NCBI RefSeq assembly: GCF_000282595.1
Contig: NZ_AKIZ01000016.1
Location: 744,001-808,000, forward strand
Direction: 5' to 3'
Origin: Phyllobacterium sp. YR531
GTDB lineage: Bacteria; Pseudomonadota; Alphaproteobacteria; Rhizobiales; Rhizobiaceae
DNA: 64,000 bases
Positions within the stretch are counted from its first letter, which is position 1. Each line of letters starts with the position of its first letter. Below the pieces are notes generated by a model. The model was given only the letters and a program-made list of their open reading frames with translations. It was not told the origin of the DNA and ran no database searches. Shown here in pieces: positions 1-64,000 of the stretch. Both the position numbers and the translations under genes were made by a program.

Positions 1-653
1 ACATTTACACCACAGAAAAACGTAACACCTTCGCCTTCCATCTGGCTGATGCGACGGTCGATGAAGTGCTTTTCCATCTTGAAATCCGGAATGCCATAAC
101 GCAACAATCCACCCGGCTTACTCTCGCGTTCGTATATGTGAACCTCGTGTCCGGCGCGTCCAAGTTGCTGCGCGGCCGCCATTCCTGCCGGTCCTGAACC
201 GATGACCGCAACATTCTTTCCAGTCTTCGAAGCTGCTGGCTGCGGAATGATAAATCCGGTTTCATAGGCCTTGTCGGCAATAGCCTGCTCGACGGTCTTG
301 ATTGAAACCGGCACGTCTTCAAGGTTCAGCGTACAGGCTTCTTCGCAAGGCGCAGGACAGATTCTCCCTGTAAATTCAGGGAAATTATTGGTGGAGTGCA
401 GGTTCCGGATCGCCTCATCCCAATTGTCATTATAGACGAGATCGTTCCAGTCCGGGATCTGATTGTGCACCGGGCAACCTGTTGGTCCATGGCAAAACGG
501 AATACCGCAATCCATGCAGCGAGCCGCCTGCTTTTTGACCTCACCATCGGTCATGGGAATAGTGAATTCCCTGAAGTGGCGAATACGATCCGATGCCGGC
601 TGATACTTGCCAACCTGCCGGTCTATCTCAAGAAAACCTGTAACCTTACCCAT
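1..653 (-). CDS. gltD: Glutamate synthase small (beta) subunit, N-terminal part (cut by window edge)
   Basis: This is the NADPH-oxidising, FAD-containing beta subunit of glutamate synthase. It passes electrons to the large subunit so that glutamine plus 2-oxoglutarate give two glutamates. The 217 visible residues begin [13 protein letters not shown]. They carry the N-terminal Cys clusters of the [4Fe-4S] region ([18 protein letters not shown], then [14 protein letters not shown]), followed by the FAD-binding motif [15 protein letters not shown] and the GGLLRYGIP segment typical of GltD. The reading frame is open to the left edge, so the C-terminal NADPH-binding part lies outside. It follows gltB on the same strand after 109 bases, and the two are surely one operon. 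The start has AGGGGAG a few bases upstream. Confidence 0.97.
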
Positions 654-662
654 AAACTGCTC

Positions 663-707
663 CCCTCGCCTCTCGGAGGGCCACCCATATCGATTTAAAT
701 CGATGGG
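663..707 (-). promoter_or_regulatory. Two stem-loops in the gltB-gltD spacer, one covering the gltD ribosome site
   Basis: On the minus strand the spacer first forms a hairpin with arms CCCAT and ATGGG (684-688 and 703-707) around a palindrome ATCGATTTAAATCGAT (689-704). A second small hairpin follows, CCCTC with GAGGG (663-667 and 676-680), whose 3' arm overlaps the gltD Shine-Dalgarno sequence. There is no T-run, so this does not look like a terminator. It may set the ratio of GltD to GltB or protect mRNA ends. The pairing is seen in the sequence; the role is inferred. Confidence 0.4.
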
Positions 708-762
708 CAGCATTGGACCTTGGCCGAGCATCGTAACGACGCTCGAAGCCAAGGCATTGAAA

Positions 763-3700
763 TTATTCGGCTGCGACACCCATACGCATACGCTCCATGT
801 CTTCGAGCGCGCGTCGGTATTCCACCGGCATGACTTTCACGAATTTCGGCCTGAAGGTTTCCCAATTATCGAGAATTTCCTTCGCCCGGCCAGAACCCGT
901 ATAATGCATATGGTTTGAAATCAGTTGAACCAGACGCTCTTCATCATGCCGTGTCATGTTCGCTGAGACATCGACCCGGCCCTTGTGTGCAAGATCACCA
1001 CCGTGGTGATGCAGCTTTTCAAGGATGTCGTCCTCTTCAGGGACCGGCTCGAGCTCCACCATTGCCATGTTGCATCGCTGGGCAAAATCACCAGCTTCAT
1101 CAAGCACATAGGCAACACCGCCGGACATACCCGCCGCGAAGTTGCGACCGGTTTGGCCGATGACCACCACGACGCCGCCGGTCATGTACTCGCAACCGTG
1201 ATCGCCCGTACCTTCGACAACGGCAATCGCACCCGAGTTACGCACAGCGAAACGTTCGCCTGCAACACCGCGGAAATAGGCCTCGCCTTCGATAGCTCCA
1301 TAAAGCACCGTGTTACCGACAATAATCGAGTCTTCCGGCACAATTTTCGTGTTTTCCGGCGGTCGAATGACGATACGCCCGCCGCAAAGACCCTTGCCAA
1401 CATAGTCGTTGCCATCACCGATCAGCTCAAAGGAAATTCCCCTCGCCAAAAATGCAGCGAAGGACTGCCCGGCCGTTCCGGTGAACTTTACCGAAATCGT
1501 ATCTTCCTTCAGGCCCTTGTGCCGGAAACGCTTGGCAACTTCGCCCGAAAGCATGGCACCTGCAGAACGATCAACATTCTTGATGTCCATTTCGATCTTC
1601 ACAGGAATCCGGTTTTCCAGTGCGGGAAGAGCCTGTTCAATCAGCTTACGATCGAGAACATCGAAGATCGGATGGTTTTGACGCTCCGTCCAACGGGTCT
1701 TTTCCTCAGACGCTTCCGGCTTGTGGAATATACGGCTGAAATCAAGGCCCTTAGCTTTCCAGTGGTCAATCATCTCACGCTTTTCAAGAAGTTCGGCTTT
1801 GCCAACTATCTCTTCAAATCGCGTATAGCCCATTTCCGCAAGGAACTGCCGAACCTCTTCCGCCATATAGAAGAAGAAGTTGATCACATGCTCAGGGGTG
1901 CCTTTGAAACGCTTGCGCAGAACAGGATCCTGCGTAGCGACACCAACAGGACAGGTGTTCAGGTGACACTTGCGCATCATGATGCAGCCAGCCGCAATCA
2001 ACGGGGCAGTAGAGAAACCGAACTCGTCTGCGCCCAGCAACGCACCGACAATCACGTCACGCCCCGTCCGCAAGCCGCCGTCCACCTGCAAGGCAATGCG
2101 TGAACGAAGACCGTTGAGAACCAGCGTTTGCTGAGTTTCTGCAAGTCCCATCTCCCACGGGCTGCCCGCATGCTTGAGCGATGTCAGCGGCGAAGCTCCC
2201 GTTCCACCGTCATAGCCGGAAATGGTGATGTGATCGGCGCGCGCCTTGGCTACGCCAGCAGCAACTGTGCCAACGCCAACCTCAGATACCAGCTTGACCG
2301 ACACATCCGCTTCGGGATTGACGTTTTTCAGATCGTAGATCAGCTGCGCCAGATCTTCGATCGAATAAATGTCATGGTGCGGCGGCGGAGATATAAGACC
2401 GACACCCGGGGTCGAATGCCGGGTCTTGGCAACTGTAGCATCAACCTTGTGACCTGGAAGCTGACCACCTTCACCAGGCTTTGCTCCTTGAGCAACCTTG
2501 ATCTGCATCATGTCAGAATTGACAAGATACTCCGTCGTCACGCCAAAGCGTCCGGATGCCACCTGCTTGATTGCAGAGCGTTCCGGGTTTGGCTTGCCAT
2601 CCGGCAAAGGATAGAACCGGTCCGGCTCCTCGCCACCCTCACCTGTGTTGGACTTTCCGCCAATGCGGTTCATCGCAACAGCCAGTGTTGTATGGGCTTC
2701 GCGGCTGATAGAGCCGAACGACATCGCGCCTGTAGAAAACCGCTTTACGATCTCCTTGGCGGGCTCGACATCATCTATAGAAACTGGCTTGCGCCCGGTC
2801 TCCGCAGCCATCTTGATGTTAAACAGACCGCGAATGGTCTTTGCCCGAGCTGACTGGCTGTTCACCAGATCAGAATATTCCTTGAACGTGCTCGCTGACT
2901 CGGTGCGCACAGCATGCTGCAGCTTTGCAACCGCATCCGGCGACCAGAGATGCGCTTCGCCGCGCATGCGATATGCATATTCGCCACCAACTTCGAGCGT
3001 GTTCAACAATACAGGGTCATTGCCGAAAGCATCGCGGTGACGGCGAATGGTTTCTTCTGCGATTTCTTCGAGCCCGACACCTTCGATCATGGTAGCGGTG
3101 CCGAAGAAGAACCGATCTACGAATTCCGATTGCAGCCCGACGGCATCAAAAATCTGCGCACCGCAATAGGACTGATAGGTCGAGATGCCCATCTTCGACA
3201 TGACCTTCAGGATGCCCTTGCCGATGGACTTTATATACCGCGATACAATTTCCTTCGAATCCACTTCCGGCGGGAATTCGCCGCGCTTATGCATGTCGAG
3301 CAGCGTATCAAATGCCAGATATGGGTTGATTGCTTCCGCACCATAACCTGCAAGACAGCAGAAATGATGCACTTCGCGTGGCTCGCCCGATTCAACCACC
3401 AAGCCGACCGAGGTGCGCAAACCTTTACGGATAAGGTGATGGTGGACGGCCGCTGTTGCGAGCAGCGCGGGAATCGGAATGCGATCCGGACCAACCTGCC
3501 GGTCTGACAGGATGATGATGTTATATCCACCATGAACTGCCGCTTCGGCACGGTCGCAAAGTCGTTCCACAGCGCCAGCCATACCGGCTGCACCTTCTTC
3601 AACAGCGTAAGCTGTATCAAGTGTCTTCGTGTCGAAGCGATCTTCGGTGTGGCCGATAGAGCGGATCTTTTCCAGATCGCCATTGGTCAGAATAGGCTGT

Positions 3701-5481
3701 CGTACTTCCAGCCGTTTGCGGCGAGAAGTTCCAACAAGATCGAACAGGTTCGGACGCGGACCAATGAATGAAACAAGGCTCATCACCAACTCTTCGCGGA
3801 TCGGATCAATCGGTGGATTCGTGACCTGTGCGAAGTTCTGCTTGAAATATGTATAAAGCATCTTCGACTTGTCAGACATGGCCGAGATCGGCGTGTCCGT
3901 ACCCATCGAGCCAATGGCTTCCTGACCCGTTGTCGCCATGGGCGACATCAGAATGCGCGTGTCTTCCTGCGTGTAACCGAACGCCTGTTGGCGATCGAGA
4001 AGGCTGACATCCTTGCGAAGAGCACGCGGCTCGACCGGGTTCAGTTCTTCCAGGATCAGCTGCGTATTCTTGAGCCACTGCTTGTAGGGGTGACGATTGG
4101 CTATCTCGGACTTGATTGTATCATCCGAAACAATCTCGCCTTTTTCCATATCGATGAGCAGCATGCGACCGGGCTGCAAGCGCCACTTCTTGACGATCTT
4201 TTCTTCAGGCACGGGCAGCACACCGGCTTCCGATGCCATGATGACGAAATCATCGTCAGTGACCAGATAGCGTGCAGGGCGCAGGCCATTACGGTCCAGC
4301 GTCGCGCCGATTTGCCGGCCATCTGTAAATGCGACAGCTGCCGGACCATCCCATGGCTCCATAAGAGCTGCGTGATATTCGTAGAACGCCTTGCGGTCAT
4401 CAGCGATCAGTTTGTTGCCGGCCCATGCCTCCGGGATGAGCATCATCATCGCATGGGCAAGCGAATACCCACCCTGAAACAGGAATTCCAACGCATTGTC
4501 GAAACAGGCCGTATCGGACTGCCCCTCATAGGAAATCGGCCAGAGCTTGGAAATGTCGTTCCCAAAAAACTCGGAGTCAACGGAAGCCTGCCGGGCAGCC
4601 ATCCAGTTCACGTTGCCGCGCAATGTGTTGATTTCGCCGTTATGCGCGACCATGCGGTATGGGTGCGCAAGCTTCCAGGACGGAAACGTGTTTGTCGAAA
4701 AGCGCTGGTGAACGAGCGCCACCGCACTGACAAAACGCGGGTCCTTCAAATCCTTGTAATAGGCACCAACCTGATAGGCCAGAAACATACCTTTATAGAC
4801 AATCGTCCGGGCAGACATGGAGACCACATAAAAGTCACTCTCCCTATCGCCGTTCTCTTTATAGATACGGTTGGAGATCACCTTGCGGAGGACGAAAAGA
4901 CGACCTTCGAAGTCTTCGTTGGATTCAATGCTGGGGTTACGCCCTATGAATACCTGACGATGGAAGGGCTCGGTCGCAGCAATATGCGGAGCCTTTGACA
5001 ACGAGGAGTTGTCAACTGGCACATCACGAAAGCCGATCAGCGTCTGGCCTTCTGAAGCAATAACTTCAGCGACTACCTGCTCAATGTGAGCACGCTCTTC
5101 GGGATCCTGCGGCATAAAGAAATAGCCAACAGCATATTGGTTGACCGCGGGAAGCTCGACCCCCTTTTCGGCCCATTCAGCGCGGAAAAACGCATCTGGA
5201 ATCTGCACGAGCATACCAGCACCATCGCCCATCAGCGGATCAGCACCTACGGCGCCGCGATGAGTGAGGTTTTCGAGCATGAAAAGCCCGTCTTCGATGA
5301 TCTTGCGGGACTTTTCGCCCTTCATATGCGCAACAAAGCCCACACCGCAGGCGTCATGTTCGTTACGAGGATCGTAGAGCCCTTGGGCTTTAGGAAAACC
5401 TGACAATTTATTGGTTTTGACCGCACGATTCTGTACGGCCTGAGCTAGTTCAGTCGTTACAGATGGCGTCAAATCCGACAT
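763..5481 (-). CDS. gltB: Glutamate synthase large (alpha) subunit
   Basis: Ferredoxin-like/NADPH glutamate synthase large subunit, central to ammonium assimilation with glutamine synthetase. The order of domains is clear. A short propeptide ends at the nucleophile Cys45 ([10 protein letters not shown]), which starts the type-II glutamine amidotransferase domain. Next come the central domain, then the FMN/2-oxoglutarate synthase barrel ([35 protein letters not shown]) with the [3Fe-4S] loop [15 protein letters not shown], and finally the C-terminal GXGXG beta-helix ([21 protein letters not shown]). I place the start at the ATG at 5481 (MSDLTPSV), with GGAGGA 7 bases upstream. The in-frame ATG at 5496 lies upstream of that ribosome site. 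At 1572 residues it has the normal family length. Confidence 0.97.
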
Positions 5482-5909
5482 CGTCAATTCCTCCATTTAA
5501 GCCCTCGCAGGGCGGTCTTGTGTCCAGGGACGGGAATAGCATAATTCACGCCCGGCTTCATGCGGCATATCTTCCGATTGTAGATTGCAGGCACCTCAAG
5601 AAAGACAGAAGCCAAGCTTTCTGCCTTCAATTTTTAGTTTCCGCAAATAGGACAGTATTGCTGTCGTATTAGCGTATGCCAGAATAATTCCAAACAAACA
5701 AGATGGAAAAGCAAAAAATAACACCATTCCACGAAAGAAGATTGCGTCAAATTGTCAATTTGGTCGCATTAGTTACTGACACCGCATTTTCCGCTAATGC
5801 TTGAAGTTTTCGCGGGGACTTCCGCCAATATTAGCGTTGACGACCGCTTTCCACCATGCTGCTAAAGGCGTAAGCCTCAGCCATCATATCCTGAACAGAG
5901 GTAAGCTTC
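5482..5909. other. Intergenic region between gltB and threonine aldolase
   Basis: These 428 A/T-rich bases separate two divergent genes and should hold the gltB promoter and that of the aldolase. I see no convincing sigma-54 (TGGCAC-N5-TTGC) site, riboswitch, repeat or small gene. The aldolase ribosome site (AGAGGTAAGC) ends the region. Confidence 0.5.
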
Positions 5910-6959
5910 ATGCACTTTGCGTCCGATAACTGGGCCGGCGCCCATCCCAAAATTGCCGAGAATCTGAACCGGCATTCGGCCGGTTTTGCCTCAGCCTATG
6001 GCTCCAGCATGCTTGACCGCATTGTAGACGAAACGTTCAATAAAATATTTGAACGGGAAGTCGCTGTTTTCTTTGTTGGGACTGGCACCGCCGCGAATTC
6101 GTTGGCTCAAGCTGCCATTGGACGGCCGGGAGGCGTCACATTCGCTCATCGTGAAGCTCATGTGATTGATGATGAGGGCGGGGCTCCCGGTTTTCTCTCT
6201 GCGGGAGGCCGTCTACAGCCGGTGGATGGTCCGACAGGGCGTATGGATATCAGCAATCTGAAAGCAGCAATCGAAGGTTTTGCGCCAGGCAATGTGCATT
6301 CCGGCCAGCCTATGGGCGTCTCGATTACCCAGTCTACCGAGATCGGTACGCTTTATGAATTGAACGAAATCGCAGCCATCTCGGCTCTGTGCAAAGGTAA
6401 TGGATTGCCGCTGCATATGGATGGCGCACGCTTTGCCAATGCGCTTGTTACGTTGGGCTGCAGCCCGGCAGAAATGACGTGGAAGCAGGGTATCGACATC
6501 CTTTCCTTTGGCGGTACCAAGAATGGCTGCTGGTGTGCAGAGGCGCTGGTATTCATGAATCCCGATCAGGCAAAGGATCTGCCCTTCATCCGGAAAAGGT
6601 CCGCGCAGCTTTTCTCAAAGTCACGTTTCGTGGCAGCGCAGTTTGAAGCCTATTTTGCCGATGGGTTGTGGCTCAAACTTGCCAGCCATGCCAACGATAT
6701 GGCGCAGGAACTGGCAACGCGCATCAAGGCCTCGAAAAAACTGAAGCTCGCTTGGGAGCCACGTGCAAACGAAGTTTTCGCGATCGTTTCCAAGGATAAT
6801 GTTGCCAGTTTACAGGCAAGCGGCGCCATTTTTTATGAGTGGAAGCCACCCCACAATGAAGCAAACCTGATTACCGGGAATGAAGCATTGATTCGTCTTG
6901 TGACCAGCTTTGCTACGACACAGGACGAAGTTGTCCGATTTGGTGATCTGATCGCATAA
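5910..6959 (+). CDS. Low-specificity L-threonine aldolase
   Basis: PLP-dependent enzyme of fold type I that splits L-threonine or L-allo-threonine to glycine and acetaldehyde, in the cytoplasm. The 349-residue protein begins with FASDNWAGAHP, typical of the beta-eliminating lyase/threonine aldolase family. It carries the substrate-side motif LHMDGARFANAL and the PLP lysine Lys204 in SFGGTKNGCWCAEA. The start is supported by AGAGGT upstream. It stands alone, divergent from gltB and convergent with the Hsp20 gene. Family and reaction are clear; the stereospecificity (L-allo or low specificity) cannot be read from the sequence. Confidence 0.93.
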   Translation: MHFASDNWAGAHPKIAENLNRHSAGFASAYGSSMLDRIVDETFNKIFEREVAVFFVGTGTAANSLAQAAIGRPGGVTFAHREAHVIDDEGGAPGFLSAGGRLQPVDGPTGRMDISNLKAAIEGFAPGNVHSGQPMGVSITQSTEIGTLYELNEIAAISALCKGNGLPLHMDGARFANALVTLGCSPAEMTWKQGIDILSFGGTKNGCWCAEALVFMNPDQAKDLPFIRKRSAQLFSKSRFVAAQFEAYFADGLWLKLASHANDMAQELATRIKASKKLKLAWEPRANEVFAIVSKDNVASLQASGAIFYEWKPPHNEANLITGNEALIRLVTSFATTQDEVVRFGDLIA

Positions 6960-6962
6960 AAA

Positions 6963-6982
6963 GCGGCGCATTACTGCGCCGC
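6963..6982. terminator. Bidirectional rho-independent terminator
   Basis: A perfect 8-bp stem (GCGGCGCA / TGCGCCGC) with a 4-base loop lies between two convergent genes. On the minus strand it is followed by TTTTT, which suits the Hsp20 gene. On the plus strand the tail is CTTCTT, weaker, serving threonine aldolase. Confidence 0.75.
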
Positions 6983-7007
6983 CTTCTTCACTCAACGAAA
7001 TAGCCGC

Positions 7008-7475
7008 TTAGTGCGTGGCTTTGGCTTCGATCTGCTTGGCTTCGTTGTCAGACAAAGCCGTGACAGCGATCTTGCGCGGCTTCATCTCTTCGGGAATTTC
7101 GCGCTTGAGATCAATGTGCAGCAAGCCATTTTTCAGACTGGCACCATTAACCTCGACGAAATCGGCAAGATGAAAGCGGCGTTCAAACGCGCGTGAAGCA
7201 ATGCCACGATAAAGCGTTTCAGAACCTTCAGACTTTTCAGCAGCCTTCTCACCAGTCACTTTCAACTGGTTGCGATGGGCCTCAATCTGAATTTCATCTT
7301 CAGAGAAACCGGCAACAGCCATGGTGATGCGATAGGTATTATCGCCTGTCCGCTCGATATTATAGGGCGGATAGGTCTGGGCGCCTTCCGGCTGTGCCAA
7401 ACTGTCGAGGATTGTGAAAAGCCGGTCGAAACCAACAGTTGAACGATAGAGTGGTGAAAAATCAACGTGACGCAT
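7008..7475 (-). CDS. Small heat-shock protein Hsp20 (IbpA-type)
   Basis: Cytoplasmic holdase chaperone of the alpha-crystallin family, which binds unfolding proteins under heat stress. The 155-residue protein begins MRHVDFSPLYRSTVGFDRLF, the usual start of rhizobial IbpA-like proteins. An alpha-crystallin domain follows from YNIERTGDNTYRI to LHIDLKREIPEE, with the conserved A-x-x-x-n-G-L motif as GASLKNGLL. The true start is the ATG at 7475, preceded by AAGGAGGG; a longer frame to 7631 reads through the untranslated leader. That leader has features of a ROSE RNA thermometer and a heat-shock promoter. A terminator follows directly. Confidence 0.95.
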   Translation of the reverse strand: MRHVDFSPLYRSTVGFDRLFTILDSLAQPEGAQTYPPYNIERTGDNTYRITMAVAGFSEDEIQIEAHRNQLKVTGEKAAEKSEGSETLYRGIASRAFERRFHLADFVEVNGASLKNGLLHIDLKREIPEEMKPRKIAVTALSDNEAKQIEAKATH

Positions 7476-7577
7476 GGGTAAGCCCTCCTTTAGAGCGACA
7501 ATGTTTGCGTTTTCTGATTCGTCCTGAGATCCCCGATATGGCAAATCCCGTTGAACCAACAGCCCCGATATGGCGGC
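7476..7577 (-). promoter_or_regulatory. Probable ROSE-type RNA thermometer in the Hsp20 leader
   Basis: Just before the start codon the mRNA holds UCGCU (7494-7498), which fits the ROSE consensus U(U/C)GCU, followed by AAGGAGGG (7483-7490). Folding these gives U-G, C-G, U-A, C-G, then a G-G opposition, then C-G, with a U-C opposition beyond it. Such a G-G mismatch against the ribosome site is the hallmark described for ROSE elements. Smaller upstream hairpins are possible (CAGCC/GGCTG, GTTG/CAAC). ROSE leaders are known in front of hsp20 genes in rhizobia. The role, heat-melting of the blocked ribosome site, is inferred. Confidence 0.65.
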
Positions 7578-7586
7578 TGCAAAGCT

Positions 7587-7616
7587 TATTTGGTAAGCCT
7601 GCGCGGTGGTTTCAAG
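7587..7616 (-). promoter_or_regulatory. Candidate RpoH (sigma-32) promoter of the Hsp20 gene
   Basis: On the minus strand CTTGAA (7616-7611) is followed after 17 bases by CCAAATA (7593-7587). This resembles the alphaproteobacterial heat-shock pattern CTTG-N17-CCTATAT in the -35 part and weakly in the -10 part. It would give a leader of roughly 100 bases, a normal length for a ROSE element. Confidence 0.4.
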
Positions 7617-7743
7617 TCCGTTTTTTGCCAACCCAAACGTTTCAATGAACGCAAAATGAACATCATCTTCGGAATACGTTCACCTTGATGGTTTATATCT
7701 ACACTCACGGTCGGATACGGTCCGGCATACAAAGGATAGGACA

Positions 7744-8169
7744 ATGAAGAGACCTTTTCTCGCGCTTACTGCAGCCGCTGTTTTGATCACAGGCTTTGCC
7801 TCTTCGGCTTTTGCTCAGGAACGCTATTATCGCGATAATGCACCTGCGATTTATCTAGAGGACGACGAACAGGACGGCTACTTCATTCAGGATCGCGGTC
7901 GCTATGATCGTGATCGCCGTGATTGGCGCGAAGATCGCCGCGAGCGCTTCGGTCCACGCGACGTTACCCGCATGCTTGAACGTCGTGGATATCGTGTACG
8001 TGACGTCGACTTTGAACGCGGGCGCTATTTTGTAAGAGCTTCACGTCGCGGCAACCCGGTTATTGTTGTTGTCTCCCGCAGAGGTGAAATTCTTGAAACA
8101 CGCCGCGTTGGACGCGACCGTGACCGGGATCGTTCGGGCTTCCGCATCGAGATCAATCCGGCCTACTGA
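7744..8169 (+). CDS. Exported Arg/Asp-rich protein of unknown function
   Basis: A 141-residue protein with a clear Sec signal peptide (MKRPFLALTAAAVLITG..., predicted cut after SAFA-Q near residue 25), so it acts in the periplasm or outside. The mature part has a low-complexity stretch rich in Arg and Asp (about residues 45-72, YDRDRRDWREDRRERF). A small folded segment follows (about 75-120) with the pattern RGYRVRDVDFERGRYFVRASRRG, then VIVVVSRRGEI, which looks PepSY-like. Another RDRDRDR run ends it. I cannot assign a function. It stands alone, preceded by AGGATAGGACA and followed by a terminator. Similar small exported proteins are common in Hyphomicrobiales. Confidence 0.8.
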   Translation: MKRPFLALTAAAVLITGFASSAFAQERYYRDNAPAIYLEDDEQDGYFIQDRGRYDRDRRDWREDRRERFGPRDVTRMLERRGYRVRDVDFERGRYFVRASRRGNPVIVVVSRRGEILETRRVGRDRDRDRSGFRIEINPAY

Positions 8170-8222
8170 TAAAAGCCGAAATCATTGCGGATGTAACGTC
8201 CCTTCCATCTGCAATGTACTGG

Positions 8223-8261
8223 CCGGAAACTCTCAGGGAGGGTTTCCGGTCGATCTTTTTT
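8223..8261 (+). terminator. Probable terminator after the exported protein gene
   Basis: Arms CCGGAAAC (8223-8230) and GTTTCCGG (8242-8249) pair perfectly around an 11-base loop. A run of T follows at 8256-8261, a few bases beyond the stem. Confidence 0.55.
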
Positions 8262-8385
8262 GATATTTCCAGATATAAGTTTACTTCTTATTCCGGTTTC
8301 GTTGTCCTCCATCGGCATTGTTTGACCTTCTGCCGGAGCGGCTTTATCACGGAGAGAAATTGCTCATTAAGGCATCCGTACGAAC

Positions 8386-9369
8386 ATGATTCGAACACTT
8401 ATCGAAACTGCATCCAATCCCATTCCTACCGGGGCTCGTGTTGATAGTTTTGATCTGCCTGATCGCAAGCAACTGCGCTATGCGATCATTCCCGCCAGCA
8501 CTACGCACGTTCGTGGTACTGTCATTCTTTTGCACGGGCGTAGTGAATGCATCGAAAAATACTTTGAAACCGCCAAGGACATCGCAGCACGCGGATTTAC
8601 TGTTGCCACCTTCGACTGGCGCGGTCAGGGCGCTTCAAGCCGTATTTTGCGTGATGTTGCACGTGGCCATATAAGAAGTTTCGAACATTATGTTTCAGAT
8701 TTCGAGCGTTTCTTCGAGGCGGTGCTTCTACCCGATTGCCGTGGGCCATTTTATGTCCTCGCCCACTCAACCGGGGCGCTTATAGCGCTGCTTGCCGCCC
8801 CTTCAATGTCCAACAGAATTCACAGGATGGTTCTGACCTCGCCATTGCTTGATATCCCAATGACACGCCTGCAAAGAATGACAGCGAGAATCGTGGCAAA
8901 CTCTCTGCGTTCGATAGGGCTTGGCAGAACATATATGCTCAGCGGGCCATACAAGGCCAAGCCTTTCGAAAACAATCCGGTTACATCCGATGCTGTTCGC
9001 TACAAGCGCCAATGCGACGTACTGGAACAATCGCCGGAACTGGCGCTTGGGGGCCCGACAGCGAGCTGGATTCTTGCTGCTGCAAAAGCGATCAGGAAGG
9101 TGAACCGACCTGAGTTCATCGAGAAAATACGTATTCCCATACTGATCATCGCAGCAGGCGCAGACCGCATCGTCTCCACCCCGGCGATTGAGCGCTATGC
9201 TTTGCAGCTACGCAACACTACTCTTCTCACCATTGACGGCGCCAGACACGAGATATTGCAGGAAGCCGATTTCTATCGCGAGCAGTTTTGGGCTGCGTTT
9301 GACGCCTTTGTTCCCGGAACCGGACACGAGCAATCCCAACTATCCGACGAGACAGAACTTACCGATTAA
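8386..9369 (+). CDS. Alpha/beta hydrolase, lysophospholipase L2 / monoglyceride lipase-like
   Basis: Serine hydrolase of the Hydrolase_4 family, probably cutting lysophospholipids or monoacylglycerols. Visible marks are LLHGRSECIEKY (oxyanion region near residue 46), DWRGQGAS, the nucleophile elbow AHSTG with Ser128, the acid in AAGADRIV and the final His in DGARHEI. The usual GHSMG elbow is here AHSTG, a small deviation. No signal peptide is seen, so it is cytoplasmic or membrane-associated. The 327-residue length is normal for PldB-like proteins. It overlaps the convergent phosphatase gene by 11 bases. Confidence 0.88.
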   Translation: MIRTLIETASNPIPTGARVDSFDLPDRKQLRYAIIPASTTHVRGTVILLHGRSECIEKYFETAKDIAARGFTVATFDWRGQGASSRILRDVARGHIRSFEHYVSDFERFFEAVLLPDCRGPFYVLAHSTGALIALLAAPSMSNRIHRMVLTSPLLDIPMTRLQRMTARIVANSLRSIGLGRTYMLSGPYKAKPFENNPVTSDAVRYKRQCDVLEQSPELALGGPTASWILAAAKAIRKVNRPEFIEKIRIPILIIAAGADRIVSTPAIERYALQLRNTTLLTIDGARHEILQEADFYREQFWAAFDAFVPGTGHEQSQLSDETELTD

Positions 9370-10162
9370 GCATCGCCAATGCTTTGCTATGCAGCTCAGG
9401 CGTTGCCGCAGCGACAATATCGCCAGCCTTTTCTGCCGGTCCCCCATCCCATGTTGTAAAGACACCGCCAGCTTTCTCGATAATCGGTATCAGCGCCACG
9501 ATGTCATAAGGGTGCAGCCCCGTTTCAATGACCAGATCGACAAATCCAGATGCCAGCATGGCATAGGCGTAGCAATCAGTGCCGTACCGCGCCAGGCGTA
9601 CAGATGATTCAACCCGGTCGTAGGATTCTCGCTGTGCATCCTTGAAAAGCGCCGGAGTCGTTGTAAATAGCGTCGCATCAGCAAGCTCGGTTGTCTTGCG
9701 TGTCTGCAAACGGCGCGTTCCATCAGGACCTTCATACCAGGACGCCTCGCCGTCACACATAAACAGTTCCCGGGTGAAGGGTTGCGACATGAGTCCGGCC
9801 ACCGCATCGCCATTGACGGTCAGCCCGGCAAGCGTTCCCCAGACAGGCAATCCGGAAATGAAGGCACGCGTTCCATCGATAGGGTCAATGACCCATACAT
9901 TCGGCTGGTCCAGATTCTCGCCGCCAAACTCCTCACCTAAAATTCCATGCTCTGGGAAAGTATCGTTTATTAGCGCACGAATTGCGCGCTCTGCTTCCCT
10001 GTCAGCCTCCGTGACCGGATCAAAACCACTCTGATACTTATTATCGACAAGCGATGCGGTTCTGAATCTGGGCAATGTTTGCTGTGAGGCAACCTCTGCA
10101 ATTTTCTTTAAAAAGGTAAGATCGATAACCAAAGCAGCTCCTGACGACTGAATTATTCTCAT
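9359..10162 (-). CDS. hisN: Inositol-monophosphatase family protein, histidinol-phosphatase (HisN) type
   Basis: Mg-dependent, Li-sensitive phosphatase fold. Metal ligands are visible in ILGEEFGGE, WVIDPIDGTRAF and HPYDIVALIPIIEKAGG. In alphaproteobacteria proteins of this subtype usually dephosphorylate histidinol phosphate in histidine synthesis, but inositol phosphate or another sugar phosphate cannot be excluded. The start is uncertain. The ATG at 10162 has no clear ribosome site, while a TTG at 10132 has AGGAG four bases upstream and would give 258 residues. The gene overlaps the convergent hydrolase by 11 bases. A small-RNA gene lies upstream in the opposite direction. Confidence 0.88.
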   Translation of the reverse strand: MRIIQSSGAALVIDLTFLKKIAEVASQQTLPRFRTASLVDNKYQSGFDPVTEADREAERAIRALINDTFPEHGILGEEFGGENLDQPNVWVIDPIDGTRAFISGLPVWGTLAGLTVNGDAVAGLMSQPFTRELFMCDGEASWYEGPDGTRRLQTRKTTELADATLFTTTPALFKDAQRESYDRVESSVRLARYGTDCYAYAMLASGFVDLVIETGLHPYDIVALIPIIEKAGGVFTTWDGGPAEKAGDIVAAATPELHSKALAMLNR

Positions 10163-10237
10163 TTAAGGTCAAAACACGCAAATTATGCATGTTTTTTAGG
10201 CAATATTCGCGGCTGCTTAAAAAAGCGCGCAATTAAC

Positions 10238-10265
10238 TTGACATTTGTGCGACGCAGCATAGACT
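10238..10265 (+). promoter_or_regulatory. Promoter of the small RNA gene
   Basis: TTGACA (10238-10243) is followed after 16 bases by TAGACT (10260-10265). This is a good sigma-70-type match placed about 7 bases before the expected RNA start. Confidence 0.6.
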
Positions 10266-10271
10266 GATTGT

Positions 10272-10350
10272 CGGACGGGGTGACCTGTCTATGCCCTCCT
10301 TGGGCGTTTCCTCCCTAGACTTGGACCGCGCTCACGCGCGGTCTTTTTTT
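10272..10350 (+). ncRNA. suhB/MmgR-family small RNA (alphaproteobacterial)
   Basis: A transcript of about 79 bases is expected from the promoter at 10238 to a strong terminator. The body contains TATGCCCTCCTTGGGCG and TTTCCTCCCTAGACTTGG, which I recognise as the conserved core of the suhB/MmgR (alpha-r8) sRNA family. The single-stranded CCUCC stretches could pair with Shine-Dalgarno sequences of targets. The terminator is GACCGCGC-TCAC-GCGCGGTC (10324-10343) followed by seven T. The position next to an inositol-monophosphatase-family gene matches the origin of the family name. In Sinorhizobium MmgR limits polyhydroxybutyrate storage. The family call is from memory of the motif, not from a search. 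Confidence 0.8.
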
Positions 10351-10370
10351 GTCATGCGACTGTTATTGTT

Positions 10371-11261
10371 TTATTCGGCGGCCAACGGTGTATCGAGGAA
10401 ATAGAAGTCCGGCAGCGAAACCAGATCTGCAAGAAACAGCCCTATATCACGCTGGAGCTGATCGAATCCGGGCTTTTTCTCATAAGTATTTTCATTCAGG
10501 TAAAGGCCGCGATTGACCTCAATCTGCAAGGCATGGATGTGCTTGAGAGGGCGGCCGTAATGTTCAGTAATGTACCCTCCAGCATAGGGCTTGTTATGGG
10601 CCACCACATAGCCCATTTCACGTAGCAGCTGTATAGCAGCGCCTGCAAGTTCCGGCGCGCAGCTCGTGCCGAATCTATCTCCAATTATGAAATCCGGGCG
10701 CATTCCGCTTTCAGGAAAACGGATGCTCGCTGGCATTGAGTGGCAATCGACAAGCACGCCATAGCCAAAGCGGGCATAAGTCATTGCAAGGACATTCCCA
10801 AGCATCGCATGGTAAGGCTTGTAGATTGTATCAATACGGCCAAGCGCTTCGGATATATGGAGCTTCTGGGCATAGATTTCCTGCCCCTCTCCTACCAGTC
10901 GGGGAACGGTACCAAGACCGCCTGCCACGCGTGCAGAATGCGCATTGGCGAATGAAGGAAGCGGCTCGATAAACATTTTTGCGTCGAGTTCATAGGGCTC
11001 ACGATTAACATCGAGATATGCGCGCGGAAAATGCGCCAGCATCAAAGGCGCGCCCAGCATTACCGCTGAAGCGAAGAGCTGATCTACAAAGCAATCTTCC
11101 GAGCGGCGGATAATATGCGCATCAAGTTGTGACTGCTGGATAAATGCTGGCGGATAGAAACGGCCGCTATGGGGAGAGTTGAAAACGAATGGTATGCGTT
11201 GATCAGACGGCTGCCGCAATTCATAGGGAGAGCTGTCGGGAAAATCGCGGTTGACGGTCAT
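10371..11261 (-). CDS. N-formylglutamate amidohydrolase family protein
   Basis: A zinc-type amidohydrolase family whose founding member removes formate from N-formyl-L-glutamate in histidine breakdown. The 296 residues include the conserved FNSPHSGRFYPPAF, LVDCHSMPAS, FIIGDRFGTSC, NKPYAGGYITEHYGRP and LQIEVNRGLYL segments, so the family is sure. There is no hut gene near it, so the true substrate is open. In related genomes this family often sits beside cpdR, as here. No signal peptide. The gene is alone on its strand, facing the sRNA terminator. Confidence 0.85.
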   Translation of the reverse strand: MTVNRDFPDSSPYELRQPSDQRIPFVFNSPHSGRFYPPAFIQQSQLDAHIIRRSEDCFVDQLFASAVMLGAPLMLAHFPRAYLDVNREPYELDAKMFIEPLPSFANAHSARVAGGLGTVPRLVGEGQEIYAQKLHISEALGRIDTIYKPYHAMLGNVLAMTYARFGYGVLVDCHSMPASIRFPESGMRPDFIIGDRFGTSCAPELAGAAIQLLREMGYVVAHNKPYAGGYITEHYGRPLKHIHALQIEVNRGLYLNENTYEKKPGFDQLQRDIGLFLADLVSLPDFYFLDTPLAAE

Positions 11262-11528
11262 CGTTCACTTCAAATGTTTATTGCTGAACTTGCAGGGTGC
11301 TGCTTCTGATACACTAGAGCAAGTTTATGCGTAATGGAATTGATGGTGCACGGAAGATACGCTCATCTTTGTTAAGATGCTATCCACGCTGAACCCACCT
11401 CGACATTTGCCCCGTTCAGCCTTATTTCTAGCAAATCATTCACGTGATCTTTACCAAAAAAGCGCTTTGTAGATTCTACGGAACGCTGGTCTGGGGATGA
11501 TCCGGCGCTAAATAATTCGGACGGACCG

Positions 11529-11891
11529 ATGAAAAGAATACTTCTTGCAGAAGATGACAATGATATGCGGCGTTTCCTCGTGAAAGCGCTTGAGAAAGCT
11601 GGCTATCATGTCACGCATTTCGATAATGGTGCCAGCGCCTATGATCGTCTGCGCGAAGAGCCGTTTTCGCTCCTGTTGACCGATATCGTCATGCCGGAAA
11701 TGGATGGCATTGAATTGGCCCGACGGGCGTCCGAAATCGACCCCGATCTCAAGATCATGTTCATCACCGGTTTTGCGGCCGTGGCCTTGAATGCTGATTC
11801 GAAGGCACCCAAGGACGCCAAAGTGCTGTCCAAGCCATTTCATTTGCGCGATCTTGTCAACGAAATCGAAAAAATGCTTGTCGCAGCCTAG
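11529..11891 (+). CDS. cpdR: Single-domain response regulator CpdR
   Basis: A 120-residue stand-alone receiver domain. The acidic pocket is in LLAEDDNDMRR (Asp9, Asp10), the phosphorylated aspartate is Asp52 in LLTDIVMPEMDG, and the signal residues are in MFITGFAA and the Lys of LSKPFHLRDLV. The sequence closely resembles CpdR, which in Caulobacter and Sinorhizobium, when unphosphorylated, recruits ClpXP protease to degrade cell-cycle proteins. It is phosphorylated through the CckA-ChpT relay. The position between an N-formylglutamate amidohydrolase gene and tRNA-Val also fits. I saw no obvious CtrA site (TTAA-N7-TTAA) in the 267 bases upstream. Confidence 0.88.
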   Translation: MKRILLAEDDNDMRRFLVKALEKAGYHVTHFDNGASAYDRLREEPFSLLLTDIVMPEMDGIELARRASEIDPDLKIMFITGFAAVALNADSKAPKDAKVLSKPFHLRDLVNEIEKMLVAA

Positions 11892-11949
11892 TTGCGCTAC
11901 GTCATTATTGTATTCCTGCAAGAAAGCCCATTAAGTCCCTCAACAGCTA

Positions 11950-11978
11950 TTGACGGACACAATTCAATATGGTGTATG
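11950..11978 (+). promoter_or_regulatory. Candidate promoter of tRNA-Val
   Basis: TTGACG (11950-11955), a 17-base spacer, then TGTATG (11973-11978), 12 bases before the mature tRNA. The -10 match is moderate. Confidence 0.4.
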
Positions 11979-11990
11979 CGCCCGGCAGAT

Positions 11991-12065
<75 letters not shown>

Positions 12066-12208
12066 TCTGCCCCTTCTCAAATCCAAAAATTAAGATCCCG
12101 CAATACCCACCAGCATCGATAAGTCTTCTTTTCAAAATGCGAAGTCGCTGGCAGTCGCCCGGTTTTTGTGCTCCGATATGCCGTTACCGGGCTTGTGGGG
12201 GACGATGC

Positions 12209-13306
12209 ATGGTTACGTTGCAGCAAGGTTTGAAATTTCTCATTATCATGATGTTGCTTATGAAAGGTATGGCTGGCGCGTTTGCTGACGCCATCGAACC
12301 AACAAGCGACATTGATGGGTCAGCGGACAATCCTTTGATCAAACGCTATGATGGATCGTTCATCGTCAGTTATGAAACCTTCTCCTACACCGATTTCACC
12401 GTTCCCCTCGGCGCTCTGAAGCGCGACCCTGACACCGAGAAACGTGACGCCAGCAACAACTCTGTTTATGCGCCGGAAAAGACACTCGACATTGAGGGCA
12501 TGTTGACCCGCATCGCTTATGTGCTGCCGCCAGAACGCTCTCCGCTCGAAGTTTTGCGTAACTATCAGGATGAAATCGAGAAAGCCAAAGGCGAACTACT
12601 CTTTCAATGTAAATCAGAAGAATGTGGCGGTGATGCTACACGTTCCAGTGCAGGTGGCGGCGGCGATATGAGCCTCGCCATGATCTTCTTCCGCGAAGGC
12701 GACCTCAAAGACGAGGCGTTTTCCAATGGAGCCTGTGCTTTGACGCCCGCAATAAAGGATCAGCGGTTTTTTTCGGCGAAAATTCCCGCCTCTGACGGCG
12801 ACACTTACGTCACCGTCCAGACCTATACGATGCTTGATGACCTTTATTGCAAAGCCCTGAACGGCAGAACTATTGCCATAGTCCATGTTGTTGAACCCAA
12901 ATCACGCGATAAGAAAATGGTTGTTGTCGGCGCAACCGAGATGGCGAGTTCAATTTCTACACAAGGAAGCATTTCGCTTTACGGCATTTATTTCGACACT
13001 GATAAAAGCGATCTGAAACCTGAATCGGAGCCGACCTTAAAAGAGATCGCAGGTCTACTGGCACTTGACGAAAAGCTGGCGGTTTTAATCGTCGGCCATA
13101 CCGACAATGAGGGCAAGTTCGCTTATAATCTTGACCTATCGTCGAAACGCGCTGCTGCGGTAAAGAAAGCTCTTGTTACGACCTACAAAATCAAAGCGGA
13201 GCGGCTGGCAACCTCTGGCGCGGGAATGATGGCGCCGGTTGCCAGCAACGACGATGAAGAAGGGCGCGCCAAGAATCGCCGTGTGGCTCTGGTCAAATTA
13301 AACTGA
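12209..13306 (+). CDS. OmpA-family protein with C-terminal peptidoglycan-binding domain
   Basis: The C-terminal third (about residues 245-365) is an OmpA/MotB domain: GIYFDTDKSDLKPESEPTL, then VGHTDNEGKFAYNLDLSSKRAAAV and GRAKNRRVALV. These are the signatures for non-covalent binding to peptidoglycan. The N-terminus has a signal-like hydrophobic stretch (LKFLIIMMLLMKGMAGAFA) cut near Ala-Asp, and the middle is unfamiliar. It is probably an envelope-anchored periplasmic or outer-membrane protein. The frame is open back to 11969, across the tRNA, but translation there is not credible. I chose the ATG at 12209, with GGGGGA upstream, giving 365 residues. It overlaps the convergent osmC-like gene by 9 bases. 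Confidence 0.85.
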   Translation: MVTLQQGLKFLIIMMLLMKGMAGAFADAIEPTSDIDGSADNPLIKRYDGSFIVSYETFSYTDFTVPLGALKRDPDTEKRDASNNSVYAPEKTLDIEGMLTRIAYVLPPERSPLEVLRNYQDEIEKAKGELLFQCKSEECGGDATRSSAGGGGDMSLAMIFFREGDLKDEAFSNGACALTPAIKDQRFFSAKIPASDGDTYVTVQTYTMLDDLYCKALNGRTIAIVHVVEPKSRDKKMVVVGATEMASSISTQGSISLYGIYFDTDKSDLKPESEPTLKEIAGLLALDEKLAVLIVGHTDNEGKFAYNLDLSSKRAAAVKKALVTTYKIKAERLATSGAGMMAPVASNDDEEGRAKNRRVALVKLN

Positions 13307-13729
13307 CGGCAAAATCCTCGTAACAAAATCGGCGTCTCCGCGGAGTGTATTGCTGACTGTGCAAATCTCCTCGGCCAATTCCATGATCTGATGCCGCGCG
13401 GCCTCGTCTAGATCGCCTTCAATCTCAACATCGATATCGAAACGCACAATGCGAAACGGTTCTTCGTGAGATTTCTCGCCAGTGACGTGCACACGGACTT
13501 CATCCAGCCTGTCTGAAACCTTCAGCCGTGAAGCAGCGATGCGAGCGCTTAGCACGATACAAGCTGCCAAGGATGAATAGAGCAAGTCAAGCGGATTGAA
13601 ACCTGCCTCGGAAACAGAGGTGACAATGTTCAGCTTGCCACCTGTTTCGGTGGTGACCGCTGGAAGCTCCTTTGCTTTCAAAACGGCTCTGGCACCAACC
13701 GCACGTGTTCTCGTTTTAAGCTCTGTCAT
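13298..13729 (-). CDS. OsmC-family protein (thiol peroxidase-type)
   Basis: A 143-residue OsmC/Ohr-superfamily protein of the cytoplasm. The two redox-active cysteines are in SSLAACIVLSARIAA and EEICTVSNTLRG, the family spacing. Members reduce organic hydroperoxides through this cysteine pair. The sequence is closer to YhfA/OsmC-like proteins than to Ohr, so a peroxidase role is likely but not certain. It lies at the end of the minus-strand group and overlaps the OmpA-like gene convergently by 9 bases. Confidence 0.88.
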   Translation of the reverse strand: MTELKTRTRAVGARAVLKAKELPAVTTETGGKLNIVTSVSEAGFNPLDLLYSSLAACIVLSARIAASRLKVSDRLDEVRVHVTGEKSHEEPFRIVRFDIDVEIEGDLDEAARHQIMELAEEICTVSNTLRGDADFVTRILPSV

Positions 13730-13754
13730 GGATTCTACCCGCTATTTGAGTGAA

Positions 13755-15689
13755 CTACCCCACTCCATAAAGCACCGGCATCAGTCCGGCCATTGCTTTA
13801 AAGCGAGTCCACGATTTTGCTTCCGCTTTCGTCCATGCCGTCTCGGCCATCGCTGAAATCCGCGGAAATACAAGTCGGTCGAACACGCCGCGATCTGTCA
13901 TCGGTTCAGACCAGATGCAGGTTTGGATGCCGAGAAAATGTTTCTTCTGATCCTGACTCCAGCCCTTTACAGGATCAAACTCATAAAGTTTTTCAGGCTC
14001 GGACCACCCTGCCCATCCCGCCCCCGGTTCTGACCAATCGGGACTATTTGCCATATCGAGATAATAAACAGGTCCGGGGCACACCACGATGTCATATCCT
14101 TCAGCAGCCAGCTTGGCGCTGATTTCCACCGTATGCCAACCATCCAGATAGCAATTGGACTTTTCAATACCACCACCATGAGCCGCTTCCTCCCAAGCGC
14201 CAGTGATACGGCCATGGGCGATTAGAAAGGCTTGAGCTCTTCGCAGAAAATCGGCCTGCAGCACAGCCGCAGTATCTCCGCCAAGCTCAGCCAGACGTTG
14301 CTTCGCCTGAGGTGAGCCAGACCACGCATCGGTTGGGACTTCATCTGCACCGACATGAATGGTTCGGGACGGAAATAGCTCCAGAAGTTCCGTCAGCACT
14401 GTTTCAACGAAGTGATAGGTTTCTTCACGTGCAGGGTTGAGACAATTATTGGGAAAGCCTTGAATTGAAAAATATTCACCCGTTTCCTGCGGATCGCGCA
14501 GCCAGGGAAGTGCCTGCAGGACGGAGTAACAGTGGCCAGGCATATCAATTTCCGGCACCACATCAATTCCCAGATCGTTGGCAAGTGCAACAATCTCACG
14601 GATTGCTGACTTCGTGTAATACCCACCTGTCGCGTGCGGTCCAGATCCGAGCAATGGCGGAATTGGCAAGCCATGACCACGCCACGCACCGACGGAAATG
14701 AGTTCGGGATACGCATCGATTTCAACGCGCCATGCTTCATCGTCTGAAAGGTGCCAGTGAAATCTGTTCAGCTTGTTCCACGCCAGAATATTCAGGAATT
14801 GTGTGATTTCAGCCGAGCTGTAAAATTGCCTTGCAACATCAAGATGAGTACCACGCCAGAGCATGGCGGGTGCGTCTTCTATTTTGCCTGACAAAGGAAA
14901 GTTGAATGTATCGGGATAAAGCCGTGCACCGCGCAGTATCTGTCCAAGAGTGATCAGTCCATACAGAGCCCCGGTCTTTGATCCTGCCGTGAGCGCAATG
15001 GAATTCTGCTGGAACTCTATTGTGTAGGCTTCAGCACCAACATCCTTTTGCAAGGTAATGTTAACGGGCAATCCGCCTTCGGAAACGCCACGGACAATAC
15101 CCTCAACCGGGAACAGAGCCTTGGTGAGCGCATCGAACGCTGCAATCGCTTTGTCAGCAACTGCATCCTTCGCAACGGGAGCAAGGCCAAGAGGAGCGGG
15201 GCGATTTCCTGAAATTTCCACAGATTGCGGCCAGGGAATGATGGCCACAGGTACATCAACATTCTCGGGGACAGGATATATTTCTGCACCACGCTTTAAA
15301 GTTGCGTTGTCGCCGATAGCACGTGTCGGCAGTGCGGGGATTGGTAAAGTACTGCCATCTTCCAGCAACAGATAGGCGCTATTTGCGCCATCGCTCCAAT
15401 GTCGAAGCGGATAACTCAAGCCACGTGCCTTCACCGTCCATGAAGCATTCGGCTCCAATGTAAAATTGTCCAACGGAGCAAATTCCGAATGATTTGACAA
15501 CCGTTCGACAAGGATGCCGCCCTCGACAGTCGCTGCGGGGTCGATACGGGCTGGGCCGCTTACGCAAAGACGAAAACCCGTAATTGGTTCCGATGAAAGG
15601 TTTGTGAGCTTCAACGAATAGGAGAGCGGTTCATTTCCTGTGGCGGGTTGCCAGTGGGTTTCAAGACGAAATTGCATACGCGATGTCAT
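13755..15689 (-). CDS. Beta-N-acetylhexosaminidase, glycoside hydrolase family 20
   Basis: Releases terminal N-acetylglucosamine or N-acetylgalactosamine from short oligomers by substrate-assisted catalysis. The N-terminal part holds a CHB-like/GH20b region. The catalytic barrel begins at LWRGTHLDVARQFYS and includes NRFHWHLSDDEAWR, the DE pair in HVGADEVPTDAW and the aromatic subsite NCYLDGW and CIWSEPM. There is no signal peptide, so it should act in the cytoplasm on imported oligomers. The start at 15689 (MTSRMQF) lies after the stop of the upstream GNAT gene; a longer frame would overlap it. As last gene of the transporter operon it points to chito-oligosaccharide use. Confidence 0.9.
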   Translation of the reverse strand: MTSRMQFRLETHWQPATGNEPLSYSLKLTNLSSEPITGFRLCVSGPARIDPAATVEGGILVERLSNHSEFAPLDNFTLEPNASWTVKARGLSYPLRHWSDGANSAYLLLEDGSTLPIPALPTRAIGDNATLKRGAEIYPVPENVDVPVAIIPWPQSVEISGNRPAPLGLAPVAKDAVADKAIAAFDALTKALFPVEGIVRGVSEGGLPVNITLQKDVGAEAYTIEFQQNSIALTAGSKTGALYGLITLGQILRGARLYPDTFNFPLSGKIEDAPAMLWRGTHLDVARQFYSSAEITQFLNILAWNKLNRFHWHLSDDEAWRVEIDAYPELISVGAWRGHGLPIPPLLGSGPHATGGYYTKSAIREIVALANDLGIDVVPEIDMPGHCYSVLQALPWLRDPQETGEYFSIQGFPNNCLNPAREETYHFVETVLTELLELFPSRTIHVGADEVPTDAWSGSPQAKQRLAELGGDTAAVLQADFLRRAQAFLIAHGRITGAWEEAAHGGGIEKSNCYLDGWHTVEISAKLAAEGYDIVVCPGPVYYLDMANSPDWSEPGAGWAGWSEPEKLYEFDPVKGWSQDQKKHFLGIQTCIWSEPMTDRGVFDRLVFPRISAMAETAWTKAEAKSWTRFKAMAGLMPVLYGVG

Positions 15690-15717
15690 GGATGGACTTT
15701 CAGAATGGTGGATTGCG

Positions 15718-16191
15718 TTATGGGTTTGTGAGCAGTCCGGCATAGATGCCCGGTGTTGAATCGGAAATGGCTGTTGCACCTACCGCACGTGCGTAGAAAT
15801 CAATCGGTCCTGCGTCGCCAATAATGGCATAGCCGTAGCCCTGCGAACGCATGTCAATAAGACATGCCAACAGTAAAGCTTGGCCCGCACCAGCGCCTCT
15901 TGCCGCCTCGCTCACGCCGGTTGGCCCGAAGAAACCCCGTGCAATCGCGTCGTAGCAAGCAAACCCGATCAACTCGCCCTTCTTCACAGCAATGAAGCAC
16001 GCCGGAGGCTGTCTGGTAAAAGAGACTGTTGCCTCGCTCGCCCAGCCCCTACCAAATTCCTTTTGTATCCACTGCGTCACAAGGCCAAGTTCCGGTGCGA
16101 GAACGCGTCTGATTACGATGCCTGCGTGAAAAAGGCGCTCATCAAGTTTTGAGTTTTGCTTGAGGGCATAAAGTCTGACCAGAAGATCCAT
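15718..16191 (-). CDS. GNAT-family N-acetyltransferase
   Basis: An acetyl-CoA-dependent transferase of 157 residues. The acetyl-CoA loop is VSEAARGAGAGQALLLACL, with the usual central fold (FIAVKKGELIGFACYDA) and end strand (YGYAIIGDAGPIDFYARAVGA). The substrate is unknown; its place between the transporter and the GH20 enzyme suggests an amino sugar or peptidoglycan fragment. I chose the ATG at 16191 (MDLLVRLY), which has GGAGCC upstream. A start at 16212 would overlap the ATPase stop as ATGA but lacks a ribosome site, so the choice is open. Confidence 0.82.
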   Translation of the reverse strand: MDLLVRLYALKQNSKLDERLFHAGIVIRRVLAPELGLVTQWIQKEFGRGWASEATVSFTRQPPACFIAVKKGELIGFACYDAIARGFFGPTGVSEAARGAGAGQALLLACLIDMRSQGYGYAIIGDAGPIDFYARAVGATAISDSTPGIYAGLLTNP

Positions 16192-16208
16192 ACTGGCTCC
16201 AATAACCG

Positions 16209-17147
16209 TCACTGTTGTCCAAGAGAGCGAAAGAAGTGATTTGAAGCAGCCTGCTGCACCACTTGGGACTCAGGACGTGATAGCCGCCTGACCTCTTCCG
16301 CATGGCGCAGGAATTTCGCACTCTCCCCCGGGATAAAAGGTCGATAGGGGTCCGGCACCGCCGACAGAAGCAAGCGGGTATAAGGATGTTGCGGATTTTC
16401 GATTACGGAGTTTGTATCGCCCCACTCAACCATCTGCCCGGCGAACATCACGACAATTTCCTCGGCAACATAGGCGGCAGTTGCGATATCATGCGTGATG
16501 TAAAGCAATGCCAGATTGCGCTCGCGCTTGATGCTGGACAACAGTTCAAGAATGCCCAGCCGGATGGACACATCAAGCATGGAGGTGGGTTCATCTGCGA
16601 CAAGAACCTCTGGTTGTACCGCCAGTGCCCGGGCAATATTGACACGCTGTCTTTGTCCACCTGAAAGTTCATGCGGAAACTTATACGCGGTGACGGTCGG
16701 ATCCAGGCCAACACTTGCCAACAACGAGTTGACGCCCGCTTTTGCTTCTACTCCGCCTTTTGCGTGACCATGCAAAAGCAAGGGCCGGGTCAAATGATGT
16801 TCAATGGAAAACACCGGATTAAGTGACGCAAAAGGGTCCTGAAAAACCATCTGAACCGCACGCCGATAGGCACGTTCGGTTTCGGCAGATCCGGCAGTCG
16901 TAACATTCTGACCGCGAAACAACATTTCGCCGGACGTTGGGTGGTCCATGCGCGAAATAATACGCGCACAACTCGTCTTTCCACACCCGGACTCTCCGAC
17001 CAAGGCTAGCGCTTTGCCGGGAACCAGCGAAAGACTGATGCCACGCAACGCGTGAACAAGTCCGAATGACCGGGTAATGGAGCTGAGTTCGATGATCGGT
17101 GCCAGCCCTGATCCTTTTACGCGGCCAAGATCGGGAATTGCATTCAT
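16209..17147 (-). CDS. ABC transporter ATP-binding protein, OppF/DppF type
   Basis: The second ATPase of a peptide/opine/nickel-class importer. Walker A is GESGCGKTSCAR, the signature is LSGGQRQRVNIARALA, Walker B is EVLVADEPTSMLD, and the switch His is in LLYITHDIA. The C-terminal oligopeptide-type extension (HPYTRLLLSAVPDP) is present. The ATG at 17147 overlaps the stop of the upstream ATPase gene as ATGA, has GGGAG before it, and gives 312 residues. It is coupled with the genes on both sides. Confidence 0.93.
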   Translation of the reverse strand: MNAIPDLGRVKGSGLAPIIELSSITRSFGLVHALRGISLSLVPGKALALVGESGCGKTSCARIISRMDHPTSGEMLFRGQNVTTAGSAETERAYRRAVQMVFQDPFASLNPVFSIEHHLTRPLLLHGHAKGGVEAKAGVNSLLASVGLDPTVTAYKFPHELSGGQRQRVNIARALAVQPEVLVADEPTSMLDVSIRLGILELLSSIKRERNLALLYITHDIATAAYVAEEIVVMFAGQMVEWGDTNSVIENPQHPYTRLLLSAVPDPYRPFIPGESAKFLRHAEEVRRLSRPESQVVQQAASNHFFRSLGQQ

Positions 17148-17959
17148 AGCGGCACTCCCTCTCTTTGCATGCTGGACGGGAGACTGGGAATGGCACCCCA
17201 AAGACGTTTTGTGTATTCGTGGGCAGGAGCAGTGCTCACTTGCCGAACTTCTCCGACTTCAACCAGCTCACCCTTCAACATCACGCCTATGCGATGGCAG
17301 ATTTGCGCCATCAGATGCAGATCATGGGTGATGAACAGCACTGAGAAACCTTTGGTTCTCTGAAGGTCAGCGACCTGTTCCAAAATTTCCCGTTGCACAA
17401 CGACATCAAGAGCAGTCGTCGGCTCATCCATAATGATGAGTTCAGGATTGAGTGCCAGGCAGATTGCAATCACGATGCGCTGGCGCATTCCCCCGCTGAA
17501 TTGATGGGGATAGTTTGAGAGCCTGTCGGCAGGAATACCGACCAGCTGAAACATCTCTTTGGCACGCTCGCGAGATTTTTCGCGGGGGCAACCTGTGTGA
17601 CGGTGCAAGACATCATGAAACTGCGCTTCTACCCGCATCAGCGGATTAAGCGAATTCATTGCGCTTTGAAAAACCATCCCAATGCGCCGCCAGCGAACTG
17701 ATTGGAGCTGACGGTCGGGCATTTTGAGAATATCTTGCCCTTCGAGTAAAATCTCACCGCCTGCAACCCAGGCCGGAGGCTTTGCCAGCCGGGTTATGGC
17801 ATATGCGATCGTGCTTTTCCCGCATCCAGACTCTCCGGCCAGTCCAAAAAGTTCGCCCCGGCCAATATCGAATGACACGTTTTTGACGGCGTTGAATACT
17901 CCTTTATCGAGGAGATAGTCGACACTGAGATTACGTACCTGAAGAAGCGCATCGGTCAT
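17144..17959 (-). CDS. ABC transporter ATP-binding protein, OppD/DppD type
   Basis: The first ATPase of the same importer, 271 residues. Walker A is GESGCGKSTIAYAI, the signature FSGGMRQRIVIAICLA, Walker B ELIIMDEPTTALD, and the switch VLFITHDLHL. It is shorter than many OppD proteins at the C-terminus, ending soon after the HEYTKRLWGAIPSL segment. Both ends overlap neighbours by ATGA, so translation is coupled. Confidence 0.93.
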   Translation of the reverse strand: MTDALLQVRNLSVDYLLDKGVFNAVKNVSFDIGRGELFGLAGESGCGKSTIAYAITRLAKPPAWVAGGEILLEGQDILKMPDRQLQSVRWRRIGMVFQSAMNSLNPLMRVEAQFHDVLHRHTGCPREKSRERAKEMFQLVGIPADRLSNYPHQFSGGMRQRIVIAICLALNPELIIMDEPTTALDVVVQREILEQVADLQRTKGFSVLFITHDLHLMAQICHRIGVMLKGELVEVGEVRQVSTAPAHEYTKRLWGAIPSLPSSMQREGVPL

Positions 17960-18858
17960 TGGTTCGCCTCCAGCATGCGTACCCGCTGACGGTTCAATCG
18001 CAACCAGCGCTTCAATGCCGGGCCGGAGCGCAACTGTGGATTGGCTATTTCATCGAAGGTAAAGTTGAGCAGCGAAAGCCCTAGTCCCACAAGCACGATA
18101 CCGGCACACGGAACGGCAATATCCCACCAGGCACCGACAATAATCGCCGACGAATTCTGGGCATTGTAAAGCATGGTGCCCCAAGTGACGTTAAGCGGGT
18201 CACCAAATCCGAGATATTCCAACGTGGTCTGCGCAACAATTGCATAGATGATACTGCCCACCAGATTGAGCGCGATCAATGGAAGGAGGTTTGGTACAAT
18301 CTCAACAAATACAATGCGCCAGTTCGGCTCACCGACCATTCTCGCGGCAACAACAAACTCGCGGTTCCGCAATGCAAGTGTTTGTGATCGCGTCATTCGG
18401 GCTCCCCATGGCCATGAGGTCAAAGCAATAATCGTCATGATGGCCCATGGCCCGACCGTACCTGCAAATGAAGCCAGCAGGATCAGCAATGGTATATTGG
18501 GGATCACAAGCACGGCATTGGTCAGGATATCGAGCGTATTGTCGGTGCGTCCACCGAAGTACCCGCCTGCCAGGCCGATGCACGTGCCAAGCACCGTTAT
18601 GAGTATGCCCGTAGCGAATCCGACGGCAAGAGATGATCGGGCTCCCCATACAAACTGGCTATAGACATCGCGGCCCATCTTGGTTGTTCCCAAGACATGC
18701 TGAATGCTGGGAGCCTGATGCGAACGCCCCACGCGTGCACCCGGGTCGTTCGGTGCAATGATTGGCGCGAACAGAGCCATCAGGCAAAGTGCCACAACGA
18801 TAACCAGACCAACCATTGCCTTTTTCTGACGCAATAGAACTTTGATCCCGGAGTTCAT
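17956..18858 (-). CDS. ABC transporter permease, OppC/DppC type
   Basis: An inner-membrane permease of 300 residues with the N-terminal OppC domain (MVGLVIVVALCLMALFAPIIAPNDP) and five further membrane spans. The ATPase-docking EAA loop reads VVAARMVGEPNWRIVFVEIVPNL. It pairs with the DppB-type permease next to it. It overlaps the neighbouring genes on each side by ATGA. Confidence 0.93.
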   Translation of the reverse strand: MNSGIKVLLRQKKAMVGLVIVVALCLMALFAPIIAPNDPGARVGRSHQAPSIQHVLGTTKMGRDVYSQFVWGARSSLAVGFATGILITVLGTCIGLAGGYFGGRTDNTLDILTNAVLVIPNIPLLILLASFAGTVGPWAIMTIIALTSWPWGARMTRSQTLALRNREFVVAARMVGEPNWRIVFVEIVPNLLPLIALNLVGSIIYAIVAQTTLEYLGFGDPLNVTWGTMLYNAQNSSAIIVGAWWDIAVPCAGIVLVGLGLSLLNFTFDEIANPQLRSGPALKRWLRLNRQRVRMLEANQ

Positions 18859-19838
18859 GTCCTTGCCTCCCTGATGCGCGGATCGACAACGCCATAAATC
18901 AGATCGACGAGAAGATTTGCGCTAAGGGTGGCGAACGTCATGAGCAGGAGCTGCCCCTGAATAACAGGATAATCTCTGGCAACGCTGGCCGTATAAAGCG
19001 TCAGGCCGAGGCCGGGATAATTGAACACGATTTCCGTAACGATTGAGCCACCGAAAACAGCACCCAGCATCAGGGCGAGATTGGTCAGCACCGGCAGCAA
19101 TGCGTTGCGTGCGGCATATCCAAACATGACTGCCGTTTCGCTCAAGCCCTTGGCTCTGCCCATGGTCACGTAGTCTTCCCCCAGAACCGAGATCATGCTT
19201 GTACGCATCGTCGTCTGGAACTCGCCGATAAGATACGGCGACAGTGTGAGCACGGGCATGATGGCATGCAGGAAAACGCTACCGAAGAATGTAAAATTCA
19301 GCCCGGGATCAAGATTGGGGTTATAGGCATATCCAACCGGGAACCAGCGCAGCGCCACACCAAATGTGAAGAGTGTAGCCACTGCAATCACCACAGGTGG
19401 AATTGCGATCATCATGATGGATAATGGTGAAACCACCGTATCCAACCGACCACCACGACGCCATGCGGAAAGAGCGCCTAAGGTCGTACCTATGCAGAGC
19501 GAAAATATGATCGCAGTCAGAACCAGAAAAGCTGTCCACCCGGCAGACCGCCCCAACACTTCAACGACAGTTTGCGGATAGTACTTTACCGAAACGCCCA
19601 GATCGAGAGTGGCCAACCCCTTGAGGTAGTCCAGAAACTGCACCCACATTGGCTGTTCGACGGCACCAAAGCGAGCCTTGATTGCCTCTATCGCCGCCGG
19701 TGTTGCACGTGGCCCAAGTTGTGCAATCATTCCATCGACGGGGCTCCCCGGCATAAGCCGGGGAACAAGAAAATTGACAACAATGGCAAAAACAAAGGCG
19801 ACGCCATAGACAGCAAGCCGGTGAAGCGGAATGCGCAT
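18855..19838 (-). CDS. ABC transporter permease, OppB/DppB type
   Basis: An inner-membrane permease of 327 residues. The first span is VYGVAFVFAIVVNFLVPRLMPGSP, followed by the conserved periplasmic segment QFLDYLKGLATLDLGVS and the EAA loop YVTMGRAKGLSETAVMFGYAARNALLP. Its start overlaps the stop of the binding-protein gene by one base (TGATG). Confidence 0.93.
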   Translation of the reverse strand: MRIPLHRLAVYGVAFVFAIVVNFLVPRLMPGSPVDGMIAQLGPRATPAAIEAIKARFGAVEQPMWVQFLDYLKGLATLDLGVSVKYYPQTVVEVLGRSAGWTAFLVLTAIIFSLCIGTTLGALSAWRRGGRLDTVVSPLSIMMIAIPPVVIAVATLFTFGVALRWFPVGYAYNPNLDPGLNFTFFGSVFLHAIMPVLTLSPYLIGEFQTTMRTSMISVLGEDYVTMGRAKGLSETAVMFGYAARNALLPVLTNLALMLGAVFGGSIVTEIVFNYPGLGLTLYTASVARDYPVIQGQLLLMTFATLSANLLVDLIYGVVDPRIREART

Positions 19839-21580
19839 CAGCCGTTGTCTCCACTCGCCTTCTCATCAACCGGGCGCAAGCGTAGAAGATGAACCAGACG
19901 CAACCTGTTATTGTCATGGTCTTCAGGATTCAGCGCGGGATCATCTTTGGATACCCAGCCGGTGAAACGCTTCGTAGAATACTGATACCAGGTCGGGCCG
20001 TTGAACAGTGGAATAACGGGGAAATTATTTGCAACAACGAGCTGTATCTTGTTGAAAATATCACGGCGTTGTTCGTCACTTGTTGCTTTGCGATAATCCG
20101 CAAACAATCCATCCAATTCGGGATTCGAATAGCGGGATGGAGCGCCAGTGACGCGGCCTGCATAGGCCGATGAGAGCGATTCATAATATCCTTTGAAAGG
20201 TGTCGGGCCATCGGCACGCGAATTGATGAGCGCATCAAAACTACCTTCAAGAACCTGCTTTCCCCATTGTTCATATTCCGGAGTAGCAACAGTCGCATTC
20301 AAGCCAACTTTGCGAAGACCTTCAGTGGCAATCTGAACCGCATCAATCCAGTCAGTCCAACCATTCGGCACCATGATTGCAAAAGCAATCGGATCACCTT
20401 TCGCGGTGGTCCGGAAGCCGTCACCACCCTTTTTATAACCGGCATCGTCAAGCAGCTTGTTGGCCTTGTCGATGTCATAGCCCATCCACTCATCTTGAGC
20501 CTTCTCGGCTTCAGGATTACGCCAACTGTCAAAACGAGGCGGAAGACCGCTGGCATGGAGATTGACCACCGGATAACCAAAACCGGCAATGTCGACCATC
20601 GCAGTGCGGTCCATCACCAGACTGATGGCTCTACGAAATGCTATATCGTTGAAGGCCGCAGCGTTACCGGGCTTGGTTGTTTTCAGGTTCATCTGAAACG
20701 ATACGGTTTCCGCAGGCGGCTGCCAGTAATGATTATGCTCCGTATCAACTGAGACAAAGGTATTGTCGATATCCGGTATAAATGATCCAAACCAGTCCAG
20801 TTGTCCCTCGGGGATCGTTGCCAGCACCTGGTCATTGCCGGCAATTTGCGGCAGCCTCAGGCAATCGACTTTCAGCGACTCGGCATCCCAGTAATTCGGG
20901 TTGCGGCATTGCTCATAGACCTGCGGCGTAAAGCGGCGAATTTCGGTCATCGGACCCGAGCCAACAGGGTTTTCATTCTTGAAAGCAAATGGGTCGGCTA
21001 CATCTTTCCAGATGTGTTGCGGCACAACGGGAAGATCCATTATCGATTCCGGAAAATGTGTATCCACTTCCTTGAGTGTGATCTTCAACTCGTTTGGAGA
21101 GGTAACGTCCACCGCGGTAATACTGTCTTTTACACCGACGAAATCAATAGCCGGATTCTTCAGCATCATCTCAATCGTAAATTTAACGTCCTCTACAGTC
21201 AGAGGCTTGCCGTCCGACCATTTTACGCCATCACGAATCGTATAGGTAATGGACTTGAGGTCGTCCGCAAATTTGAACGCCGTTGCGAGCCGATAGATTG
21301 GTTTTCCATTGTCCCGGTCATTGAAAATGACGAGTGGCTCATAGATGAAATCAAGCGTGCTTTGCCGGCGCCCGGCGAAATCGAATGGATTAAAGTTTCG
21401 CACCCAACTTGTTTGCTCTTCAATGTGCATTGTCAAAAGAGCCTCGGCAGAGGCTGAAGTGGAAGTCATGGTCAGCGTTGATGCAAGCACAGCGCCTAGT
21501 ATCGCGGCCTTCGGAAGATAATTGATCAGTCGGGATATCGGTGACAGTCGGACGAAGTTTGCATTCAACTCTTTAGTCAT
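19838..21580 (-). CDS. ABC transporter solute-binding protein, family 5 (possible chito-oligosaccharide binder)
   Basis: A periplasmic binding protein of 580 residues (SBP_bac_5, peptide/opine/nickel class). The signal peptide is longer than usual: an N-terminal charged stretch of about 20 residues, then AILGAVLASTLTMTSTSASA, cut near Ala45. Family marks include FIYEPLVIF, YTIRDGVKWSDGKPLTVEDV and NPVGSGPM. Family 5 includes both peptide binders and the Vibrio chitobiose and cellobiose binders. With a GH20 hexosaminidase in the same operon, a chito-oligosaccharide is a fair guess; peptides or peptidoglycan pieces are the alternatives. It is the first gene of the operon, with a promoter candidate upstream. 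Confidence 0.9.
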   Translation of the reverse strand: MTKELNANFVRLSPISRLINYLPKAAILGAVLASTLTMTSTSASAEALLTMHIEEQTSWVRNFNPFDFAGRRQSTLDFIYEPLVIFNDRDNGKPIYRLATAFKFADDLKSITYTIRDGVKWSDGKPLTVEDVKFTIEMMLKNPAIDFVGVKDSITAVDVTSPNELKITLKEVDTHFPESIMDLPVVPQHIWKDVADPFAFKNENPVGSGPMTEIRRFTPQVYEQCRNPNYWDAESLKVDCLRLPQIAGNDQVLATIPEGQLDWFGSFIPDIDNTFVSVDTEHNHYWQPPAETVSFQMNLKTTKPGNAAAFNDIAFRRAISLVMDRTAMVDIAGFGYPVVNLHASGLPPRFDSWRNPEAEKAQDEWMGYDIDKANKLLDDAGYKKGGDGFRTTAKGDPIAFAIMVPNGWTDWIDAVQIATEGLRKVGLNATVATPEYEQWGKQVLEGSFDALINSRADGPTPFKGYYESLSSAYAGRVTGAPSRYSNPELDGLFADYRKATSDEQRRDIFNKIQLVVANNFPVIPLFNGPTWYQYSTKRFTGWVSKDDPALNPEDHDNNRLRLVHLLRLRPVDEKASGDNG

Positions 21581-21642
21581 ATCTTCATTCCCCCATTAAA
21601 ATAGTTCGTTGTTCCGCCTATTAGTTCAATTGATTTGATTTA

Positions 21643-21670
21643 ATGCTACTCGGGCTTATAGCGTTGTCAA
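21643..21670 (-). promoter_or_regulatory. Candidate promoter of the transporter/GH20 operon
   Basis: On the minus strand TTGACA (21670-21665), a 16-base spacer, then TAGCAT (21648-21643). This leaves a leader of about 55 bases before the binding-protein start. Confidence 0.45.
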
Positions 21671-21787
21671 TAGAACCAATTTTGGCTGTGGTATTAGTTG
21701 GGGGAGGAATTATAGGAGATGAGGAAACTGCAAATTTACTATTATTTTTGAAGTATATAGCTTGCTCTGCGTTGCAGGAATAAAGAA

Positions 21788-21808
21788 ACGGCGGCACATG
21801 GCCGCCGT
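21788..21808 (-). terminator. Terminator after the aldo/keto reductase gene
   Basis: A perfect 8-bp stem ACGGCGGC / GCCGCCGT with a 5-base loop. It is followed on the minus strand by TTCTTTATT. It separates the GMC-AKR unit from the transporter operon downstream. Confidence 0.65.
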
Positions 21809-21831
21809 GATATTTCGCCAATTGTTGAGTT

Positions 21832-22821
21832 CTACCAGCGTTGATGAACAAACGGCTTGATATCTTCCTGATAGATCTGCTCGATTTTTTCCATCGTTTC
21901 TACCGAAAGCGGTGCAAGCGCAGCAGCTTCCGCATTTGAGCGGGCTTGGGCGGGGTTACGCGCTCCTGGAATTGCAACAGTCACAGCGTCAAACATCAAT
22001 ATCCAACGCAAGGCAAACTTGGCCATGGTTGTGTCTCCCGACACCAGTGGCCGAACGCGCTCCACAGCCTCCAGACCTTTTTCGTAGGGCACACCGGAGA
22101 AGGTTTCACCAACGTCGAATGCTTCGCCATTGCGGTTAAAGAGACGATGATCATTCTCTGCAAATTTTGTATCCCGCTTGAACTTACCTGATAGCAATCC
22201 ACTCGCCAGAGGCACCCGCGCAATGATTGCCGTTTTGGTTTCTTCAGCCAGAGCAAAGAAGCGTTCTGCGGGACGCTGCCTGAATGCATTGAAGATTATC
22301 TGGACGCTGACAACGCCAGGATATTCGAGAGCTTTAAGAGCTTCCTCCACGCGCTCTACGCTCACGCCGTAATTGCGAATCTTACCGTGATCCACCAGCC
22401 GGTCCAGCCGTTCAAACACTTCTGGATGATAGTAAAGGTCGGTTGGCGGACAGTGAAGTTGAACCAGATCGAGTGTATCAGTCTGAAGATTTTTCAAACT
22501 GCGTTCAATATATGCTGTCAGGTTGTCCATGCTGTAGCCAGCCACGGTCTGCTCCGACAGCCTGCGTCCGGCTTTGGTCGCGATAAACGGCTTCTCGCCG
22601 CCCCGCTCCTTGATTACCTTCGCAATCAACTGCTCCGAATGACCATCGCCATACACATCAGCGGTATCGATAAATGTGACGCCACTATCCAGCGCCGCAT
22701 GAAGGGCAGCTAGCGCCTCTTCATCATTCACCTCGCCCCAAGCAGCGCCAATTGCCCATGCGCCAAAGCCAATCTCGCTAACTGTGCGGCCGGTACGGCC
22801 AAACTCTTTCGATCGCATCAT
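21832..22821 (-). CDS. Aldo/keto reductase
   Basis: An NAD(P)H-dependent (beta/alpha)8 oxidoreductase of 329 residues. The catalytic tetrad is visible: Asp and Tyr in FIDTADVYGDGHS, Lys in FIATKAGR and His in LVQLHCPP. The cofactor end is IPGARNPAQARSNAEAA. The opening MRSKEFGRTGRTVSEIGFGAW resembles the AKR11/YajO-like group. The substrate is unknown. It lies 96 bases downstream of the GMC oxidoreductase on the same strand, and that gap holds a FadR-type operator box, so it is probably part of the same regulated unit. GGGAGATC precedes the start. Confidence 0.92.
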   Translation of the reverse strand: MMRSKEFGRTGRTVSEIGFGAWAIGAAWGEVNDEEALAALHAALDSGVTFIDTADVYGDGHSEQLIAKVIKERGGEKPFIATKAGRRLSEQTVAGYSMDNLTAYIERSLKNLQTDTLDLVQLHCPPTDLYYHPEVFERLDRLVDHGKIRNYGVSVERVEEALKALEYPGVVSVQIIFNAFRQRPAERFFALAEETKTAIIARVPLASGLLSGKFKRDTKFAENDHRLFNRNGEAFDVGETFSGVPYEKGLEAVERVRPLVSGDTTMAKFALRWILMFDAVTVAIPGARNPAQARSNAEAAALAPLSVETMEKIEQIYQEDIKPFVHQRW

Positions 22822-22866
22822 GATCTCCCTGCAAATCCGCTGTTGCGATGTTCTACCAGATTTTAC

Positions 22867-22877
22867 TTGTACGACAA
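22867..22877. promoter_or_regulatory. FadR/FCD-GntR operator box 1
   Basis: TTGTACGACAA is a dyad that fits the FadR-subfamily consensus (tnGTm-N0-1-kACna). It is the exact reverse complement of the box at 24628. It lies 46 bases before the aldo/keto reductase start. The two FCD GntR genes at 31539 and 32340 are the obvious candidate binders. Confidence 0.6.
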
Positions 22878-22917
22878 CCCTGCAAGACGCCTGATCAGAA
22901 GATTTTGATTTCCGTTA

Positions 22918-24504
22918 TCAATTACTGGCGCGTCGGATAAGGTCGGCCGCCTTTTCGCCAATCATGACAGTTGCCGCATTGGTGTTCGATGAAATCAGCC
23001 GGGGCATTATCGAACTGTCGCAGACCCTCAACCCATCAATGCCGTGCACTCTTAGCTGCGGATCAACAACTGCCCCCTCTCCCGTACCCATCCTGCAAGT
23101 CCCGACGGGATGATAGGCAGATCGCGCATGTTGCCGGGCAAACGCCGCACATTCTGCACGTGTATTCACGCCATCACCCGGCAAATGTTCGCGTTTGATG
23201 AATGGCTCAAATGCTGGCTGTTTCAAAATGTCTCTGCTGATAATTATTCCATCCACCGCACGTTCCAGATCATAAGGCTCAGCAAATGCATTGGGATCAA
23301 TAATTGGCGCATCACGCGCATCTGAAGAACGCAATTTCACCGTACCGCGTGAGCGTGGTCGCAGATGATAGGAATTCAACGTGCAGCCATTACCACCCGG
23401 AACGGAGCCAATACCCTTTTCCACTCCGGCACCCGGCAGGAAGTGAAATTGAATATCAGGCGTTTTTTCTGCTTCATCGCCCCACCAGAAAGCACCGCCT
23501 TCAACAATATTCGAAGCAACTGGTCCTTTGCCGAACGCGGCATATTCGAGTCCCGCCAGAATTTGCCATCTCAGCTTCTTGTAACGATCAATGCCATAGG
23601 AACCCGACAGTTCCGCGATAACATCAACATCCATATGGTCTTGCAGATTCTGCCCGACACCGGGCAAATCATGCACTACATTGATCCCTAAGTTTTTAAG
23701 TTCATCTGCGGCGCCAATACCGGAAAGCATCAAAAGCTTTGGTGAGCCAATGGCACCGGACGTGAGTATCACCTCCCGATCGGCCGCTATGAAAACCTTT
23801 TTGCCCTTTTCGATAATTTCAACGCCGATGGCCCGATTTCCCTTAACAACGATCCGGTTTACGAACACACCCGTTCTCACGGTCAAGTTGCTGCGATCCA
23901 GAACCGGCTTCAAATATCCAACTGCCGTGCTACTTCGCCGCCCGTTCCTGGTTGTCGTTTGATAGAAACCGCTGCCTTGCTGTTTGCCACCATTGAAATC
24001 TGCAGTGAAAGGAATCCCGGCCTGCTGCGCTGCCTGAACAAAAGTACGCGTCAAAGGATGCGGATTGCCCGAGCTTACGCCAAGCGGGCCTGCATTCCCG
24101 TGATACTCATCAACCAGCGTGTCATTGCCCTCTGACCTCTTAAAATAGGGCTGCACATCCTTGAACGACCAACCTTCGCAGCCTTCTTCGTTGGCCCACG
24201 CATCATAATCTTCGGGACAGCCCCGCGTAAAAACCTGGGCATTGATGGAGCTTCCGCCCCCCAGCACCCGAGCTTGCGGGTAAACCATCGTCCTGCCGTC
24301 TATCTCGCTCCCCGCGGCGGTTTCATAGCCCCATATCAGTGGCCCCGCAGTCATTTTGAAAAACCCTACAGGCAAATGGATGAACATGTTGGTATCGCGA
24401 GGACCAGCCTCAAGCAGGGTAACGGTGGCGTTGGTATCCTCCGACAACCGCGCAGCAAGCACACAGCCTGCCGACCCGCCACCCACGATAATATAATCGG
24501 CCAT
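22918..24504 (-). CDS. GMC-family oxidoreductase (choline dehydrogenase-like)
   Basis: An FAD-dependent alcohol dehydrogenase of 528 residues. The FAD-binding motif is at the N-terminus (DYIIVGGGSAGCVLAARLSE, then VTLLEAGP). The GMC signatures follow (RVLGGGSSINAQVFTRGCPEDYDAW, and ILTSGAIGSPKLLMLSGIG). The C-terminal active-site region contains SAYHPVGTCRMG with the catalytic His and the later NTNAATVMIGEKAADLI. Family members oxidise choline, polyols, sugars or long alcohols, and resemblance to BetA does not fix the substrate. GGGAGGAA precedes the start. It is divergent from the ABC transporter operon, with an operator box between. Confidence 0.9.
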   Translation of the reverse strand: MADYIIVGGGSAGCVLAARLSEDTNATVTLLEAGPRDTNMFIHLPVGFFKMTAGPLIWGYETAAGSEIDGRTMVYPQARVLGGGSSINAQVFTRGCPEDYDAWANEEGCEGWSFKDVQPYFKRSEGNDTLVDEYHGNAGPLGVSSGNPHPLTRTFVQAAQQAGIPFTADFNGGKQQGSGFYQTTTRNGRRSSTAVGYLKPVLDRSNLTVRTGVFVNRIVVKGNRAIGVEIIEKGKKVFIAADREVILTSGAIGSPKLLMLSGIGAADELKNLGINVVHDLPGVGQNLQDHMDVDVIAELSGSYGIDRYKKLRWQILAGLEYAAFGKGPVASNIVEGGAFWWGDEAEKTPDIQFHFLPGAGVEKGIGSVPGGNGCTLNSYHLRPRSRGTVKLRSSDARDAPIIDPNAFAEPYDLERAVDGIIISRDILKQPAFEPFIKREHLPGDGVNTRAECAAFARQHARSAYHPVGTCRMGTGEGAVVDPQLRVHGIDGLRVCDSSIMPRLISSNTNAATVMIGEKAADLIRRASN

Positions 24505-24627
24505 TTAGTTCCTCCCATTCATGGAACAAGCCCGGCTGGAACTTCACGTCAGCCAGTAATTCGCACATACAATCTCAAGTCTCTTGTGAAGCGTCAAGAG
24601 AAAGGGTATGGTTATGGTGTTGAAGGG

Positions 24628-24638
24628 TTGTCGTACAA
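24628..24638. promoter_or_regulatory. FadR/FCD-GntR operator box 2
   Basis: TTGTCGTACAA lies in the divergent region between the GMC oxidoreductase (start 24504) and the sugar-type binding protein (start 24733). It is identical to the box at 22867 read on the other strand. The position suits repression of both directions. Confidence 0.65.
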
Positions 24639-24732
24639 ATAGAAGGTAAAGACTTGCGGCTTTTCTACACAATTCAAGCGTCTGACATGCCGATAATATA
24701 AGAACATTAATTTCCAGAGGGAGGAATTGGGA

Positions 24733-25815
24733 ATGAATGAACAGGATAAGTTTGCGCGTTTTGGCCGGGTGAACCGGCGAACATTGATGTTGGGTGCAAC
24801 TGCAGGACTTGCGGTGGCCGCACTGCCGAAACGTCTCTTTGCACAAACCGCACCAACGCTGGTGACGTCAATCAGATCGCTTTCCAACCCATATCACGCT
24901 GTCTGGAAACAGGGTGCCGAGGCCTATGCAAAATCCGCTGGCCTTGAGCACGTGACACTCGTCTCGGAAGGCAATAGCGAAAAGGGTATTGCCGACATCA
25001 AAGCAATGCTGGCAAAGACCGGCGGCAATATGGTGCTCAACTCGGACCCGAACGATACACCTGATGCACGGCCGATTGTTGAAGCCTGCGCGAAGGCTGG
25101 TGCCACTGTCGTTACCCAATGGAACAAGCCTGCCGATCTTCATCCGAAAGACTTTACGCCAAATTATGTCTCGCACATCGAGTTTGATGGCATTGCCAGC
25201 GGTAAGCAGATCGCCGAAATACTGTTCAAGGCCATTGGTGGCAGTGGCGGCATTGTTGCGCTAGGAGGCATGATCTCGACCACGGCAGCCATTGAACGCA
25301 AAAAGGGGCTCGATGAAGCGCTTGCGGCAAATCCGAATATCAAGCTTCTGGATTTCCAGGTTGCCAATTGGAAATCAACCGAAGCTTTCGACCTGACCAG
25401 CAATCTGCTCACACGCTTTGGCGACGACATCAAGGGTATCTGGGCAGCAAATGACGATATGGGCGTTGGTGCTCTTGAAGCATTGCGAGCCGAAGATCTG
25501 GCGGGGAAAGTTCCCATTGTTGGCGTAGATGGCATCAAGTCTGCCGTGGACGCAGTGCGGAAGGGTGAGTTTGCCTGCACGGTAACATCCGATCCCTTCT
25601 GGCAGGGCGGCATGGGCCTGGCCATCGGCTACAACGCGCACATCAAGAAGTTTGACCCTGCCAAGGAACCACCGGAACATCGCGAATTCTACGGCAAGGC
25701 GCTTCTTATCTCGAAAGAGAATGTCGAAGAATACTACAAAACCAACGTCGAATCCCAGCCAACGCTGGATTGGAACGACCTATGGGGCCGTGTGACTGGG
25801 GCAATCCGGACCTGA
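24733..25815 (+). CDS. Ribose-type ABC transporter substrate-binding protein
   Basis: A periplasmic binding protein of the CUT2 class (Peripla_BP_4), 360 residues. The N-terminus carries a twin-arginine-like signal (RVNRRTLMLGATAGLAVAALP, cut near LFAQ). The mature part opens TLVTSIRSLSNPYHAVWKQGAEAYA, typical of RbsB/XylF-like proteins. It also has the hinge regions GGMISTTAAIERKKGLDEAL and AANDDMGVGALEALR. The ligand is probably a sugar, polyol or related carbohydrate. The ATG at 24733 is preceded by GGGAGG; a TTG at 24727 lies too close to that site. It is the first gene of a four-gene transporter operon. Confidence 0.92.
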   Translation: MNEQDKFARFGRVNRRTLMLGATAGLAVAALPKRLFAQTAPTLVTSIRSLSNPYHAVWKQGAEAYAKSAGLEHVTLVSEGNSEKGIADIKAMLAKTGGNMVLNSDPNDTPDARPIVEACAKAGATVVTQWNKPADLHPKDFTPNYVSHIEFDGIASGKQIAEILFKAIGGSGGIVALGGMISTTAAIERKKGLDEALAANPNIKLLDFQVANWKSTEAFDLTSNLLTRFGDDIKGIWAANDDMGVGALEALRAEDLAGKVPIVGVDGIKSAVDAVRKGEFACTVTSDPFWQGGMGLAIGYNAHIKKFDPAKEPPEHREFYGKALLISKENVEEYYKTNVESQPTLDWNDLWGRVTGAIRT

Positions 25816-25827
25816 TCACCTGACACA

Positions 25828-25858
25828 GCAGCAGACGGGGCCATGACCTGTCTGCTGC
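25828..25858 (+). promoter_or_regulatory. Intercistronic stem-loop after the binding-protein gene
   Basis: Arms GCAGCAGACGGG (25828-25839) and CCTGTCTGCTGC (25847-25858) pair over 12 bp with one G-U, closing a 7-base loop. No T-run follows, so full termination is unlikely. Such loops behind binding-protein genes commonly protect the upstream mRNA so that more binding protein than permease is made. Confidence 0.6.
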
Positions 25859-25976
25859 AACACCGCATTGGCGAATACGGCCTCTGCACTTTTCCACTCT
25901 CGATGTTGGATATAGTCTGTTGTCTGTCAATTCTGAACTCGTGAAGTCCATCTCAACCACGGAGCAGAAGAACGCG

Positions 25977-26960
25977 ATGCAATCGTTCCTGACCCGATTA
26001 ACTAGCGGGAAGCGATTGCGCAAATGGCGCGCCTTTGCCCCTCTCGCAGTGCTGGTTGTTCTTTGTATCATCATTACAATAGCCAATCCGAACTTCATCG
26101 AACCCCGTAATCTCATACGGGTCGCCAATTCTGCTGCGGTACCACTGACCCTTGCCATGGGGATGACCTTTATCATTCTGCTCGGGAGCATTGATCTTTC
26201 GGTTGAAGGCGCAATGTCCGTCGCGGCGATGGTGGTAGTGCTACTTGCCGCAAATGACAGCAATGCGCATAATTATGGCTGGCTTGCCGTTCTGGCAGCC
26301 ATTGCTGCGAGCACCATGATCGGTCTATTAAGCGGCGTTCTCCAGACAGTCCTGCGCATACCATCCTTCATGACAACGCTTGGCGTCTGGTTCATAGGAC
26401 TTGGGCTTTCAGTTTATATGCTCGGTGGCTCAGCAGTTCGATTGATGGATGAAAGCATCCGGGGCCTCGCCCTCACCCGCTTTTTATCACTGCCTCTTGC
26501 AGTATGGGTTGCTCTCGCAGCATTCACCCTAGCCATTATCATTCAATATTATACGCGATTTGGCCGCCACGTTCTGGCTCTTGGCGGCGGTGAGGACATT
26601 GCAGAGTTTTCCGGAGTAAATCCCAGACGCGTACGTATTTATGCATTCGGCCTAGCGGGCTTCTTTTTCGGCGTAGCAGGAGTACTTGCCGCTGCACAGC
26701 TTGGCCAGTCCAACGCCACCATTGCAGACGGAAGATTATTTGCGGCCGTTACTGCGGTAGTCGTCGGGGGAACAGCTTTGACCGGCGGTGAAGGCGGCGT
26801 TCTGAACACACTTGTCGGGGTGCTTATCGTGACCATCCTCGCCAATGGAATGATCCTGCTTGGTATCTCGCCCTACATTCAGCAGACGGTACAAGGGTTG
26901 ATGATCATAGCCGCTGTGGCTCTGTCACTCGACCGCCTTAACCTGAAGATTGTGAAGTAA
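25977..26960 (+). CDS. Ribose-type ABC transporter permease 1
   Basis: An RbsC-like inner-membrane permease (BPD_transp_2), 327 residues from the ATG at 25977. That start has GGAG about 12 bases upstream; a TTG at 25920 is the other option. Signatures are GMTFIILLGSIDLSVEGAMSV near the first third and YTRFGRHVLALGGGEDIAEFSGVNPRRVRIYAF with the coupling loop. The last part, TAVVVGGTALTGGEGG, is typical of the family. It works with the second permease at 28481 as a heterodimer. Confidence 0.9.
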   Translation: MQSFLTRLTSGKRLRKWRAFAPLAVLVVLCIIITIANPNFIEPRNLIRVANSAAVPLTLAMGMTFIILLGSIDLSVEGAMSVAAMVVVLLAANDSNAHNYGWLAVLAAIAASTMIGLLSGVLQTVLRIPSFMTTLGVWFIGLGLSVYMLGGSAVRLMDESIRGLALTRFLSLPLAVWVALAAFTLAIIIQYYTRFGRHVLALGGGEDIAEFSGVNPRRVRIYAFGLAGFFFGVAGVLAAAQLGQSNATIADGRLFAAVTAVVVGGTALTGGEGGVLNTLVGVLIVTILANGMILLGISPYIQQTVQGLMIIAAVALSLDRLNLKIVK

Positions 26961-26964
26961 CGCC

Positions 26965-28470
26965 ATGCTCGCAGCCAAAGGAATAAGCAAATCATTCATC
27001 GCAGGCACATACGCCCTGAATAATGTCGATATCGAAATCAGGCCTAACGAAGTTGTCGGCCTTATCGGCGAGAACGGCGCTGGCAAATCGACGCTTATGC
27101 GCGTGCTTTCCGGGACACATCGACCCGATAGCGGAACGCTGACGCTGGACGGGCAACCACTGCGCCTGCGCAATTCAAGCGCTGCGGCTGCAAATGGCAT
27201 CGGCATGGTGTTTCAAGAGCAGTCACTGTTACTTAATCTCACCGTGGCGGAAAACATATATCTTGGACAGGAGCAGCAGTTCACACGGTTTGGTATAGTG
27301 AACTGGCGCGCCATGCATGAGGCTTCGCGTCGGCAGCTTGCCAAGATCGGCGTCGATATCGATGTCACCGCCCGCACCTCGGAATTGACATTCGCAGCCC
27401 GGCAGATGGTGGAGTTGGCAAAGGCACTAACCCTTGAAGAAAGCGTCGACCGTCCTCTCGTGATTTTGCTTGATGAGCCAACATCTGTGCTGAGTGCATC
27501 GGATATTGATGTGCTTTTCGCACGTGTCCGCTCGTTAAAATCCCGGGCGAGTTTTGTGTTTGTTTCTCATCGTCTTGACGAAGTTCTAAGGATTTCCGAT
27601 CGCGTTTACACAATGAAGGATGGCAAAGTCGTCGCAGAGCATGAAGCGGCAAAGGTTACAGGCCCGGAACTGCATGAGATCATGGTCGGGCGCGGCCTGC
27701 ATACGGAGTATTATAAGGAAGCGCAGCAAATCGCACCTCAATCCGAGGTCATGGTCGAAGCCAAGGATCTTGGCATCTCAGGATTCTTTCATAATGTGGA
27801 TTTCAGCATCCGAGCTGGCGAAGTCGTAGGCATTGCCGGCGTGGTTGGATCGGGCCGCGAGGAGTTGACGCGTGCAGTCGGCGGTTTCCTTCCACACACG
27901 CAAGGCACTTTAAAAATTGCGGGTGAAACGGTGCGGCTAACCTCACCCGGACAGGCCGTCCGCAAGAGCGTAGGCTATATCCCGCGTGAGCGCCGCGTCG
28001 AGGGCTTGGTGATGTTCCTTTCCATTGCCGAGAATATCACTCTCGCCGACCTCTCGCACGTGATGCGCAGGGGTGCCATCGATTATGGCAAGGAAAGACG
28101 TGTTGCAACTGACTGGATCAAGCGTCTGCGCATAAAGGCGCCAGGACCGGATACTGCCTGCCGTAAACTTAGCGGTGGCAACCAGCAAAAAGTCGTGCTG
28201 GCAAGATGGATGACGGCCGGATCACGCATCCTGATACTTGATCATCCCACACGCGGGCTCGATGTCGGCGCCAAGGAAGAGGTCTACGAATTTATCCGGC
28301 AACTTTCCGGGCAAGGCATTGCGATCTTGCTGCTCTCGGACACGTTGGAGGAAACTATAGGCCTCTCCCACACGGTGCTGGTTATGCGCGACGGCGAAAT
28401 TACGGCTCGGTTCGATGCGGCTGCAGGCAAAAAGCCGGATCAGGTCGAACTTGTAGCAGCGATGGTTTGA
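26965..28470 (+). CDS. Ribose-type ABC transporter ATPase with two ABC domains
   Basis: An RbsA/MglA-like ATPase of 501 residues with tandem nucleotide-binding domains. In the first, Walker A is GENGAGKSTLMRVLSG, the signature region is degenerate (LTFAARQMVELAKAL), and Walker B is LVILLDEPTSVLS. In the second, the Walker A position reads GVVGSGREELTRAVGG, degenerate as usual for this family, with signature LSGGNQQKVVLARWM and Walker B ILILDHPTRGLD, where the catalytic Glu is replaced by His. It energises sugar uptake. It starts 4 bases after the permease stop. Confidence 0.93.
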   Translation: MLAAKGISKSFIAGTYALNNVDIEIRPNEVVGLIGENGAGKSTLMRVLSGTHRPDSGTLTLDGQPLRLRNSSAAAANGIGMVFQEQSLLLNLTVAENIYLGQEQQFTRFGIVNWRAMHEASRRQLAKIGVDIDVTARTSELTFAARQMVELAKALTLEESVDRPLVILLDEPTSVLSASDIDVLFARVRSLKSRASFVFVSHRLDEVLRISDRVYTMKDGKVVAEHEAAKVTGPELHEIMVGRGLHTEYYKEAQQIAPQSEVMVEAKDLGISGFFHNVDFSIRAGEVVGIAGVVGSGREELTRAVGGFLPHTQGTLKIAGETVRLTSPGQAVRKSVGYIPRERRVEGLVMFLSIAENITLADLSHVMRRGAIDYGKERRVATDWIKRLRIKAPGPDTACRKLSGGNQQKVVLARWMTAGSRILILDHPTRGLDVGAKEEVYEFIRQLSGQGIAILLLSDTLEETIGLSHTVLVMRDGEITARFDAAAGKKPDQVELVAAMV

Positions 28471-28480
28471 GGAAGCAGCG

Positions 28481-29449
28481 ATGGAAAATATAACAAAGAT
28501 CAAATCGCTATTTGCAAACAGCTGGGTGCAAGGCGCAATCCCAACCGGCTTGCTTGTATTGCTCATCGTGATCGTCGAATTGGCTTCGCCCGGCTTCCTT
28601 ACGGGCGAGACTTTGGCGTTGCTGCTGTCAAACACCGCAGTGCTATTCATTCTGGCAACGGGCGTTACCTTCGTCATCCTGATCGGCGGCATTGATCTTT
28701 CGATTCAGGCCGTCGCCTCGCTGGCCAGCGTTATTCTCGCTCAACTTTTGCCTTCAATGGGTTTTGCGGCCTTTCCCGTTGCCATTCTTTCCGGGCTGGG
28801 TTTTGGCTTATTGAGCGGAATCGTACACGTCCGGCTACGAGTTCCATCATTCGTCGCCACGCTGGCAACCGGCGGCGTTGTTGCCGGTATCGCGCTGTGG
28901 ATTGCCAATGGCCGGGCCATCACGATTGAAGAAGCAGGCCGCGTCAATACGATCTGGATCAACGAGACTGTTGTCGGGGTGCCGGTCGTGGTTCTTCTTG
29001 CTATTGCCGTAGGCTTGATCAGCTTTCTGATCCTGCGATACACCCGCTTTGGTCGCTACAGCTTTGCCGTTGGAGCCGGCGAATCTGCTGCCTATGCAGC
29101 GGGTATCAACGTTGATCGTACGAAGGTCATCGCCTTCGCGATTTCTGGCACACTGGCTGCAATTGCTGGTGTCATTCTGGCATCACGCCTGTCCAGCGGT
29201 TCACCAAGCCTCGCCAACCAACTGCTCCTACCCGCCATTGCCGCAGTTATTGTCGGCGGAACGGCAATCACTGGCGGATTGGGTGGTGTCGGGCGAACTG
29301 CAGTCGGCGCACTGATCATTTCTATCGTCCGTATCGGAATGACATTTGTCGGCGTCAATATATTTGCTGAGAACGTGATTTTCGGTGCTGTTTTGATCGG
29401 TGCCGTCGCCATCACAATCGACCGCAGCAAGATCGCGATAATCAAATGA
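28481..29449 (+). CDS. Ribose-type ABC transporter permease 2
   Basis: A second RbsC-like permease, 322 residues, paralogous to the one at 25977. It has GVTFVILIGGIDLSIQAVASL, YTRFGRYSFAVGAGESAAYAAGINVDRTKVIAF and AVIVGGTAITGGLGG. Two different permease genes around one double ATPase indicate a heterodimeric channel. It begins 10 bases after the ATPase gene and ends the operon, facing glyoxalase I convergently. Confidence 0.92.
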   Translation: MENITKIKSLFANSWVQGAIPTGLLVLLIVIVELASPGFLTGETLALLLSNTAVLFILATGVTFVILIGGIDLSIQAVASLASVILAQLLPSMGFAAFPVAILSGLGFGLLSGIVHVRLRVPSFVATLATGGVVAGIALWIANGRAITIEEAGRVNTIWINETVVGVPVVVLLAIAVGLISFLILRYTRFGRYSFAVGAGESAAYAAGINVDRTKVIAFAISGTLAAIAGVILASRLSSGSPSLANQLLLPAIAAVIVGGTAITGGLGGVGRTAVGALIISIVRIGMTFVGVNIFAENVIFGAVLIGAVAITIDRSKIAIIK

Positions 29450-29480
29450 TGCAGCCTAACGCATTTTGTATTCATAACGT

Positions 29481-29517
29481 GGCGGGCCACATACCCCAAA
29501 GGCATACGCGGCCCGCC
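29481..29517. terminator. Stem-loop between converging permease and glyoxalase genes
   Basis: GGCGGGCC (29481-29488) pairs with GGCCCGCC (29510-29517) around a 21-base loop. T-runs are weak on both sides, so it may be a poor terminator or an mRNA-end protector. Confidence 0.45.
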
Positions 29518-29526
29518 GGAGCGCCA

Positions 29527-29940
29527 TTATTGCATTGTGTCGAGCCCAACAAGTTCGATCTTGTAGCCGTCAGGATCTTCCACAAAGGCAATATGTGTGG
29601 TTCCGTGCAACATAGGGCCGGGCTTGCGGGGAATGCTTGCCCCCTGTTTTTCAAGCGCATCGCAAACAGCGTAAATATCGTTCACTCCGAGAGCCAAGTG
29701 GCCAAATCCGCTGCCTATCTGATAGGGCTCTGCCTGATCCCAATTATGTGTAAGTTCCACCACTGTATTGTTCTCTTCCGGCCCATAGCCGACAAATGCC
29801 AGCGTAAACTTGCCACCTGGAAAATCCTCCTTGCGAAGAAGCTTCATTCCCAGAAGTTCGGTATAAAATTTGATCGACCTGTCCAGATCGAACACCCGGA
29901 TCATGGTGTGCATCATGCGAAATCCGTTGTCAGCACTCAT
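29527..29940 (-). CDS. gloA: Glyoxalase I (lactoylglutathione lyase)
   Basis: Turns the methylglyoxal-glutathione adduct into S-D-lactoylglutathione in the cytoplasm. The 137-residue protein has the metal ligands His11, Glu62, His81 and Glu129, with spacings nearly those of Escherichia coli GloA (51, 19 and 48 residues apart). Conserved strings are MMHTMIRVFDLDRSIKFYTELLGM and DPDGYKIELV. The ATG at 29940 has GGAGGA 8 bases before it; upstream frame is leader. It is divergent from the FAD-dependent 2-hydroxyacid dehydrogenase, which suggests linked use: lactoylglutathione to D-lactate to pyruvate. Confidence 0.94.
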   Translation of the reverse strand: MSADNGFRMMHTMIRVFDLDRSIKFYTELLGMKLLRKEDFPGGKFTLAFVGYGPEENNTVVELTHNWDQAEPYQIGSGFGHLALGVNDIYAVCDALEKQGASIPRKPGPMLHGTTHIAFVEDPDGYKIELVGLDTMQ

Positions 29941-30035
29941 CTTGCTTTTCCTCCTGTGAAGCATGGGTTTCATTGCGATTCTAGACATCCAACTGGCGGG
30001 AAAAACCTGCATCAGCCTGATGGTACAAATCTTAC

Positions 30036-30046
30036 TTGTATGATAA
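30036..30046. promoter_or_regulatory. Weak FadR-type box between gloA and the FAD dehydrogenase
   Basis: TTGTATGATAA matches the strong boxes at 22867 and 24628 except for two C-to-T changes. It lies in the divergent promoter region of gloA (29940) and the dehydrogenase (30097). It may be a lower-affinity site. Confidence 0.35.
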
Positions 30047-30096
30047 CACGGTAACAGTGATAGTTGTCTACAGAATTATGCCCGGAGACAGTTTTT

Positions 30097-31542
30097 ATGA
30101 ATGCCTTACCTCCCACCCGTAAAAAATCGCTTGCTGCACTTGCCAGCACGATGCCGGAGGGAACGTTACTCACGACTGATGAGGATATGGAGCGGTATTG
30201 CCGGGACTGGTCTGGCGACCATTTCGGAACGCCCCTTGCTGTTGCACGCCCGGAGAGCACCGCAGAAGTTTCCAGTTTGCTGCGATACTGTCACGAGAAC
30301 GGTATCGCTGTTGTCCCACAAGGTGGGCTTACTGGACTTGTCGGTGCAGCAGTAGCTGCGCCCGGGGGCAATGAACTCGTTGTCTCGCTTGAACGAATGA
30401 ACAAAATTCGTTCAATCAGTCCGATCGACTTTGCAATGATTGTTGAGGCCGGCTGCATTCTCGAAGATGCAAAACGAGCGGCGGAAGTAAGTGATTGTAT
30501 TTTGCCAATCACTTTTGGTGCCCAAGGCAGTTGCCGGATTGGTGGAAATGTTGCGACCAATGCAGGCGGTTTCAACGTACTGCGCTACGGTATGACCCGC
30601 GACTTGGTGCTCGGGCTTGAAGTCGTCCTGAGTGACGGACGGATATGGAACGGATTGAAAATACTGCGCAAAGACAATCGCGGTTATGACCTCAAGCAGA
30701 TGTTCATCGGCAGTGAAGGAACCTTGGGTATCATCACGGCAGCCTCGTTGAAGCTTTTCCCAAAACCGACACAGGTGGAGACAGCACTCGTTGGACTGCG
30801 CTCTGTCGAAGATGCAATGGCTCTTTATGCAAAGGCCCGGCGGGAATGCAGCGATCTTTTGACCGCTTTTGAACTCATCTTGCGCGTGGGTATCGATATT
30901 GCACTGAAGGCCCGTCCCGACTTTATCGATCCGCTTACAGAACCATACCCCGTTTACGTTCTAATCGAAGCCTCCGCCGGCGGAAGGATTGATTTGGCTG
31001 CTGTCTTGCAGGACTTCTTGCAAGATGCAGGCGATCTCATTCAGGATGGTGTTCTTGCAACCAGCCGCGCACAAGCGGACAGGTTGTGGTTGCTACGGGA
31101 AACACTTGTCGAATCCCAGGGCAATGGCGGGCGATATTTACGGACAGATGTTTCCGTACCGATATCAAAGCTTGCAGATTTCGTCACAGACACACTTGAA
31201 GCATTGGGAAAGCAATATCCGGAAGTGCTCGCCGTAACTTATGGGCATGTTGGCGACGGCAATCTCCATCTCAACGTCATTCCTCCGAAGGGAAGCAGCC
31301 CGGATACCATGGAAATACTGTTTCATCAGACCGAGAAAATTATCTTTGATGTTGTCGATCGCTATGGTGGCTCAATCAGCGCAGAACATGGTATCGGACG
31401 CGTCAAGCAACAGGCTTATCTCGATCGCGTAGATGAAGTGACACTGGACATTGCCAGCCGACTCAAGGACGCTTTCGATCCTGGACATATTCTCAGCAAT
31501 GGGCGCATTCTGCGGCCCGCTGCATTATCGGGTGATCGATGA
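30097..31542 (+). CDS. FAD-binding 2-hydroxyacid dehydrogenase (GlcD / D-lactate dehydrogenase-like)
   Basis: A flavoprotein of the VAO/PCMH family, 481 residues. The FAD domain runs from about residue 45 (HFGTPLAVARPESTAEVSSLL) through PQGGLTGLVGAA, TFGAQGSCRIGGNVATNAGG and MFIGSEGTLGIIT. The C-terminal cap has the catalytic and metal-site motifs YGHVGDGNLHLNV and SAEHGIGRVKQ. Such enzymes oxidise D-lactate, glycolate, D-2-hydroxyglutarate or sugar-derived D-2-hydroxyacids to 2-oxoacids. I placed the start at 30097 (MNALPPTRKK); an upstream TTG is less likely. It overlaps the following GntR gene by ATGA, so regulator and enzyme are co-translated. Confidence 0.9.
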   Translation: MNALPPTRKKSLAALASTMPEGTLLTTDEDMERYCRDWSGDHFGTPLAVARPESTAEVSSLLRYCHENGIAVVPQGGLTGLVGAAVAAPGGNELVVSLERMNKIRSISPIDFAMIVEAGCILEDAKRAAEVSDCILPITFGAQGSCRIGGNVATNAGGFNVLRYGMTRDLVLGLEVVLSDGRIWNGLKILRKDNRGYDLKQMFIGSEGTLGIITAASLKLFPKPTQVETALVGLRSVEDAMALYAKARRECSDLLTAFELILRVGIDIALKARPDFIDPLTEPYPVYVLIEASAGGRIDLAAVLQDFLQDAGDLIQDGVLATSRAQADRLWLLRETLVESQGNGGRYLRTDVSVPISKLADFVTDTLEALGKQYPEVLAVTYGHVGDGNLHLNVIPPKGSSPDTMEILFHQTEKIIFDVVDRYGGSISAEHGIGRVKQQAYLDRVDEVTLDIASRLKDAFDPGHILSNGRILRPAALSGDR

Positions 31543-32255
31543 CGCTCAAACTCGACAAAGTCAATCGCGGCCCTCATCTGTCAACGCTGGTGGCAAGCTC
31601 CATCTCGCGTGAAATTGTTGAGGGCCGGTTGAAAGCCGGTGACCAGCTACCGACCGAGCAAGCCCTGGCCTCGACTTTCGGCGTTAGCCGGAATGTAGTC
31701 AGGGAAGCCATTGCCCGATTGCGTTCAGAAGGTCGGATTTGGTCGCAACAGGGGCGCGGCGCTTTTGTTGCCGATGAAATGAATTCGTCGGTTCTCACTA
31801 TTGACTATGATGTGTCTCAACAAGGCAATGCTTTCAAAAGCCTTTTTGAATTGCGCAGTGCGCTAGAGGTCAGAGCCGCCGCTTTGGCAGCCAACCGGCG
31901 AACACAGCCTGATCTTGACGCCTTGAAACAGAGCCTCTCCCGCATGCAGGACGCTCCCTATGGTAGCGTTGCATGGCTTCAGGCTGATCTGGAATTTCAT
32001 AGGGCAATCGTTGCTGCAACCAGAAACAGCTATATGGAACAAGTTCTCAGGTTTGTAGCGGAGCGAGTACGAGAAAGCATTCTGGCTTCAGGCAATCAGC
32101 AAGGTTCCGATGAAATGGCCAGCACAACCCTTGGTGAACACAACCTTATTTATGCCGCCATTGCTGCAGGCGATGCTGAAGCTGCAGCGCGCGCCATGCA
32201 ACTGCATCTTGACGGTGCGGCCCAGCGAGTAGGGTTGCCTACTAACACTAACTAA
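31539..32255 (+). CDS. GntR-family regulator with FCD domain (1)
   Basis: A 238-residue transcription factor. The N-terminal winged helix is DQLPTEQALASTFGVSRNVVREAIARLRSEG (about residues 38-68). The C-terminal FCD all-helical ligand domain (about 95-230) keeps the metal-type residues in FELRSALEVRAAALAA, DLEFHRAIVAATRNS and EHNLIYAAIAAGD. FCD regulators usually repress operons for acids or sugars and release DNA on binding the substrate. The ATGA overlap with the FAD dehydrogenase ties it to that enzyme. It is a likely binder of the TTGT-N3-ACAA boxes. Confidence 0.93.
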   Translation: MTLKLDKVNRGPHLSTLVASSISREIVEGRLKAGDQLPTEQALASTFGVSRNVVREAIARLRSEGRIWSQQGRGAFVADEMNSSVLTIDYDVSQQGNAFKSLFELRSALEVRAAALAANRRTQPDLDALKQSLSRMQDAPYGSVAWLQADLEFHRAIVAATRNSYMEQVLRFVAERVRESILASGNQQGSDEMASTTLGEHNLIYAAIAAGDAEAAARAMQLHLDGAAQRVGLPTNTN

Positions 32256-32339
32256 TTGACCTCGCTTTGCTTTTTTTACTATCGTGTATTAGCAACATTA
32301 ATTAGCGTTTTTAATTTTTAATATAGGTCACAAACATAG

Positions 32340-33086
32340 ATGGCGGATAATGAAACGGCTGTTTTCAACACCATCCAGCAAACGCCCAACCTTCGTAGCG
32401 GTTTGGTGGATACGCTCATAGCCCAGATTGAATCTGGCGATCTGGCACCCGGACAAAGACTTCCTACCGAACAGGCGATCATGACCGCAACGGGCGTGAG
32501 CCGCACAGTCGTGCGAGAAGCTTTGGCTTCGTTGCGTGCCAAGGGATTGATCATCACCCGCCAAGGTCTAGGGGCATTTGTTGCCGATGATCCGCATCCT
32601 CGCACTTTCTCCATCATACCCACGGATTTGGAGTCGATTGATGAGGTCCTGCACATCATCGAATTACGTATGGGAATTGAAGTGGAGGCCGCAGGACTGG
32701 CTGCCCAGCGCCGTACAGATGAAGATCTTGAGCGAATGGCGGCCCGCATGACAGCGCTGGAGGCATCGATTCTTGATGGCGGCTCCGGAGTCGAAGAAGA
32801 TTTTGCTTTTCATCGCGCGATACTGGTCGCGACCCATAACTCCTATTACGCCCGGCTTTTCGACACGTTTGGCAGCGTCATGGTACCAAGAATGTGGACA
32901 AGGCTGGACACAATGGAGAACCGGGAACGAAAGAAATATATTGCACGTATGCAGCGTGAACATGGCCTCATCTTCAACGCCATTCACGCTGGCGAACCGA
33001 CTGCCGCACAAAGGGCCATGCGTATCCATCTGAACAAAAGTGCCGCGAGGTTTTTCGAACTCCGCGATCAGGCCATTCAACGCTGA
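32340..33086 (+). CDS. GntR-family regulator with FCD domain (2)
   Basis: A 248-residue paralogue of the regulator just upstream. The winged helix is QRLPTEQAIMTATGVSRTVVREALASLRAKG, and the FCD domain contains IIELRMGIEVEAAGLAAQRR, DFAFHRAILVATHNSYYARLF and EHGLIFNAIHAGE. The spacing of 84 bases and an A/T-rich gap suggest its own promoter. Two related regulators in tandem could answer different effectors or form mixed dimers. It overlaps the convergent kinase gene by 10 bases. Confidence 0.92.
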   Translation: MADNETAVFNTIQQTPNLRSGLVDTLIAQIESGDLAPGQRLPTEQAIMTATGVSRTVVREALASLRAKGLIITRQGLGAFVADDPHPRTFSIIPTDLESIDEVLHIIELRMGIEVEAAGLAAQRRTDEDLERMAARMTALEASILDGGSGVEEDFAFHRAILVATHNSYYARLFDTFGSVMVPRMWTRLDTMENRERKKYIARMQREHGLIFNAIHAGEPTAAQRAMRIHLNKSAARFFELRDQAIQR

Positions 33087-33988
33087 AACTTATGATCCGC
33101 GATGATCTCATCAATGACTCTCCGCGAGCTTCCGCCTCCTGGAGAGTTGGTACCGGCCATCCCGGCAAGAATGATCATTGCCTTCCATAATGCCCAACCT
33201 CGAGCACGAGCCCAGGTTGCATCATCGAGAGTAAGCTCCTGGCGAAACATCTCGCGGCTTTCGCCACGAAACATCGTCCATGCAATAACCAGATCGCATG
33301 CCGGATCGCCAATGCCTGATGTTCCAAAATCAATCACCGCGCTCAGTTCACCTTTGCTGGTCAAAAGATTCCCCCAGCTGACATCTCCATGAAACCAGAC
33401 TGGCGGGTTTTGCCATTCCGATTTGAGTGCCCTCTCCCATATTTCCCTCGCAATATGGGTATCAATTCTGCCCTCTAGCGTTTTCAGTGCCTGCTGCGTT
33501 TGTTCGTCATAAACGGCAAGCTCACCTCCCCGGAAAAAATTATGCTGTCCGGGCAAAGGTCCACCCGCACTATCGATAGCCTGCAGAGCTTTCAGGAACC
33601 GCGCCAGCGCACGAGCGAACTGAACTAAATCCGCTATACGTTCAAATTTGGCCGTACCGCCATCAATCCAGCGATAAATCGACCAATGCCATGGATAACC
33701 CTCCCCTGGTTTTCCCAGACCCAAAGGCTCCGGAATGGGAAGCGGCAAATTGCGGGCAAGTTTTGGCAGCCAGAACTGTTCTTTTTCCACCTGCTCGGCA
33801 TAATGCTTGGCACTGGGTAATCGCACCGTCATGTGATCACCAAGGTGGAAAGTTCTGTTATCCCACCCTCCAAACTCAACCGGCTTGATGGCAAGATCAG
33901 CCCATTGAGGAAATTGCGCAGCGATCAGGCGCCTCACTAGAGACTGATCTATATTTATGGTCTCCGCAGAGGAGTTCGAAGCGCACAT
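33077..33988 (-). CDS. Aminoglycoside phosphotransferase (APH)-family kinase-like protein
   Basis: A protein-kinase-like fold of 303 residues with the catalytic loop WFHGDVSWGNLL and the metal site AVIDFGTSGIGDPACDL. The N-lobe carries FGGWDNRTFHLGDHMTVRLP and EKEQFWLPKLA. Chromosomal members of this family phosphorylate varied small molecules (homoserine-, choline- or sugar-like), so antibiotic resistance should not be assumed. AGGAGG lies ahead of the start. It appears monocistronic and overlaps the GntR gene convergently. Confidence 0.87.
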   Translation of the reverse strand: MCASNSSAETINIDQSLVRRLIAAQFPQWADLAIKPVEFGGWDNRTFHLGDHMTVRLPSAKHYAEQVEKEQFWLPKLARNLPLPIPEPLGLGKPGEGYPWHWSIYRWIDGGTAKFERIADLVQFARALARFLKALQAIDSAGGPLPGQHNFFRGGELAVYDEQTQQALKTLEGRIDTHIAREIWERALKSEWQNPPVWFHGDVSWGNLLTSKGELSAVIDFGTSGIGDPACDLVIAWTMFRGESREMFRQELTLDDATWARARGWALWKAMIILAGMAGTNSPGGGSSRRVIDEIIADHKFQR

Positions 33989-34211
33989 TGCAGAGCCTCC
34001 TGGAAATTCTCATTGGCCCCGTAATAACTTCAACAAACGAGCGCAGACAAGTCCAAACCGGATCAGCCTGCCTTGGGGCCGGGCAATATCGTTCACTCCC
34101 TATCAATGAGGATGCAATTAAAGATATCAAATAGTTCCTGATTGAACCGCCGCAAAATTGCCTGTTGTTTCTGTCAGCAAGCGTGGGAATCCTTACCTGC
34201 TATGGAAGCCG

Positions 34212-34802
34212 ATGTCCGATTTGTTATTGACCAGACGTACACTTTTGACCGCAGCGTTAGGCAGTTCATTATTGGCGGGTATGGGTAAAGCTGAGGCGGA
34301 GGTGCCGGATCAGGAAAATCTCTGGCCTGTTTTTGGTAATCCGAAAGGCAGCACTACTATTATAGAGTTTTTCGAATATCAGTGCCCAAACTGCAAAAAA
34401 CTACACCCTCAATTGGAAAACTTCGTCAGTGAGCACGGCTCAATTCGATTGGTCATGCGAGATTGGCCAATATTCGGTGATGTATCGGTTTATGCCTCAA
34501 GAATGGCTTTGGCAGCAGGTTACATCGGCAAGTATGAGCGCGCATTTCATGCACTGATGAAAATACCGGGCCGCCTTACATTGAAGCGCGTCGACGAGAC
34601 TTTGCGATCTGCCGGAATTGATACCGATCAGGCCAGAGATGCCCTGGAATTCAATTTTGATGCGATACAGGGAAGACTTGATCAACATGCAGCACAAGCA
34701 AAAAGCCTGAAACTCGCAGGTACGCCGGCGTTCATTGTTGGGAACAAACTTTATCCCAAAGTGACGAATATAGACGAGCTCCGTGCTGCGATAGAATCAT
34801 AA
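34212..34802 (+). CDS. DsbA/thioredoxin-fold exported protein, CPNC motif
   Basis: A 196-residue periplasmic thiol-disulfide protein. The signal region has a twin-arginine-like motif (LLTRRTLLTAALGSSLLAG). The redox motif is Cys58-Pro-Asn-Cys61 in EFFEYQCPNCKKLHP, followed by the helical insert and the cis-Pro loop LAGTPAFIVGNKLY. This suits a BdbD/ScsC-like DsbA that oxidises or isomerises secreted proteins. No dsbB-like gene is adjacent. The start at 34212 has GGAAG before it; a frame from 34158 is possible but lacks support. The end overlaps the convergent phosphate transporter gene by 6 bases. Confidence 0.87.
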   Translation: MSDLLLTRRTLLTAALGSSLLAGMGKAEAEVPDQENLWPVFGNPKGSTTIIEFFEYQCPNCKKLHPQLENFVSEHGSIRLVMRDWPIFGDVSVYASRMALAAGYIGKYERAFHALMKIPGRLTLKRVDETLRSAGIDTDQARDALEFNFDAIQGRLDQHAAQAKSLKLAGTPAFIVGNKLYPKVTNIDELRAAIES

Positions 34803-35804
34803 GCTGAACAAGCCGCTGACCCAATAGAACGCTGCGGAAATCAAAGCCGCAGCAGGCATGGTTACAACCCATGCAATGACGATGTTTCCTGCAAGACCCC
34901 ACCTGACTGCAGAGACACGGCGGGCAGCACCTACACCGATAATTGCACCTGTAATCGTATGTGTTGTCGAAACTGGAATGCCCAGCCAGGTTGCTCCGAA
35001 AAGGGTAATCGCGCCACCGGTCTCCGCACAGAAACCTTGCATTGGATTGAGCCGTGTTATCTTTGAACCCATCGTATGAACGATGCGCCAGCCGCCACAC
35101 AATGTACCAAGCGCCATGGCCGACTGGCAGCTGATGACGACCCAGAATGGTACGCTGAATTCCTGACCAAGATAGCCTTGTGAAAACAGAAGAACAGCAA
35201 TGATGCCCATCGTCTTTTGCGCGTCATTGCCGCCGTGCCCCAGCGAGTAAAGCGAGGCGGACACAAATTGCAGCCAGCGGAATTTTCGGTCGACAGCAAA
35301 GGGTGTCTGACGGACGGCCGCCCATGACACGACGAGGACAAGAAGCAACGCAAGGAAAAAGCCAATCATCGGTGACATGAAAATCGCGCCAATGGTTTTC
35401 AACAGTCCCGACCAGACAATTGCATCGCCTCCGGTTCGAACAAGGCCTGCTCCGACGAGCCCCCCGACCAGCGCATGGGAGGAGCTGGAAGGAATACCGA
35501 ATATCCAGGTCACGATATTCCAGATAATTGCGCCCATCAGTGCTGCAAAAATCAGGCGCGGTGTCACGATACCCGGATCTATGATGCCCGTTCCAAGTGT
35601 CTCGGCGACATGAAGACCGAAAAACATGAAGGCAATAAAATTGAAGAATGCGGCCCAAAGTACTGCATATTGCGGGCGCAGCACACGGGTTGAAACAATT
35701 GTTGCAATTGAATTGGCCGCATCATGCAGGCCATTCAAAAAGTCGAAGAACAGCGCGACACCGATAAGGCCGACCAATAGGGGAAAGCTCAACGCAAGAT
35801 CCAT
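34797..35804 (-). CDS. pit: Low-affinity inorganic phosphate transporter, PiT family
   Basis: An inner-membrane phosphate (metal-phosphate):H+ symporter of 335 residues with about ten membrane spans. The two signature repeats are FDFLNGLHDAANSIATIVSTRVL near residue 21 and LYSLGHGGNDAQKTMGIIAVLLF in the second half, both of the GxNDxxN/D type. It is downstream of the DUF47 gene by 27 bases; this pair is the usual Pit-accessory arrangement. AGGACC lies before the start. Confidence 0.93.
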   Translation of the reverse strand: MDLALSFPLLVGLIGVALFFDFLNGLHDAANSIATIVSTRVLRPQYAVLWAAFFNFIAFMFFGLHVAETLGTGIIDPGIVTPRLIFAALMGAIIWNIVTWIFGIPSSSSHALVGGLVGAGLVRTGGDAIVWSGLLKTIGAIFMSPMIGFFLALLLVLVVSWAAVRQTPFAVDRKFRWLQFVSASLYSLGHGGNDAQKTMGIIAVLLFSQGYLGQEFSVPFWVVISCQSAMALGTLCGGWRIVHTMGSKITRLNPMQGFCAETGGAITLFGATWLGIPVSTTHTITGAIIGVGAARRVSAVRWGLAGNIVIAWVVTMPAAALISAAFYWVSGLFSL

Positions 35805-35831
35805 GAGTCCGGTCCTATGGTGAATTACGCT

Positions 35832-36476
35832 CTAAACGTTTTCGATCACGATGCCGCTGATTTCATCTGCAACATCTTCAAACCGATCAACCACCTTTTC
35901 CAGTTCCCCGAATATCTCGCTGCCGATCATATAGGCCATGGGGTCAGTCTTGCCGTATCGCTCGAAGAGTGATTGCAGACCTTCATCATGCAGATCATCA
36001 GAAAGGTCTTCAATGCGAACCACTTGCTCTGCAATTGCACTTAACCGCGTTGAATGAGTTCCGACGCGATTAAGCAATGGTATCGCTTCGGCAATCAATT
36101 CAGCCGCCTCGACAATCAAGCCGCCCATTTCCTTCATGCGGGGATCAAAACTGGTTTGCTGGAAAAGCTTTATCGTCTTCACGGTTTTGCGCATCATGTC
36201 GATGGCATCATCCATCGACTGGATAAGGTCCTTGATATCACCGCGGTCGAAGGGCGTAATGAAACTGCGCCTGACGGCCAGCAAAACCTCTCGGGTAATT
36301 TCGTCGGCCTCATCTTCAAGTTCGATGATGCGGGCGCAATGCTGTTGCATATCGCCTTCTTCGGCTAGGAGGGCTTTCATCGAGTTTGCGGCCTCAACAA
36401 CAACCCGTGAGTGCCGGTCGAAAAGATCGAAGAACCGATCCTCACGGGGCAACAATGCACGAAACCATCTTAACAT
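35832..36476 (-). CDS. DUF47 (PhoU-like) Pit accessory protein
   Basis: A 214-residue helical cytoplasmic protein of the DUF47/PhoU-like family, with repeated acidic helices (ELEDEADEITREVLLAVRRSFITPFDRGDIKDLIQ cut into two repeats in the fold). The DRGDI and D-D-I-D type residues match the metal-contacting E/DxxxD motifs. In rhizobia the partner OrfA acts with Pit in low-affinity phosphate uptake. First gene of a two-gene operon with pit; AGAGGTTG precedes it. Confidence 0.9.
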   Translation of the reverse strand: MLRWFRALLPREDRFFDLFDRHSRVVVEAANSMKALLAEEGDMQQHCARIIELEDEADEITREVLLAVRRSFITPFDRGDIKDLIQSMDDAIDMMRKTVKTIKLFQQTSFDPRMKEMGGLIVEAAELIAEAIPLLNRVGTHSTRLSAIAEQVVRIEDLSDDLHDEGLQSLFERYGKTDPMAYMIGSEIFGELEKVVDRFEDVADEISGIVIENV

Positions 36477-36779
36477 GATTCAACCTCTGCCTTCGTGCCC
36501 ATGCCATTGATACAATGTAGTTGCACTAATAATTAGTCGAATAGCATTTGTGAGACAGCGGCACCACGCCAGTTCTTAACGCTGACAGGTTTTTAACTCC
36601 CTGCCCGTCAAGTCTCCACAGAAATTACTTCGAGCAGCAGCCTAGGAAAACAATAAAAACATTCTACAAAACTATAATTTCTAGCAAAATTATACTAATC
36701 GACAGCGATTTCAGAAACAGTAATAACTCGTGGCACGGAACCGACAGTATTATGGTTGCGCCAGAAATGGAGTACCGCA
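36477..36779. other. Divergent intergenic region, DUF47-pit and YeeE/YedE genes
   Basis: About 300 A/T-rich bases with promoters expected in both directions. I looked for a paired PHO-box repeat (CTGTCAT-like, 11-base period) and found only one loose half (GCTGTCTCA), which is not enough to call. Confidence 0.4.
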
Positions 36780-38003
36780 ATGTCAGCCGCAAGCCTTACC
36801 CCCGATACCGTAAAACCGCTACCACCATTAGGAGCGCCCGGATTGGCAGCATTGGCAGTTTTGATCATTGGCACGCTCGTCCTTGGATACAGTTATGGCC
36901 CGGCACAAGGTGCGCTTTTTCTCGTTGGGGGTGGCCTCGGCATAGCGCTCTATCATGCAGCATTCGGCTTCACATCGGCATGGCGCGTATTCATCGTTGA
37001 AGGCCGCGGGCGCGGCTTGCGTGTACAAATGATCCTGCTGGCGCTAGCCGTCATTCTTTTCTTCCCTCCTTTGGCCAACGGCGTCCTTTTCGGAAATGAA
37101 GTGAAAGGCTCCGTCTCTCCTGCGGGAATTGGTGTGATTGTTGGCGCGTTCATGTTTGGCATTGGCATGCAACTGGGCGGAGGTTGTGCTTCGGGCACAT
37201 TGTTTACCGCCGGTGGTGGCAATGCACGCATGCTGGTCACCCTGCTTTTCTTCATTATCGGTTCGGTATTGGCGACCATCAATTTTGATTGGTGGACCAG
37301 CCTGCCCTCCCTGCCACCCATCTCGCTGGTACAGAGTTTTGGTGCCGCTGGCGGCATAGCCATTTCGCTCGCACTTTTTCTGGCAGTCGCAGGTATCACT
37401 GTTGTCGTCGAAAAGCGGCGTAATGGGACACTGGAAAAAGCCCCACCATCTCCTCGTCAGGGTATTTCGCGCCTTTTGCGCGGCCCTTGGCCGCTCGTTT
37501 TGGGCGCTGTTGCGCTGGTCGTTTTGAACTTCGCCACGCTGGCAATTGCTGGCCGTCCATGGGGCGTTACCTCCGCTTTCGCATTGTGGGGCGCGAAAGG
37601 TGCGCAGATCATTGGCATTGACCCAACGGCATGGGCTTATTGGCAACTCCCGGGCAACGCCAAGGCACTCGGCCAAAGCGTCTTCGCCGATATCACCTCA
37701 GTTATGGATTTCGGGATAATTGCTGGCGCCATGCTGGCTGCAGCATTGGCAGGAAGTTTTGCACCCAGCCTCGACATCCCATTACGCTCGATCGTTGCAG
37801 CCATTATCGGCGGATTGCTGCTGGGTTACGGTGCGCGCATCGCCTATGGCTGCAATATCGGCGCTTACTTCTCTGGCATTGCCTCCGGCAGCCTGCATGG
37901 CTGGGTGTGGGCAGTGGCTGCTTTTGCCGGCAACATGCTTGGCGTCCAACTTCGCCCATACTTCTTCTTCGAGAAAAAGCTCGTCTCTCGCAAAGACGGT
38001 TGA
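36780..38003 (+). CDS. YeeE/YedE-family transporter (thiosulfate/sulfur uptake)
   Basis: An integral membrane protein of 407 residues with two DUF395 halves. Each carries a conserved cysteine loop: GMQLGGGCASGTLFTAGGGN in the first half and YGARIAYGCNIGAYFSGIASGS in the second. In the TsuA branch these Cys residues relay thiosulfate across the membrane. The length and fused two-half form match TsuA-like proteins. No rhodanese or TusA gene is adjacent, so the exact sulfur compound is open. The start at 36780 has GGAGT 7 bases upstream. Confidence 0.88.
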   Translation: MSAASLTPDTVKPLPPLGAPGLAALAVLIIGTLVLGYSYGPAQGALFLVGGGLGIALYHAAFGFTSAWRVFIVEGRGRGLRVQMILLALAVILFFPPLANGVLFGNEVKGSVSPAGIGVIVGAFMFGIGMQLGGGCASGTLFTAGGGNARMLVTLLFFIIGSVLATINFDWWTSLPSLPPISLVQSFGAAGGIAISLALFLAVAGITVVVEKRRNGTLEKAPPSPRQGISRLLRGPWPLVLGAVALVVLNFATLAIAGRPWGVTSAFALWGAKGAQIIGIDPTAWAYWQLPGNAKALGQSVFADITSVMDFGIIAGAMLAAALAGSFAPSLDIPLRSIVAAIIGGLLLGYGARIAYGCNIGAYFSGIASGSLHGWVWAVAAFAGNMLGVQLRPYFFFEKKLVSRKDG

Positions 38004-38129
38004 GCCACAGCTGGTTCTCCGTCATGGGCTTTATTTAAACAAATTTCATTCCAAAGATTGCCGTTACCGACACCCGCCGGTAGCGTATCACCTCTAAATA
38101 TTTGCAACTTTTCCCTTGGAGATTTGGAA

Positions 38130-39149
38130 ATGCAACTCGGTATGATTGGACTGGGCCGTATGGGTAACAATATGACCCAGCGCCTGATGCAGCATGGGCA
38201 TGAATGCGTTGTTTACGACGCGCGTGCCGAAAGCATAGCGGCGTTGGAGGCTCTGGGTGCCAAAGGAAGCAAATCTCTGGAAGATTTCGTCTCCAAGCTT
38301 ACCAAGCCGCGGGTTGTGTGGCTTATGCTTCCGGCCGCTATTGTCGATAAGGTTCTGGAACAGTTGGTACCCCTCCTGGAGGAAGATGATATCCTTATTG
38401 ATGGCGGCAATTCCTACTATCATGACGACATCCGGCGCAGCAAAGCTTTGCAGCCCAAGGGTCTTCACTATGTCGATGTCGGAACCAGCGGCGGCGTCTT
38501 TGGACTGGAGCGCGGCTATTGCCTGATGATTGGTGGAGAAAAGGCCACCTTTGAGCACCTCTCACCGATCTTCGCTGCTCTGGCACCCGGCAAGGGTGAC
38601 GTGCCGGTTACAGAAAGTCGCCCCGCAAATGCGACCGGAACAGCAGATCAGGGATTTCTGCATTGCGGGCCGCATGGTGCCGGACACTTCGTCAAAATGG
38701 TCCATAATGGCATCGAATATGGTTTGATGGCTGCCTACGCCGAAGGCTTGAACATTCTACGCAATGCAGACATTGGTATGCGGGATCACGAAGTCGATGC
38801 AGAGACCACACCGTTGCAGCATCCGGAACATTATCAATACAAACTGGACCTGCCGGAAATTGCCGAAGTATGGCGTCGTGGCAGCGTCATCAGTTCCTGG
38901 TTGCTTGATTTGACCGCTGACGCCCTTCACGGCGACCCTGCTTTGGAAAGTTACGAGGGCCATGTTTCTGATTCCGGCGAAGGTCGCTGGACAGTTATGG
39001 CCGCTATTGAAGAGGCCGTCCCGACACCAGTGCTCAGCGCTGCGTTGCAGGAGCGATTCTCTTCACGTGGCAATGCAGACTTCGCCAACAAGATTCTGTC
39101 TGCCATGCGCAGTGAGTTTGGCGGCCATAAGGAAAAGCCTCGCGGCTGA
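38130..39149 (+). CDS. gnd: 6-phosphogluconate dehydrogenase, short NAD-type (decarboxylating)
   Basis: Converts 6-phosphogluconate to ribulose 5-phosphate and CO2. The 339-residue length marks the short GndA/YqeC-like branch, often NAD-dependent, rather than the 470-residue enzyme. The cofactor motif is [15 protein letters not shown], with substrate and catalytic strings [22 protein letters not shown] and [21 protein letters not shown]. The pairing VYDARAES after the GxGxxG motif, with an acidic residue, suits NAD preference. The start at 38130 follows TTGGAGATTTGGAA. It looks monocistronic and ends in a stem-loop. Confidence 0.92.
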
Positions 39150-39166
39150 ACCCGTTCTGATGGAAT

Positions 39167-39189
39167 GCGGGCCGAATAATCCGGCCCGC
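39167..39189. terminator. Stem-loop between gnd and the converging aldo/keto reductase gene
   Basis: Arms GCGGGCCG (39167-39174) and CGGCCCGC (39182-39189) pair perfectly around a 7-base loop. No strong T-run follows on either side. Confidence 0.5.
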
Positions 39190-39197
39190 AATATCCC

Positions 39198-40202
39198 TCA
39201 ACCGTGAGCACCTGTTTCACTATCAAGATGCGCCATCTGGGCTTCTGCATAACGCGTGCCTGAAGCAGCGCCTTTAGGAACTGCCGTTTCAATCGCTGAT
39301 AAGTCATCGGCGCTTAATGTAATATCCAAAGCACCCAGTGACTCTGTCAGTCGATTTCTGCGTCTCGCGCCAATGACCGGGATGATATCCTTACCCTTTG
39401 CGGATACCCAAGCGATGGCAATTTGCGCCACTGAAACACCTTTGCTCTCAGCAATCTTTTTGAGAGCCTCGACTAAAGCCAGATTTTTGTCGACATTTTC
39501 ACCCTGAAACCGCGGGCTATGCGTCCGGAAATCCGTAGGTGCAACAGCATTCTTCTGCCAGTGTCCGCTGATGAGGCCACGTGAAAGCACGCCATAAGCC
39601 GTGATGGCGATACCAAGGTCGCGACAGGTCTCAAGAATACCATCCTCAATGCCACGCGAAATCAAAGAATATTCGATCTGCAGATCGACAATAGGATGAA
39701 CTGCTGCGGCGCGCCTTATCGTCTCTGAACCAACTTCTGATAATCCGATATGCTTGACAAAACCCGCCTTCACCATATCCGCAATCGCACCGATGGTTTC
39801 CTCAATCGGTACGTTCGGATCGAGACGTGCAGGGCGATAGACATCAATATAGTCCACACCGAGCCGTTGCAGCGAGTAGGCAAGCGATGTCTTCACCGCT
39901 TCCGGCCTGGCATTGAAGCCGATCCAACCAGCACCCGGATCACGCAACGCACCAAACTTCACGCTCAGGACAGCATCCTCGCGCCTTCTGTCCTTCAATG
40001 CCTCGGCAATCAGCATTTCATTGTGGCCCATGCCGTAAAAATCACCGGTATCCAGCAAATTAATGCCTGCATCGAGCGCGGCGTGAACTGTGGCAATGCT
40101 TTCCGCACGATCCGATGGTCCATACATGCCCGACATGCCCATACAACCCAGACCAAGCTCAGAGACCTGTGGGCCGGTCGCACCAAGTTGACGATATTGC
40201 AT
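39198..40202 (-). CDS. Aldo/keto reductase (AKR13/YakC-like)
   Basis: An NADPH-dependent oxidoreductase of 334 residues. It begins MQYRQLGATGPQVSELGLGCMGMSGMYG, typical of the AKR13 group. Catalytic Asp and Tyr are in LLDTGDFYGMGHNE and Lys in LSVKFGALRDPG. At the usual His site (…VDYIDVYRPARLDP) the residue is Arg in this sequence, a change also seen in AKR13 relatives where the motif reads YRPAR. GGAG lies 7 bases before the ATG at 40202. It is divergent from a LysR gene, probably its regulator. Confidence 0.9.
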   Translation of the reverse strand: MQYRQLGATGPQVSELGLGCMGMSGMYGPSDRAESIATVHAALDAGINLLDTGDFYGMGHNEMLIAEALKDRRREDAVLSVKFGALRDPGAGWIGFNARPEAVKTSLAYSLQRLGVDYIDVYRPARLDPNVPIEETIGAIADMVKAGFVKHIGLSEVGSETIRRAAAVHPIVDLQIEYSLISRGIEDGILETCRDLGIAITAYGVLSRGLISGHWQKNAVAPTDFRTHSPRFQGENVDKNLALVEALKKIAESKGVSVAQIAIAWVSAKGKDIIPVIGARRRNRLTESLGALDITLSADDLSAIETAVPKGAASGTRYAEAQMAHLDSETGAHG

Positions 40203-40265
40203 TGTGGAACTCCATAAAGTTTTCTTCGAGACAAACTGTCGAGCGCCACTGTAAAAGATTTTTGT

Positions 40266-40295
40266 TTGTGCGATAATCCATTGAAATACGCACAA
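40266..40295. promoter_or_regulatory. Inverted repeat in the AKR/LysR divergent promoter region
   Basis: TTGTGCG (40266-40272) and CGCACAA (40289-40295) form a perfect dyad with a 16-base spacer, 21 bases before the LysR start. The form and place suit a LysR-type activation site. Confidence 0.5.
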
Positions 40296-40315
40296 CTTGT
40301 TCGTAAAATCGTACA

Positions 40316-41224
40316 ATGACCGATCCTGATCTCTCAGATCTCAGCGCCTTGGTTGCTGTCGCAGAAGCACGTAGTTTTCGCGCAGCAGCGAAAACGCGTG
40401 GAGTGTCTGCATCATCCCTTAGCGACGCGATACGCCGCCTGGAAGAGCGGCTTGATGTTCGCCTGTTGAACAGAACGACGCGAAGCGTCACCCCTACAGA
40501 GGCCTGCGTTCAATTGCTGGACCGCCTGACTCCGGCAATGGGCGAGATTGCGGGTGCGTTGGATGACTTGAACAGTTTTCGCGATAGCCCGACAGGAACG
40601 CTCAAGCTCAATGTACCAATCATTGTTGCACGCAGTATCTTGCCACCTATCGTCAACCGGTTTCTGCTGGCTCATCCGGGAATCACGCTCGACATCCTTG
40701 CCAGCGACACGTTCATAGACGTTCTGGCAGCCGGCTTTGATGCTGGCATTCGTTACGATGAAAGCATTGAGCGGGATATGATTGCCATTCCTATTGGACC
40801 TCGGTCTCAGCGCTTTGTTCTGGCAGCAGCGCCATCATATCTTGCGACACGCGAAGCACCTGAACATCCGCGCGACATTATAGATCACGCATGTATTCGT
40901 CATCGTTTTGCCAGCGGAACTTCGCCCGCCTGGGAGTTCGAAAAAAATGGCAAAGCAGTAAAAATTACACCGAAAGGGCCGCTACTGGCTTCGTCTCTTG
41001 AACTTGAATTAGGTGCAGCGATTGCTGGCTTGGGCCTGATATATTCGTTCGAAGAAACCATTGAACCTGCGTTCAAAAGTGGCGATCTCGTTCCGGTTAT
41101 GCAACCCTGGTGGTTGAGTTTTACCGGGCCAAGGCTTTACTATCCAAGTCGCAACCACATGCCGGTACCGCTTCGTGCATTTGTTGATTTTATCAAGAGC
41201 GAGGCAACACGCTCTCTTGCATAG
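40316..41224 (+). CDS. LysR-family transcriptional regulator
   Basis: A 302-residue regulator of the AaeR/PgrR-like branch. The helix-turn-helix is ARSFRAAAKTRGVSASSLSDAIRRLEERLDVRLL split over residues about 17-50, followed by the linker helix and an effector domain (LKLNVPIIVARSILPPIVNRFL, then ILASDTFIDVLAAGFDAGIRYDE). It is divergent from the aldo/keto reductase, the classic layout of LysR with its target. Effector unknown. Confidence 0.92.
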   Translation: MTDPDLSDLSALVAVAEARSFRAAAKTRGVSASSLSDAIRRLEERLDVRLLNRTTRSVTPTEACVQLLDRLTPAMGEIAGALDDLNSFRDSPTGTLKLNVPIIVARSILPPIVNRFLLAHPGITLDILASDTFIDVLAAGFDAGIRYDESIERDMIAIPIGPRSQRFVLAAAPSYLATREAPEHPRDIIDHACIRHRFASGTSPAWEFEKNGKAVKITPKGPLLASSLELELGAAIAGLGLIYSFEETIEPAFKSGDLVPVMQPWWLSFTGPRLYYPSRNHMPVPLRAFVDFIKSEATRSLA

Positions 41225-41316
41225 CCAGCATTGGTGTGCGATGACGCGCCTCCCAAATCGAAAGCGCATCCAGCGCCTAAAAACTATCAAAATATAGCAG
41301 CACAAGGAGCGCGGCG

Positions 41317-42606
41317 ATGGCTCAGGCGCTGGGTTTTGACTTTGGCACGACCAATACCGTGATGGCATTGGCGGACGGTGCTTCCACACATTCCATGAGG
41401 TTTACCAGCCAGGCTGGCGAAGCCGATAGTATGCGTACGGCGCTATCATTCATGAAGGACCCTCTGGCTGGGGTAGCGTCGTTGAAGGTTGAGGCCGGAC
41501 ACGCAGCAATCCGTCAGTTTATCGATCACCCGGGTGAATGCCGATTTCTCCAGTCCATAAAGACATTTGCCGCCAGCGCTTTGTTTCAAGGCACATTGAT
41601 CTTAGCAAAACGTCAGACATTTGAAGATCTGATGGAGATATTTGTGCGCCGTTTGCGAACCTATGCAGATGAAAGCTGGCCATCAGACATCAGCCGGATT
41701 GTGACTGGCCGCCCTGTACATTTTGCCGGAGCAAACCCCAATCCTGATTTGGCGATGGAACGCTATAGTGAGGCTCTTTCCCGCTTTGGATTTCCAGAAT
41801 TGCATTTTGTCTACGAGCCTGTTGCGGCAGCCTTTTATTTTGCTCAGCACCTGAAAGCCGATGCTACCGTTCTGGTTGCAGATTTTGGTGGTGGCACCAC
41901 CGACTATTCGATTATCCGTTTTGAAAGCTCTGCCGGAAGGCTCAAAGCGACGCCGGTAGGCTATTCCGGGGTTGGAGTAGCAGGCGACCATTTCGATTAT
42001 CGTATGATCGATCAGATTGTGGCACCTCAAATCGGCAAAGGGACCTACTTCAAAAGCTTCGATAAGCAGCTTGAAGTGCCCTCTTCCTGGTACGCCAATT
42101 TCGGACGTTGGAACCAATTATCGATCTTCAAGACGTCCCGCGAATTCGTCGAATTGAAGAAGCTGGTCCGCAGCAGTCTCGACCCTGACAAACTTGAAAC
42201 ATTCGTTGATCTTGTCGAACACGATGAGGGCTACCCTCTTTATCAGGCAGTATCCGCAACAAAAATCGCTTTATCATCAACCGATGAAGCAGAGTTCCAC
42301 TTTGCCCCGCTTGGACGTGGCGGGAGGAAGATGATTCAACGTTCAGATTTTGAGAACTGGATTGCAGAGGACCTGCAAAGAATCGAAGGTGCATTGGACG
42401 ATGTCCTGACAAAAACGAACACTGCACCAAACCAGATCGACAAGGTGTTTCTGACAGGCGGCACTTCCTTCGTCCCTGCTGTCCGCCGTATTTTCACCGA
42501 GCGTTTCGACCGGGACAAAATTGAAAGCGGCGGCGAATTGCTATCCATCGCACATGGTCTGGCGCTTATAGGCGAACGCGAAGACATTACCCAATGGACT
42601 GTTTAA
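41317..42606 (+). CDS. Hsp70-family protein (YegD-like)
   Basis: A 429-residue actin/HSP70 ATPase-fold protein with phosphate loops LGFDFGTTNTVMALAD at the N-terminus and VLVADFGGGTTDYSIIRF in the middle. The adenosine motif VFLTGGTSFVPAVRRIF lies near the end. It lacks the substrate-binding domain of DnaK, as in YegD. It is probably an ATPase with a chaperone-like or unknown role. No DnaJ or GrpE partner is close. AAGGAG stands 9 bases before the start. Confidence 0.88.
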   Translation: MAQALGFDFGTTNTVMALADGASTHSMRFTSQAGEADSMRTALSFMKDPLAGVASLKVEAGHAAIRQFIDHPGECRFLQSIKTFAASALFQGTLILAKRQTFEDLMEIFVRRLRTYADESWPSDISRIVTGRPVHFAGANPNPDLAMERYSEALSRFGFPELHFVYEPVAAAFYFAQHLKADATVLVADFGGGTTDYSIIRFESSAGRLKATPVGYSGVGVAGDHFDYRMIDQIVAPQIGKGTYFKSFDKQLEVPSSWYANFGRWNQLSIFKTSREFVELKKLVRSSLDPDKLETFVDLVEHDEGYPLYQAVSATKIALSSTDEAEFHFAPLGRGGRKMIQRSDFENWIAEDLQRIEGALDDVLTKTNTAPNQIDKVFLTGGTSFVPAVRRIFTERFDRDKIESGGELLSIAHGLALIGEREDITQWTV

Positions 42607-42709
42607 GAGCCGGACGAAGACCACACTCTATCCATTGGGGATGACAATCGGTCAGGAACCGACTATCGAAACATAATGAACCCGCACAAGCGCTTGGAAA
42701 GTCGATACT

Positions 42710-43192
42710 ATGAAGGAAGCGATATCGCTCAAACAACTGACGGCAGCGATCGGAACTGAGATCGGTTGTTCCGAGTGGCGTACAGTCACGCAGGAAATGA
42801 TCAATCTATTTGCCGACGCGACCGACGATCATCAGTTTATTCATGTCGATCCGGAGCGGGCTGCGAAAGAAACGCCCTTTGGTGGTACGATTGCTCATGG
42901 CTTTTTGACCATATCACTACTATCGACTTTGGCCTACGAAGCGCTACCGATGATCGAAGGCGCAACGATGGGCATTAATTACGGCTTTGACAAAGTACGT
43001 TTCATGTCGCCCGTCAACACGGGCAGAAGGGTGCGTGCACGCTTCAAACTCGTCGATGCCGATATTCGCCCATCCGGACGTGTGCTCAACAACTACGAAG
43101 TGACGCTTGAAGTTGAAAACCTCGTCAAGCCGGCACTCGTTGCCAACTGGTTGACAATTGCTGTGCTTGAGCATCCGCCGGAAATGGACTGA
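42710..43192 (+). CDS. MaoC-family (R)-specific enoyl-CoA hydratase-like protein
   Basis: A 160-residue hot-dog-fold hydratase. The catalytic Asp/His pair is in LFADATDDHQFIHVDPERA, and the overhanging segment is GGTIAHGFLTISLLSTLAYEA. Members hydrate trans-2-enoyl-CoA to (R)-3-hydroxyacyl-CoA, linking beta-oxidation with polyhydroxyalkanoate synthesis, or act on other acyl-CoAs. GGAAAG precedes the start. It is convergent with the following membrane protein gene, with only two bases between. Confidence 0.88.
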   Translation: MKEAISLKQLTAAIGTEIGCSEWRTVTQEMINLFADATDDHQFIHVDPERAAKETPFGGTIAHGFLTISLLSTLAYEALPMIEGATMGINYGFDKVRFMSPVNTGRRVRARFKLVDADIRPSGRVLNNYEVTLEVENLVKPALVANWLTIAVLEHPPEMD

Positions 43193-43194
43193 AG

Positions 43195-44373
43195 CTATCT
43201 GGCAATTCTGCCCCCTGCATCGAGCGGAGCGGGTTCGCCGTCATATTCGGTCATGAGCTCGGCAAACATAAACGGCCCCTGCACAAACATTCCCATATCA
43301 TACGTATTTCTTATCTGTGCGCCTTTGAGAAACAGCAGGTGCATTTTAAAGAAGTTCTTTTTTGCCCGTGCATATCTTGCCGGCTTATGAACATTCTTGA
43401 ATCTGATCCGCCTTATGGTTGGCGCTACCTTGGGTTTGATCCCAAGCGCGCTGGCCGGATTTGATTTATAGAAATGTATTATATCGGAAATGGCTTGAAA
43501 CTCGGCCCAAAAGACCGGAGTTTCCTGCATTACAACCCGTATATCTTCTTTCAAACTTACCGCTCTGGGATGCAATGCAATCATCAGGAGGCATGAACCT
43601 GCTGCCACCAACGATACCGGTTTGTTTTCCAATAGCTTCGGTTGTGCACGCCAAACATCGGCAATCGCTTCCACTGCTGGAACCGTGCCCAGACTGTGGG
43701 AAATGATGAGGACTTCATCAGCATCATTTGTCTGAAGCTTGCGGATCAGGTGATCAGCAAAATCCCGGCGACGTCGAGTTAACTCAATGCTGCGGCCGTG
43801 AATTCGGTCGGAAGCGGCAGCCCAGTCATCAAGCAGGTAGGAGAAAAATATCTTCTCACCTGGCCACCTTATAAGGACACGGCATACAACCAATGCGAGT
43901 GGAATACTCCACAACATGTGCCACGAATTGAAATCCGCCCAAACAGGTGAAAGACCAATGCCAAGTAGCACCAATGTAATCAGGCATGCCAGAGCAAACG
44001 GCCACATGAAGAACAGACAAAAGCGCCAGCTCGTGCGCATATATCGGTAAAAAGTACCTGACAGTAAAATATCAAGAAAGGCCATCAGGCCGGTTGCGAA
44101 ACGGGTTGTAACATTTCGAGCAGAATAGGCATCGAAAATATCTGCAGTTCCATATTGGCAGAATTCGGTTTCAGTAGACCAATTCTCACCATTGGTTTGA
44201 ATATGCATGGCTGCAATATCTGGTCCCTCCGGCACCATTGGCCCAGCATGGGTTTTGGCATTCCAAAGCTTATTGAAATCATTCGAGCTGTTAATGTAAC
44301 GCCCGCGCACAGCATCGGGGTGCAAGCCCTCATAGCCGGTAAAGTTTATAACCAGACGTTTTTTAACAGACAT
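43195..44373 (-). CDS. Unrecognised membrane protein with a serine-hydrolase-like motif
   Basis: I do not recognise this 392-residue protein by name. It opens with MSVKKRLVINFTGYEGLHPD, a hydrolase-like first strand. Two hydrophobic segments lie at about residues 118-143 and 152-168. A later alpha/beta-type strand-turn, DEVLIISHSLGTVPAVEAI, has a GHSLG-like elbow with Ser227. The C-terminal 150 residues are rich in Lys and Arg. It may be a membrane-bound esterase or lipase-fold protein. The catalytic acid and His cannot be placed by eye. The start at 44373 follows AGAGAAA; the frame is open to 44400. It appears to be alone on its strand. Confidence 0.75.
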   Translation of the reverse strand: MSVKKRLVINFTGYEGLHPDAVRGRYINSSNDFNKLWNAKTHAGPMVPEGPDIAAMHIQTNGENWSTETEFCQYGTADIFDAYSARNVTTRFATGLMAFLDILLSGTFYRYMRTSWRFCLFFMWPFALACLITLVLLGIGLSPVWADFNSWHMLWSIPLALVVCRVLIRWPGEKIFFSYLLDDWAAASDRIHGRSIELTRRRRDFADHLIRKLQTNDADEVLIISHSLGTVPAVEAIADVWRAQPKLLENKPVSLVAAGSCLLMIALHPRAVSLKEDIRVVMQETPVFWAEFQAISDIIHFYKSNPASALGIKPKVAPTIRRIRFKNVHKPARYARAKKNFFKMHLLFLKGAQIRNTYDMGMFVQGPFMFAELMTEYDGEPAPLDAGGRIAR

Positions 44374-44755
44374 GTATTTCTCTATGCACGCAAACCGCAA
44401 ATCCGCAGTCGTTCGCGCCTCATCTAAAAAAACGACGGCGTAATTGTGGTTACCGGCGCTACGTGTGTCTGTTTACATGATAACTGTAAAATTGCATCAG
44501 CATTGCAGGTGTAAAATCCGGCTTGCTTAAAGCCGCCGTTCCATGATGCCAATTAAGGCAATTATCACAAAAAAGCCTTGCTAGCGCCACAATATTTCAT
44601 TGAAGAATCTTTGAAAATGCATGAGAAATTCGTCAGAATGCACAGAGAATCCAGTAGGTATAAGGGGTAAAACCCAGCAAAACTGGCCGTTGATGCGGAC
44701 ATTGCTCATCGAATATAAAGGAATAAGTTCTCAGCTGAGAACTTATTCCTTCTAT
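44374..44755. other. Intergenic region upstream of the membrane protein, downstream of soxG
   Basis: About 380 bases without a gene. It must hold the promoter of the membrane protein. The only clear structure is the long palindrome at 44718-44751, listed separately. Confidence 0.5.
44718..44751 (-). terminator. Perfect 34-base palindrome behind soxG, probable terminator
   Basis: The stretch reads the same on both strands: 17 bases AAGGAATAAGTTCTCAG followed by their exact complement. It begins four bases beyond the soxG stop codon. As RNA it gives a 15-bp stem with the 4-base loop AGCT, followed on the minus strand by TATATTC. The stem is A/T-rich and the T-run is short, so termination may be partial. 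A binding site for a dimeric protein is the alternative. Confidence 0.55.
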
Positions 44756-45310
44756 TTAAGCAGCAACATCCCGTGCTGATTCTTGGAGAAATGCGTAGGC
44801 GTAATTCGAAAAAGACCGCCAGCATTCAACGCGGAACTCATTCTCCGCAAGTCGCCAAAGAACGATTTCTATCTTTCCGAGAACGGTGCGCGATGCAGCG
44901 CCTATCGGAAATGCGCTTAACGAAAGATCTTGCGGGCAGCCGCCATTGACCACTGCGTCCGCACCTTTTCCCGAAACATTGATTCCAACATTACGGTGCG
45001 AAATATCAACGGCCGAATGCAAAACCTTTGCTTTACGAAGATCCTCGGCCACGCTGCTTTCAATACCGTCAATAATCAACCATTCATCAGGGCCGATCCA
45101 TAGAGCTGATCTTGCTCCATTGGACGCAGTTGATTTTGGTTTTGTTGGCAATGTCAGGTCAAGCGCTTTGGAAAGAGCGGGAATGGCATCTTCTCTGGCG
45201 CGAAGCGATATACGTGTCGCATTCTCAGCCAGTGTTACCGACACTGATAAAATACCGGAATGACCTGCTTGCAGCGGGTGCAAACGTGTTGCGCGGGAAA
45301 CCTCAACCAT
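44756..45310 (-). CDS. soxG: Sarcosine oxidase gamma subunit
   Basis: The small gamma subunit of heterotetrameric sarcosine oxidase, 184 residues, with a GcvT-like fold (VTLAENATRISLRAREDAIPAL, WIGPDEWLIIDG, VDISHRNVGINVSGKGA). It caps the complex near the folate site. The ATG at 45310 has AGGAGAG before it and overlaps the soxA stop by 8 bases, so the two are coupled. A frame from 45331 lies deeper within soxA. Last gene of soxBDAG. Confidence 0.93.
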   Translation of the reverse strand: MVEVSRATRLHPLQAGHSGILSVSVTLAENATRISLRAREDAIPALSKALDLTLPTKPKSTASNGARSALWIGPDEWLIIDGIESSVAEDLRKAKVLHSAVDISHRNVGINVSGKGADAVVNGGCPQDLSLSAFPIGAASRTVLGKIEIVLWRLAENEFRVECWRSFSNYAYAFLQESARDVAA

Positions 45311-48281
45311 TGAGCCGCTCTCCTTTTTCATCGAAGAAGACCATGCCGGTTACTTCAACCTCAATCACCCCATTTGGCATAGGCACGTATAGTCTTTCGC
45401 CAAGGCGCTTTGTGCCGTCGATCACCAGTGCCAGAGCAATGGAACGGCCGCAATTTTCCGACCAGTAGGAAGACGTGACGTGACCGATCATTGTCATGGG
45501 AACCGGCTGATTGGGGTTGGCGACAATCTGTGCGCCCTCCTCCAGCACGACTTTCGGATCAACCGTTTTCAGTCCAACGAGTTGCTTACGCCCATCGGAA
45601 ACAAGATCGCGGCGCAGAAGACCCCGAATACCGACATAATCAGTCTTGTTTTTGCCAATGGCCCATGTCAGCCCAGCATCCTGCGGCGTGACAGTTCCGT
45701 CAGTATCCTGACCAACAATGATGTAACCCTTTTCGGCGCGAAGAACGTGCATTGTCTCTGTGCCATATGGGGTCAATCCATGAGGCTTGCCCTGTTCGTA
45801 GACCGCCTCCCATACAGCCTTGCCGTAATCAGCTGGCACGTTGATTTCATAGCCGGCCTCGCCCGTGAACGACATACGGAACAGGCGTGTTGGAACACCG
45901 CAAATCTTGCCCTCCCGCACACTCATATGCGGCATGGCCTCGTTTGAAAGATCGATGCCTTCAACCAGCGGGGCTATGATTTCCCGTGCTTTAGGACCTT
46001 GGACAGCGATCACGGCCCATTGCTCTGTTGTCGAGGTCAGCCACACATTCAGGTGTGGGAACTCGGTCTGGAGATAGTCTTCCATATGATGCATGACACG
46101 TGGGGCTCCGCCCGTGGTCGTCGTCACATGGAAACGATCTTCTGCCAGACGACCAACGACGCCATCATCATAGATGAAGCCGTCTTCTCGCAGCATGATA
46201 CCGTAGCGGCAGCGTCCGACACCGAGCTTTTCCCAAGGATTGGTATAAAGCAGTTCAAGGAACTTCGCCGAGTCGGGTCCAACGACTTCAATTTTGCCAA
46301 GTGTCGATGCATCGAAAATGCCAGCATGATTACGGACAGCAACGCATTCGCGATTGACTGCCGCGTGCATGTCCTCGCCGGCTTGAGGATAATACCAGGC
46401 GCGTTTCCACTGGCCCACATCTTCAAAGGGCGCTCCCTGCGCCTCATGCCAGGCATGCATCGGTGTGCGCCGGGTAGGATCGAACAGATCATGACGGGCA
46501 TGATTGACTATTGCGCCGAAAGTTACGGGCGTGAACGGCGCACGGAAGGTGGTAAGACCAACCGCAGGAATAGGTTTATCCAAGGCCTCGGCTGCAATCG
46601 CCAAGCCATGCAGATTGGAAGTCTTCCCTTGGTCCGTTGCCATACCATTGGTGGTAAATCGTTTGATGTGCTCAATTGAGTGCATACCTTCCCGCACAGC
46701 CAGTCGCACATCTTTGGCAGTCACATCGTTCTGGAAATCAACGAAGGCCTTAACAGTCGTGTTTGCACCGGCACCGGGTGCTGAACCAATCATTCCAGAA
46801 ATCCAGTTCGTGCCGCCGGTCGCAGCAAGTGCGCCCGTCTGTCCGCCACCAGCAACAAGAGCTTCGTCTATAGCTGACTGCAAATTATCTGTGCCGTTGC
46901 AAGCACCGATGGAGATACAATCTTGAGCATAAGTTCCCGGCAGGAAGCGCTCATTGGCGGCATCCCACGCAACCTTGCCACGCGATTGCGAGAAGAGGTG
47001 AACTGACGGCGTCCAGCCTGCCGACATTATCAAGGCATCGACGACAATCTTTCGCTCGTTTCCACCATTGTTAGGTTTGATCGATATGGACGAAACACGG
47101 CGCTTGCCACCCGCGCTATAAACCGCATGGCCAGTCAGAATATCAATACCAAGCGAACGCGCTTCCTCAATGACGGCTGACGAAGGGCTATCACGCGTAT
47201 CGACAATGACCGGCACATCAACACCAGCGCGCTTCAGATCAATTGCAGCAGCATACGCAGAATCATTGGCAGTATAGACGCCAACCTTGCGGCCAACAGC
47301 AACGCCGTATTGATTGAGGAACAAACGCGCTGCCGACGCCAACATGATGCCGGGACGGTCATTATTGGCAAACACCATATGCCGCTCGATAGCGCCGGTC
47401 GCCAAGACCACCTTCTTTGCCCGAACTTGCCACAAGCGTTCACGGGGCATTTCCGCCGCCGGACGGCTCAAATGATCGCTGATCCGCTCAACCAGGCTCA
47501 CGAAGTTCTGCGCGTAATAACCAAAGGCTGTGGTACGTGTCAGCACACGCACATTCGCCATGCCGCGCAATTTGGCATAAGTGGCAACAGCCCAATCATA
47601 ACCTGAAAGACCGTCGATTTTTACATCGGTTTCATAGCGTAGCGCACCACCAACTTCCGACTGCTCGTCGCACAATATGACTTGTGCCCCGGTCGAAGCT
47701 GCACTCAGAGCAGCCGCCAAGCCCGCGGCACCAGCGCCAACAACCAGCACATCACAATGAGCAAAGCGATTTGAATAACGATCTGTATCCGGTTCGCCCG
47801 GAACGACACCAAGTCCAGCCGCTGCGCGGATTTTGGGCTCGTAAATGCTCTTCCATGCAAATTTCGGCCACATGAAGGTCTTGTAGTAAAACCCTGCTGG
47901 CAACATTGGCGAAAAGACATCATTGATCGCGCCGATATCAAAGGTCAGGGATGGCCAGCGGTTTTGTGACTTCGCTTTCAAGCCATCGTAAATTTCCTGG
48001 ACTGTTGCCCGCACGTTCGGCTGCTTGCGTGACTTGTCGCGTTCGATATCGATCAGAGCATTGGGTTCTTCGCTGCCTGCCGACAGAATACCGCGAGGCC
48101 GATGATACTTGAATGAACGGCCTACAAGATGAATGCCATTGGCAATGAGTGCCGAAGCTAATGTATCGCCCTCCAGCCCCGTCAGATTTTGACCGTCAAA
48201 GGTAAATCGCACGGTTTTCGCCGGTGTAAGACGCCCGACACCCGCAATTCGATTGCTTCCGGAATGAGTTGAGTGAACCAT
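45303..48281 (-). CDS. soxA: Sarcosine oxidase alpha subunit
   Basis: A 992-residue subunit. The N-terminal ferredoxin-like region (GQNLTGLEGDTLASALIANG, SFKYHRPRGIL) is followed by an NAD-binding domain (CDVLVVGAGAAGLAAALSAA). The C-terminal half is a GcvT-like tetrahydrofolate domain (PQAGEDMHAAVNRECVAVRNHAGIFDASTLGKIEV split, then FTGEAGYEINVP). The complex demethylates sarcosine to glycine, moving the one-carbon unit to folate as 5,10-methylene-THF with H2O2 release. The ATG at 48281 lies 4 bases after the soxD stop, with GGAGC upstream. A longer frame overlaps soxD. Confidence 0.95.
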   Translation of the reverse strand: MVHSTHSGSNRIAGVGRLTPAKTVRFTFDGQNLTGLEGDTLASALIANGIHLVGRSFKYHRPRGILSAGSEEPNALIDIERDKSRKQPNVRATVQEIYDGLKAKSQNRWPSLTFDIGAINDVFSPMLPAGFYYKTFMWPKFAWKSIYEPKIRAAAGLGVVPGEPDTDRYSNRFAHCDVLVVGAGAAGLAAALSAASTGAQVILCDEQSEVGGALRYETDVKIDGLSGYDWAVATYAKLRGMANVRVLTRTTAFGYYAQNFVSLVERISDHLSRPAAEMPRERLWQVRAKKVVLATGAIERHMVFANNDRPGIMLASAARLFLNQYGVAVGRKVGVYTANDSAYAAAIDLKRAGVDVPVIVDTRDSPSSAVIEEARSLGIDILTGHAVYSAGGKRRVSSISIKPNNGGNERKIVVDALIMSAGWTPSVHLFSQSRGKVAWDAANERFLPGTYAQDCISIGACNGTDNLQSAIDEALVAGGGQTGALAATGGTNWISGMIGSAPGAGANTTVKAFVDFQNDVTAKDVRLAVREGMHSIEHIKRFTTNGMATDQGKTSNLHGLAIAAEALDKPIPAVGLTTFRAPFTPVTFGAIVNHARHDLFDPTRRTPMHAWHEAQGAPFEDVGQWKRAWYYPQAGEDMHAAVNRECVAVRNHAGIFDASTLGKIEVVGPDSAKFLELLYTNPWEKLGVGRCRYGIMLREDGFIYDDGVVGRLAEDRFHVTTTTGGAPRVMHHMEDYLQTEFPHLNVWLTSTTEQWAVIAVQGPKAREIIAPLVEGIDLSNEAMPHMSVREGKICGVPTRLFRMSFTGEAGYEINVPADYGKAVWEAVYEQGKPHGLTPYGTETMHVLRAEKGYIIVGQDTDGTVTPQDAGLTWAIGKNKTDYVGIRGLLRRDLVSDGRKQLVGLKTVDPKVVLEEGAQIVANPNQPVPMTMIGHVTSSYWSENCGRSIALALVIDGTKRLGERLYVPMPNGVIEVEVTGMVFFDEKGERLNG

Positions 48282-48285
48282 CGGA

Positions 48286-48645
48286 TCAAAGCTCCGCTTT
48301 CTTTGTGCGGGGCGCACGTCTTTTTACCGGCTCGGCGTCTGATGGCACACGGCCAGCGAGAAGCGCTTCCACATCAGGCTTCGGCTCACCGGCCTTGTAG
48401 ACTGTCAGGAACTTGTCAGACACGGAATCGCGCACGGCATTAAAGAATCTGCCGCAGCCATGAATGTGGCGCCAACGTTCAAACTGCAAACCTTTGGGGT
48501 TCTGACGGAAATAAAGGAAGGACGCAAAGTCTTCATCGGACTGTTCTATAATTGATGAATTGCGCACAAGATGCGCTTCACCAGCGTTCCGAAATTCCAG
48601 TTCCGGACGCTCTTCTTCGCAATAAGGGCATTTGATGAGAAGCAT
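48286..48645 (-). CDS. soxD: Sarcosine oxidase delta subunit
   Basis: The 119-residue zinc-binding delta subunit. Ligands are in IKCPYCEEERPELEF and the HIHGCGRFF segment, with YFRQNPKGLQFERWRH between. The C-terminus has a basic tail (KRRAPRTKKAEL), common in rhizobial SoxD. It lies between soxB (20 bases) and soxA (4 bases), in the normal order. Confidence 0.95.
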   Translation of the reverse strand: MLLIKCPYCEEERPELEFRNAGEAHLVRNSSIIEQSDEDFASFLYFRQNPKGLQFERWRHIHGCGRFFNAVRDSVSDKFLTVYKAGEPKPDVEALLAGRVPSDAEPVKRRAPRTKKAEL

Positions 48646-48665
48646 GGTATTCGTCTCTCTTGAAA

Positions 48666-49922
48666 TCAGTGCGCGACAGCCGCAGCTGCGGCTTCATCGA
48701 TCAGGCGTCCGGTCGTAAACCGCTCAAGCGTGAACGGCGCATTGATTTTATGCGGCTCATCACGAGCGATGGTATGCGCAAAAACATTGCCGGAACCCGG
48801 GGTCGCCTTGAACCCACCCGTTCCCCAACCACAATTCACGTACAGACCCGCAACAGGCGTCTTTGCCAAAATTGGCGAACGATCTGGTGTGACGTCCACA
48901 ATACCACCCCAAGACCGCAACATTTTCAGTCGCGTTAGAACTGGGAACATTTCGCAGATCGCATCAAGTGTGTGATTGATGATGTGCAAACCACCTGTCT
49001 GCGAATAAGACGTATACTGGTCGGTACCCGCACCGATGACCATCTCACCCTTGTCTGACTGCGATATGTAGGCGTGCACTGTATTGGACATGATCACGCA
49101 AGGGATCAATGGTTTAACCGGTTCTGATACCAGCGCCTGCAAAGGATAGCTCTCAAGGGGCATCCGTACACCGGCCATATTCATCAGAACAGAGGTATGG
49201 CCAGCTGCGACAACACCAACTTTCTTGGCGTTTATCGGGCCTCGATTCGTATCGACACCTAGAACAGCGCCATTCGGAGCACGGCGTATGCCGGTGACCT
49301 CACAATTCTGGATAATATGTACGCCACGGTCTGCAGCCGCCCGGGCATAACCCCATGCAACCGCGTCGTGCCGTGCCGTACCGCCACGGCGTTGCAGGGC
49401 CGCCCCGATGATAGGATATCGTGCATCCGAGGATAGATTGATGGGCGGGCAGAATTCCTTGACCTGCTCCGGCGTCAGCCATTCATTGTCAATGCCGTTC
49501 AGTCGGTTCGCATGGATATGGCGCTTGAATACCTGAACATCGTGAATGTTATGGGCGAGCATCATTACGCCACGCGCAGAGTACATCACATTATAATTGA
49601 GGTCTTGGCTCAATCCCTCCCAAAGCTTCACGGCATGCTCGTAAATGCCTGCCGATTCGTCATAGAGGTAATTCGATCGGATAATTGTAGTGTTGCGGCC
49701 CGTATTGCCGCCGCCCAGCCAGCCCTTTTCAAGCACAGCTACATTGGTAATACCGTGTTCTTTTGCAAGGTAGTACGCGGTTGCCAACCCATGCCCACCC
49801 GCTCCAACAATAATAACGTCATATTCAGACTTTGGTTCAGGCGACGACCATTGCTGGTCCCATCCCTTGTGGGCACGCAAGGCCTCCCGGGCCAGAGCAA
49901 ACACCGAATATTTCCGCATCAT
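48666..49922 (-). CDS. soxB: Sarcosine oxidase beta subunit
   Basis: The catalytic flavin subunit, 418 residues. FAD motif [24 protein letters not shown] is near residue 35. The segment [21 protein letters not shown] holds the histidine expected to carry covalent FMN. The C-terminal [16 protein letters not shown] region closes the site. Sarcosine is oxidised here. The first of two ATG codons (49922, 49919) has AGGAACG before it; which is used is open. First gene of the operon. Confidence 0.95.
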
Positions 49923-50312
49923 TCGTTCCTAGCAATTGGGCCTTGGCAAAATTGCACCTTAGAGCAATCGATCATTGAGGTGGCGCTTGATTCTGTTCAA
50001 ATATCGACATCAGTTTTTAAACAGAGAACCATGCTTTTATGCATCAGTATCGTATCCAGCCAGAGCTCTTTTGCCATTTTGCGACGGAGATTGGCGTTAC
50101 GTGTTACATAATTCAAAATAACAGTCGGGTGATAAATTACAGCAAATACTCAACAGCCTGCGCACTCTGCCATGGACATCGATAAAAGTTTCTGCTAATG
50201 GCCACGCTTAGTTTGCGATGGATGACTATCGCGAAGTTTGATTTTTGTTCTCTGCTCCATGCAGGCGCTGAAAATCAGGCTCAACGAAATTCTAAGAGAT
50301 ACAGGATAAACC
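49923..50312. other. Divergent region between soxBDAG and rpsU
   Basis: About 390 bases with no gene. Promoters for both sides must lie here. I looked for a glycine riboswitch or a GlxR/GbdR-type dyad upstream of soxB and saw none I can defend. Confidence 0.4.
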
Positions 50313-50564
50313 GTGCAGGTACTCGTACGCGAAAATAATGTTGATCAAGCCCTCCGCGTCCTCAAGAAGAAGATGCAGCGCGAAGGCATGTTCCGCGAAA
50401 TGAAGATGCATGATCATTACGAAAAGCCATCGATCAAGCGCGCCCGCCAGAAGGCGGAAGCTATCAGCCGCGCTCGTAAATTGGCTCGTAAGCAGGCGCA
50501 GCGCGAAGGCCTGTTGCCAATGCCAGTTAAGAAGGTACCGGCCCGCGCTTCTGCGGCTCGTTGA
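50313..50564 (+). CDS. rpsU: 30S ribosomal protein S21
   Basis: The small basic S21 protein, needed for initiation on structured mRNAs. The 83 residues begin with a GTG codon ([25 protein letters not shown]) and end in an Ala/Lys/Arg-rich tail ([15 protein letters not shown]...). This longer form is typical of alphaproteobacteria. AGGATA precedes the start. It has its own strong terminator. Confidence 0.97.
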
Positions 50565-50594
50565 TATAAACTATCGACGCCTTGACTCGACAAG

Positions 50595-50628
50595 GGGTGG
50601 AGTGACTTGCGTCACACCGCCCTTTTTT
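50595..50628 (+). terminator. Rho-independent terminator of rpsU
   Basis: GGGTGGAGTGAC (50595-50606) pairs with GTCACACCGCCC (50611-50622), with one A-A mismatch and one G-T. Six T follow at once. Confidence 0.85.
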
Positions 50629-50689
50629 CGTTTATCGGGACGGAACATTTTCGCTTGCAAAGGCTTTGGTTGAACGGGACAATTGGGAC

Positions 50690-51556
50690 ATGACATATTC
50701 AATGGAAGTGGCTTCATACCGCAAACCTGCATCTATCAACGGATCAACAAGGATAGTTGGCCTCCTGTTGGCATCGGTGATGGCTCTTACCCTCGTCGGC
50801 TGCAATACCACTGCAACAGATATGACCGGGATCGATAAAGCCCAAGGCTCAGCAGAGAACATCAGCTCCCTCAACGACGTTATTCGCAATAACCCGAAAG
50901 ATCCGGAAGCCTATAATGTGCGCGGTTCAGCTTTCGGACGTGCAGGCCGCAGCAACGATGCGATCAAGGATTTCAATACAGCCCTTCAGCTGAACCCGAG
51001 CTTCTATCAAGCCTACGCAAACCGGGCACTGGTTTACCGCAATATGGGCAATACCGCACAAGCTGCTGCCGATTACAGCAAAGCCATCCAGATTAACCCG
51101 CAATATGATACGGCCTATATTGGCCGCGGAAATCTCTACCGTCAGGCGGGACGTCTTGACGAAGCATTAAACGATTTTCAGCAGGCCATCCAGCTCAACA
51201 CGACTGATGCTCGCGCTTACCATAATCGTGGTTTGATCTATCAGGCGCGCAACCAGCATAAACAGGCCATCGAGGATTTTTCGACAGCCATATCACTGCA
51301 GCCAGATGCGGCTGAGCCTTATAATGGCCGTGGCATCTCCTATGTCGCACTCGGCGATGATGACAATGCATTTGACGATTTCAATACTGCGATCAAGCTC
51401 GATGGCGACATTGCAGAAGGCTGGGCAAATCAGGCTCTCATCTATGAGCATCGCGGCGAAAAGGCTCGGGCAGCCAAATCCTATGCAAAGGCTGTGCAAC
51501 TTGATCCCAACTACAAACCGGCCAAGGATGGCCTGGCCCGGACGCGCGGCGCTTAA
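50690..51556 (+). CDS. TPR-repeat lipoprotein (NlpI-like)
   Basis: A 288-residue lipoprotein. The signal is GLLLASVMALTLVGCNTT, with lipobox LVGC and Cys at about residue 35. Six tetratricopeptide repeats follow from about residue 70 to 285, each with the pattern AYxxRGxxYxxxGxxxxAxxDFxxAIxLNP. Such NlpI-like proteins scaffold peptidoglycan hydrolases or outer-membrane assembly. The start at 50690 is chosen over a TTG at 50666; no strong ribosome site distinguishes them. A terminator follows. Confidence 0.9.
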   Translation: MTYSMEVASYRKPASINGSTRIVGLLLASVMALTLVGCNTTATDMTGIDKAQGSAENISSLNDVIRNNPKDPEAYNVRGSAFGRAGRSNDAIKDFNTALQLNPSFYQAYANRALVYRNMGNTAQAAADYSKAIQINPQYDTAYIGRGNLYRQAGRLDEALNDFQQAIQLNTTDARAYHNRGLIYQARNQHKQAIEDFSTAISLQPDAAEPYNGRGISYVALGDDDNAFDDFNTAIKLDGDIAEGWANQALIYEHRGEKARAAKSYAKAVQLDPNYKPAKDGLARTRGA

Positions 51557-51591
51557 GTGCCAGGCCTTAATTAACAAATTTCAACAAAAAA

Positions 51592-51614
51592 ACCCGCCGA
51601 GTTGGCGGGTTTTT
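51592..51614. terminator. Bidirectional terminator between TPR lipoprotein and pntB
   Basis: ACCCGCC (51592-51598) pairs with GGCGGGT (51604-51610). Four further T follow on the plus strand, and on the minus strand a run made by the seven upstream A. It serves both converging genes. Confidence 0.85.
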
Positions 51615-51636
51615 ATTTGTTCAACAGTGCCTGAGC

Positions 51637-53037
51637 TTAATGATCGAGCGCCTTTACGATGTTCTCGACCATTTTCTTTGCATCGGCAAAGAGCATCATC
51701 GTGTTATCGCGGAAGAAAAGTTCGTTCTCTACGCCAGCATAACCGGAACCCATACCGCGCTTGATGAACAGGACTGTGCCGGCCTTGTCTACATCAAGGA
51801 TAGGCATCCCGAAGATCGGTGACTTCGGATCTGTCTTTGCAGCCGGATTGGTCACATCGTTCGCCCCAATCACAAAGGCTACATCAGCCTGTGCAAATTC
51901 AGAGTTAATGTCCTCGAGCTCGAACACTTCATCATAAGGCACGTTTGCTTCGGCCAACAAGACGTTCATATGGCCTGGCATACGCCCCGCAACCGGGTGA
52001 ATAGCGTATTTGATTTCAACGCCTTCCGCCTTGAGCTTGTCCGCCATTTCACGCAAGGCATGTTGAGCCTGAGCCACAGCCATACCGTAGCCCGGCACAA
52101 TGATAACCTTGGAAGCATTCTTCATGATGAAGGCCGCATCGTCAGCCGAGCCTTGCTTGACAGGACGCTGCTCAACTTCACCAGTTGCAGCACCGCCTGT
52201 TTCACCACCAAAACCGCCAAGAATAACGGAGATGAATGACCGGTTCATGCCCTTACACATAATGTAGGACAGAATTGCACCGGAAGAACCTACCAGCGCA
52301 CCGGTGATGATCAGTGCAAGATTGCCTAGCGTAAACCCGATACCTGCTGCTGCCCAACCGGAGTAAGAGTTCAGCATCGACACTACGACCGGCATGTCAG
52401 CGCCGCCAATCGGCACGATAATCAGACCGCCCAAAATGAGCGACAGGATCACGATCAGCCAAAATACTGCGTGGCTCTCAGTCATAACCAGCGCAATGAC
52501 AAGAACGACAATGGCAATCAACAAACCTGCATTGATGACATGACGCCCCGGCAACATGATCGGCTTACCCGACATACGGCCATCAAGTTTGAGGAAGGCG
52601 ATGATCGATCCGGTAAAGGTGATCGCACCAATGGCTACACCGATCGACATTTCAACCAGCGCCTGCGCGTGGATGGACCCGATTTCGCCAATTCCGAATG
52701 ATTCCGGAGAATAGACCGCCGCTGCTGCAACCATTACAGCCGCAAAACCCACCAAGGAGTGGAAAGCAGCCACAAGCTGCGGCATTGCGGTCATGGCAAT
52801 GCGCTTGGCTATGTAAGCGCCTACACCACCACCAATGGCCAGGCCCAAGATGATCAGGCCAAGACCACCAAAGCTTGGTTCGGCCAAGGTTAAAGTGGTG
52901 ACGATTGATATACCCATACCAATCATGCCGTAGAAATTACCCTGACGGCTTGTGGTTGGATGCGACAGTCCGCGCAGCGCCAGAATAAAAAGGACGCCGG
53001 AGACGAGATAAAGAAAAGCTGCGAAATTAACGCTCAT
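51637..53037 (-). CDS. pntB: NAD(P) transhydrogenase beta subunit
   Basis: Proton-translocating transhydrogenase component, 466 residues. The N-terminal half has about nine membrane helices. The C-terminal NADP(H)-binding domain (dIII) holds VIIVPGYGMAVAQAQHALREM, ANDVTNPAAKTDPKSPIFGMP and KRGMGSGYAGVENELFF. The complex uses the proton gradient to make NADPH from NADH. It is last of pntAA-pntAB-pntB, 10 bases behind pntAB. Confidence 0.96.
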   Translation of the reverse strand: MSVNFAAFLYLVSGVLFILALRGLSHPTTSRQGNFYGMIGMGISIVTTLTLAEPSFGGLGLIILGLAIGGGVGAYIAKRIAMTAMPQLVAAFHSLVGFAAVMVAAAAVYSPESFGIGEIGSIHAQALVEMSIGVAIGAITFTGSIIAFLKLDGRMSGKPIMLPGRHVINAGLLIAIVVLVIALVMTESHAVFWLIVILSLILGGLIIVPIGGADMPVVVSMLNSYSGWAAAGIGFTLGNLALIITGALVGSSGAILSYIMCKGMNRSFISVILGGFGGETGGAATGEVEQRPVKQGSADDAAFIMKNASKVIIVPGYGMAVAQAQHALREMADKLKAEGVEIKYAIHPVAGRMPGHMNVLLAEANVPYDEVFELEDINSEFAQADVAFVIGANDVTNPAAKTDPKSPIFGMPILDVDKAGTVLFIKRGMGSGYAGVENELFFRDNTMMLFADAKKMVENIVKALDH

Positions 53038-53047
53038 TGCTCAAATC

Positions 53048-53461
53048 TCACTTTTCTTTTTTCTTGTACATGGCAAGCATGCGATGGGTGACTAGGAAGC
53101 CGCCAAATATATTGACGCTTGCAAGAACGAGCGCGATAAAACCGAAACCCGTTGCCGCACCGCTGGCGGACAGACCGACAGCGAGCAGTGCACCCACCAC
53201 GATAACCGATGAAATGGCATTGGTGACCGCCATAAGGGGCGTATGCAATGCAGGCGTTACAGACCAGACCACGTAGTAACCAACGAAGATCGACAGAACA
53301 AAAATCGCAAGCCGGAAAACGAATGGATCGACCGCGCCACCTGTAATTGCATGGGCAGCGGCTCCTGCCGCATCCGGCATGGTTTCAGCAGCCTGGCGCA
53401 CCATTTCGGTGGCTTGGTTTAGCGTTTCAAGCGCTTTATCTAACGTTGCATCAGCCATCAT
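53048..53461 (-). CDS. pntAB: NAD(P) transhydrogenase alpha-2 (membrane) subunit
   Basis: The separate short membrane part of the alpha chain found in three-subunit enzymes of alphaproteobacteria. The 137 residues begin with an amphipathic stretch (about 1-45), then four hydrophobic segments (PFVFRLAIFVLSIFVGYYVVW, then AISSVIVVGALLAVGL and others). The start overlaps the pntAA stop as ATGA. Confidence 0.93.
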   Translation of the reverse strand: MMADATLDKALETLNQATEMVRQAAETMPDAAGAAAHAITGGAVDPFVFRLAIFVLSIFVGYYVVWSVTPALHTPLMAVTNAISSVIVVGALLAVGLSASGAATGFGFIALVLASVNIFGGFLVTHRMLAMYKKKEK

Positions 53462-54765
53462 GCCTCTCCTTCAGATGTTTTCGGGGCAACAGCTTTGGCT
53501 GCGGCTTTTTTCGGTGCTGCGGCCTTCTTCGGGGCTGCCTTTTTGGCAGCTGCCTTCACGGGAGCCTCTTTGACAATCTGCACTTTGGCTGGCGTGGCAT
53601 TTTTTGCAGATGCGGGTGCTGATGGAGATGCAGCAGTACCCGAAAAATTCGGATGCACCACTTTGCCATCATGGGTAAGCACAGTTGCCTTCACCAGTTC
53701 ATCATCGAAATTGATCTTGATTGCCTTGGTTTCCTTGTCGACCAGCGTTTCAAGGAAGGCGAAAAGGTTTTTTGCATAAAGCTGTGAAGCTGTGGCAGCA
53801 ATACGCCCGGCGACATTGAGGTGACCGACGATTTTTACACCATCAACCTCAACGATCTTCCCGGCCTCAGCACCTTCAACGTTGCCGCCACGCTCGACAG
53901 CCAGATCAACAATCACAGAACCGGGGCGCATGCGGGAGTACATCTCGCGCGTGACAAGCCGTGGGGCAGGCCTTCCGGGAATAAGCGCGGTTGTGATAAT
54001 AATATCCTGCTTGGCGATATGTTCTGCAACCAACGCGGCCTGCTTCGCCTGATACTCTTTCGACATTTCCTTGGCATAACCACCGGCAGTTTCTGCTGCC
54101 TTGAACTCTTCGTCCTCAACAGCAAGGAACTTGGCACCAAGAGATGCAACCTGCTCTTTAACCGCCGGGCGCACGTCTGTGGCTGTTACCACCGCACCAA
54201 GACGGCGAGCCGTAGCAATTGCCTGCAAACCGGCAACGCCAACACCCATGATGAACACTTTTGCCGCAGGAACCGTACCAGCCGCTGTCATCATCATTGG
54301 CAGAGCCCGATCATATTCTTCAGCCGCATCAACCACTGCCTGATAACCGGCAAGGTTGGCCTGACTGGACAGAACATCCATGACCTGAGCACGGGTGATG
54401 CGTGGCATGAATTCCATGGTAAAGGCTGTTACACCAGCATCAGCAAGTTCCTTCACGGCTGCATCATTGCCATAAGGATCGAGCATCGCGATGACGACCG
54501 CGCCCTTTTTGTAGGATTTCAACTCGGTGGAGTTCGGCCGACGCACTTTCAAAACGACATCAGCATTTTTTGCCTCAGCGGCCTTGCCAATTGAAGCACC
54601 TGCAGCCTCAAATTCCCGATCAGGAATTCGGGATAAAACGCCCGCGCCGCTTTCAACGATGACTGAAAAACCAAGTCCTATAAGTTTTTTGACCGTTTCC
54701 GCAGAGCCGCCAACGCGCGGCTCACTGGCATCAGCCTCTTTCGGTATGAATAGTGTCTGAGCCAA
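53458..54765 (-). CDS. pntAA: NAD(P) transhydrogenase alpha-1 (NAD-binding) subunit with Lys/Ala-rich tail
   Basis: The soluble NAD(H)-binding dI subunit, 435 residues. It shows PKEADASEPRVGGSAETVKKL, the Rossmann motif FIMGVGVAGLQAIATARRLGAVVTATD, and VIVDLAVERGGN. I place the start at a TTG (54765; reads MAQTLFIPKE), with AGGGGGTGA upstream, rather than the ATG at 54795, which precedes that ribosome site. The last 60 residues are odd: a tail made mostly of Ala, Lys and Pro, with repeated KKAAP/KKAAA units. It resembles a histone-H1-like or biotin-domain linker. The tail sits where the chain would join the membrane subunit. Confidence 0.94.
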   Translation of the reverse strand: MAQTLFIPKEADASEPRVGGSAETVKKLIGLGFSVIVESGAGVLSRIPDREFEAAGASIGKAAEAKNADVVLKVRRPNSTELKSYKKGAVVIAMLDPYGNDAAVKELADAGVTAFTMEFMPRITRAQVMDVLSSQANLAGYQAVVDAAEEYDRALPMMMTAAGTVPAAKVFIMGVGVAGLQAIATARRLGAVVTATDVRPAVKEQVASLGAKFLAVEDEEFKAAETAGGYAKEMSKEYQAKQAALVAEHIAKQDIIITTALIPGRPAPRLVTREMYSRMRPGSVIVDLAVERGGNVEGAEAGKIVEVDGVKIVGHLNVAGRIAATASQLYAKNLFAFLETLVDKETKAIKINFDDELVKATVLTHDGKVVHPNFSGTAASPSAPASAKNATPAKVQIVKEAPVKAAAKKAAPKKAAAPKKAAAKAVAPKTSEGEA

Positions 54766-54921
54766 GCTCTCACCCCCTAAGCAAGTTAACTCCATACAGG
54801 TTTCAGCAATATTGCCTTTAACCTGTCCGACTTACCGGGCAGTAACCCTCAAGGTGAAAACAGTCAGTTAACTGGTTTGCAGAGGGTATCCACCCGATTT
54901 ATGCAACGAAACGGTAACAGG

Positions 54922-55143
54922 CTAAGCCAGAAAAAAGGCAGCCACGCATATAACAATAAACAGAATGGTAGCTGAGAAAAACCCACCGGAGAAAAACCCG
55001 AAGGCCATCGCGGCAAGCAATGCCACACAGATAATTACGCCCCATTTCGAAAGAGTGAGAAACAGGTTGTAGGTGTTCTCATGCTGTTGATAGTCCATGG
55101 GCGCGCCCAGTTCGGCAGGGGCAGTATCGTGATGTTCAGCCAT
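54922..55143 (-). CDS. aa3-type cytochrome c oxidase subunit IV family protein
   Basis: A 73-residue protein with a soluble N-terminus (MAEHHDTAPAELGAPMDYQQHENTY, split here) and two closely spaced membrane helices (GVIICVALLAAMAFGFFSGG and FSATILFIVICVAAFF). It matches the small subunit IV of bacterial aa3 oxidases, which lies loosely on the complex. The ATG at 55143 follows AGAGGTTTGA. It is near pnt rather than the cox genes, as is common in Hyphomicrobiales. Confidence 0.85.
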   Translation of the reverse strand: MAEHHDTAPAELGAPMDYQQHENTYNLFLTLSKWGVIICVALLAAMAFGFFSGGFFSATILFIVICVAAFFLA

Positions 55144-55264
55144 CTTCAAACCTCTTAGTATCGACGTACTAATGGCAATAGCGAAAACGACGCACCAGCG
55201 CAATGCGCAGATGGTCGCTCACTATCTCAATCGATATAAATCTCACCCGGCAGTTACGTATTAT

Positions 55265-55411
55265 CTAGTTGAGAAGATTGGGAAACAGGCCGAGTACGCC
55301 AATGATTATCAGATAAAGCGCGACAACGTAGTTCAGGAGGCGTGGTGCGATCAATATCAGGATACCCGCGATGAGAGCAACGAGTGGAGCAATGGCAATT
55401 TGTGTAATCAT
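55265..55411 (-). CDS. DUF3096-type small membrane protein
   Basis: A 48-residue hydrophobic protein, nearly all membrane helix: MITQIAIAPLVALIAGILI, then LLNYVVALYLIIIGVLGLF. It fits the DUF3096 family, of unknown role. The start at 55411 is chosen because a longer frame to 55477 adds an unlikely N-terminus. Confidence 0.75.
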   Translation of the reverse strand: MITQIAIAPLVALIAGILILIAPRLLNYVVALYLIIIGVLGLFPNLLN

Positions 55412-55523
55412 GCTGATAAGGTCCTTTGACTTATATGCGTGCACAGGCAGAGCAGACCAAAATGCATGGTAATGCAAACTTTTTCCCGCGAATTGCCAAT
55501 TGAATCAGTGGATAGAGTATTTT

Positions 55524-56021
55524 TCAGGTTGCAGGACATGCATTTGGTGCAGTCCCCTTGTCCGGGTTGACATCGTAAAATGGCCCAACGACAAGTGGCT
55601 TTTCGGGCATGACCGATTGATCGGTATCCGATATCATTTTGCGCTCGATCGTCTGTAGGATTGCTCCTTTCGCGTCCATCACGCGCATGCTGACCTTATA
55701 TTCGCGATTTGCTTTTACACATCGTACTGGTGGGCTCTCCACTGTTATCTTCGTCATGGTTGGCCAGATTTTTTGCTGAACCACAAATGGCTCACCTCCC
55801 GCAGGGTTCTCGAAGGTGGTTTCCAAGGTGGAATCATCCGGTAGTGGCCGGACCTTGGAGAGCGTGAGAAGATATGTCGCCTGCGCAATACGATAGTTGA
55901 AGACGAAGATTTTTCCTGAAACATTGAGATAATCCCCCTCTCCCGGATCTCGGCACCCCGACAAAACCAATGCGGCGATCAGATTTAACAGCACGAAAGT
56001 GATGCGAACTCGATCAGCCAT
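55524..56021 (-). CDS. Predicted lipoprotein of unknown function
   Basis: A 165-residue protein with a lipoprotein signal (MADRVRITFVLLNLIAALVL, lipobox LSGC, Cys near residue 23). The mature part is a mostly beta, Ig-like domain (YRIAQATYLLTLSKVRPLPDDS..., TKITVESPPVRCVKANREY) without a name I know. Its start at 56021 has GGAGTAAG upstream and overlaps the end of the CGNR gene by 8 bases, so the two are coupled. Confidence 0.8.
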   Translation of the reverse strand: MADRVRITFVLLNLIAALVLSGCRDPGEGDYLNVSGKIFVFNYRIAQATYLLTLSKVRPLPDDSTLETTFENPAGGEPFVVQQKIWPTMTKITVESPPVRCVKANREYKVSMRVMDAKGAILQTIERKMISDTDQSVMPEKPLVVGPFYDVNPDKGTAPNACPAT

Positions 56022-56607
56022 CCATCTTACTCCTGCGATCATAATGCCGCTTTGCTTTTGCGCGGTTTCCACACACGGTCATGTCACACCAGCGCCGACT
56101 ACGATTCCGGCTTTCGTCGAGATACAGCCAATGACAATTAGGGCATATCTTGATTCTAGATAGCCGCCGGGGGTCGAGCAGGTTTAAAGCAGACAAGACG
56201 GCAGCTACGGACAGTGAGAGATCGCGGCGCCGGACAAATGGTGGAAGGGCTAAATTCGCTTCGTGTTGATTATCGGCAATAAGCGCTGAGCCAAGTCGCA
56301 AAAAGTCTGACAAATGCTGCGCCTTAAAGCCTTCCTCAGCTACCGCTGTACGGAACAGGCTGTTTATCGCCTCCCGCAATTCGATGAGTTTGGAATGCTC
56401 GGATTGCGATTCAGGTGCTTCGAATTGAACATCTCCCCATTCTCCGGAGCGAAAACTTGCAGCCGCAGTTGCGAAGCGCGCTACTTCTACACTGTTCGAA
56501 AAGCGATCCTGCACGCGTTCAGGAGCCTGACGAAATATTACAGTATTCGCCAAATCAAGTGCGAGCACACCACCGCTGAACCTATGAGCATTCCAATCAA
56601 TATACAT
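56014..56607 (-). CDS. CGNR zinc-finger (ABATE-domain) regulator
   Basis: A 197-residue protein with an N-terminal ABATE-type domain (FSGGVLALDLANTVIFRQA, LREAINSLFRTAVAEE) and a C-terminal CGNR zinc finger: CPNCHWLYLDESRNRSRRWC, then DMTVCGNRAKAKRHYDRR. The Cys set and the CGNR motif are diagnostic. Members are thought to be stress- or ligand-controlled transcription regulators; most are untested. It is divergent from a LivH-type permease, and a strong 36-bp inverted repeat lies between the starts. No ribosome site is evident before the ATG at 56607. Confidence 0.88.
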   Translation of the reverse strand: MYIDWNAHRFSGGVLALDLANTVIFRQAPERVQDRFSNSVEVARFATAAASFRSGEWGDVQFEAPESQSEHSKLIELREAINSLFRTAVAEEGFKAQHLSDFLRLGSALIADNQHEANLALPPFVRRRDLSLSVAAVLSALNLLDPRRLSRIKICPNCHWLYLDESRNRSRRWCDMTVCGNRAKAKRHYDRRSKMDG

Positions 56608-56613
56608 GTCAAA

Positions 56614-56649
56614 ATTCTAACTGGTAAAATACGTTTTGCAAGTTAGAAT
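56614..56649. promoter_or_regulatory. Inverted-repeat operator between CGNR regulator and LivH-type permease
   Basis: ATTCTAACT (56614-56622) and AGTTAGAAT (56641-56649) are exact inverted repeats with an 18-base spacer. Inside the spacer GTAAAA and TTTTGC form a weaker dyad around TACG. The arms start 6 bases before the CGNR start codon and end 24 before the permease start. It very probably binds the CGNR protein as operator for both genes. Confidence 0.65.
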
Positions 56650-56673
56650 AAGATCAAATTGGATGGTTTGTCG

Positions 56674-57573
56674 ATGTCATATTTTCTGCAACTGCTCTTG
56701 AACGGCATCCATAATGCGGCGCTTTATGCCCTGCTCGCCTATGGTTACGTCCTCATTCATGGATTAACGCATCGGACCGATTTATCACTTGGCGCTGTCT
56801 TTGCTTTTTCAGGCCAGACTTTTATCCTCGCAGCAGCATTCGGTTTCTCGGTTCTCTGGATGACGCTACCGGCAGCATTAGGCTTCGGGATTATCATTGC
56901 CGCACTTTACGTGGGAGCTGGAGGCTATCTTGTTTCCAAGCTCATTTACGCTCCGCTTGAAATTGGCAGCCGCAACACTGTCCTCGTGGCTACGCTAGGT
57001 TTGAGCATTTTTCTTATGGAATTATCGCGCATCGCTGCAGACACCAGAGATTACTGGTTGCCACCCATGCTCGCATCGCCTGTTCATATTCTTGGACCCG
57101 CCGCTGATATCAGCCTCACCCAGCTACAGATTGTGAACATAGGCATCGCACTGGTGGTCGTCCTGCTGGCAGAACTGACAATGAAACATACTTTGGCGGG
57201 CCGTATCTGGCGTGCTGTTAGTGACGAGCCTACTGCTTCAGCAATATGCGGCATCAATCCCAAAGCAGTTCAAACGAAGGCCATTCTGGCAGCCTACGCA
57301 ATCTGCGCGCTCGCCGGATTTCTTGCTGCCCTGTATTACGGCAATGTCAGCTTCAATACGGGCATAATCTTTGGCTTGAAAATACTGTTTATTACGGCAG
57401 CGGGAAGCTTTTCCCGGCCGCTCCATGCTGCCTTCGGAGCGGCAATCATCGGCATGGTCGAGTCTTTATGGGGAGGTTATTTTCCCGTACTCTGGCGCGA
57501 CGCGGCAGTGTTTTCACTGCTCGTTTTCGTACTGGCTACGCGTACGAATGTGGACGAACAGGAACGTGTTTAG
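56674..57573 (+). CDS. Branched-chain amino acid-type ABC transporter permease (LivH-like), orphan
   Basis: An inner-membrane permease of 299 residues with about eight spans, of the LivH/BPD_transp_2 family (LLNGIHNAALYALLAYGYVLIHGLTHRTDLSLGAVFAF split; coupling loop GRIWRAVSDEPTASAICGINPKAV). No LivM, ATPase or binding protein is adjacent, which is unusual. GGATGG lies upstream of the ATG at 56674. It overlaps the SDR gene convergently by 4 bases. Its partners must be elsewhere, or its role differs. Confidence 0.85.
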   Translation: MSYFLQLLLNGIHNAALYALLAYGYVLIHGLTHRTDLSLGAVFAFSGQTFILAAAFGFSVLWMTLPAALGFGIIIAALYVGAGGYLVSKLIYAPLEIGSRNTVLVATLGLSIFLMELSRIAADTRDYWLPPMLASPVHILGPAADISLTQLQIVNIGIALVVVLLAELTMKHTLAGRIWRAVSDEPTASAICGINPKAVQTKAILAAYAICALAGFLAALYYGNVSFNTGIIFGLKILFITAAGSFSRPLHAAFGAAIIGMVESLWGGYFPVLWRDAAVFSLLVFVLATRTNVDEQERV

Positions 57574-58319
57574 CCTTGGAGGCTGTGACCGCCATCAATT
57601 GTAATGACAGTACCTGTAATATAGCTGCTGGCATCCGATGCGAGAAGCAAGACAGCCCCATCAATATCCTCGGGGTCGCCAAGGCGACGCATCGGGTTTT
57701 TGCCTTTGAGAAAGCCCTTAGCCGGACCATCCATGATGGTTTCATTGAGCTTGGTTGGAAACCAGCCCGGCGCAATGGCGTTGACGCGAATGCCATGCGG
57801 CGCCCATTCAAGCGCCAGAGATCGCGTCATTTGCGCTACCGCCGCTTTTGACATCGCGTAACCTGCAGAACCCTTGATCGGTGCATCGGCAAGTATGCTG
57901 GACAGATTAATTATTGAGCCGCCAATCTTGTTGGCAATCATGCGTTTCGCAGCCTCTTGTGCGATGAAAAATGCACCCTCGACATTGACTTCAAATATAT
58001 GCCGCAACTGTTCGCGTGTGGTCGTCAACGCCCGCTCTATGGCTGCAACACCGGCATTATTGAAAACAACGGAAACTGGACCAAACAGCCGCTCAGCCTC
58101 ATCAAATGCCCGCTCAATATCCGCAGCAATTGTGATATCGGCGATGATATTTACGACATTCGAATGAATCATACTTTCAGGCGTTGGAGTGCGCGAGATC
58201 GAGACGACGTTAGCTCCACCTGCAGCCAGGACTTGGATCATCCGCAAACCGAGGCCCGACGAACCGCCTGTCACAGCGATGGTTTTTCCTGCAACCGAAA
58301 TAGATGTGTCGATATTCAT
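57570..58319 (-). CDS. Short-chain dehydrogenase/reductase
   Basis: An NAD(P)-dependent SDR of 249 residues. The cofactor motif is VTGGSSGLGLRMI, followed by NNAGVAA, the catalytic Ser in IINLSSILADAPIKG and Tyr-x-x-x-Lys in SAGYAMSKAAVAQ. The end, GTVITIDGGHSL, is typical. It is of the FabG/gluconate 5-dehydrogenase-like classical type, substrate unknown. No good ribosome site precedes the ATG at 58319. Confidence 0.9.
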   Translation of the reverse strand: MNIDTSISVAGKTIAVTGGSSGLGLRMIQVLAAGGANVVSISRTPTPESMIHSNVVNIIADITIAADIERAFDEAERLFGPVSVVFNNAGVAAIERALTTTREQLRHIFEVNVEGAFFIAQEAAKRMIANKIGGSIINLSSILADAPIKGSAGYAMSKAAVAQMTRSLALEWAPHGIRVNAIAPGWFPTKLNETIMDGPAKGFLKGKNPMRRLGDPEDIDGAVLLLASDASSYITGTVITIDGGHSLQG

Positions 58320-58405
58320 TGATTAAGTACCGCTGAGTATCCCAATTGTGGTGTCTCTGATAGACGGCTCAGCCTGACATGACAACTAAAGAAGCACAAC
58401 GAAAC

Positions 58406-58434
58406 GCGGCCCCGCCTCTAAGAACCGGGGCCGC
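58406..58434 (-). terminator. Stem-loop after the TRAP binding-protein gene
   Basis: GCGGCCCCG (58406-58414) pairs fully with CGGGGCCGC (58426-58434) around an 11-base loop. On the minus strand a short GTTTCGTT follows. A likely terminator 20 bases behind the stop. Confidence 0.6.
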
Positions 58435-58453
58435 AAAGCTAAAACAAAGCCTT

Positions 58454-59605
<1,152 letters not shown>

Positions 59606-59818
59606 TCAGATCACCAGACATTTCAGCCTTGTTTTCCCGATCCTGCGGTAACCATACACACTCATCAATTCTAGTCCAGCGGACCGAGCCGACATGTTGA
59701 CCGAATTCTGCTCAACCTCTGTCATTGCCGGTCACGAGTGCCGTATATCAGGGATCGACCATTGGAAATGGCTTCGAACTGAACTACATTCCACTTAAAG
59801 ACATTTTGGAGTGAAATT

Positions 59819-60589
59819 ATGCGGCAACCTCTCGTCGCCATATCGTCAGACGTCCGGACTTTCGAGAATTACACATGGCATGCAGCGCCCGATCAATATC
59901 TGATGGCTGCTTACCAAGCGGCCAATGTTATTCCGTTGATCGTTCCATCATTTGGCGATGGTCTGGATATTGACGCGATTCTTGATGGCGTTGATGGCGT
60001 ACTGATCACCGGATCAAAGTCCAATGTTCATCCGGCCCTGTACGGAGCACAGCCAACCGAAGCGCATGAGCCTTACGATCCTGCGCGAGACGCAACGTCA
60101 TTGCCACTTATTCGCCGCGCTATCGAACGAGGCGTTCCACTTCTGGCTATCTGCCGAGGCCTTCAGGAACTGAACGTTGCGCTAGGCGGAACGCTTGCCA
60201 CAGAGATACAACAGCTTGACGGCCGCATGGATCACCGCGCTCCTGTTTCCGAAAATCAGGCAGAACGATTTGCGATTCGTCATCCTGTGCACATCAAGCC
60301 TGGTTCATGTCTGGCAAACGTCATGAATAGTGATTCTATCCAGGTAAACTCGGTCCATCGACAGGCAATCGACTTGCCTTCAACTCAATTGGACATTGAG
60401 GCTGTCGCAGACGACGGCACTATCGAAGCTGTTTCTGTAAAAAGCGCTCGTGCCTTTGCAGTTGGCGTGCAATGGCATCCGGAATACTGGGTAAAGACAG
60501 ATGGCGCATCGCAGCGGATTTTTGCAGCATTTGGCGATGCTGTTCGTGCACACAAGGCAAGTCGGGAACGGCTGCAGGCTGCAGAGTAA
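59819..60589 (+). CDS. Gamma-glutamyl-GABA hydrolase-type class-I amidotransferase (PuuD-like)
   Basis: A 256-residue C26-family peptidase. The nucleophile Cys is in LLAICRGLQELNVALGGTL and the His/Glu pair in VQWHPEYWVK. Relatives split gamma-glutamyl-GABA in putrescine breakdown, or gamma-glutamyl amides in related routes. No other puu gene is near. GGAG precedes the start. It converges on a LacI gene 18 bases away. Confidence 0.9.
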   Translation: MRQPLVAISSDVRTFENYTWHAAPDQYLMAAYQAANVIPLIVPSFGDGLDIDAILDGVDGVLITGSKSNVHPALYGAQPTEAHEPYDPARDATSLPLIRRAIERGVPLLAICRGLQELNVALGGTLATEIQQLDGRMDHRAPVSENQAERFAIRHPVHIKPGSCLANVMNSDSIQVNSVHRQAIDLPSTQLDIEAVADDGTIEAVSVKSARAFAVGVQWHPEYWVKTDGASQRIFAAFGDAVRAHKASRERLQAAE

Positions 60590-60607
60590 CCCGCTTCTGT
60601 AAAGCGG

Positions 60608-61627
60608 TCAGCGTTCTCTGGGTTTTGACGTTGACTGCCTTATCCGCAGTTCGGGCTTGATAAGCTCCTGTCGCGCATGCGTATCGGCACCATTCAACTG
60701 ATCGAGCAAAGCGCGCGCTGCACGCTGACCAACTTCGCGCTGGCCATTCCAGACAGTGGTCAATGCGGGTGTTGCGATGGCCGCCTCCTCAAGATCATCG
60801 TAGCCGGTGACCGAAATATCAACCCCAGCAACAAGCCCGGCCCGGGCAATGCCGTTCATCATTCCAATCGCGCATAGATCATTCCAGCATACTGCTGCCG
60901 TCGGATGATCCTTCAAAGCAAGAAACTGCGGCGCAGCATCAAAACCTGCCTGCTTTGTGCGTGGACCGGGGATCCGCCATTCGGGTTTGGCATCAAGCCC
61001 GGCTTTCTGCATCGCATGAAGATAACCTTCATACCGGTCACGTCCCGTCGATGTCTGATCCGTGCCACCCACCATGGCAATTCGTGTATGCCCTAAGGAA
61101 ATTAAATGGTTGGTTGCGAGGCCAATGCCATAAGCATCGTCGCCACGGAAAACAGGAACATTTGCGTCCTGTACAGTACGAGCAATCAGAACAACCGGAA
61201 GCCCGTTGTCCTCCGCCATCCGAATATCTTCGGCAGGCGTGCCGATAGCTGGTGACATGATAACCCCGTCACCACCAAGTTGAAGGACAGTTTCAATAAA
61301 TGTCCTTTGCTTTTCAACCTGGTCGTAATGGTTGGACAGAATGAATGTTTGACCGGAGCGGTCCAGTTCACCTTCAATGGCCCGCAAAATTTCAGCAAAA
61401 AACGGGTTCATGATGTCGTGGACGACGACGCCAACAATCCCAGAGCGGGAAGTACGCAAACTGGCAGCTCGACGATTATAAATGTAGCCAATAGCTCTCG
61501 CATGCTCTTTGATTTTGTCGCGGGTCTGGTCAGCAACGAGCGGGCTGTCTCTCAAGGCAAGTGACACAGTCGCAGTAGACACTTTCAACGCGTCGGCAAT
61601 TGTCGATAGCTTAATTTTCTGCGCCAA
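60608..61627 (-). CDS. LacI-family transcriptional regulator
   Basis: A 339-residue regulator. The N-terminal HTH is KLSTIADALKVSTATVSLAL with the hinge helix RRAASLRTSRSG, and the ligand domain begins GIVGVVVHDIMNPFFAEILRAIEG. The start is a TTG at 61627 with GGGGAGAGA before it. Effector and targets unknown; no sugar-use genes lie beside it. The ligand domain ends in QSTSKPRER, close to the stop. Likely a repressor of a distant or neighbouring gene. Confidence 0.9.
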   Translation of the reverse strand: MAQKIKLSTIADALKVSTATVSLALRDSPLVADQTRDKIKEHARAIGYIYNRRAASLRTSRSGIVGVVVHDIMNPFFAEILRAIEGELDRSGQTFILSNHYDQVEKQRTFIETVLQLGGDGVIMSPAIGTPAEDIRMAEDNGLPVVLIARTVQDANVPVFRGDDAYGIGLATNHLISLGHTRIAMVGGTDQTSTGRDRYEGYLHAMQKAGLDAKPEWRIPGPRTKQAGFDAAPQFLALKDHPTAAVCWNDLCAIGMMNGIARAGLVAGVDISVTGYDDLEEAAIATPALTTVWNGQREVGQRAARALLDQLNGADTHARQELIKPELRIRQSTSKPRER

Positions 61628-61868
61628 AAGTACTCTCTCCCCGCGATTCCATTCAAAGAACAGAATATCATTCTTGGCGTTATGCCATTGCGGGTCAATA
61701 AATCAAAGTTCTTTCCACTTCAAAACTGAAGTAGCGAAGTTGCGGAGTGCTCCGCCGGGTTGGAGCGCCACACCGTGTAAGAAATGTGCGGTAAGTGGAG
61801 GCATGATCGTTTGTAGTGTCTATCCGGACAATTGGCTGCGGGGGAAGCCCAAGACAGCACGCTCTTAA

Positions 61869-62357
61869 TCAATCGTCGTCATTGTCGTCATCGTCGTGCT
61901 CATCCGAGCCCGTTTGACGTAACAGGTCTGCAGCAGAAAGATTCATCTCAAGACGGGTCAGCATTTTTACAAAGGCTTTGCGTTCTTTTTTATCAAAGCC
62001 TTTCATCGCGTCTTTTTCGGTTTTGCGAATAGACTTTTCTATCGACTTGATGGCCTCGTTTCCTGTGTCTGTCAGGAAAATATGCGCCTGTCGCTGGTCG
62101 GTAGATGACCCCTCTTTTTTTACAAACCCTTGGGTCTGCAGACGGGAAATGGTCTTTGTAATCGTGGGGGGGCGAACACCAAGTCTCTTGGCAAGGACGC
62201 TGGGAGACAGACCATCCTCGTGCGCAAGCTGAAGCATAACGGCATCTTGTCCGGCATAAAATCCATGGCCAAGCAGCCTTATTGCCAGAGCGGTACGCGT
62301 TAATCTTGCAGTCGACTGCAAGCGATGAAGAATAAGAGGCTTGCGATCCTTGACCAT
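61869..62357 (-). CDS. MarR-family transcriptional regulator with acidic tail
   Basis: A 162-residue regulator. The winged helix is LSPSVLAKRLGVRPPTITKTISRLQTQGFVKKEGSSTDQR (split), followed by dimer helices. The C-terminus ends in a run of 11 residues that is nearly all Asp (EHDDDDNDDD). AGAGGAA precedes the start, and a 12-bp palindrome lies 13 bases upstream, typical of auto-repression. Confidence 0.92.
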   Translation of the reverse strand: MVKDRKPLILHRLQSTARLTRTALAIRLLGHGFYAGQDAVMLQLAHEDGLSPSVLAKRLGVRPPTITKTISRLQTQGFVKKEGSSTDQRQAHIFLTDTGNEAIKSIEKSIRKTEKDAMKGFDKKERKAFVKMLTRLEMNLSAADLLRQTGSDEHDDDDNDDD

Positions 62358-62369
62358 TCCAATTCCTCT

Positions 62370-62381
62370 TTCATGTATGAA
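62370..62381. promoter_or_regulatory. Palindrome upstream of the MarR gene
   Basis: TTCATGTATGAA, a near-perfect 12-base palindrome with arms TTCAT/ATGAA, lies 13 bases before the MarR start and overlaps its expected promoter or leader. Probable auto-regulatory operator. Confidence 0.5.
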
Positions 62382-62650
62382 GCGTTCGTTATAGTGAGAC
62401 GGCTAGCACAATTGCGTCAAAACTCATTATCAGACAAATGTTACATCAGGATAATGTAAAGTCCCCATGAGGTTTAACCTGTTTTCAGGCAGTTGCTACG
62501 TTCAAAATACTGCCTGTGTGCCGCGTTACAATTCTTATATGACAAACTGATGAAATTTGCCGACGAATAGCTCTCCGCGCGAAAATAAGGGCTGTAAATT
62601 CATGGCGCTGAAGCATAGTTTCAGGGCTGCAGACATGCTTTCTCAAAACG

Positions 62651-63421
62651 ATGATACAAAGTAAAAAAGAAATGCTGACCCCATCGCCCGCCACAATCGC
62701 ATTATTGCCGCTCGGCGCACACGAACAGCACGGGCCGCACCTGCCGTTCGAAACGGATACGCTGATTGTTAAGGGATTGGTCAGCCGGCTCCGACCTTTA
62801 CTGCCATCCGCACTCGAAGTTTTATTCCTTCCCGTTGAACCTGTCGGCTATTCAATCGAACATTTGGACGTCGACGGCACCAAATCATTGCAATTTGACG
62901 AAGCCGTAAACCGATGGATCGAAATCGGCAAAACGCTTGTTCAACAGGGAATATCCAAACTGATCATGCTCAACGCTCATGGCGGCAACTCGCCTCTCAT
63001 GACCATTGTCGCGACGGAATTGCGTGTTCGTTTCAATATGCTCGCGGTTGCAACCAGTTGGACACGTTTTGGATTGCCAGCCGGGATGATATCTCCTGAG
63101 GACAAAGCCATCGATATACATGGCGGCTTTATCGAGACCTCCGTAATGCTGGCTCTGTATCCTGAACTTGTTCACATGGAAAAATCTCAAAACTTTGCAT
63201 CCAATCAAAGCCGATTTGCTGCCGACTACAAACATCTGCGCGCTTACGGCCCACATGCGTTTGGTTGGAAAATGTCGGATTTGAACAAACTGGGAGTGGC
63301 CGGCAATGCCTCATTAGCCAGTGCGCAAGCCGGCGAAGAAATAATTGCACATAGCTTGAAAGGCATTATCGAGTTGATTGAGGACGTGGCAAAGTTTGAT
63401 AGCTCTTTGCTCAAAAGTTAA
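62651..63421 (+). CDS. Creatininase-family amidohydrolase
   Basis: A 256-residue member of the creatininase superfamily (also MftE, ArfB). Metal ligands are seen in LLPLGAHEQHGPHLPFETD (Glu25, His27, Asp36), in LNAHGGNSPL and HGGFIETSVMLAL (Glu). Members hydrolyse creatinine to creatine or act on cyclic amides and peptide substrates. The start is uncertain, since neither the ATG at 62651 nor one at 62672 has a good ribosome site. It stands before a CobW GTPase. A creatine-to-sarcosine link with soxBDAG is possible but not shown. Confidence 0.85.
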   Translation: MIQSKKEMLTPSPATIALLPLGAHEQHGPHLPFETDTLIVKGLVSRLRPLLPSALEVLFLPVEPVGYSIEHLDVDGTKSLQFDEAVNRWIEIGKTLVQQGISKLIMLNAHGGNSPLMTIVATELRVRFNMLAVATSWTRFGLPAGMISPEDKAIDIHGGFIETSVMLALYPELVHMEKSQNFASNQSRFAADYKHLRAYGPHAFGWKMSDLNKLGVAGNASLASAQAGEEIIAHSLKGIIELIEDVAKFDSSLLKS

Positions 63422-63535
63422 AGTTTTATGTTCAATCGAATTGACGCACTCTTTCCCTTATTTGAGCGCCACAGATATGGCAAAGCGTAACTTAATAACC
63501 TATATCGTGGGTCTATCCATTATAAGAGGCACACC

Positions 63536-64000
63536 ATGAGTGAAGCTCCCGCCATTTCTGCGCCCGTCGACGCCAACAAGGTCACCCAGATACCGGTTAC
63601 AGTTTTGACTGGATATCTTGGCGCAGGCAAAACAACATTGCTCAACCGTATTTTGAGCGAAAACCATGGCAAGCGCTATGCGGTGATCGTCAATGAGTTC
63701 GGCGAGATTGGTATCGACAACGACCTGATTGTTGAATCCGACGAAGAAATCTACGAAATGAACAATGGCTGCATCTGTTGCACTGTTCGCGGCGATCTGA
63801 TCCGCGTGGTCGAAGGGCTTATGCGTCGCCCTGGCAGATTCGACGCGATTATTGTCGAGACAACGGGCTTGGCTGATCCCGTTCCGGTAGCCCAGACTTT
63901 TTTCATGGATGATGATGTGCGCAAGAAAACAGCTCTCGATGCTGTGGTTGCCTTGGTTGATGCAAAACATCTGCCGTTGCGTCTGAAAGACAGTCGTGAA
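63536..64000 (+). CDS. CobW/COG0523-family GTPase, N-terminal part (cut by window edge)
   Basis: A metal-chaperone-type G3E GTPase, 155 residues visible. The P-loop is [20 protein letters not shown], the metal motif [13 protein letters not shown] (CxCC), and the further switch [16 protein letters not shown]. Members deliver zinc or cobalt to target enzymes and are often induced by zinc shortage. The ATG at 63536 follows AGAGG. The frame runs off the right edge, so the C-terminal CobW_C domain lies outside. No clear Zur box is visible upstream. Confidence 0.92.

Follow-up and report, generated by a model that had tools for sequence, protein, structure and literature searches.

The window analyzed here, a 64,000-nucleotide stretch of the genome of the plant-associated Phyllobacterium sp. 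YR531, carries an 11-kb locus in which a sugar-type ABC importer lies among oxidoreductase genes, a glyoxalase I gene, and two GntR-type regulator genes. Its features, in order of position, are as follows.

21832..22821, minus strand: aldo/keto reductase (AKR; PF00248, 235 bits)
22867..22877, plus strand: box 1, TTGTACGACAA, upstream of the AKR gene and one of three sites in the locus
22918..24504, minus strand: GMC family oxidoreductase (PF00732, PF05199)
24628..24638, minus strand: box 2, TTGTACGACAA, between the divergent GMC gene and importer
24733..25815, plus strand: Tat-type CUT2 substrate-binding protein (open reading frame listed from 24727)
25920..26960, plus strand: ABC permease 1 (PF02653)
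26965..28470, plus strand: sugar-type ABC ATPase (PF00005 in two stretches, two ABC domains)
28481..29449, plus strand: ABC permease 2 (PF02653)
29527..30012, minus strand: glyoxalase I, gloA (TIGR00068, 159 bits, cut-off 120)
30016..30044, plus strand: predicted promoter, CCTGAT-N17-TATGAT, with its -10 inside box 3
30036..30046, plus strand: box 3, TTGTATGATAA, between the divergent gloA and dehydrogenase genes
30064..31542, plus strand: GlcD/D2HGDH-like FAD D-2-hydroxyacid dehydrogenase (FOX; PF01565, PF02913)
31539..32255, plus strand: FCD-GntR regulator 1, the predicted box-binding regulator (PF00392, PF07729, over cut-off)
about 32276..32304, plus strand: TTGCT-N19-AGCAA element upstream of regulator 2
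32340..33086, plus strand: FCD-GntR regulator 2, probably a relic and without a link to the boxes (PF00392, PF07729)

The gene families named in the first-pass annotation match those found by domain analysis, and the ATGA by which the start of regulator 1 overlaps the stop of the dehydrogenase gene lies at 31539-31542. Start codons accompanied by ribosome-site-like letters indicate that translation probably begins at 24733 in the binding-protein gene, near 29940 in gloA, and at 30097 in the dehydrogenase gene. Regulators 1 and 2 are 35% identical, lie 84 bp apart, and are both assigned to the FCD subfamily by winged-helix GntR and FCD domains over the curated cut-off. The metal/ligand motifs of FCD domains occupy known positions (D-x3-H, H, H), and the D-x-x-F-H, E-H, and H-L motifs are present in both window GntR genes and in the commonest variants among 49 regulator-1 and 19 regulator-2 sequences.

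A dyad had been claimed at 22867 with its reverse complement at 24628, and both are perfect boxes at those coordinates; the former lies in the 96-nt gap from the aldo/keto reductase start to the GMC stop. The refined strict box, the 11-letter TTGTAYGAYAA, has only five perfect sites in the 4,997,302 bases of the genome (two for the reversed control), and three of the five fall within this 11-kb locus. The genome-wide search suggested in the first-pass annotation used the looser dyad TTGT-N3-ACAA, and here the outcome was divided, as the strict box is concentrated at the locus while the loose dyad shows no enrichment in the genome (52 copies versus 80 for the reversed control). Four copies of the loose dyad occur in the 64-kb window, where 1.05 are expected, and two of them (7045 and 30311) are within open reading frames; it is weak evidence. 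Nor is the box enriched in the window when up to two mismatches are allowed (18 found versus 12.6 expected). The two remaining perfect sites of the genome lie elsewhere. One (C13:118045) precedes another aldo/keto reductase, which has close orthologues (88 to 94% identical) in 8 of the 11 Phyllobacterium genomes asked, and it was rejected as a regulon member, there being no perfect box at the corresponding places of the orthologues. Near the fifth site (C22:257140), none of the frames makes a plausible partner.

Conservation of the boxes was assessed in the best 80 of 286 loci from genome contigs, plus plasmid records. Among these loci the recurring order is a GMC gene divergent from binding-protein, permease, ATPase, and permease genes, with gloA divergent from the FAD dehydrogenase and regulator 1 genes, and it is found in Phyllobacterium, Mesorhizobium, Rhizobium, Paracoccus, and a few others. 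With the window included and loci that duplicate or overlap others (among L043, L044, L126-L129, and L067) omitted, the gap between the GMC and binding-protein genes holds a perfect box in 45 of 47 loci (two mismatches in L087 and L088), and the gap between gloA and the dehydrogenase gene holds one in 46 of 47 (one mismatch in L085). The first-pass annotation, which would have counted the absence of boxes from relatives keeping the genes against its own proposal, is supported on this point by these two counts. It had also called the site at 30036 a weaker copy; the site is indeed there, but being perfect in 46 of 47 loci it is as constant as the other boxes and not weaker in evolutionary terms. 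Of 20 Phyllobacterium genomes searched, own included, five have a close orthologue of the binding protein, and these cassette-bearing genomes contain 32 strict boxes, 19 of them within or next to the cassette; the remaining 15 genomes contain 29 altogether. That the boxes are just accidental occurrences of a loose dyad, as the lack of enrichment of TTGT-N3-ACAA in the genome and of the two-mismatch box in the window might suggest, has almost no likelihood in our view, since the strict box is specific and conserved in related loci, and the comparative counts contradict such a reading.

The box co-occurs with regulator 1. In a set of 89 loci, from which one too short upstream and seven with cut flanks (among the seven, L067 has a perfect box) were set apart, a perfect box precedes the binding-protein gene in 45 of the 49 loci with regulator 1 and in none of the 32 without it, where every best box has at least two mismatches. 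The four exceptions are L087, L088, L090, and L102, the last of which has regulator 1 at 59% and is counted among the 49. This co-occurrence is partly confounded by descent because most of the 32 loci that lack regulator 1 belong to more distant relatives. Of the 397 genomes of the order, 8, own included, have regulator 1 at an E value of 1e-70; among the seven others, the f16 and f50 genomes carry the strict box at the same gene kinds, and the two f27 genomes carry the variant TTGTCGTATAA in the gap between gloA and regulator 1. Among the best named NCBIfam matches of regulator 1 are LldR (100 bits against 311) and GlcC (96 against 301), both below cut-off, and also NanR and PdhR. The LldR, NanR, GlcC, and PdhR regulators respond mostly to small acids.

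A predicted promoter places box 3 where a bound protein would matter. The -10 hexamer TATGAT lies inside the box, and CTTGAT or CTTGAA stands 17 bp before it in 42 of 47 loci; the -35-like hexamer of the window, CCTGAT, is one base off CTTGAT. A consensus scan left the promoter at 30016..30044 unlisted. Judged by the known rhizobial consensus, the 17-bp spacing fits a sigma-70-type promoter with its -10 in box 3, and therefore a box-bound protein would block it. Regulator 1, by covering the predicted -10 and excluding RNA polymerase, would also control its own synthesis, since its gene lies downstream of the dehydrogenase gene with overlapping codons.

The first-pass annotation had placed both GntR proteins on the boxes. 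That the two act jointly, or that regulator 2 is the true regulator, appears unlikely, even though the two are neighbors sharing 35% identity and Paracoccus ravus (L085) has a comparable tandem. Perfect boxes precede regulator 2 in 0 of 26 loci and its divergent partner HIB in 0 of 25 (one-mismatch boxes occur before one regulator-2 gene, in L201, and one HIB gene, in L087; the upstream counts for the reductase, regulator 2, and HIB omit genes with fewer than 300 bases upstream). In every compared locus where regulator 1 and the box-bearing dehydrogenase gene are both observed, they lie side by side. The gap before regulator 2 holds a different 29-bp element, TTGCT-N19-AGC(A/T)A, in four Phyllobacterium relatives, some Rhizobium, two f16 loci, and the window. 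Regulator 2 was accordingly rejected as the box regulator, having no perfect box in front and an element of its own in part of the loci, and the single regulator that fits the boxes, by predicted binding, is regulator 1.

The element of regulator 2 is itself unevenly distributed. Among the 19 gaps between HIB and regulator 2, it is present in L043, L044, and L084 and absent from the other 16, all Mesorhizobium, and no single palindrome common to all 19 gaps was found. Three further Phyllobacterium, L196, and L200 also have it before regulator 2, and L080 has it in front of HIB, at the edge of the locus. In six loci (L037/L044, L068, L080, L084, L090, and L120), it occurs at positions that do not adjoin regulator 2.

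In relatives, regulator 2 sits among nickel-racemase (lar) genes. Between regulators 1 and 2, Phyllobacterium zundukense has an SDR gene, larB, larE, larC, and a HIB-type dehydrogenase gene, and its locus then continues with larA and a branched-chain-type ABC importer. A fourth box, about 13.5 kb from the third, lies 40 to 52 bp before the importer-larA operon in all four cassette-bearing Phyllobacterium relatives, P. zundukense and three others (the larA of the fourth relative was read in L126). The link to 2-hydroxyacids proposed in the first-pass annotation is thus strengthened, the same box preceding the importer-larA operon in these four relatives. A family search of the YR531 genome found no member of the LarA family, and the HIB and lactonase proteins of relatives are matched there at best with 31 to 33% and 29% identity, respectively. 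Regulator 2 is likely a relic of this longer locus. Since regulator 2 and its element remain, loss from the window locus is the simplest reading, the alternative being gain in the relatives; an empty-site comparison found no neighbor gene in the four loci compared.

The compound brought in is likely a polyol or a sugar. The binding protein has a Peripla_BP_4 domain and the type I binding-protein fold and belongs with the CUT2 type, while its score against the ribose-binding protein RbsB stays below cut-off (PRK10653, 114 bits against 337). It is 27% identical to the CUT2 binding proteins of Mycobacterium smegmatis (4rsm, 4rs3, and 5hko), whose ligands we take to be polyols; at this identity, and with Z values of the M. 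smegmatis proteins within about 1 to 2 of those of ribose binders, the likeness is only a lean toward polyols. A literature search on the ligand of 2rjo found the entry name in no paper.

Motifs with generally known catalytic roles are kept in the variants shown among the GMC (53 sequences), GloA (47 sequences), dehydrogenase (48 sequences), and AKR (18 sequences) proteins. The GMC enzyme scores below cut-off against choline dehydrogenase BetA models (TIGR01810, 509 bits against 732; PRK02106, 588 against 605), and the AKR far below that of the methylglyoxal reductase YdjG model (96 against 550). Glyoxalase I binds its metal through His/Glu/His/Glu, and the window GloA and the variants shown for 47 sequences have these ligands; scores against narrower models are below cut-off (PRK10291, 150 bits against 246; NF050074, 109 against 165). 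No gloB was seen within the cassette. The dehydrogenase is nearest to 3pm9 (362 bits) and human D2HGDH (319 bits), with 154 bits for D-lactate dehydrogenase and 244 against a cut-off of 568 for glycolate oxidase GlcD (TIGR00387). Human D2HGDH contacts its substrate through Arg386, Thr390, and Lys401, a numbering for which a literature search found no paper. At these places the dehydrogenase has R, V, and R in 48 of 48 sequences, so the Arg is kept and the Thr and Lys are changed with respect to a D-2-hydroxyglutarate dehydrogenase; the Arg at the Lys401 place fits a polar or acidic substrate tail rather than lactate.

Whether the AKR belongs to the set is best judged from its movements. Its gene is next to GMC in Phyllobacterium; in part of Mesorhizobium it follows regulator 2, and in Rhizobium leguminosarum it adjoins a different transporter. 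Of 23 orthologues examined, 19 have a perfect box within 300 bp upstream (one more has a box with one mismatch, and L102, L202, and L203 have none within that distance). That the box appears to accompany the gene to new positions is the best evidence for membership.

The set could also serve two functions under one regulator, with the importer and GMC in one and gloA and the dehydrogenase in general aldehyde detoxification. Regulator 1 and gloA, with the reductase, occur in L202 and L203, where the stretch read has no importer, GMC, or dehydrogenase gene, so the importer is not obligatory; conversely, many loci among the best 80 of 286 and the plasmid records have the importer without gloA, dehydrogenase, or regulator 1. 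Where both halves occur, however, the same box precedes both in nearly every locus, and we find a division into two functions rather improbable. Several open reading frames picked in L202, L099, and L087 have no family match and are probably in wrong frames.

We consider it probable that the genes of the locus form a catabolic set with three TTGTAYGAYAA boxes, to which regulator 1 is predicted to bind, likely as a repressor until an acid of the pathway is present. Of the single regulon proposed earlier, the joining of importer, GMC, AKR, gloA, and GlcD-like dehydrogenase stands, whereas only regulator 1, and not both GntR proteins, co-occurs with the boxes. In this gene set, regulator 1 would repress the import and oxidation of a sugar-like compound, with the pathway acid as the release signal. 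The ABC importer would take up the polyol or sugar, whose oxidation state the GMC flavoprotein and the AKR would alter. Glyoxalase I would convert a 2-oxoaldehyde, an intermediate or by-product, to the glutathione thioester of a D-2-hydroxyacid, which the FAD enzyme would oxidize to a 2-oxoacid. In relatives, the nickel-pincer racemase LarA behind the fourth box would convert the L-acid to the D-acid, and regulator 2 would be left over from that longer lar locus.

As a special case of this reading, the D-2-hydroxyacid might be D-lactate from a methyl-terminated (6-deoxy) sugar route, which is conceivable though doubtful. A hydrolase of R. leguminosarum is close to 2,4-didehydro-3-deoxy-L-rhamnonate hydrolase (414 bits against 500), and a lactonase of P. 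zundukense is of the L-fuconolactonase family (204 against 400); both scores are below cut-off and both genes are absent from the window, and the dehydrogenase is nearer to D2HGDH than to D-lactate dehydrogenase. By alignment, the selectivity positions of P. zundukense LarA are F, M, W, and Q. The available text of PMC11770544 gives F, F, W, and E/Q for lactate racemases and notes that Gln may accompany a glycerate preference, while that of PMC11851776 gives Leu, Met, Trp, and Gln for a short-chain racemase. As the LarA residues resemble these short-chain types, which speaks for D-lactate, the acid of the longer loci is likely small, and the dehydrogenase may favor an acid of greater polarity. 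The LarA residues and the dehydrogenase Arg pull in different directions. A sulfosugar route was considered because HIB is nearest to sulfolactaldehyde reductase; the score is below cut-off (181 bits against 348), and nothing else sulfo-specific was seen.

A more specific version places glyoxalase I on the pathway, with GMC oxidizing the imported polyol or sugar to the 2-oxoaldehyde, GloA isomerizing this to the D-2-hydroxyacid thioester, the FAD enzyme oxidizing the acid, and the racemase rescuing the other hand in relatives. We hold this to be a long shot, and if true, it would be a new glutathione-dependent route of sugar oxidation in rhizobia. More generally, should the chemistry of the catabolic gene set prove right, it would account for the glyoxalase and D-2-hydroxyacid dehydrogenase that many root- and nodule-associated bacteria keep beside a sugar importer and would tie the nickel racemase to the use of plant compounds. 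The box, likely regulator, and gene set are now delimited clearly enough to be put to the test, and the comparison suggests how a regulator gene can outlast its neighbors.

The gene set is well supported, its proposed control is plausible, and its parts are of known kinds; the open-licence literature searched held no description of their combination. For the box letters, titles and abstract openings pointed to no relevant paper, and the available text of PMC3973600 names GMC genes and describes no such locus.

Several known systems resemble the locus in part. In the E. coli lldPRD (LldR) and glcDEF (GlcC) systems, an FCD-GntR regulator is encoded with a flavin 2-hydroxyacid dehydrogenase, a pairing also seen in the window; unlike in those systems, the window box is common to a sugar-type ABC importer, GMC, glyoxalase I, and AKR, and the gene order differs. 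The glyoxalase pathway consists of GloA, GloB, and D-lactate dehydrogenase. The window likewise has gloA and a D-2-hydroxyacid dehydrogenase on one divergent promoter region, but it lacks gloB in the cassette, ties in a sugar importer, and has a dehydrogenase nearer to D2HGDH. Non-phosphorylating routes are known for L-fucose and L-rhamnose, and the relatives carry similar lactonase, SDR, and, in Rhizobium, hydrolase genes, whereas these are absent from the window and score below curated cut-offs. Finally, LarABCE is described as a nickel-pincer lactate racemase system in the available text of PMC7583248 and PMC11770544. The longer Phyllobacterium and Rhizobium loci resemble it in having larA and larBEC, the Phyllobacterium larA operon bearing the same box; on the other side, the window genome has no larA, and the boxes extend to importers and oxidoreductases as well.

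Between box 2, the perfect box at 24628, and the GMC oxidoreductase gene lies a conserved block, in which most columns are at least 90% conserved in the column profiles of 45 loci and the window sequence carries an inverted repeat, CTCTTG-N8-CAAGAG. This block may be the GMC promoter. The block and a further reductase gene of the window are as follows.

24569-24600, minus-strand pattern CTCTTGACG....CAAG.GACTTGAGAT.GT, conserved block in the gap that separates GMC from box 2
39198-40316, additional aldo/keto reductase gene, oriented divergently to a gene that looks LysR-type

This second reductase is 26% identical to the cassette reductase, and a box with two mismatches is found in its region at 40266. 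Perfect boxes also stand upstream of a different aldo/keto reductase in Rhizobium (L037 at 5719 and L081 at 6718), where a glycerate kinase gene adjoins the reductase. Mesorhizobium (L036 near 1253 and similar loci) has a second locus for a sugar importer, which includes kdgD and a further aldo/keto reductase; a one-mismatch box, TTATATGACAA, lies ∼190 bp upstream of that reductase. Locus L197 has two perfect boxes (16006 and 16126) spaced 120 bp apart, placed between the reductase and a branched-chain-type transporter.

Binding proteins 61 to 71% identical to that of the window are encoded on contigs of metagenome-assembled genomes (MAGs) that carry the labels Verrucomicrobiota, Anaerolineae, and Aggregatilineales (L089, L092, L094, L111, and L121-L124), and regulator 1, the predicted box-binding FCD-GntR protein, was not found in the stretch covered of these contigs. 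These relatives reflect either cross-phylum spread or binning error. The distant Paracoccus ravus (L085) has regulators 1 and 2 in the same tandem as the window, and the shortened arrangement, which lacks the lar genes lying between the two regulators in P. zundukense, is therefore present more than once.
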